From a virus, in the IMG/VR virus record IMGVR_UViG_3300013010_000057, positions 1 through 26,897 of that record: a stretch of 26,897 bases of DNA; one strand, written 5' to 3'. Below the pieces are notes generated by a model. That model did not search any database, was not told the origin of the DNA, and saw only the letters and a list, made by a program, of their open reading frames with translations. Positions 1 to 26,897 of this stretch are shown here, piece after piece (the first letter of the stretch is position 1; each line of letters opens with the position of its first letter). The position numbers were made by a program, and so were the translations under genes.

Positions 1-2779
1 AAGAATTTGTAATAATGATACTGTCTTCTACTTCTAAAGTAGCAACATTTACTTCTGTCCTAGCACCTTGTACATAAAGGTCACCAGCAACATATAAGTC
101 TTCTCCAATACCCACACCACCGGCTACAGTTAATGCACCAGTTGATGAAGAACCTGAAGCAGTAGTACCTAATATTTTGACTGTCCCTGGAGCTCTAAAG
201 TCATTAGGAATAGAGAATGTTGCTGCTCTACCTTCTGTTCCAGTACCAGCTACTGTAATCTGATGAGCAGTACCAGTTACTGTTCTAACATAATCACCAG
301 TAGTATCTGTAGTAAGAGCAACTGAATTAGGTTGCACTGTTAATGCAATACTCTGATTTAAGACACCACCGCCGTCGACGGTATTATTATCATATATAAT
401 GCCAGAACCAGTAACATCACCAGTAAATGTGAGTCTATGGTTTATTACGTCAAAGTCAAAGTTCTGATTCGTATCATCCCAATCTACGCTAATACCCGAT
501 TCAGAATTACTTGCAATTAAGTCTTTTGCGTTATAGAATGTTACAATGTCTGTAGTATTATCATTTGAAGCGTCGTTTAGTCCAACAAGTTGCCAAGCAC
601 GTGCTGGGTCTGTTCCAGCTAGTGTTTCGTTCCACTGAATTTTAGTAGTAGTTTTATTTGCCATAGAGACGTGAGCTCTATCAACACCAAAGCCCATAAG
701 AGCAACATCGCCATCAACAAATAGGAATGGATACTCAAAATTAGCTCCACCACTACCCGGCAATACAAGAGATGCATCGCTTAAATCAAGAGTGGTACCT
801 GTACCAAATGTCATTCTATCAGCATTATCACCATCATCGGTAAATGAAATATTGCCTCTGAAATCTAATTGAGATGTTATAGTCTGAAGGGAACTGGAAT
901 TTAAATATACTTTCTCAGACTCTAGTTCTCTTAGAGCGCCGGATATGTTACGATTGGCTGCTGAAAATACTGTTAGAACAGAATCACCAATCTCTGCATG
1001 TAATTTTTGTAATGCCCCAGTTACTGTGTCTGTTGTTCCGATATCAGCAATAGAAGTATCACCGATAAATGACGACATTGTATTTGTTGCAGTAGTGTGA
1101 TCGGTAACATTATAGGTAAAATCACTTGGTAAATTATCAATAAGTGAAGATGAGCCAATCTCTGTATGTAGTTGGTTAAGTGCACCTGTAATAGTAGAAG
1201 ATACTGTATTTGCAACAGGGACTCCACCAGCACTATATGACCCAATGTAATCTTGTATCGCATCAACTGCAAAAGTAATTGTAGCATTTAAACCAGTTCC
1301 TGCAAGATATTCAGTTGCGCCTATCTCAGCATCAATAGCATTTAGTCCTGCGGTAAGATTACTTAAACCAGAGGCCGGAGTATTAGTTCCAGTAATGATG
1401 GCGGAACCCATTTCAGTGTGTAATTCATTTAGAGCAAGCTTTACATTATTTCTATTAGAGAATAGTGTATTTAATTGTCCTACATCAGTAATACCTGTAA
1501 CAGTAACATTACCAATAAATGTTGAATTACCGTCTACGTTTAAGTTTCTGTCTACATCTACATCCCGAGTAACAGTTAGGTCATTAGCAAATGTACCATC
1601 TGCTGCATTACCGGTTAGCATTGCAGTATTACCAGATTTAATAATTAAATTACCTGACGTATTTGTTAATGAACCGTATTGAACACCAGCATCTTTTAAC
1701 TCTACATTACCACCATCAGCATCTAAAACAATATCTGCTGATGAATCAATTGTAAATTGGCCTGACGTTACATTAAATGCAGTTGAACCAGCACTAATTT
1801 CATGTGTTGATGCATCGAATACTGCTTCAATTTCATTTACAGCACTAGTAAGATTAGTAGCTACTGTTGTAAGATTTTCTGTGATACCTACATCATCTTG
1901 TAGTTCATTAACAGCATCTACAACTGTAGGCCCGAAGATTCTAATATTATCATTAAGTGTTGCAGGAGTATTTAACTCAATTGCATTACCAAATGTATTT
2001 TCAACGTGAGTGATATCTCCGTGGTTTGTTCCGGAAATTGTATCAGAAGATCCGTCAACTTTAATTTGGGTATTACCATTAAATACGCCGGTATATATTT
2101 TTAATTTAAGAATAGTGCTAGTAGAATAAAGAACAGTACCACTAAAGGTAGCAGCTGCTAATGAAGCTCCTTGATATACGGTAGCACCTTCACTGAATCC
2201 GGTAATTGATGGACTATTAAGTAATGGGATCGAGGCGTGATAATTAGCTACGTGAAACCCACCTGCATTTAAGTCTTGGTTAATTTCTGTATTATTTACA
2301 TAAACTTTTACCAAGCCGATTGGATATGCTTCAGCCACAATTCTTGTGATATTAGCTGCTGGAATAGTAGCAGCACCTGAATCCAAATCAACAGAACTAC
2401 TAAATGAACCGTTTGAGTGTTTAACTAATATTTTATCAGTGGATACTGAAACAATAGTTGCAGAATATCCACCCGCCTGGGTAATAATGCCATCAGTGAC
2501 AAAACCAGATGTTGATGGAGATCCAGTAAGGATGATGTAGCCGCCAGTATTGTCTAGTGTTTCTTCAACCTTTATATTAAATTGATGTTGTTTGCCATTA
2601 TCATCACTATCAGTAAAGAATATGGTTCCTGCCGGGACATTGTCGTGATTGAATACTCTATCCGTTATGGATGCATCCATCTGTTCATTGTCACCTAAGT
2701 GAAGAGAGACTTCATTTGACTTTTGCCTAAACTCTTCGAATGTATTAGTTTTAGATACTCTAGTTTCTTTATTAGCCAT
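1..2779 (-). CDS. Large tail-fibre-like virion protein (partial, C-terminus beyond window)
   Basis: An uninterrupted minus-strand frame begins at the ATG complementary to 2777-2779 (MANKETRVSKTNTFEEFRQK) and stays open to base 1, giving about 926 residues with the C-terminus missing. The start overlaps the stop of the upstream 67-residue gene (TAATG), so translation is probably coupled. The composition is rich in Thr, Asn, Gly, Ser and Asp, as in fibrous beta-structured phage proteins. Several copies of an ALxxLHxEIG-like motif lie at about 990-1440, separated by GTx/ITG linkers. Near the left edge is VAGGVGIGEDLYVAGDLYVQ, a motif I associate with fibre or structural proteins of T4-like marine phages. 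Last place in the baseplate cluster fits a distal fibre or adhesin. The exact fibre type and receptor are unknown. Confidence 0.75.
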   Translation of the reverse strand, partial: MANKETRVSKTNTFEEFRQKSNEVSLHLGDNEQMDASITDRVFNHDNVPAGTIFFTDSDDNGKQHQFNIKVEETLDNTGGYIILTGSPSTSGFVTDGIITQAGGYSATIVSVSTDKILVKHSNGSFSSSVDLDSGAATIPAANITRIVAEAYPIGLVKVYVNNTEINQDLNAGGFHVANYHASIPLLNSPSITGFSEGATVYQGASLAAATFSGTVLYSTSTILKLKIYTGVFNGNTQIKVDGSSDTISGTNHGDITHVENTFGNAIELNTPATLNDNIRIFGPTVVDAVNELQDDVGITENLTTVATNLTSAVNEIEAVFDASTHEISAGSTAFNVTSGQFTIDSSADIVLDADGGNVELKDAGVQYGSLTNTSGNLIIKSGNTAMLTGNAADGTFANDLTVTRDVDVDRNLNVDGNSTFIGNVTVTGITDVGQLNTLFSNRNNVKLALNELHTEMGSAIITGTNTPASGLSNLTAGLNAIDAEIGATEYLAGTGLNATITFAVDAIQDYIGSYSAGGVPVANTVSSTITGALNQLHTEIGSSSLIDNLPSDFTYNVTDHTTATNTMSSFIGDTSIADIGTTDTVTGALQKLHAEIGDSVLTVFSAANRNISGALRELESEKVYLNSSSLQTITSQLDFRGNISFTDDGDNADRMTFGTGTTLDLSDASLVLPGSGGANFEYPFLFVDGDVALMGFGVDRAHVSMANKTTTKIQWNETLAGTDPARAWQLVGLNDASNDNTTDIVTFYNAKDLIASNSESGISVDWDDTNQNFDFDVINHRLTFTGDVTGSGIIYDNNTVDGGGVLNQSIALTVQPNSVALTTDTTGDYVRTVTGTAHQITVAGTGTEGRAATFSIPNDFRAPGTVKILGTTASGSSSTGALTVAGGVGIGEDLYVAGDLYVQGARTEVNVATLEVEDSIIITNS

Positions 2780-2982
2780 TATTTCTTACCTAACTGTTTT
2801 ATCAGTGATTTTAATTCTGCTATATCATTTAGCATTTGAAGAATTTCAGCATCTTTTGCTTTAGTTAAGGCAATCTGTCTTCTTCTGGCCTGTATTGCAG
2901 TCGTATTAGTATTTATAACTGCTTGTGATGCTGTATCCTTAATTAGATCAGGATTGTCTTTTATTTTTTTAGTTCGTGGCAT
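2779..2982 (-). CDS. Small coiled-coil protein, 67 aa, unknown function
   Basis: The protein starts MPRTKKIKDNPDLIKDTASQ. It is basic at the N-terminus, and its C-terminal half (about residues 38-67) is a run of spaced hydrophobic residues (ILQMLNDIAELKSLIKQLGK) typical of an amphipathic helix or coiled coil. It lies 8 bases downstream of the 1771-residue virion protein and its stop overlaps the start of the fibre-like gene, so the three are almost certainly cotranscribed. A small helical protein between two very large fibre-class proteins could be an oligomerisation or attachment factor or an assembly chaperone. That is inference from position; I recognise no family. Confidence 0.6.
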   Translation of the reverse strand: MPRTKKIKDNPDLIKDTASQAVINTNTTAIQARRRQIALTKAKDAEILQMLNDIAELKSLIKQLGKK

Positions 2983-2990
2983 AATATTTC

Positions 2991-5900
2991 CTATGTAGAA
3001 GCAATTGCTCTAAAGTCTTTTACTAGTGGTACAGTAGAACTGTTACTTGATCTCATCACAATCTTAAATTGCATGGTACCAAAAGAGTCTGGTGAAGCAG
3101 AGTATGTAGAATCGCCCGGATCAATTGAATATGCAATTTCTTTAAATACCGAAGTGTTATCATTAATTGCAATTGGTTCAACCGGTGATGCATATTGCCA
3201 TGCTACATCATTAATATCAATACTTGAACCACCCTCTACTACTCTAAAGTATAAATCAATATTAGCAGATCTTGGTCTATTGACATTTAAATATACATCA
3301 ATCTTATCAGCCTCTTCAGCCAGTTCTATCTTCTTAGTTATATATCGTGCTGCTTGGTTACCACCTGTAGGAGATAATTCGTCACCCGAAGAAACATCAG
3401 TGATTATATTTTGAATAGTAAACAATGATGCTCTATTTAAATCAATTACTGGTGATAATGTATCTTTAGATGTAGTAAATACACATCTCAGATTATACGT
3501 TTTAGTATTAACATCAGTATTAGATACCGAATGAATTGCTTTAGGAGATGGAAATATAATATTTTCATTTGCCAGTATTTCAATCTCAGGTACAGCTATC
3601 TCATTAGGTGTGTATGTCGACATATAATACCTAATTTGAGTACCCGGCACTGTAAGTGATTGAATCATATTTCGTACTACATCCATTTGCCTATTTTCAC
3701 TAGCACGTACTGAATTACCACCACCAGAACCTGTAGCACTAGCAACATCACCACTACCGGCAGTAAACTCGTAAGTATCGTGTGTCGTATTAGTGATAGT
3801 GTGAGTGCCGTTTAAGTTTGCCGTTGAGATTCCATTAAAGCCCACGGCACCACTAATTGTAACGTAATACGTATGGCCGGATGAATACATACCATGATTC
3901 TTATGGAAGACCTTTACCGTAGCACTACCATTAGTAGTAACCATAGAGTTAAGTGGTAGTCGTCGCGTCGGTAATATGTCATTCACCAAATTAAGTTCTG
4001 CACCAGATCCAGAAAAAGAACATCTATTTAATTTAAACTTAAGGTCTCTACTCTGTTCTGGTGTCCATGTAGAAGCATTAGCTGAAGTAAAGAACACACC
4101 ATTGTATGGCTGTTTAGTAATTCTATTATTCGGGTTAGTCTTATCGAACCCACCCATTTCAGCAACCCATGCTTCATATAAATCAGACTGTGCCATAAGA
4201 ACAATCGCATACTCTTGATTTTGAGCTAAGAATATAGGATCATCAAATGTTACCGTAGTTGCCGCAGAAGCATCTTCACTAATATTAACACTAGAAGGAT
4301 ATACTACTTTATCAGCACCTGGGACAATTCTTTGAGTTGGTGTGCCGTGCACAACAGATCTGATACTTACTCGTAAAGCAACACTAGGGTCTTTACTCTT
4401 CATATACAATTGAATTGACTTACAGAAAATGCCACCTGCTGTATCAACCAAGAAAGTTTGAGCAAGTGGATCAATCCATTCTACACTATCAGTAACGTTA
4501 GTTTCTAGTAAAACTCTACTATCTGACAGCTCCGTAGTAACGAGTGAAGGCACTTTAGTCGAAATAATTTCTTTCTCTACAGATTCAATTAATCCAGAAG
4601 CTGTAAACTGAGCTTCACAGAATGTAGTTTGGCTGCCATCACTAGGATTGTTAGTCAAAGAATCTGTCAATTTAAACAGTCTACTTCCAGTTTTAAACTG
4701 TAGCGTATTGTTTCTAGGGATAACAAATGAACCCTCTATGACACCATTCGCATTTGATATTAGTGCTGATGGTGTTTCGGGGTGTTGAGTATGCCCTTCA
4801 TATGTTGTCACGCCAGTTCTGTCTGAGAATTCCTCAAAGCTCTCTTCTTTACAATAAAGAGATACATCAATATCATTAAAGAATGCATAGACTCTAGTAT
4901 TAGGTTTAAGTAATTCAGCCTTAAAGAAAATCTTTCGTGATCTCATAAATGGCACAAAGTTCACTTCGACCACTCTATTATTAGATTCTCTAGTAGTAGT
5001 TGAAGATGATATCGCTGTAGTAAGTCCTGTTCTAGCCTGTTGTTCTGTGACAGTTGTTGCTGTAGTAGTAGTAATAGAAGAACGGCCTGGACCTACTCCA
5101 CCACCACCGCCACCGATGCCGAAATTACCGCCAATATTAAAGTCAATTCCTAAGCCGCCAAGCTCAAATCCTTGACCTATTCGGCCGAAGTCTTCTTCCC
5201 ACCAGTTAAATACTGGAACGATTGCATTACCTGCTGTTCCTGCTGTGACGGATCTGTTAGTAGATACGTCAGTCTCGACACCAGTCCAGTTGGTTTCCCA
5301 TTCATTCCATACTGTACCCGTGATGCCAGTTTGATCGGCCATCTCAACAAATTGATTAAAAAGACCGTCATCATTAATAATGACATCAGGTCTGACATCA
5401 GTATCTTTCCATTCATCAGATTCGGGAGAGAGTGCTAATGTTCCACTCCATGTAAATACATTATATGGATTCACGTTAACCGCAACAGATGAATATGGTT
5501 GGTCGATATAATTAACTGAGGTGTGAGGTAGAGTAAGAAGAGATTTATTTTTAACTACGGCACCTGAGTCTGCAGGTTTGCGTACTAAATTGACATTCTT
5601 CTCGTCAAACTTAGCTCTTAGTAATCCATTAGCTTTATCTACTGCACATGCATAATCTGGGTCAGATGGATTACCAACATTATGTCCTCTAAACCCATCT
5701 ACTACAAAACCATTCTTTGTTCTTGGGTTTACGCCATCAAATAGCTGCGTGTTAGAAGCTTGTTGTTCTAGTAAAGATAGTGACGTATAGTATTCTAGAT
5801 TCTTAACTCGTTTGTCAATCCTACCAATATCCTTCATGGTATATCTTTTATTATCAATTAGCCTTGGTATCACATCAGAAGTACTAAAGACATATGGCTT

Positions 5901-8306
5901 TAATTTAAGGTCATATAAACCCATAGAATCTTCGGGTGCCGCAGGGGCCTTAGGATTATCTGAAGGAACACCGGTTGCAACCTTTAACTCGCCTTCTTTA
6001 GTAACATATAGCTTATCAATTCTAGGCATGTAATATTTTAAATACATTGATATTGCATGGTTGGGATCAGGAGCATTAGATATTGAAGCATTAGTTCCCG
6101 TGAAGTTTGAACCAGTATCATCTTTTCTTGGCCTAAAATCAATACAATCTCTTAATTGTACAACACCTTGTGCCGAGTTAAACGTAGGAATTGTAGCGTA
6201 GTCCGCGCTGGGATATGAATCAACCGTAAAGTAGTCGCCTCCGGCGTGAGTGTAATAATCAAAAGTAATTGAAAGATTACCCGATACTGGGGAGTTTCCT
6301 GGATTAAGTGTAACCCTACCAATATCATAGTAGTTATCTCTTTGGCCATTATCAAGGGTAAACCTTTCGGTTACATTGGTTCCTGTTGCATCAGTAATAG
6401 CAGTAACTCTAATAATATCGGCCTTACCTAAAGAATATGAGCCATCTGCACTTGCAGTAACTCCCGATGCGATTGCACCATTCTGTCTTGTCTTAGATTT
6501 CTCTACAGCTTCAGAACCAGTAATTCTAACATCAATAACAGCTCTAACTGCAGTACCATTTGAACCTGGAGTTGAAAATGTTAATGTTTCAGCACCATCT
6601 ACGGGGTTGTTTAGTAGTGTCGGGTTGGTCTGTAACGCACCAGTACCGACTGCAATCATAGTAGCATTATCTATATTAACAAAGGTTCCATTACCAGTCA
6701 TGTTAATCGTAGTCTGGCCGCCTTGAATTGTGCTGTGAAAGTCTCGCTTAACAGTATAATTTGTGGTATTAGTAACACCATTATATAATTTTTGAACTGC
6801 GGCATAAGGTAGTTTAAATACAAGTCCATTATTGCCAATGTCATATCTTAATGCTGTAGCATCTGCAATATCACCACCAAAAGGAATACCCGATGCCGGA
6901 TGCGCTTGGCTCACACTTCGTACCGCAGAGAATGAGCCAGAAGTCATTACGATATCAAATATATAAAGTCTAATTTCATCTGCAATATTTTGCATTGCTC
7001 TAATTCGAGCAGTACCCACAATAGAACCACCTTGGGTAATAGCATTGTGTAAGTTCATTGTACTAAATGTAGATAAATCTGGAGCACCCCTAACAGTAGA
7101 TTCTGTTAGTTTAATATAGTTACCTACTGGTGTGGCAACGGTAGCATTAGCATCAACATTGACCGAGTTTGCTTCGTCTCTAGGTTTATCAATTACAATA
7201 TAGTTCGTTGCCGTATTTTCATTTCTAAACCCTTGAACATAAGATACTCCGGGCTCAACACCAATCGCAAGTTTTGACTCAAGGCCACCTTCCGAAGCAA
7301 GTTTGTAACCGTTATTACTGGTAGTATTTAAATGTTCTTTAATATCTAACTGATATGGTTTAACTGCATAGTTGCCAGATTCTTCAAAAGTTCTTCTAGC
7401 TAATCTTGTAGTTAATTCTGAAGAAACATCTGTTGCATCTGTTTCATCTACCTGAATCTTACCTGCATCAACTCTTAATAGTGTTACATAATTAGTATTA
7501 GCACTATTAAGATCAGTAAGTGATTCCTTCAATAGAGTAGTCGCAATCTTATATCTTGTAGCACCGGGAGCTGCTTCGTTGGGAGTGCCCTGAGCATTAT
7601 CCTTAAGGAAAGCATCCTGATCGGTATCAACTATTGATTCGACCACATCAAGGCCGACAACATACGATGGAGTGTTAGAATATTTGTCAAGAATTAACTC
7701 ACCTGCAGGAACATATACAAATGTACCTGATAAGAAGTATACGCCCTCTTCAATATTTACACTAGAACCTATACCTGTAGGAGTTCCTGTAGTTTGAACT
7801 TTACCGTAGAAAGTAGTAGCCCCATCTGATGCAAATTGTTCACCTGCAGCAAATGTAGAAGTAGTTCTTGCAGCACCTGATGACCCAGCGTATTTAATGT
7901 ATAACGTGTTCGGGTCCGAACCGTCTGATGCTACAACCGAAAGTACTCTAGCCTTAATTTCTGTCCCAGTATTTGCTGTACCCGTAATAGTAGTACCTAC
8001 AAATGAAGTTAAATACCCATCGGTATTTAAAGTAGTACCGTCACTATGCAAGAAAGATGAGTCAATTTTAATAAAGTCATACTGGGTATTAATTGTGACT
8101 TTACCACCAACAACTCTTGATCCGTGTTTAAATGCATACTGTCCAAACCTATCAATCTGCGCTTGGAGTGCAGTTTGCATTTGAGTCAGTTCTCTGGCCT
8201 GAACTGCATAACCTGGCCGATACAGAATTCTATGATAATTCTTTGTTTCATCGAAGTCATCATAGTATGGTGCTATGGGATAATTCTTAATTGTGGTTGT
8301 GCTCAT
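2991..8306 (-). CDS. DUF4815-type large virion/baseplate-fibre protein, 1771 aa
   Basis: The N-terminus (YYDDFDETKNYHRILYRPGY, then QARELTQMQTALQAQIDRFG) is the signature I know from DUF4815 proteins of T4-like cyanophages and other large myoviruses. Residues of about 1045-1077 form a glycine-rich hinge (GGNFGIGGGGGGVGPGR) followed by a Thr/Ser-rich stretch. From about residue 1275 (WIDPLAQTFLVD) a second conserved part follows, containing KQPYNGVFFTSANASTWTPE, which resembles a carbohydrate-binding or jelly-roll region of structural proteins. A further beta module (about 1445-1530, with LNGTHTITNTT) resembles modules reused in marine phage structural proteins. AAAGGA lies just before the ATG. 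The place directly after gp8 is where T4 has gp9, gp10 and fibre-attachment proteins, so a baseplate-periphery or fibre-network role is likely. The exact role is unproven. Confidence 0.8.
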   Translation of the reverse strand: MSTTTIKNYPIAPYYDDFDETKNYHRILYRPGYAVQARELTQMQTALQAQIDRFGQYAFKHGSRVVGGKVTINTQYDFIKIDSSFLHSDGTTLNTDGYLTSFVGTTITGTANTGTEIKARVLSVVASDGSDPNTLYIKYAGSSGAARTTSTFAAGEQFASDGATTFYGKVQTTGTPTGIGSSVNIEEGVYFLSGTFVYVPAGELILDKYSNTPSYVVGLDVVESIVDTDQDAFLKDNAQGTPNEAAPGATRYKIATTLLKESLTDLNSANTNYVTLLRVDAGKIQVDETDATDVSSELTTRLARRTFEESGNYAVKPYQLDIKEHLNTTSNNGYKLASEGGLESKLAIGVEPGVSYVQGFRNENTATNYIVIDKPRDEANSVNVDANATVATPVGNYIKLTESTVRGAPDLSTFSTMNLHNAITQGGSIVGTARIRAMQNIADEIRLYIFDIVMTSGSFSAVRSVSQAHPASGIPFGGDIADATALRYDIGNNGLVFKLPYAAVQKLYNGVTNTTNYTVKRDFHSTIQGGQTTINMTGNGTFVNIDNATMIAVGTGALQTNPTLLNNPVDGAETLTFSTPGSNGTAVRAVIDVRITGSEAVEKSKTRQNGAIASGVTASADGSYSLGKADIIRVTAITDATGTNVTERFTLDNGQRDNYYDIGRVTLNPGNSPVSGNLSITFDYYTHAGGDYFTVDSYPSADYATIPTFNSAQGVVQLRDCIDFRPRKDDTGSNFTGTNASISNAPDPNHAISMYLKYYMPRIDKLYVTKEGELKVATGVPSDNPKAPAAPEDSMGLYDLKLKPYVFSTSDVIPRLIDNKRYTMKDIGRIDKRVKNLEYYTSLSLLEQQASNTQLFDGVNPRTKNGFVVDGFRGHNVGNPSDPDYACAVDKANGLLRAKFDEKNVNLVRKPADSGAVVKNKSLLTLPHTSVNYIDQPYSSVAVNVNPYNVFTWSGTLALSPESDEWKDTDVRPDVIINDDGLFNQFVEMADQTGITGTVWNEWETNWTGVETDVSTNRSVTAGTAGNAIVPVFNWWEEDFGRIGQGFELGGLGIDFNIGGNFGIGGGGGGVGPGRSSITTTTATTVTEQQARTGLTTAISSSTTTRESNNRVVEVNFVPFMRSRKIFFKAELLKPNTRVYAFFNDIDVSLYCKEESFEEFSDRTGVTTYEGHTQHPETPSALISNANGVIEGSFVIPRNNTLQFKTGSRLFKLTDSLTNNPSDGSQTTFCEAQFTASGLIESVEKEIISTKVPSLVTTELSDSRVLLETNVTDSVEWIDPLAQTFLVDTAGGIFCKSIQLYMKSKDPSVALRVSIRSVVHGTPTQRIVPGADKVVYPSSVNISEDASAATTVTFDDPIFLAQNQEYAIVLMAQSDLYEAWVAEMGGFDKTNPNNRITKQPYNGVFFTSANASTWTPEQSRDLKFKLNRCSFSGSGAELNLVNDILPTRRLPLNSMVTTNGSATVKVFHKNHGMYSSGHTYYVTISGAVGFNGISTANLNGTHTITNTTHDTYEFTAGSGDVASATGSGGGNSVRASENRQMDVVRNMIQSLTVPGTQIRYYMSTYTPNEIAVPEIEILANENIIFPSPKAIHSVSNTDVNTKTYNLRCVFTTSKDTLSPVIDLNRASLFTIQNIITDVSSGDELSPTGGNQAARYITKKIELAEEADKIDVYLNVNRPRSANIDLYFRVVEGGSSIDINDVAWQYASPVEPIAINDNTSVFKEIAYSIDPGDSTYSASPDSFGTMQFKIVMRSSNSSTVPLVKDFRAIAST

Positions 8307-8326
8307 ATGTCCTTTCTCTTTTATTT

Positions 8327-8343
8327 AATATACTATGTATATT
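8327..8343 (-). other. AT-rich inverted repeat at the gp8 / DUF4815 gene junction
   Basis: AATATAC and GTATATT form a perfect 7-base inverted repeat with a 3-base loop. It overlaps the gp8-like stop codon and lies upstream of the AAAGGA ribosome-binding site of the 1771-residue gene. No U-tract follows on the minus strand, so it is more likely an mRNA processing or stability element than a terminator. It could also be chance in AT-rich DNA. Confidence 0.3.
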
Positions 8344-9754
8344 AGAATTCAATGATAACTTTAATGTCTTCGATCTGGGTAGTAGTTCTATTAATAGGAG
8401 TTCTATTTTCTAAGAACATAATATCGCCAGTACCAGGGTGAGATTCCGGATTACCTAATGCTGATGAACTTTCAAGGCCGCCAGTTGTATTACTAGTTTG
8501 ACCTACAATGTTTTCAGAATTCTGGAATGCTTTATAACCAGTTTTAGCATTTTGATGATAATATATAACGCCAGTATCAGAATCAATTTGAACTACATAT
8601 GCCTGTGCACCTGAGGTACTACCTACAATTAATTCATCGACCTGATAATCGGTTACTGTTACGCCAGAAGTGAAGTCTAAATATCTTAGAGACTTGAGAG
8701 TAGCTGCTGTAGCAATTGCACCAGGCCCGTATACCCTAGGATTTCTAATGAGCGTTACTTGTCTAAAATCATTACCAACGGTAAGGTCGCCCTCTTCGTT
8801 ACCAGTTAATTGGGTATTTAGTCCTATGAAAAATGCTCCCAATTCTTTAATGGGTTGCACACCATGGCCAAGCTCTGGAGAAATTACCGCTCTTGCTGCA
8901 GCATCACCAGAACTAAATGTTATATCAGCAACACTATAGTTAGTACCTTTATTGTTCATAGTAATACTTGCAACTGTTTGATTAGAACCTGATCCACTCA
9001 TGACTGCAGTAGCAGTAGCATTTGTACCATCTCCACTAATAACTACAAGAGGGGTTGAGGAATATGTACCACCGGCTGTAACTTCAATTCTTTCAATACC
9101 TGCGGCAGTGATGGAAGCTCTTGATGCCTTTTGGTTAAGAAATTGTGCATAGTCGGCTTCTGAAAAGGCTGCCTCTGCCTCTGCATTAGTATACTCAGCC
9201 TTCGGGGTTGTTCCTGAAGCTGGATTAATAAACGGAACAGTTTTAACTGGCATATATGATATGGTTAAAAACTTTTCTGCATCTGCAACTGAAATCGTGT
9301 ACATATATTTCCAGATATATCCATCAGATTCAGCAGTAGGATCCGTAAGTGTTTGTGTGGGTTCAACAAGTGATACAGAACCACCAGCTTTAATACATTT
9401 GTAAACCTTAAATTCGGAAGTTACAATGTAGAATGCTTTATCGAAGATCGAGCCGTCATCTGAATCCCATGCATAGTAGCTGTTGTTAGCTGCCCAAGTA
9501 TGTCTAGGCACAACGTGAGATACATCTGCTGAATTAATTAATTTCATACCAATCATGTTTTGGTACGCCTCACCCAATGAGTCTAACGCATCGACTGGAG
9601 TAAAAGGCGCGGTGTCGGTAGTATCTGATGTGGTTAAAGACCACACATCCGATTTTCCGATTCCTACATATACACTAGTTGCGGCATCAGCTACATCTTC
9701 TTTAAAATTCTCGGCGTTTATTACCCTAAAATTTGATGTTACTATAGCAGTCAT
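8342..9754 (-). CDS. 8: Baseplate wedge protein, gp8-like, 470 aa
   Basis: The N-terminus (MTAIVTSNFRVINAENFKED, then SVYVGIGKSDVW, then VVPRHTWAANNSYYAWDSDD) has the pattern I know from proteins annotated as baseplate wedge gp8 in marine T4-like phages. In T4, gp8 binds gp10, gp7 and gp53 within each wedge. Residues 222-295 carry beta-rich GGTYSSTPLVVI-type repeats. Residues 370-424 carry a module (DELIVGSTSGAQAYVV) that also occurs inside the gp53 of this window. These extra modules make it longer than T4 gp8 (about 334 residues). It sits 14 bases downstream of the gp7-like gene, and a late promoter at 9804-9811 could give it its own transcript. The order gp6, gp7, gp8 matches T4. Confidence 0.75.
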   Translation of the reverse strand: MTAIVTSNFRVINAENFKEDVADAATSVYVGIGKSDVWSLTTSDTTDTAPFTPVDALDSLGEAYQNMIGMKLINSADVSHVVPRHTWAANNSYYAWDSDDGSIFDKAFYIVTSEFKVYKCIKAGGSVSLVEPTQTLTDPTAESDGYIWKYMYTISVADAEKFLTISYMPVKTVPFINPASGTTPKAEYTNAEAEAAFSEADYAQFLNQKASRASITAAGIERIEVTAGGTYSSTPLVVISGDGTNATATAVMSGSGSNQTVASITMNNKGTNYSVADITFSSGDAAARAVISPELGHGVQPIKELGAFFIGLNTQLTGNEEGDLTVGNDFRQVTLIRNPRVYGPGAIATAATLKSLRYLDFTSGVTVTDYQVDELIVGSTSGAQAYVVQIDSDTGVIYYHQNAKTGYKAFQNSENIVGQTSNTTGGLESSSALGNPESHPGTGDIMFLENRTPINRTTTQIEDIKVIIEF

Positions 9755-9768
9755 TTTTCTATTTCCTA

Positions 9769-12531
9769 TTAATTAGTATGAATAAAAGAATTCACATTAT
9801 ATTTATTTATATTGGTTGTGGTAGTACTTTGTATTTGCCTAGATCCTAATTGATCAAACGTTGCATTGAAGTTCCACCTCTTGGCACTATTGTTGAAAGT
9901 GTTACCCTTTCTGTTGAAGCTATTATTACTAATATGTGTTCTCGTACCGTGTTCTATGTGGTTTATCAGTAGTATAAGAATTGGCCTTAAGTCTTTACCT
10001 CTAATCTCATTATTAGCATTGGAATTAATTCTTACTATTGGGTCACCTGTATAACCAGAACCAGGATTAGTAATTGTATAACCGTTAATCTCATTATTAC
10101 TGTCTAATGTAAATGTGGCTGAAGCAAGTGCGTTAGATGATAATAATACTCCTGCAGAGTCTGTGGCTGTAGGTTGAGATATAACAATAGATGGTACACT
10201 ATTAAAGTTTTTATCCGCGCCACCGACAATTTCAATTGCGGCTAATTGGCCTGAATTGGGATTGGCCGCAACAGAACCGAATGCTTGTTGATATCCCGAA
10301 CCACCATTGTTAATTGTTATATTATCAATATCTAGTCTACCACTAGCATCTAAGCCTATAACTATATTAGGTTGTACCAACGACTGGCCTGTGATTGGTA
10401 CTCCATTAATTGTAAATGAAGGAGGTGATGTATATCCATAACCAGTTTTATTTATTTCCACTTTAGTGATTGTGCCATCAATTTTAGTAGGAGTTAATGT
10501 TGCCGTGGTTCCTGTAAAATTGTGGGTCGTACCAGAACCCTGACTACTTATCTGAACTTGTGATCCATTAAGCACAGTTTGAAGAGTTACTCTATTATTA
10601 GTATTGGTCATAATAAAGTATGTATCGCCACTGATTAATCCACCAATAGAAGTTCCGCCGCCAGAATTATAGGTAACTTGAGAACCAACAGGCAATGCTG
10701 CAGCCTGAGCGGCAGTTAACTTAATAGTGTTATTAGTTATGTCAACAATTCCGGTTCCTGCAACTTCATCATCACTACCATCGAATACAATAGGTGGTGG
10801 AGCAGCTGCAGTCACTGAAGGTATGTTATAATCATAACCACCATATATTACATTAACGCCTGTAACTGAACCATTTACTACAACTGATTCAAATGTACCA
10901 GTAGTAAATCCTGCAGGTACACCAGTATCTGAACTATTTAATACAGGAGCAACTAAATAACCGGTACCGCCTGAATTAACAGCTACTGTAGAAATAACTC
11001 CGTTCTTAATACTGCCTGGTGGTATATTAATTGTACCAGTAGCATGTATTTTTGCTTTAATTGAAGGTAAGAATACCGACGCAAACATATCTACAAGTAT
11101 AGGTAAATCTTCAATTCCAATTGCACCTGGTTGTCTCTCTGGCATAGCTGATAACACTTTACGATATAAAGTATCACCATCAGCAACATCTTCACCCAAA
11201 ATAGCTTTAGATAATTCTATAATCATTAGAATTTCGCCGAAGAATTTAAATCCAGCCGGGTGTACTAGTCTGTTAAATACGTTCTCCCAAGTAGATACAT
11301 TCTGACCTGTTCTAATTAAGTAAGAGAATTTTTGGTATCTTAAAGAATCCTGAATCTTAATAACATTAGACAATTGGCCTTTATTATCAAGATACTGACC
11401 ACCTTTTGGTAGTGCGGGATTTATGTCCCAATTACCTGAAGAAGGAATTAAAGTTTTATCCCATGGATACTGTACTTCCACTTCATCATTAAATAAGAGT
11501 CTGAAAAAGATTTCAATAGAATCTGCAGAACCTCTTACTTTATAGTAGTCAACAATGCTTTTATATAGATTTCTCTTATTTACTGCAATATCTCTCGGTA
11601 TTACGGATGCGATTTCTTTCTGCATTAACTCCAAGAATTGAAGTGAATTATTATCAATGTCCATTGCACGATCAATATTATTTAAAACATGAGACGGCCC
11701 AGGCCCTACCCAATTTTTAATAGGCGTATTTAACTTAGCAGTAGAACCGTTTGGCGCAAATACTACTTCGTCTGCATTTGGGTTCGCAGTAATTGTAACA
11801 GTGGGTGGGTTTTCTGCAGTGTAACCACTTCCTCCATTTGTTATTGTCAGCTGTAAAGAACCTGATGTATCTAAATATGGATTTGGATTTACCGTTGTGG
11901 AAAGCTGTACACTTGCCGTGGCTTGGGTGCCTGATTCTGGGGCGGCAATAGTGATTGTGGGCGCGGTTGGATATCGATACCCTAAGTCACCGATAAATCC
12001 TGTCACAACTCCGTTTACGTCAACAATAGGTGATACCACTGCAGATTTTTTGGTCACATCTGGAATTAGTACCTGAAAGGTCTTACCAATTTCGGATGTT
12101 TCTAATGCAAGAGATCCGGGAAGTTCGTTGCCGTTAGATATGTTTACATTAATATCATTTAATGGTAGAATAAAATTAGCACCAATAGTAGGTGTGACCG
12201 TCATAGTTGAATCAGCACCTTGCTCATCAGTAAAGAACTGATTATTTTCATTTTTAGGATCCGATATTCTAAATACTGCTTTACCGTCAAGTATCACATC
12301 TTGGAAATCTTCATTTGCTGCATATATAAATTCATCCAAATTCATAAATGTATAGTATGCTTCTAGCAACTGTTTCATACCGGCAGAGTTTTCTAAAATC
12401 TCCGAAGGTATTAGCTGCTCAACTCTTAGCTTCTCTTTACTCTTTCTTGTAGAAGAAGCAGTGGATTCAATATAGCCCGGAGACGATATGTCGTTGGTAT
12501 ATTGTTTTACTTCTTTAATGTGTGTACTCAT
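9769..12531 (-). CDS. 7: Baseplate wedge protein, gp7-like, 920 aa, with beta-repeat insertions
   Basis: The N-terminal part (KEKLRVEQLIPSEILENSAG, MKQLLEAYYTFMNLDEFIYA) and the segment at about residues 295-435 (VNKRNLYKSIVDYYKVRGSA, then DSIEIFFRLLF) match the gp7-type wedge protein of marine T4-like phages, which organises each wedge in T4. Residues 175-250 and 515-835 hold at least eight copies of a loose GxGYxxxPxVxI repeat (for example NGGSGYTAENPPTVTI, KTGYGYTSPPSFTI, NPGSGYTGDPIVRI), and about 590-670 is a separate beta module (LISGDTYFIMTNTNNRVTLQ). These are probably surface-decorating domains. The Asn/Thr-rich C-terminus is unlike the rest. Its start overlaps the gp6 stop by one base. 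Identity as gp7 rests on motif recall and on position between gp6 and gp8. Confidence 0.7.
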   Translation of the reverse strand: MSTHIKEVKQYTNDISSPGYIESTASSTRKSKEKLRVEQLIPSEILENSAGMKQLLEAYYTFMNLDEFIYAANEDFQDVILDGKAVFRISDPKNENNQFFTDEQGADSTMTVTPTIGANFILPLNDINVNISNGNELPGSLALETSEIGKTFQVLIPDVTKKSAVVSPIVDVNGVVTGFIGDLGYRYPTAPTITIAAPESGTQATASVQLSTTVNPNPYLDTSGSLQLTITNGGSGYTAENPPTVTITANPNADEVVFAPNGSTAKLNTPIKNWVGPGPSHVLNNIDRAMDIDNNSLQFLELMQKEIASVIPRDIAVNKRNLYKSIVDYYKVRGSADSIEIFFRLLFNDEVEVQYPWDKTLIPSSGNWDINPALPKGGQYLDNKGQLSNVIKIQDSLRYQKFSYLIRTGQNVSTWENVFNRLVHPAGFKFFGEILMIIELSKAILGEDVADGDTLYRKVLSAMPERQPGAIGIEDLPILVDMFASVFLPSIKAKIHATGTINIPPGSIKNGVISTVAVNSGGTGYLVAPVLNSSDTGVPAGFTTGTFESVVVNGSVTGVNVIYGGYDYNIPSVTAAAPPPIVFDGSDDEVAGTGIVDITNNTIKLTAAQAAALPVGSQVTYNSGGGTSIGGLISGDTYFIMTNTNNRVTLQTVLNGSQVQISSQGSGTTHNFTGTTATLTPTKIDGTITKVEINKTGYGYTSPPSFTINGVPITGQSLVQPNIVIGLDASGRLDIDNITINNGGSGYQQAFGSVAANPNSGQLAAIEIVGGADKNFNSVPSIVISQPTATDSAGVLLSSNALASATFTLDSNNEINGYTITNPGSGYTGDPIVRINSNANNEIRGKDLRPILILLINHIEHGTRTHISNNSFNRKGNTFNNSAKRWNFNATFDQLGSRQIQSTTTTNINKYNVNSFIHTN
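9804..9811 (-). promoter_or_regulatory. T4-type late promoter inside the gp7 3' end, upstream of gp8
   Basis: The minus strand reads TATAAATA, a perfect match to the T4 late-promoter core recognised by gp55-directed RNA polymerase. It lies in the last coding bases of the gp7-like gene. Initiation about 6 bases downstream would give a leader of roughly 40 bases before the gp8-like ATG at 9754. Chance occurrence in AT-rich DNA is possible, but the distance to a start codon is sensible. Confidence 0.5.
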
Positions 12532-14411
12532 TATCTCAATCTCGACGGAGTGGAATAATTAATAGTGCCGGTAGAACCTGATACTGCAATCGTATCTACC
12601 GCAGGAGTAACCTTAACTCTTAGTGCATCAATAGCAATTAACTGGTCTCTTTTAGGAGCCAAGTCTAATGAATCAGGCGTAATCGTAACTCTGATAGAAG
12701 TAGTGTCGTATGTTGTAAAGTTATTAAGTGTAATAGTACCTTTATCAGGATCAATAATTCCAGCATCATTCACTACAGTCACATTCTTACCAGCAACAAC
12801 TTTATAAATGATAACTTGCCTATTGACCGAATTAGCAAGAGGAATATCACCAAAGAAGTGATCGACTGATGCAGAATACGACAGTTTAAATGATGTCGAA
12901 GTAAGAATAAAATCAGTAGATGAACCAGACTTATAGAATGGTGATGTAAACTTTAACGTAAAGTTGTTAGAACCTTCCACTATACTTGGTGTGATATTCA
13001 TAAACATATACGGTCTTACTGTAGAGTTCTGAATTGCCGGATCTGCTGCATCAATTAGTGAGGTAATTTGTGAGTGTCTAAACACGCCATCAAACTTATT
13101 AAGGTTATTAAAGTTATAATCCGAAATAGTATCTCTAACAACAGAAGTTAATTCTACCGAAGTTCTATCTGTAAGGTTTGGATTATATTTAAAGAATACA
13201 TCCAGTTCCAAGTAAGTGTAGTTTGGATCTACAATTTCTGGTATAATGGAAACTACGTTCTTACCTTTAAGGATAGTACCAGTGATTTCGTTTCTTTCTG
13301 CAAGAGTTAATACCTCTGCAGTAATTGGTTTAATAGAGATATATGCTTTACCATAATCAGGTGGATCTTGGTCTTCACCACCCCAACAAGAGATAGAAGC
13401 AATGTTAGTAAATTCTCTTTGAATAATAGCTCTATAATCGTCTGATGTAACAGCTCTATTCTGTGATGTAAATGTCAATGGTGCGTTGAATCTAATTGAT
13501 TCTGAAGTTTCTTGTTCGGCACCACCAACTGCAGCAGATAGTGTGGTTACAGTAGAAGTACCAAACCCACCAACAGAATCTGACATAGTAAATATATTAG
13601 CGCCATTAGACTCTTCACCTTCGGTATATACATAGTCGAGTGTAATGATGTTATTATTATTTGGTTTTCTTCCAGTAACACCATCACCAAAATAAATTTC
13701 ATAATAATTACTAGAATTTTCTTGTAAATAATAAACCTTAGATGTAGAATCAACATTCAATAAAGTTTCAAATCTGGTATAAATATCAAACGCTGTTGAC
13801 TCTTCGTTCTCTTGTACTCTTACTCTTAAAGTACTTGAATCCGCATCGTTGTCAGACAACTGAAATTTCTGGTTTTCAATATCATTGTCAACCCTATATT
13901 TAAGAGACTTATAATATCCTTGAGCAATATCTACATTTGTAAATGTGTATGTTTTAGTATGAGGAGAGGTAGCTGTATCTACTTCTAAACTAGCAGTTTG
14001 GGTTTCTAATGTAACATACTGGAATTGTTGTTGAGCAACAGTAGTACTTAACTTAGTGCCACGAGCCATTGATAAATTATCAGTTAAAGTTCCAACCTCA
14101 TTCGTTACATCAATAATAATATTAACCCTGGCCCTTGGAGCAAGAATAGAGCGAGGTACGTATCCAAGAAGTTTAGCTCTTGTGACTACGTTACCACGAA
14201 TCTGTGCTGAGTCCAAGAATGCTTCATTCAACGAGAAGTGAGCTGCCATCGCATTATAGTGAGTATTATAAGCTAATACATCAAGTAGAGTACTAAGGCC
14301 TGACCCCTCAAAATTATAGTCGTTAAACTCTGACTGGGTTTTTAAATAATTTTTAAGATTTTGTTTTATCTGGTCAAAATCTAGTTCCGTTACATTTAAG
14401 TTACTCGCCAT
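12531..14411 (-). CDS. 6: Baseplate wedge protein gp6, 626 aa
   Basis: The N-terminus (DFDQIKQNLKNYLKTQSEFN, then NFEGSGLSTLLDVLAYNTHY, then NEAFLDSAQIRGNVVTRAKL) is the conserved gp6 / baseplate-J-like signature. In T4, gp6 forms the dodecameric inner ring that links wedges and rearranges on contraction. The length is close to T4 gp6 (660 residues). The central part (YYEIYFGDGVTGRKP) matches the YGxGxxG-type core of baseplate-J proteins. The gene follows gp25 with a 3-base gap, as expected for wedge partners, and its stop overlaps the gp7-like start by one base. Confidence 0.9.
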   Translation of the reverse strand: MASNLNVTELDFDQIKQNLKNYLKTQSEFNDYNFEGSGLSTLLDVLAYNTHYNAMAAHFSLNEAFLDSAQIRGNVVTRAKLLGYVPRSILAPRARVNIIIDVTNEVGTLTDNLSMARGTKLSTTVAQQQFQYVTLETQTASLEVDTATSPHTKTYTFTNVDIAQGYYKSLKYRVDNDIENQKFQLSDNDADSSTLRVRVQENEESTAFDIYTRFETLLNVDSTSKVYYLQENSSNYYEIYFGDGVTGRKPNNNNIITLDYVYTEGEESNGANIFTMSDSVGGFGTSTVTTLSAAVGGAEQETSESIRFNAPLTFTSQNRAVTSDDYRAIIQREFTNIASISCWGGEDQDPPDYGKAYISIKPITAEVLTLAERNEITGTILKGKNVVSIIPEIVDPNYTYLELDVFFKYNPNLTDRTSVELTSVVRDTISDYNFNNLNKFDGVFRHSQITSLIDAADPAIQNSTVRPYMFMNITPSIVEGSNNFTLKFTSPFYKSGSSTDFILTSTSFKLSYSASVDHFFGDIPLANSVNRQVIIYKVVAGKNVTVVNDAGIIDPDKGTITLNNFTTYDTTSIRVTITPDSLDLAPKRDQLIAIDALRVKVTPAVDTIAVSGSTGTINYSTPSRLR

Positions 14412-14414
14412 GGT

Positions 14415-14870
14415 TTACCTCAACCTTCTTAATACAATTTCAACAGATTCGTTGGTATCATATTCTTTTATTTTAAATATTACATTAATGTTATATGCAT
14501 TAGAGTCTTCTTCATAGTGTATTTGTATTCCTCTTACAACTACTCTTGGTTCATACTTCCTTATTACTCTTCTGATATTGTCCTTAAGGGAAATTTTAGT
14601 AATTGAATCGGCTGGTTCAAAGAGTAGGCCCCTTAGATTGGCACCAATATCTCTACTAAATGGCCGTTCATAAAAATTACTAATTAGCAAATTCCTTACT
14701 GCATTTTTAATAGCGTTGTCGTCCTTTAATGGAATGATATCCTTTCTGATAGGATGCAAAGTTAAAGACAAATCTAAGTCTCGCCAGCCCTTTACTCGAG
14801 CTGTAACTCTTGCTTTCTTTAAATCTCCAGTTACACTTTTGTCGGAGAGAATTTTAGGTGAACTTGCCAT
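14415..14870 (-). CDS. 25: Baseplate wedge protein gp25, 151 aa
   Basis: A full-length member of the GPW/gp25 family. The EPR triad typical of gp25 is at residues 107-109 (KYEPRVVV). The segment around residues 52-86 (NAIKNAVRNLLISNFYERPF, then GLLFEP) matches the conserved N-terminal helix and loop. In T4 and R-type pyocins gp25 anchors sheath to baseplate and is needed for sheath polymerisation. The start at 14870 gives the expected N-terminus. It has only a weak, distant AAAGG, because a late promoter core ends 5 bases before the ATG. It lies just upstream of gp6 as in many contractile systems. Confidence 0.93.
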   Translation of the reverse strand: MASSPKILSDKSVTGDLKKARVTARVKGWRDLDLSLTLHPIRKDIIPLKDDNAIKNAVRNLLISNFYERPFSRDIGANLRGLLFEPADSITKISLKDNIRRVIRKYEPRVVVRGIQIHYEEDSNAYNINVIFKIKEYDTNESVEIVLRRLR

Positions 14871-14875
14871 AGTAG

Positions 14876-14883
14876 TATTTATA
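14876..14883 (-). promoter_or_regulatory. T4-type late promoter abutting the gp25 start codon
   Basis: On the minus strand TATAAATA is followed by CTACT and then the gp25 ATG. CTACT resembles the CTATT extension commonly seen after the T4 late core. Transcription from about 6 bases downstream of the core would begin at or next to the A of the ATG, so the transcript would have essentially no leader. The same arrangement recurs on the plus strand at 19268-19275. Confidence 0.65.
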
Positions 14884-14900
14884 CCTTTTACTTAGTGGTT

Positions 14901-15113
14901 TTAACCGCCTAGTGCTGTTAATCTTGCAGCAATTTCGTCCAGGGCCGCACCAACATTTGTTGGAACTGTATTCCAATCGCCATTAGTAGTCGGCGTGTAG
15001 TTTAATGTAAGGTCCATATTACCATTAGTTCCTGTAGTAGGTAAGTTATATACTACGTTACCATTACTATCAAGATAAGCAACCTTGCCGTTTTTAATTC
15101 CCATATCTGCCAT
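14901..15113 (-). CDS. Small virion-associated protein candidate, 70 aa
   Basis: The protein starts MADMGIKNGKVAYLDSNGNV and ends with NVGAALDEIAARLTALGG. The N-terminal half looks beta-rich, and the C-terminal segment is an amphipathic helix of the kind that ends with trimerising stalks in phage fibre and spike proteins. It lies 2 bases downstream of the spike gene gp5 and 30 bases upstream of gp25. I do not recognise a family. A spike-tip or spike-accessory role is inference from position only. Confidence 0.6.
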   Translation of the reverse strand: MADMGIKNGKVAYLDSNGNVVYNLPTTGTNGNMDLTLNYTPTTNGDWNTVPTNVGAALDEIAARLTALGG

Positions 15114-15115
15114 TC

Positions 15116-15814
15116 TTATCCACTCCCAGGTGTTGTTGTACCGGCACCGAGTCCAGGTGTATCATTATGTGTATGACCGGTAAGTGTCACCGAACCACTG
15201 GTAACTTCGCCTGAAGCAGTTATAGTAGACGAATTTGTTTGAGCATCAGTGACGTCTAGCGTTGATTCCAACGTAGTTGCATCAGTGACTGTTAATGTAC
15301 CAGTAATTTTAGTATTCCCATCTATATTTATTATATCATTAACAGCATCAATTTGTATACCACCTTCAGCATCAATAAGAATAGTAGTGCCACTTGTGTG
15401 CTTAACATTAAGTCTTTCAGCACCTGCGGTATTATCAATTTCAATTAAGTGGCCTGCTTTGGACTTATATACTTTATTCTCTACTGATGATTCAGTTGGT
15501 ATATCTTGTACACCATCTGTTTGTGTAGCGACTGAACCCATTATCATTGGATCTTGTGCAGAAGGACCATCTCTAAAAAATCCTACTACCCATGAACCAA
15601 CTTCTAAATGATGGTTACCGCCGTTACCTTTCATAGATGCAGTGGTTGCTGGCATTATAACTGTCGCCCATGGTAGGTGCTTATTATCACCAATACCATC
15701 ATAGAATCCTAAACAGTGTACCTTTACTCGGTTTAGATTAAGAGGGTCATTAATATCCTTTACAATACCCGTAAACCATTCAAACTGTCCTCCGATAAAT
15801 TCATCTGCTTTCAT
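15116..15814 (-). CDS. 5: Baseplate central spike gp5-like (OB-fold plus beta-helix, no lysozyme domain), 232 aa
   Basis: Residues of about 10-95 (FEWFTGIVKDINDPLNLNRV, then GSWVVGFFRDG) form the OB-fold seen in gp5, VgrG and gpV spike proteins. Residues 115-200 contain beta-helix repeats (AGHLIEIDNTAGAERLNV, then TTILIDAEGGIQIDA). The C-terminus has HTHND at residues 214-218, an HxH motif like the metal-binding tip of short spikes such as P2 gpV. The lysozyme domain found between these parts in T4 gp5 (575 residues) is absent. The ATG follows the gp27-like stop immediately, with a 1-base overlap. The protein should form the trimeric membrane-piercing needle under the hub. Confidence 0.85.
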   Translation of the reverse strand: MKADEFIGGQFEWFTGIVKDINDPLNLNRVKVHCLGFYDGIGDNKHLPWATVIMPATTASMKGNGGNHHLEVGSWVVGFFRDGPSAQDPMIMGSVATQTDGVQDIPTESSVENKVYKSKAGHLIEIDNTAGAERLNVKHTSGTTILIDAEGGIQIDAVNDIINIDGNTKITGTLTVTDATTLESTLDVTDAQTNSSTITASGEVTSGSVTLTGHTHNDTPGLGAGTTTPGSG

Positions 15815-17169
15815 TATATTACCTCGGTTGAACCTGACTGATTATCCAACTTTATGATATCATTAAGGTCTGCATGGAATGAATTTGATTTTAGTTCAAC
15901 CTGCAAGGTATATTCATCCGAAAATTTATGTATGATTGATGCGATTAGATATTTACCCGACTGCATTTTATCTATTGGGTCTGATATGTTATCAGCCGCT
16001 CCAGTTTTATTTACCTTTATATTTAATATTTGGCCCGATTCTAAATTAAAATTCCCTGGGAGTAAAACATCGTGCACAATAGTATCTTCTGTAGATAGAT
16101 ATGCCTGACACTTTCCCATACTTTCAATTGATGGTTCTTGAAAGTTAAATTGGCCTTCTCCGTATGCCAAAGAATTATTGGAGATAAAATAATTTTTTCC
16201 TGATGCTATTTTATCTATTGGTTGGCCGCCATACTGGTCATTATTATTCCTTTTAGGGAAGGGATCATATGAATTTAATTTTCTAACATTCTTATAATTA
16301 TATTGTTGTCCTTTTACATTATAAGTCTTAGTAGCAATGTCAATTGATCTGGTAGTAGAAGCAAATGCTCCCTCACCACTAGCAACATACTTTGATAAAT
16401 TAAGATCAGAAGATAATTTTCTAATTCGCTTAGAAGTTTCTGTAAAGTATTCTTTACTACCGATAGTAGATTTTAGAACAGGAGAATGTACATATTCTGC
16501 CACTGCTTCTTGATCTGCAAAATCCTCATATGATTTATACTTTACTTTACTTTTTAAAGTTTCATAAAAATAAAATGGCGCCCCAGTAGTAGTAAACGAA
16601 TTACTGTTTAACCATTTAATAGCAGCCAATGGTCTTAATTTAGGTATAATGCATTTAATATTTTTATAAGTAGAGGTATTAATATCTAATTCTTTAGGTA
16701 AAATTCTCAAATCTGATGTGCATATACCTTTAATAATAGAACCGATAGTACCTTCTTTATACTGGTCTATGGTCTTACTGTTATTGACATATGCATGCTT
16801 AGAAACACATCTAAAAACATAACTAGAAGATCCATTCTTCTTTCTTGCAAAATTAATTATTTCTGAAATATAAAATGTATGTTGATGCTTTTCACTATCC
16901 TTTGTATCAAGCTCTTGTCTCTTAACTAAAATTTCTATCTTTTCATCACCATTAAGTTTGGCAGATTCAAATAGGTTAACACCGTCAATAATAACAATCT
17001 CTGCATCAATAGATGATGTGTATATACTTTCCGTAATTGTAATTTCAGTACAGAGCTCTTTAATTTCAATAACGGTTCCGTCAGTAGTGGTAAGAGCAAC
17101 TGAGGATAGAGTATACGACCCAGGCGATACTCCAGCATTTCCTATTAATCTGGTAGTATTTCTAGTCAT
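15814..17169 (-). CDS. 27: Baseplate hub protein, gp27-like, 451 aa
   Basis: Placed directly before the gp5 spike and overlapping gp53 by 8 bases. Beta-rich segments such as IKELCTEITITESIYTSSID and LRPLAAIKWLNSNSFTTTGA (tail-tube-like and VgrG N-terminal-like patterns), and a length near T4 gp27 (391), fit the trimeric hub that joins spike to tail tube. The C-terminal segment (SGQILNIKVNKTG, then SGKYLIASIIHKF) resembles the hub beta-domain of gpD and VgrG proteins. I see no single diagnostic motif, so the call rests on gene order and overall pattern; related phage genes are often just called structural proteins. Confidence 0.65.
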   Translation of the reverse strand: MTRNTTRLIGNAGVSPGSYTLSSVALTTTDGTVIEIKELCTEITITESIYTSSIDAEIVIIDGVNLFESAKLNGDEKIEILVKRQELDTKDSEKHQHTFYISEIINFARKKNGSSSYVFRCVSKHAYVNNSKTIDQYKEGTIGSIIKGICTSDLRILPKELDINTSTYKNIKCIIPKLRPLAAIKWLNSNSFTTTGAPFYFYETLKSKVKYKSYEDFADQEAVAEYVHSPVLKSTIGSKEYFTETSKRIRKLSSDLNLSKYVASGEGAFASTTRSIDIATKTYNVKGQQYNYKNVRKLNSYDPFPKRNNNDQYGGQPIDKIASGKNYFISNNSLAYGEGQFNFQEPSIESMGKCQAYLSTEDTIVHDVLLPGNFNLESGQILNIKVNKTGAADNISDPIDKMQSGKYLIASIIHKFSDEYTLQVELKSNSFHADLNDIIKLDNQSGSTEVI

Positions 17170-17977
17170 TGTTTAATAATTCTTCAAATTTATCAACGAA
17201 TTGTGTTATATACTCTGGTGAAATTACTCGCATTTTTGATCTCTCATCGTTAGTAGTTTCGAGGTGTTCTCTGTTACTGACAAAATCTAGGTCGTAGGCC
17301 GGGGTTCCACCCGACACATGCACACCATTATCTTGCACTCTCTTTTCTGGATCGCCTTCAAGAAAATAAAAGTATGGTGCATCAATATATTTATATGTAA
17401 TATATGAGTCGACCGAATCTTCACTAGTACCCCCGGTTACTACTTCCGTAGCATTATTTACCAGAGTGGGATCACCAATAAACGTGCCAGTACAATCCTG
17501 CACTATTAGTTGATTAAGGTCTCCAAGTTTTTTAGTAAGGGTTCCTGTAGCACCATTAAATGAACCGGTAAGTGTCTCGCCTAATGTAAATCTACCAGAC
17601 AGAGAATTTTCAAAATCGGTAATAAGTAGGTCTGTATTTCTTCTAATGATAGGCCTTGTGGTAATAGCAAACCCGTTGTACTCCGTTCTCATATACTCTT
17701 GCAGATCTTCTTGTGACATAGGCCAAGCAGCAAGACCCGAATTTAAATATTCATTGACGATAAAAAACGTCCAATAATAATCTGGTGTTCCGTATAGTCT
17801 TTGTGATATAACATCAGGCCTTTCACCATTTTTTATTTCGTAGAATTTATAAGCTGATATGTCATCAATAAATTCTCTCAACGGCCTGACCGACCTGTAT
17901 ATATTAACAACGTTTTGTAATATTCCGGATTGGTTTAAGTCATATCCTATTTTAGGAAATAGTTTAAAAAATGCCAT
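17162..17977 (-). CDS. 53: Baseplate wedge protein gp53, 271 aa, with an inserted module
   Basis: The N-terminus (MAFFKLFPKIGYDL, then YKFYEIKNGERPDVISQRLY, then GTPDYYWTFFIVNEYLNSGL) is the LysM-like gp53 signature, and the C-terminal NDERSKMRVISPEYITQF is also typical. In T4, gp53 staples neighbouring wedges together. T4 gp53 has about 196 residues; the extra length here comes from residues of about 128-186 (RFTLGETLTGSFNGATGTLT and following), a beta module that resembles residues 370-424 of the gp8-like protein. The start overlaps the gp48-like stop by one base and the end overlaps the gp27-like start by 8 bases, so the three are translationally coupled. Confidence 0.9.
   Translation of the reverse strand: MAFFKLFPKIGYDLNQSGILQNVVNIYRSVRPLREFIDDISAYKFYEIKNGERPDVISQRLYGTPDYYWTFFIVNEYLNSGLAAWPMSQEDLQEYMRTEYNGFAITTRPIIRRNTDLLITDFENSLSGRFTLGETLTGSFNGATGTLTKKLGDLNQLIVQDCTGTFIGDPTLVNNATEVVTGGTSEDSVDSYITYKYIDAPYFYFLEGDPEKRVQDNGVHVSGGTPAYDLDFVSNREHLETTNDERSKMRVISPEYITQFVDKFEELLNND
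17388..17395 (-). promoter_or_regulatory. Possible internal late promoter within gp53
   Basis: TATAAATA occurs on the minus strand within the gp53 frame, about 220 bases before the gp27-like start. The bases encode ordinary residues (TYKYID), so chance is quite possible. It is listed only because it is on the correct strand within a late operon. Confidence 0.25.
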
Positions 17978-18774
17978 TACTCATCTCCTTCCGATATTTC
18001 ATCTTCTTCATATAAATCACCACGAGTCAATGCTTTAACTTCTTGGAATGTAGCAGCTATATCAATCTCTACTGGTTGACCATCATCATGAAAAGCATTA
18101 GTCTGTGAATTATATGTGGTTTGTAAGTTTAATAGGTAACACTCTTTAATTATTGGCATATATTTATTTCTAGAGCCACCATTAAAAAATTCTATTTTAA
18201 ATCTATTTGGATATTTTAACTGTGAAGCGCCAGCTTCTTCCGGGTACATATTTTCTCTAAAGAAGTGCTCAATGTCTAGTGCGATATCAGCTTCTTTGGC
18301 ACTTTCTGATACAAGTTTAAATGTAAACCCGAAAGACCTAATACCACTTCCGGTATATTGTGTTTCCGTATATGGATTAGATGCAATACCAGCTCTTAGT
18401 TTGGCCGCTCCACCTAAAGCTGCACCAGCCCCAGCAGAACCTAATGCATTACCGACCAGACCACCAGCATCTGCTGCTAATCCACTAACATCCGCGCCAG
18501 TAATATTGTTACCCTCAGTATTAAATGCACTTTCAGCTGCACCAGTTGCTCCTAAATCAATACTAGTATATGATGCTGAATCTGGTACTGAAAACCCCTG
18601 AGGGATAAACAAGTGGCAACAAGGGCCATCGTCGGATTCGCCTAGTACTTTAAATCTAACATGAGCAGTACCCTTATCTGATTCCGATCTAAGTGATGAT
18701 GGGAATACGAGTATGGTATTGCTATCACCCTTCTCTGCATCACTATTAATGGTATTAGCAAGTTTGTTAAGCAT
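17977..18774 (-). CDS. 48: Tail-tube cap / baseplate-tube junction protein, gp48-like, 265 aa
   Basis: The C-terminal two thirds contain GIRSFGFTFKLVSESAKEAD, EHFFRENMYPEEAG and PVEIDIAATFQEVKALTRGD, the pattern of the tail-cap/tube-initiator family (T4 gp48 and gp54 are related to the tube protein gp19). Residues of about 95-130 are a Gly/Ala-rich low-complexity stretch. At 265 residues it is shorter than T4 gp48 (364). A divergent late promoter precedes it, and AAGGG lies 9 bases before the ATG. First gene of the minus-strand baseplate operon. gp48 rather than gp54 is preferred because the plus-strand gene at 19874 is the better gp54 candidate; the two labels could be exchanged. Confidence 0.7.
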   Translation of the reverse strand: MLNKLANTINSDAEKGDSNTILVFPSSLRSESDKGTAHVRFKVLGESDDGPCCHLFIPQGFSVPDSASYTSIDLGATGAAESAFNTEGNNITGADVSGLAADAGGLVGNALGSAGAGAALGGAAKLRAGIASNPYTETQYTGSGIRSFGFTFKLVSESAKEADIALDIEHFFRENMYPEEAGASQLKYPNRFKIEFFNGGSRNKYMPIIKECYLLNLQTTYNSQTNAFHDDGQPVEIDIAATFQEVKALTRGDLYEEDEISEGDE

Positions 18775-18787
18775 ATGTATTTACCCT

Positions 18788-18795
18788 TATAAATA
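18788..18795 (+). promoter_or_regulatory. T4-type late promoter for the plus-strand head/tail operon
   Basis: A perfect TATAAATA core on the plus strand in the 46-base divergent region. Initiation about 6 bases downstream gives a leader of about 20 bases containing AAAGG (18808-18812), 8 bases before the gp4 ATG. Confidence 0.7.
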
Positions 18796-18812
18796 ATAAT
18801 TTACTATAAAGG

Positions 18813-18820
18813 TATTTATA
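18813..18820 (-). promoter_or_regulatory. T4-type late promoter for the minus-strand baseplate operon
   Basis: A perfect TATAAATA on the minus strand. Its 8 bases are exactly the spacer between the gp4 ribosome-binding site and the gp4 ATG on the other strand. Initiation at about 18807 gives a leader of about 33 bases for the gp48-like gene, including its AAGGG (18784-18788). Confidence 0.7.
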
Positions 18821-19267
18821 ATGGCTTACAGAGGGAAATACACAATTAAAGACAAACGAAAGTACATGGGTGATGCCAGTAAAGTCGTTTATCGTTCTCT
18901 ATGGGAGAGACAAGCATTTAAGTGGTGTGAATCAAACCCCAGAGTTAAGAAATGGAATAGTGAAGAGGTTGTTGTTCCATATAAGTGTAAAACAGACAAT
19001 AAACTTCATAGGTACTATGTAGACTTATTAATCGAACTTGATAATAGAGAGATTATATTAATTGAGATTAAACCAAAGAGTCAAACTATGCCACCCAAGA
19101 AAGGTGCTCGTAAAACCAAAAGATATATTAATGAGGTTACATCATACATTAAAAACACCTCTAAGTGGGAAGCTGCACAACAATATGCAGACCATAAAGG
19201 TTGGAAATTTCAAGTGTGGACCGAAGACACTTTAACCAATCTTGGTATCAAACTAATAAAGGGATAG
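18821..19267 (+). CDS. 4: Head completion nuclease gp4, 148 aa
   Basis: Matches the T4 gp4 (gp50) head-completion family in length (T4: 150 residues) and motif. It has the PD-(D/E)xK nuclease layout also seen in TnsA: E29 in YRSLWER, D68 in YYVDLL, and E82 and K84 in IEIKPK. It acts on packaged heads before tail joining. The start is fixed by AAAGG 8 bases upstream and the late promoter at 18788. It is the first plus-strand gene; in T4 gene 4 lies beside 53 and 5, which here lie just across the divergent region. Confidence 0.9.
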   Translation: MAYRGKYTIKDKRKYMGDASKVVYRSLWERQAFKWCESNPRVKKWNSEEVVVPYKCKTDNKLHRYYVDLLIELDNREIILIEIKPKSQTMPPKKGARKTKRYINEVTSYIKNTSKWEAAQQYADHKGWKFQVWTEDTLTNLGIKLIKG

Positions 19268-19275
19268 TATAAATA
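19268..19275 (+). promoter_or_regulatory. T4-type late promoter filling the gp4/gp2 intergenic gap
   Basis: TATAAATA begins at the base after the gp4 TAG and is followed by GTAGT and the next ATG at 19281. The 13-base gap is therefore nothing but promoter. The predicted start site falls on or beside the ATG, and the nearest AAAGGG is about 20 bases upstream, too far to be an ordinary ribosome-binding site. A transcript from here would be leaderless. Confidence 0.65.
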
Positions 19276-19280
19276 GTAGT

Positions 19281-19874
19281 ATGTCTATATTCGATAAAAT
19301 CAGTGCCGCGGCATTCAGAGCAGGAATCCGATCTAGGACCCCAGAATCCGAAGAGTGGTTCGGTAAAAAGGTAAAAGAACTTGCTGTTCCTTCTAGGACT
19401 AAAATTCTTAAGGATGATGCACTAGAGAAACAGACTAAAATTCGTGTAGGTGATATGGTCATGTATTTTTATGATCCTAAAACAAAAGAAACCCTACCAT
19501 ACTATGATAAATTTCCATTAACTATTATTGTAGGTCCTGCACCAGGCGGATTCTATGGATTAAATCTCCATTATGTTAACCCTGTTGCACGTGCAAGATT
19601 ATTAAATGAATTATTTAAACTTGCACCTAAAGATTTAAAACCAGATTCTCGTTTAACCCGATTAACATATGACTTGTTGCAAGGGGTTAAGAAGTATAAA
19701 GAATTTGAACCATGCTTTAAAAGGTATTTAGTATCTCACGTCAAGTCACAGATGTCACGTGTGCCTATGACCGACTGGGAAACAGCAATCTATCTACCAA
19801 TACAGCAATTTAAGAAGAAGAGCGCCCGATCGGCCTGGGCTGATTCCAGAAAAGTGTACCAGGGAGGCAGATAA
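19281..19874 (+). CDS. 2: Probable DNA end protector, gp2-like, 197 aa
   Basis: Conserved-looking features are the N-terminal MSIFDKISAAAFRAGIRSRT, the central YYDKFPLTIIVGPAPGGFYG followed by LNLHYVNPVARARLL, and the basic C-terminus (QQFKKKSARSAWADSRK). I associate this pattern with proteins of T4-like marine phages annotated as DNA end protector gp2, which caps DNA ends in filled heads and blocks host RecBCD in T4. T4 keeps gene 2 beside gene 4, and here it follows gene 4. The net charge is strongly basic, fitting DNA contact. I cannot verify homology to T4 gp2 by eye. Its stop overlaps the next start (TAATG). Confidence 0.55.
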   Translation: MSIFDKISAAAFRAGIRSRTPESEEWFGKKVKELAVPSRTKILKDDALEKQTKIRVGDMVMYFYDPKTKETLPYYDKFPLTIIVGPAPGGFYGLNLHYVNPVARARLLNELFKLAPKDLKPDSRLTRLTYDLLQGVKKYKEFEPCFKRYLVSHVKSQMSRVPMTDWETAIYLPIQQFKKKSARSAWADSRKVYQGGR

Positions 19875-20503
19875 TGTCCATTGATAATTTAAAAAGTATA
19901 ATCAGTAAACGAGGTGGACTTGCAAAGACAAATAGATTTCAAATCTTTTTTACACCACCACAGGGTAATCTGTTAAGTACCCAAGGATTAGTAGGAGCAA
20001 TTACATCTGGCGGCGGCCTTAAATCTATGGTAAATGACCCTAGAGATATTTCTCTCTTATGTGAGAACGTAACGATTCCCGGTCGACAGATTGCAACACT
20101 TGATTATCAAGCAGATAAACAGGCAGTAAAGATACCGTATTCCTTTATTAATGAAGATGTGACGTGTTCCTTCTTACTCACCAATGATTATTATATGAAA
20201 ACTATGTTTGACGATTGGTTAGAACAAGTATTTAATACTGAATCATACCGTGCAAAATTTAAAAAAGATTTTACTTCGGATGTTGTTATACAGCAGCTGA
20301 ATGAAAAGAATATTCCCGTATATGGAGTTAGGTTAGAAAATGCCTTTCCTACCACAATTACTGGAATTGCTCTGGACAATAACAGTGAAAGTGCTGTCCA
20401 GAAAATTAGTGTAACATTCAGTTACGATAACTATGTACCAGAAGGGCCGTTGTCTTCAACAGCGTCAGCATTCAGAAGCGCGATACCATCTGGTCTTATA
20501 TAA
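19874..20503 (+). CDS. 54: Tail-tube-family protein, gp54-like tube initiator, 209 aa
   Basis: Shows the gp19/tail-tube pattern: LAKTNRFQIFFTPP near the N-terminus, LCENVTIPGRQIATLDYQAD, SFINEDVTCSFLLTNDYYMK, and a C-terminal NIPVYGVRLENAFPTTITGI followed by a beta strand (VQKISVTFSYDNY). T4 gp54 starts tail-tube polymerisation on gp48 and shares the fold of gp19. It could instead be a second tube protein. gp54 is favoured because it is beside hub-assembly genes and the tape measure and not beside a sheath gene. GGAGG precedes the start, which overlaps the upstream stop by one base. Confidence 0.6.
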   Translation: MSIDNLKSIISKRGGLAKTNRFQIFFTPPQGNLLSTQGLVGAITSGGGLKSMVNDPRDISLLCENVTIPGRQIATLDYQADKQAVKIPYSFINEDVTCSFLLTNDYYMKTMFDDWLEQVFNTESYRAKFKKDFTSDVVIQQLNEKNIPVYGVRLENAFPTTITGIALDNNSESAVQKISVTFSYDNYVPEGPLSSTASAFRSAIPSGLI

Positions 20504-20518
20504 TTTTAGGAGATTATA

Positions 20519-21223
20519 ATGGCATTACCAAAACTTAATAGTGCGAGCTATGAAACAACTATCCCTTCTACCGGTCAGGTTATTACTTTTAGACCTTATC
20601 TAGTAAAAGAGGAAAAGATATTAATGATGGCACTAGAGTCTAATGATCAGAAACAGATTGTTAAGGCAACTAAGGATATGATATCCTCTTGTGTGATAGA
20701 TGATATTAATATTAATAAATTAGCTACATTTGATATTGAAAGTTTATTCTTACAACTTAGATCAAAATCTGTTGGAGAATCTATAGGACTTAAAGTCAAG
20801 TGTGATCATTGTAGTACACAGAACGATGTGAGTGTTAACTTTGATGAAATTGGAGTTGATGTACCCAAAGATGACGGTGTAATTATGATTACCGATACAG
20901 TCGGTGTTCAAATGAGATACCCATCATTCGATGATATATCATCCATTAACCCTGATAAAGAGGAATCCATTGAAACCGCATTTGATATTATTATGAAATG
21001 CATTGATAGTGTGTTTGATGAAGATAATGTTTATCCTGCTGCAGCAGAGGGTAAGACTAAAATGAGAGATTTTGTGGAGTCTTTAAATACTGCACAATTC
21101 CAATCACTGGCAAATTTCTTTGAAACCATGCCAGTACTAAAGACTACAGTAGAATTTAATTGTACTGCATGTAAAGAGGATAATTCTACGGAATTAAAAG
21201 GTCTACAAAGTTTTTTTACGTAG
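20519..21223 (+). CDS. 26: Baseplate hub assembly protein gp26-like, 234 aa (0-frame product)
   Basis: Belongs by motif to the T4 gp26 baseplate-hub family: N-terminal ALPKLNSASYETTIPSTGQV, then ITFRPYLVKEEKILMMALES. Two CxxC pairs at residues 95/98 (CDHC) and 215/218 (CTAC) probably bind one zinc ion. The length is near T4 gp26 (208). AGGAGA sits 5 bases before the ATG. The frame ends ...QSFFT at a TAG directly after seven Ts (21211-21217), where a -1 shift would join it to the gp51-like sequence. In T4, gp26 and gp51 are needed for hub assembly with gp27, gp28 and gp29. Confidence 0.85.
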   Translation: MALPKLNSASYETTIPSTGQVITFRPYLVKEEKILMMALESNDQKQIVKATKDMISSCVIDDININKLATFDIESLFLQLRSKSVGESIGLKVKCDHCSTQNDVSVNFDEIGVDVPKDDGVIMITDTVGVQMRYPSFDDISSINPDKEESIETAFDIIMKCIDSVFDEDNVYPAAAEGKTKMRDFVESLNTAQFQSLANFFETMPVLKTTVEFNCTACKEDNSTELKGLQSFFT

Positions 21224-21405
21224 GCCTCTCTCACGATAGCCTAGTTAATCACTACAAGACTAACTTCGCGATGATGCAGCATCATAATTATAGTTTAACT
21301 GAACTAGATAATATGATGCCTTGGGAAAGGGAAATATATGTCGCGCTCTTACAGGAGTGGATAAAGGAAGAGAACGAAAGAATTAAAAAGGAAAATAAAA
21401 GATGA
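20519..21405 (+). CDS. Predicted gp26-gp51 fusion by -1 ribosomal frameshift, 295 aa
   Basis: Reading gp26 to 21217 (233 codons) and then slipping back one base adds 62 codons that start YVGLSHDSLVNHYKTNFAMM and continue through HHNYSLTELDNMMPWEREIY to a Lys/Glu-rich helix and TGA at 21403-21405. These residues resemble gp51-type hub-assembly proteins of marine T4-like phages. The -1 frame has a TAA at 21181-21183 and no ATG, GTG or TTG before the slip site. Its first ATG (21271) would drop the conserved-looking LSHDSL part. The stop overlaps the next gene start (ATGA). Position just upstream of the tape measure matches the frameshifted chaperones of lambda (G/GT) and P2 (E/E'). Confidence 0.65.
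21211..21217 (+). promoter_or_regulatory. Slippery heptamer T_TTT_TTT for -1 frameshifting
   Basis: In the gp26 frame the codons are AGT TTT TTT ACG TAG, so the seven Ts fit X_XXY_YYZ exactly and the 0-frame stop comes two codons later. Three bases further on, TAGGC (21221-21225) can pair with GCCTA (21238-21242), a possible short stimulatory stem. Eight bases more of inverted repeat (ATGATG-CAG-CATCAT) follow at 21271-21285. Confidence 0.6.
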
Positions 21406-21716
21406 CCGAAGAAAATAAAACTCATCCAGCGGACACTAATGGCGATGGTAAAGTATCTAAGGAAGAGCATGATATGTACTTGGAATTTAAAAGAAAAGAA
21501 CTTGATGACCAAGATGCTATGCGAGATGCTCAGAGAAAGATGGCATGGTTTGCTCTCTTAGGCATGTTACTATATCCATTTGCTGTGGTAATAGCAAGTT
21601 GGTCAGGACTCAATGAAGCTCAGTCAACTCTGGGTTCTATGGCGCCAACATACTTTGTAGCCGTAGCAGGTATTGTAGCAGCCTTCTTTGGTGCACAGGC
21701 CTTTACTAAAAAATAG
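21402..21716 (+). CDS. Two-TM membrane protein with an EF-hand, 104 aa, unknown function
   Basis: Residues 11-22 (DTNGDGKVSKEE) match the 12-residue EF-hand calcium loop at every key place: D1, N3, D5, G6, a hydrophobic at 8, and E12. A charged helix follows (LEFKRKELDDQDAMRDAQRK), then two predicted membrane segments at residues 48-67 (AWFALLGMLLYPFAVVIASW) and 82-101 (YFVAVAGIVAAFFGAQAF). There is no signal peptide. The start overlaps the gp51-like stop (ATGA), and the tape measure begins 9 bases after its stop, so it is coexpressed with tail-hub assembly. By position it could be an analogue of T4 gp28, a membrane-associated hub component encoded between 27 and 29, or a holin-like protein. 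Neither can be shown from the sequence. Confidence 0.8.
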   Translation: MTEENKTHPADTNGDGKVSKEEHDMYLEFKRKELDDQDAMRDAQRKMAWFALLGMLLYPFAVVIASWSGLNEAQSTLGSMAPTYFVAVAGIVAAFFGAQAFTKK

Positions 21717-21725
21717 GAATGACCG

Positions 21726-23462
21726 ATGAAAGATAATCCCACACCACCTGATAATCAAGAAGATCCTTTTGCGGGCCTCACCAAGGGGTTGCAGGAACAG
21801 AATGCTCTGTCTAAGGCAGCTGCTGACAATAAGTCTTTAGCAGATAATTTACAGAATCAGTTATTAAATGACTCCGTAAAGTTAAACGATGAACAGAGAA
21901 AGAGTATGGAAGAAATGGTCCGGACTCTACAGTCTAAGGATCCTGCTGATTTAGAGAGGCAGAAAGAAGCAAGGGCACATGCAGATAAGGTATTGGAAGC
22001 TTTAGAAGGGATCTTATCTAACACTGAAGACCTTGGCAAGATTGATGGGCCAGTTGCAGGTGTGAGTGCAGCATTACTCGCCATTCCAGTTGCACTATTG
22101 GCATTGGGTGCTGGGTTCGCAGTGGGTGTGGCAGAATCATTTACTAAAATTATTAAGGTATTTACTAAGGTAATATTCAAAGCAGTTAATGCTGTAACTA
22201 AACTTTTCGGAATTGATCTTGCTAAGATCGGTAAAGGTTTAGGTAAATCAATCACCGGATTCACTAAGGGTTTTGGAGCATCAATTAAAGGTATTGGAAC
22301 AGGAGCATCTGCACGTATCGCAAAGATTGCGGATAGTATCGGAGATATATTTAAGCCTCTCACTAAGGGTTTAACTAACATTAAGAGAGCATTCACCGCT
22401 GGATTTGCAGGATTAAAGACATTTAGAACAGCTACGGGCCAGTTTGGTAAAGTAGGGTTCTTTGGTAGACTGGGAGGTGTATTCCAATCTCTTACTAAAC
22501 CCTTTAAAGCTATAGGTGGTGTAGTTAAGAGCCTTAAGGACTTTGTACTAACCCCTATTAAGGCGGTAGGCAGCAGCTTGCGTTCTCTTAAAGGTGCAAT
22601 GCCGGGTGGTGGTGTGAGTAAAATTATTAAACCAGCAGTAGATACCATCAAAAGAATTGTAGGCATACTAAAAAGTGTCGCTAAAGTTGCTGGTGGTTTC
22701 GGTAGAACACTAGGTAGGTTATTCTTACCAATAACTGTTATTATGTCACTCTTCGATACATTCAAAGGTGCTATGGCTGGGTTTGATAAGTACTCGGAGA
22801 AAGGTTTCCTAGAAGGTATTATAGGTGGACTTTTCGGCGGTATATCTGGATTCCTAGAAGGTTTTATTGGTCTTCCATTAGACTTATTAAAGAGCGGCAT
22901 ATCGTGGATTGCAGGTAAGTTAGGTTTTGAGAATTTTTCCGAACAACTCGATTCATTCTCTTTTAAAGATTTAATTGCAAACCTATTCACTTCTATTACT
23001 GATACCATTGTAGGCTTCATAGGTAGTATCAAAGATTCTATTGCTGATATCGGTATTGGAGGTTTAATTCAGAATGTCGCTTTAAACCTATTAAAGATAT
23101 TTAAGAAGATTGTCACATTCCCTTCTGCAGTAGCATCAGGTGCGATGCATGCAATTGCAGCAGCTATGCCTGGGGGAGAGACTCCGGGTGAAGGGTTCAT
23201 GCGCGGATTTAACAAAGTATTTACTGCAGGTGATGATAGTATAGACTCTATGAAAGTCCAAGGTGATGGCCTTAACGAGAAAGGCGAAGAGATTAAATCT
23301 ATGTCTGGTGAGAACGAGCTAGAGAAATCATCTGCTCAACCAACTGTTGTCTCTGCAGTGAATGCTGTAACATCAGATAATTCTACTACTAGGGGTGGGG
23401 ACACATATGTTATGTCACCTAGTAAGCCTAATAGAAGTAGAGAAGCATTAGCCAGTAGATAA
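21726..23462 (+). CDS. 29: Tail tape-measure / hub protein, gp29-like, 578 aa
   Basis: Length is close to T4 gp29 (590 residues), the tape measure of a tail of about 100 nm. Residues 20-100 are charged and helical, probably coiled coil. Residues 108-160 are hydrophobic (PVAGVSAALLAIPVALLALG). The middle is a series of KGxG/KSxxG amphipathic helices, and residues 330-400 contain another hydrophobic stretch (LFLPITVIMSLFDTFKGAMA, then LEGIIGGLFGGISGFLEG). This is the usual tape-measure make-up. AGGA lies 7 bases before the ATG. It is the last plus-strand gene, follows the gp26/gp51 chaperone-like pair, and converges on gene 32. A long antisense frame across it is a shadow. Confidence 0.75.
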   Translation: MKDNPTPPDNQEDPFAGLTKGLQEQNALSKAAADNKSLADNLQNQLLNDSVKLNDEQRKSMEEMVRTLQSKDPADLERQKEARAHADKVLEALEGILSNTEDLGKIDGPVAGVSAALLAIPVALLALGAGFAVGVAESFTKIIKVFTKVIFKAVNAVTKLFGIDLAKIGKGLGKSITGFTKGFGASIKGIGTGASARIAKIADSIGDIFKPLTKGLTNIKRAFTAGFAGLKTFRTATGQFGKVGFFGRLGGVFQSLTKPFKAIGGVVKSLKDFVLTPIKAVGSSLRSLKGAMPGGGVSKIIKPAVDTIKRIVGILKSVAKVAGGFGRTLGRLFLPITVIMSLFDTFKGAMAGFDKYSEKGFLEGIIGGLFGGISGFLEGFIGLPLDLLKSGISWIAGKLGFENFSEQLDSFSFKDLIANLFTSITDTIVGFIGSIKDSIADIGIGGLIQNVALNLLKIFKKIVTFPSAVASGAMHAIAAAMPGGETPGEGFMRGFNKVFTAGDDSIDSMKVQGDGLNEKGEEIKSMSGENELEKSSAQPTVVSAVNAVTSDNSTTRGGDTYVMSPSKPNRSREALASR

Positions 23463-23486
23463 AAAAAGGGACTCCGAAGAATCCCT
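23461..23486 (-). terminator. Rho-independent terminator after gene 32 (UUCG tetraloop)
   Basis: On the minus strand AGGGATTC-TTCG-GAGTCCCT forms an 8-base-pair stem (one G-U pair) closed by a UUCG tetraloop and followed by seven Ts. It starts 38 bases beyond the gene 32 stop and overlaps the stop codon of the convergent tape-measure gene. A clear intrinsic terminator for the replication operon. Confidence 0.85.
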
Positions 23487-23524
23487 ATAACCTATAACAG
23501 GTTTATCCTAAGGTAAGGATTCTT
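23477..23524 (+). terminator. Possible plus-strand hairpin between convergent genes
   Basis: AAGAATCC (23477-23484) and GGATTCTT (23517-23524) are perfect inverted repeats enclosing a second hairpin, AACCT-ATAAC-AGGTT (23489-23503). The following bases are T-rich but interrupted. It may end plus-strand transcripts from the tape-measure gene or protect their 3' ends. It competes with the minus-strand terminator for the same bases. Confidence 0.4.
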
Positions 23525-24432
23525 TAGTTCTCTTTAGCCAACTTAGCAAAGTAGGATAAAGTATCATCTTCATCATCACTTGAGGCTGATGACTCCATGA
23601 CAGGAGCAGCTGTTGCCGCCTGTGCCATTGGGGTTTCATTAACCACACTCATTGCCGGCATGTCCATTGATGGAGCACCTGCATCAATACCCAAAACTTT
23701 ATTCATCTTAGATTTTAATTCATCATATGACTTATAGTTCTCTGGCTTGAGAAAGTCTTGCAGAGAGTATAGTTTCCCATACACATTCTCTAGTCTCTCT
23801 TCATCACCATCAAATAGCGCGGTTGGTTTAGCAAACTCTGACTTGTCATAGTTAACCCATCCTTCTACTTTACGGATCTTGATTTTAAACTCAGCACCTT
23901 CCCAGAAGTCGTAAGGATTGATAGGAGTCTCGTCCTCAAATGCAGGCTGCATTGATTCCATAATCTTATCAAAGATTTTCTTACCGAACTTGTAAAGGAA
24001 TACTTTACCTTCGTTCTCTGGGTTACTAGGATCAGAAACAACCAGGATATTACTTACATAATGTAACCTGCGCTTTCTTTCTCTAGCAACGGCTTTATCT
24101 TCATCACGGCCAGAGTTCCATAGTAAACCGTTGGATTCACTTACTGGATCATCTTGACCAATTGAAGTTAAAGAGTTTTCAATATACCAAAGACCAGTAG
24201 GACCTTTAAATCCGTGATCCCAATATCGTACCCAAGGAAGGTCTTCACCCTCTTGTGCTGGTAAGAATCGGACTACGGCATAACCGTTTCCTGCTTTATC
24301 TCTGGTTGGTTTCCAAAACCTATCATCACCGTAACCGGATTTTGATTCTGTTTTAGTGGATACTGCTTCTGCAGCTTTTACGAGTTTGTCGATTGACGAG
24401 CCTCGAGAGCTCTTTAGGTTTGCAAATGACAT
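23524..24432 (-). CDS. 32: Single-stranded DNA-binding protein gp32, 302 aa
   Basis: T4 gp32 homologue of nearly identical length (T4: 301). Key segments are YAVVRFLPAQEGEDLPWVRY, the conserved SNILVVSDPSNPENEGKVFL, YKFGKKIFDKI, and an acidic C-terminal tail (SSDDEDDTLSYF) that in T4 recruits replication partners. The protein contains no cysteine at all, so the zinc site of T4 gp32 (His64, Cys77, Cys87, Cys90) is absent, as I recall for cyanophage versions. GGAG lies 8 bases before the ATG. It has its own consensus promoter and leader, consistent with high expression, and ends at a strong terminator. It coats ssDNA during replication and recombination and works with gp59 next door. Confidence 0.95.
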   Translation of the reverse strand: MSFANLKSSRGSSIDKLVKAAEAVSTKTESKSGYGDDRFWKPTRDKAGNGYAVVRFLPAQEGEDLPWVRYWDHGFKGPTGLWYIENSLTSIGQDDPVSESNGLLWNSGRDEDKAVARERKRRLHYVSNILVVSDPSNPENEGKVFLYKFGKKIFDKIMESMQPAFEDETPINPYDFWEGAEFKIKIRKVEGWVNYDKSEFAKPTALFDGDEERLENVYGKLYSLQDFLKPENYKSYDELKSKMNKVLGIDAGAPSMDMPAMSVVNETPMAQAATAAPVMESSASSDDEDDTLSYFAKLAKEN

Positions 24433-24501
24433 TTACTTTTCTCCGTATGTGCATTGTATTACGGCATTATCGCCGTTTCTATTGTATTTCACTTTATTCA
24501 T
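24433..24501 (-). CDS. 22-codon upstream ORF in the gene 32 leader
   Basis: An ATG at 24501 opens a frame beginning MNKVKYNRNGDNAVIQCT and ending at a TAA directly adjacent to, and in frame with, the gene 32 ATG. It spans the leader hairpin and contains the gene 32 ribosome-binding site. No good ribosome-binding site precedes it. It may be a leader peptide, a tiny gene or chance. Confidence 0.35.
   Translation of the reverse strand: MNKVKYNRNGDNAVIQCTYGEK
24461..24476 (-). promoter_or_regulatory. Hairpin in the gene 32 mRNA leader, possible operator
   Basis: On the minus strand ACGGC-GATAAT-GCCGT is a perfect 5-base-pair stem with a 6-base loop, about 30 bases before the gene 32 ATG. The bases between it and the ATG are A-rich and unstructured. 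T4 gp32 represses its own mRNA by binding a structured nucleation site and the adjacent unstructured leader, so this may be an analogue. That is inference. Confidence 0.4.
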
Positions 24502-24513
24502 GATTACTTGTAT

Positions 24514-24542
24514 ATTATACATCAAACAAACACATTTGTCAA
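24514..24542 (-). promoter_or_regulatory. Consensus sigma70 promoter for gene 32
   Basis: Minus-strand TTGACA (24537-24542), a 17-base spacer and TATAAT (24514-24519) are perfect matches to the bacterial housekeeping consensus. The -35 box lies in the last codons of gene 59. The predicted start near 24507 gives a leader of about 75 bases. Confidence 0.85.
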
Positions 24543-25109
24543 CAACTTCATGCATTTATCTTTATTATATTTTACAAATGGGGTGTACTTTTCAATCTTC
24601 CGTTTAGTATCAGGCCACACAATGGTGTCTGTTATCCTTTCAGATTCTTTTCCAATAAACCCAAATATGGAGTTCAGAATAACAACAGTCTCTAAACTAA
24701 TCTCTTCTTGCATCCATAACTTAATGACCAAGGGTAGTTGTCCGTCTTCACTCTTAAAGTTCTGATCGAATAGCAACCCCTGTTCACTAATTATATTTAT
24801 ATCAATTGAAAACACACGATGTATTGATTCCTGTATTCTCTTATGATCTAAATAATTCTTTTGGCCGTCTTCATTAATCATATCACCTACGTAACCAACT
24901 CCATTTTTAAAGTTGGATACAAAGTATGTTAACAAATCCTTCTCATAGTTCTTTGCAAGTTTAGCAAAGAAGTACTTATCCCTTCTCTTAAAGAAGGACT
25001 GAGCAGACACATTTGATTTATAATTATATTTGATTGCATCGTACCCGTCAGTTTCAAAGTGAAGCTTGAGGGCATTATATAACTTATAAGAATCAAAGGG
25101 ATCTATCAT
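24522..25109 (-). CDS. 59: Replicative helicase loader gp59, 195 aa
   Basis: A clear T4 gp59 homologue: SYKLYNALKLHF, AIKYNYKSNVSAQSFFKRRD, KYFFAKLAK, LLTYFVSNFKNGVGYVGDMI, and a C-terminal part with TVVILNSIFGF and DTIVWPDTKRKI line up with T4 gp59 (VYKLYLMIKQH, KRRDKYFFQKL, ISNLVANQDAWIGD, DNLVW). It is 22 residues shorter than T4 (217). gp59 binds fork DNA and gp32 and loads the gp41 helicase. Its start overlaps the DsbA-like stop by one base, and its end carries the -35 box of the gene 32 promoter. Gene order 59-32 is as in T4. Confidence 0.92.
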   Translation of the reverse strand: MIDPFDSYKLYNALKLHFETDGYDAIKYNYKSNVSAQSFFKRRDKYFFAKLAKNYEKDLLTYFVSNFKNGVGYVGDMINEDGQKNYLDHKRIQESIHRVFSIDINIISEQGLLFDQNFKSEDGQLPLVIKLWMQEEISLETVVILNSIFGFIGKESERITDTIVWPDTKRKIEKYTPFVKYNKDKCMKLLTNVFV

Positions 25110-25369
25110 TAGGACATCACACTCTCGTATAACGCCTCAACATCTTCTACCGCGCCTACTACTTCTAGCAAGTTTTGTTTGTGGTAGATATCTGCCATCT
25201 TTTTAAGATGCTTCTTATCAATTTCAACATCTTCTGCACAAGAATTAACAGCTTCTTTAATGAATTCACGTTGTGCATCCATCAGGGTTTTAGCATTACT
25301 GATCTCAATAACACAATCCTTGATTCGCTGCTTATCTTCTGGAGATGATGGTATAATCACATTACTCAT
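25109..25369 (-). CDS. dsbA: DsbA-like dsDNA-binding protein, 86 aa
   Basis: The C-terminal half (DVEIDKKHLKKMADIYHKQN, then VEDVEALYESV) lines up with T4 DsbA (GVDGKMFNRLLALYHKDN, EEVVELYDTV), and the length is nearly the same (T4: 89). T4 DsbA binds double-stranded DNA near late promoters and enhances late transcription; it is not the periplasmic oxidoreductase of the same name. AGGAAA precedes the ATG, and the stop overlaps the gene 59 start. In T4 the order is dsbA-33-59-32; here 33 comes first and dsbA is next to 59, so the pair is inverted. Confidence 0.8.
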   Translation of the reverse strand: MSNVIIPSSPEDKQRIKDCVIEISNAKTLMDAQREFIKEAVNSCAEDVEIDKKHLKKMADIYHKQNLLEVVGAVEDVEALYESVMS

Positions 25370-25378
25370 AATATTTTC

Positions 25379-25615
25379 CTATATTGGTAGTTTATTTGTT
25401 TGCTTAATTCTAAGCAGGTTTAAATCGGTAGCTTCTGCCTCGATTTTTTGTTTAAGGGAGTCAGATAAAAGTCTGTTTAAACTTTTAAAATCCATCCCTC
25501 GTTCTTCTATGATGTAAGCAGCTGCCTCTATATAAGACAAATCCTTACTCCGTGATACAAGGTTCTCTACAGCTGTAGAAAATCTTTTTCGTGTCATAAT
25601 TTTTGGTTCAATCAT
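25379..25615 (-). CDS. 33: Late-transcription co-activator gp33, 78 aa
   Basis: Residues of about 27-70 (DLSYIEAAAYIIEERGMDFK, then LKQKIEAEATDLNLLRIKQT) align with T4 gp33 (MSYLEATTAFLEENSI, IEKIQSEAIDENLLR). T4 gp33 (112 residues) bridges the RNA polymerase beta-flap and the gp45 sliding clamp and activates gp55-dependent late promoters. This version lacks most of the T4 N-terminal region. The C-terminus is short (TNKLPI), compared with the hydrophobic, acidic clamp-binding tail of T4 gp33 (LDFLL), so clamp contact may differ. AAGGAA precedes the ATG. Its presence agrees with the TATAAATA promoters seen elsewhere in the window. Confidence 0.82.
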   Translation of the reverse strand: MIEPKIMTRKRFSTAVENLVSRSKDLSYIEAAAYIIEERGMDFKSLNRLLSDSLKQKIEAEATDLNLLRIKQTNKLPI

Positions 25616-25622
25616 ATATTCC

Positions 25623-26798
25623 TTATATTACCCTAAGCAGTACACAGTCTTTGTTGATACGACCGTTTGGTACACTTATCTTAGTGGTGAGTTTATCCCA
25701 GACTCTCTTGTCCATCTGTTTGGGGGTGAGTTTCAATACTTCAGGTAAGATATCCTCAGGCTTCCTTAACTTAGCAGTCTTGGATAGGGACTCATCAAAG
25801 TTCTTAATAGATGTTCCACTGACTTCAAAGCCTTTAGTAGAAGTAGTGATGTAATGCGATAATGCCCTATACTTTATGTTATAAACAAATAAGTGTTCTT
25901 TGCCTGGGATCAGAACAGGATTAATTGAACTAACCTTGGACTCGATGTGTTCCTGCAAGTACTGTAACTTGGCAACTTGAGCATCAGATGCTTTGGGTTT
26001 CTTAGCTCTAGGCATTCTAACTGCCTTGAAGGAACCCTTTAACTTATCAAGATCTGCGAAGATTACATCCATTAGATTTAGCATCTTCTTCTGTCGTCTT
26101 GGTGTGATGTGGGAATATGCTTCAACCGCTTGCTCACATGTCTTATTATAAGCATCGGATACTAGGTCGTATTCAAACTGAACCTTCTCCTTAAAAGCAT
26201 TGATTACATTGCTCTTAAGGCCATGCTTTTTCCATAGCTCATATACATTAAATTCTGGTTTAAAGTTTCCTTCCATCCAACTATCAATGACCATATCGTC
26301 CCAGTCAGCATGAATGGTCTCCATCATGTTATTATATGACCTTTGAGCAGGACTTATAATAGTCGGGGCCGTGGCAGCAACTTCTTTCTTCTCTGTAGAT
26401 AATGCTTTACCCTTTAAGACCATCTCGTTTAAGTGTTTAGCCACTCGCTCTTGTATCGCCTCTTCATGATTCCAACCACGATAGTGTAACCTAGTAACAG
26501 CACCAATACCGTAATTAATTTCCCAATCAGCAAGTACTTTGAGCGAACTGATCTGGCCTTTATCAAAGTTTAATACTTCTTTGGCGTACTTTAGAGTAGT
26601 TGCAGTATAATCTTTTGGCTTTGAAAAGTAATTATACCATTGAGCAGCCTTTGACCAAACGGACTTGCGCTCGGATTCATCTGTCGGTGGTGGCGTATTT
26701 GCATCCCACCATGGTTCGGAACCCATGAATTTATCATCAATGGTTACTCGGTTCTTTCGGCCTTTTACTCGGGCCTTTTCTAGTTGTTTACTAGCCAT
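25623..26798 (-). CDS. Conserved-looking phage protein of unknown function, 391 aa
   Basis: First gene of the operon, with AAGGAG 6 bases before the ATG and a perfect promoter upstream. The N-terminus is basic (SKQLEKARVKGRKNRVTIDD). The region at about residues 50-120 has many aromatics (AAQWYNYFSKPKDYTATTLK, then GAVTRLHYRGWNHEEAIQER) and recalls a hypothetical protein of other T4-like marine phages. The rest is mainly helical and Lys-rich, including PRRQKKMLNLMDVIFADLDK and RMPRAKKPKASDAQVAKLQY. T4 has rnh upstream of dsbA and 33, but I see no FEN-type acidic motifs here, so it is not that gene. A nucleic-acid-related role is a guess from charge and neighbours. Confidence 0.8.
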   Translation of the reverse strand: MASKQLEKARVKGRKNRVTIDDKFMGSEPWWDANTPPPTDESERKSVWSKAAQWYNYFSKPKDYTATTLKYAKEVLNFDKGQISSLKVLADWEINYGIGAVTRLHYRGWNHEEAIQERVAKHLNEMVLKGKALSTEKKEVAATAPTIISPAQRSYNNMMETIHADWDDMVIDSWMEGNFKPEFNVYELWKKHGLKSNVINAFKEKVQFEYDLVSDAYNKTCEQAVEAYSHITPRRQKKMLNLMDVIFADLDKLKGSFKAVRMPRAKKPKASDAQVAKLQYLQEHIESKVSSINPVLIPGKEHLFVYNIKYRALSHYITTSTKGFEVSGTSIKNFDESLSKTAKLRKPEDILPEVLKLTPKQMDKRVWDKLTTKISVPNGRINKDCVLLRVI

Positions 26799-26801
26799 AA
26801 T

Positions 26802-26897
26802 TTACTCCTTATGTGATATTATAGGTATATTATACCACGCTTTTAATAAAGTGTCAACCCCCTGACGACATTCTGATAAGGAGTAGAAATTAGTCAT
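26802..26897 (-). CDS. Short ORF or 3' end of an upstream gene at the window edge
   Basis: The only minus-strand frame open to the right edge ends at TAA (26802-26804) and covers 31 codons beginning at an ATG on the last three bases (MTNFYSLSECRQGVDTLLKA). It overlaps the promoter at 26829-26857. It may be the end of a neighbouring gene, as gene 59 overlaps the gene 32 promoter, or simply non-coding. Confidence 0.25.
   Translation of the reverse strand: MTNFYSLSECRQGVDTLLKAWYNIPIISHKE
26829..26857 (-). promoter_or_regulatory. Consensus sigma70 promoter of the replication operon
   Basis: Minus-strand TTGACA (26852-26857), a 17-base spacer and TATAAT (26829-26834). Predicted initiation near 26822 gives a leader of about 24 bases with AAGGAG (26805-26810) before the 391-residue gene. 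It should drive that gene plus 33, dsbA, 59 and 32. Confidence 0.85.

Follow-up and report, generated by a model that had tools for sequence, protein, structure and literature searches.

We report that the gp26 gene in a stretch of ocean-virus DNA of 26,897 nucleotides, the whole of which is referred to here as the window, very probably carries a programmed -1 frameshift of the lambda G/GT type that makes a tail-assembly chaperone in two forms, gp26 and gp26-51. That a programmed frameshift exists at gp26/gp51 is the part of this reading that we hold with the highest confidence, and the slip site, its frame, the selection acting on that frame, the missing start signals and the paralogy seen in T4 are established by sequence. 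In the mechanism that we propose, ribosomes on gp26 would reach U_UUU_UUU two codons ahead of the stop, and most would continue to the end of gp26, while in a minority both tRNAs would slip back by one base and translation would run on for 62 more codons, yielding gp26-51 of 295 aa. The two products would behave like lambda gpG and gpGT, with the shared gp26 part binding the tape measure protein, a minority of copies recruiting tube or hub components through the gp51 tail they carry, and both products leaving before virion completion. The occurrence of the shift, its rate (a low product ratio), the binding roles and the absence from the virion are inferred only, and no protein-level evidence for the fusion exists, in the form of peptide, reporter or ribosome-profiling data.

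Layout of the locus and predicted fold of the gp26 domain

The order of genes in the window is tube, gp26/51, small ORF and tape measure (Table 1). An earlier note on this DNA had placed the junction just upstream of the tape measure, which holds in that a tape-measure-like gene follows, but the small ORF intervenes. This ORF has an EF-hand-like loop (DTNGDGKVSKEE), whose EF-hand match is weak and below the cut-off, and two membrane-like stretches. The gp26 of the window matches PF12322 (E 8.3e-62, 209 bits, above the curated cut-off of 24.5) and PHROG_150 (gp26; E 2.2e-67), and its reading frame ends AGT TTT TTT ACG TAG, with the seven Ts in the phase that the earlier note had described. A tandem -1 slip joins 233 gp26 codons (..QSFF) to 62 further codons (YVGLSHDSLVNHY...ENKR, 21217-21402), with the predicted junction peptide GLQSFFYVGLSHDSLVNHYK. 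The extension matches PHROG_634 (gp51, 'baseplate hub assembly catalyst'; E 8e-29, profile positions 60-117 of 121), in agreement with the gp51-like identity that had been proposed, and a further match, to the C-terminal end of the PHROG_150 (gp26) profile, indicates that this profile already includes joined members. Its stop TGA (21403-21405) shares bases with the ATG of the following ORF, at 21402 (ATGA).

Table 1. Features at the gp26/gp51 locus, in positions of the window.
Feature	Position	Strand	Basis or remark
Tail tube gene, directly upstream of gp26	19874..20503	+	PHROG_45 E 4e-33, PHROG_3629 E 2e-28
gp26, 0-frame product, 234 aa, putative short chaperone	20519..21223	+	PF12322, PHROG_150, predicted N-domain fold
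Shine-Dalgarno-like AAAAGG, ~10 nt upstream of the heptamer, possible stimulator	21196..21201	+	Inferred only
Slippery heptamer T_TTT_TTT	21211..21217	+	Seven Ts, X_XXY_YYZ phase, two codons ahead of gp26 stop
-1 frame extension (gp51 tail), 62 codons and stop TGA	21217..21405	+	PHROG_634; no usable start
Proposed TAGGC/GCCTA stem	21221-21225 with 21239-21243	+	Not supported
Small 104-aa ORF, between gp51 tail and tape-measure-like gene	21402..21716	+	ORF list
Tape-measure-like gene	21726..23462	+	PHROG_27688 E 4e-11, PHROG_1272 tape measure E 2.7e-6

The predicted model of window gp26 has a pLDDT of 90, and the best matches of its N-terminal 85-95 residues among 515 chains were RBSTP2171 (Z 7.8), the HK97 tail assembly chaperone (Z 7.4) and YqbN (Z 7.3), below which the scores dropped to Z 4.5 and then to 3.0 and lower. 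We take YqbN and RBSTP2171 to be prophage-type tail chaperone proteins. With Foldseek, HK97 gp13 had the highest probability for the gp26 model (0.91), but its E was 0.44. Sequence searches, including those against solved structures and Pfam, did not find this chaperone kinship, for which the support is structural only, and when the T4 gp51 model was used for a fold search, chaperones were absent among its matches. Overall, we judge it quite probable that the shared N-terminal part of gp26 has the tail-assembly-chaperone fold and a chaperone role. Additionally, residues 95, 98, 215 and 218 (20801-21172) are four near-invariant cysteines in two CxxC hairpins, which probably form one zinc site.

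The top three structural matches stand clear of the rest, one of them being a phage tail chaperone and the other two taken as such, and gp26 sits between the tube and tape measure genes, where G/GT-type chaperones are known users of a -1 shift. Both observations count against a reading in which the frameshift is real, but gp26 and gp26-51 are a baseplate-hub factor and the fold match reflects a common arrangement. We consider this reading unlikely while leaving it some room, as Z scores under 8 are middling on their own, the role given for T4 gp26 and gp51 is that of chaperones in hub assembly, and part of the genetic evidence puts gp26 in the hub (PMC3004832). T4 gp51 is needed yet absent from the particle, with its function unknown (PMC3004832), and this absence is only a hint of chaperone-like behaviour.

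The slippery run and the -1 frame in relatives

We collected 277 loci with gp26, of which 262 have an out-of-frame gp51 tail near the gp26 stop, and in all 262 the register of the tail is -1. These relatives include the cyanophages P-SSM2, S-PM2 and S-RSM4, Sinorhizobium phages phiN3 and phiM9, Rhizobium phage AF3, KVP40, Aeh1, Pseudomonas phage Milchi and a Nitratidesulfovibrio phage. The sequence T_TTT_TTN (N = T, C, A or G) lies at most six codons from the gp26 stop in 255/262 loci; in Pelagibacter phage Mosig (L165) and in L202 a T_TTT_TTC is placed further upstream, and L236 reads TCG TTT TTT TAA at the slip region. The four Ackermannviridae-type loci (L179, L180, L276, L273) lack a canonical heptamer, although their tail, too, is in the -1 frame. 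The combination of heptamer and start-less -1 frame that the earlier note looked for in relatives is thus kept widely, with the exception of the Ackermannviridae-type loci, and since these lack the slippery run, not every relative shifts at this site.

Upon comparison with a null in which the amino acids were kept and synonymous codons were drawn from each gp26, the heptamer was found well above expectation at every level of clustering, with 132/139 against 50 expected in 80% identity clusters, 27/31 against 8.6 at 40% identity (P=2e-18) and 11/14 against 2.8 at 35% identity (P 3e-10). For instance, phiM9 and AF3, whose heptamer is T_TTT_TTG, use TTC at all 11 and 12 other counted Phe codons, respectively, yet TTT at the slip.

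Next, we consider the -1 frame itself. In the window the previous stop of this frame lies 40 nt before the gp26 stop, and no ATG, GTG or TTG occurs in the frame between that stop and its first ATG, at 21271 and 50 nt past the gp26 stop, so the earlier claim of 62 codons that open upon a -1 slip, lack an upstream start and overlap the next start is confirmed. Between the slip and the first ATG, relatives show a pS of 0.72, a pN of 0.19 and a dN/dS of 0.09, indicating strong purifying selection; the constraint check that the earlier note had proposed thus finds the -1 frame under amino-acid selection. Over the same interval, the -1 frame contains a stop in 0/132 representatives, whereas both other frames are stopped in all of them. 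Furthermore, a ribosome-binding site is missing at the first -1 ATG (mean +0.4 kcal/mol, in comparison to -5.3 at the gp26 start and -4.2 at the next gene).

Older annotations imply that ribosomes reinitiate after the gp26 stop and make gp51 as a short protein of its own, and a separate gp51 is indeed annotated in the P-SSM2, S-PM2 and P-RSM6 records. A start codon lies at most 11 nt from the gp26 stop in 23/132 heptamer-bearing representatives, with overlaps that include TAATG in KVP40 and TGATG in phiM9, and three of the Ackermannviridae-type loci, without the heptamer, have a TAATG stop-start overlap, while Klebsiella phage May has neither heptamer nor overlap; coupling or another slip may operate in these relatives. 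However, initiation at the first -1 ATG of the window, which has no binding site, would drop about 18 of the conserved residues, the whole -1 ORF of SRB7757 contains no ATG, GTG or TTG, and reinitiation gives the heptamer no reason for retention. We regard this explanation as improbable. Among the annotated records that were viewed none has a joined CDS for gp26-51, and the gp51 tail is left unannotated in those of S-WAM1, Sf-CH1b, S-MbCM6, S-CAM1 and Aeh1.

Slippage of RNA polymerase on the T run, producing mixed transcripts, could also bring the two frames together, given that seven Ts are a homopolymer and that AT-rich genomes permit slippage. In about one third of the representatives, however, the run stops at six Ts and the next base is C, A or G, and the codon before FF ends in T in 132/132 heptamer-bearing representatives, which is needed for tandem tRNA slippage but not for transcript slippage, leaving this option very improbable. 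An assembly or homopolymer read error that conceals a gene in one true frame, which the earlier note had named as a possible refutation, is already refuted and has a negligible likelihood, error-prone as homopolymers are, because hundreds of independent contigs and cultured isolates share the frame break (the independent contig L002 is identical to the window at the junction, and more than 250 other loci, including the cultured P-SSM2, S-PM2, KVP40 and Aeh1, have the same break), and many relatives carry T6C, as well as T6A and T6G forms, which are not length errors.

Candidate stimulators of the slip

We examined the sequences on both sides of the slip site for signals that could support a programmed frameshift. 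Upstream, GG at -11/-10 is fixed in 132/132 representatives, and the anti-Shine-Dalgarno pairing is about -5.6 to -5.7, which is comparable to a gene start and stronger than inside gp26 (-1.8). Since the synonymous null already gives -4.9, this signal is partly forced by the protein, through a conserved glycine codon; it exceeds the null only modestly, and its role as a stimulator is inferred only, although in the proposed mechanism it would probably help.

Downstream, the letters of the TAGGC/GCCTA stem put forward in the earlier note are present, but its folding is no better than that of shuffles (z -0.47), and relatives display only one-sided G-U/G-C changes, without a compensatory change. 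A general downstream hairpin was, across relatives, not above control at 40 nt and slightly above it at 60 nt. Strong hairpins a few bases past the slip are found in L164, L166, L175, L274 and L259 (P-SSM2, S-RSM4, S-H34, S-PM2 and L259), and these differ in sequence, making it possible that they are lineage-specific stimulators; in the proposed mechanism a downstream hairpin would be a strong element in some relatives only.

T4 genes 26 and 51 and comparison with known systems

T4 gp26 and gp51 are, by sequence, paralogues. Both match PF12322 (216 and 178 bits, respectively) and PHROG_150 (6.7e-71 over 14-235 for gp26; 2.6e-84 over 13-280 of 282 for gp51), and a profile comparison of T4-type gp26 with the N-part of gp51 gave 99% probability (E 3e-18, 192 columns). 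T4 gp51 consists of the gp26 domain and the tail, in frame, and T4 gp26 ends where the 0-frame product ends; in a MAFFT alignment, the -1 tails align onto the C-terminus of T4 gp51 with the junction Phe in common. At the slip site, gene 26 of T4 reads GAG TTC TTT and gene 51 GTG TTT AAG, neither having a heptamer, and the seven T4-type copies of gene 26 that include their 3' end, which read GAG TTC TTT or similar, lack it too. In one further locus (L192, 1482-2255), a T4-type gene 51 has its gp26-like part and tail in different frames, and the break, near 1860, is well away from the usual junction; this is a sequencing error or a pseudogene.

In the tree, the T4-type gp26 and gp51 N-parts are sister groups (94/86, just under the starred level), and KVP40 and Aeh1, which are Straboviridae like T4 according to their records, keep the frameshift form and are grouped elsewhere. 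Vibrio phage phiKT1024 (L176, 11-1353) is a second arrangement of the split form, with a short gp26-like gene in tandem with an in-frame long gp51 gene; the short gene reads GGT TTC TTC at the site and has no heptamer. Regarding one versus two splits for T4 and phiKT1024, the AU p was 0.14 to 0.23 under two groupings and 0.03 under the long-form grouping, and the branches are long. We consider it likely that an ancestral frameshifted gene gave rise to T4 genes 26 and 51 as sister copies, one for its short and one for its long product, although the frameshift form has not been shown to be ancestral, this being an inference from how widely the form occurs and from other phages. T4 would then make the same two proteins from paralogous genes, 26 for the short and 51 for the long one, the slippery site being gone.

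The earlier proposal that T4-type phages have in gp26/gp51 their equivalent of the frameshifted tape-measure chaperones is supported by the N-domain fold, the T4 paralogy and the lost slip site. G-T frameshifting has been described as conserved in long-tailed phages 'except T4' (Atkins 2016 review, PMC5009743), and since gp26 and gp51 are paralogous and neither gene retains the slippery run, this exception looks like a split version. If this is true, T4 is no exception to the tail-chaperone frameshift rule, the control of the ratio having moved from the ribosome to two genes, and the ancestral frameshifted form is still used by marine T4-type phages, KVP40 and Aeh1. In a core-genome study, about 200 residues were noted to be absent from the N-terminus of gp51 in cyanophages and marine vibriophages, and Aeh1 was said to lack gp51 (Sullivan 2010, PMC3037559). 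We find that Aeh1 does have the gp51 tail, placed in the -1 frame and without a start codon close to where it begins, and both puzzles dissolve, as gp26 supplies the 200 residues through the inferred -1 shift. A description of a gp26/gp51 frameshift was not found in the literature, within openly licensed papers, and with the terms searched the gene does not come up in the main texts of PRFect and GeneTack. Systems of this kind are known already; finding one here, and what it implies for T4, seem to be new.

Among known systems, T4 gp26/gp51 share the family PF12322 and the combination of a short form with a long, tailed form, but differ in having two genes, on opposite strands, without a slippery run. 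HK97 gp13 (2OB9), B. subtilis YqbN (3KLU) and RBSTP2171 (3FGX) have a fold like that of the gp26 N-domain, at an identity of only 5-16%, and gp26 runs about 140 residues longer. P2 E/E+E' likewise belongs to a contractile-tail phage and lies before the tape measure, and P2 slips on T_TTT_TTG, the heptamer of phiM9 and AF3; P2 gpE is Phage_TAC_7 (PF10109) and E' is PF06528, neither of which was detected in gp26 or its tail. A profile comparison of gp26 with P2 E gave no signal, the P2 set being too uniform and its profile shallow, and a link of the gp51 tail to P2 E' through a look-alike SLTEL...W motif was rejected, as 439/3000 shuffles score as high. The lambda G/GT slippery sequence differs from that of gp26, and gp26 is larger, with an extra domain that bears the four conserved cysteines of the probable zinc site, and slips as a rule just one to three codons before its stop. 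Nevertheless, both systems have the gene between tube and tape measure, a -1 slip near its 3' end, a C-terminal extension without a start of its own and a chaperone-type N-domain.
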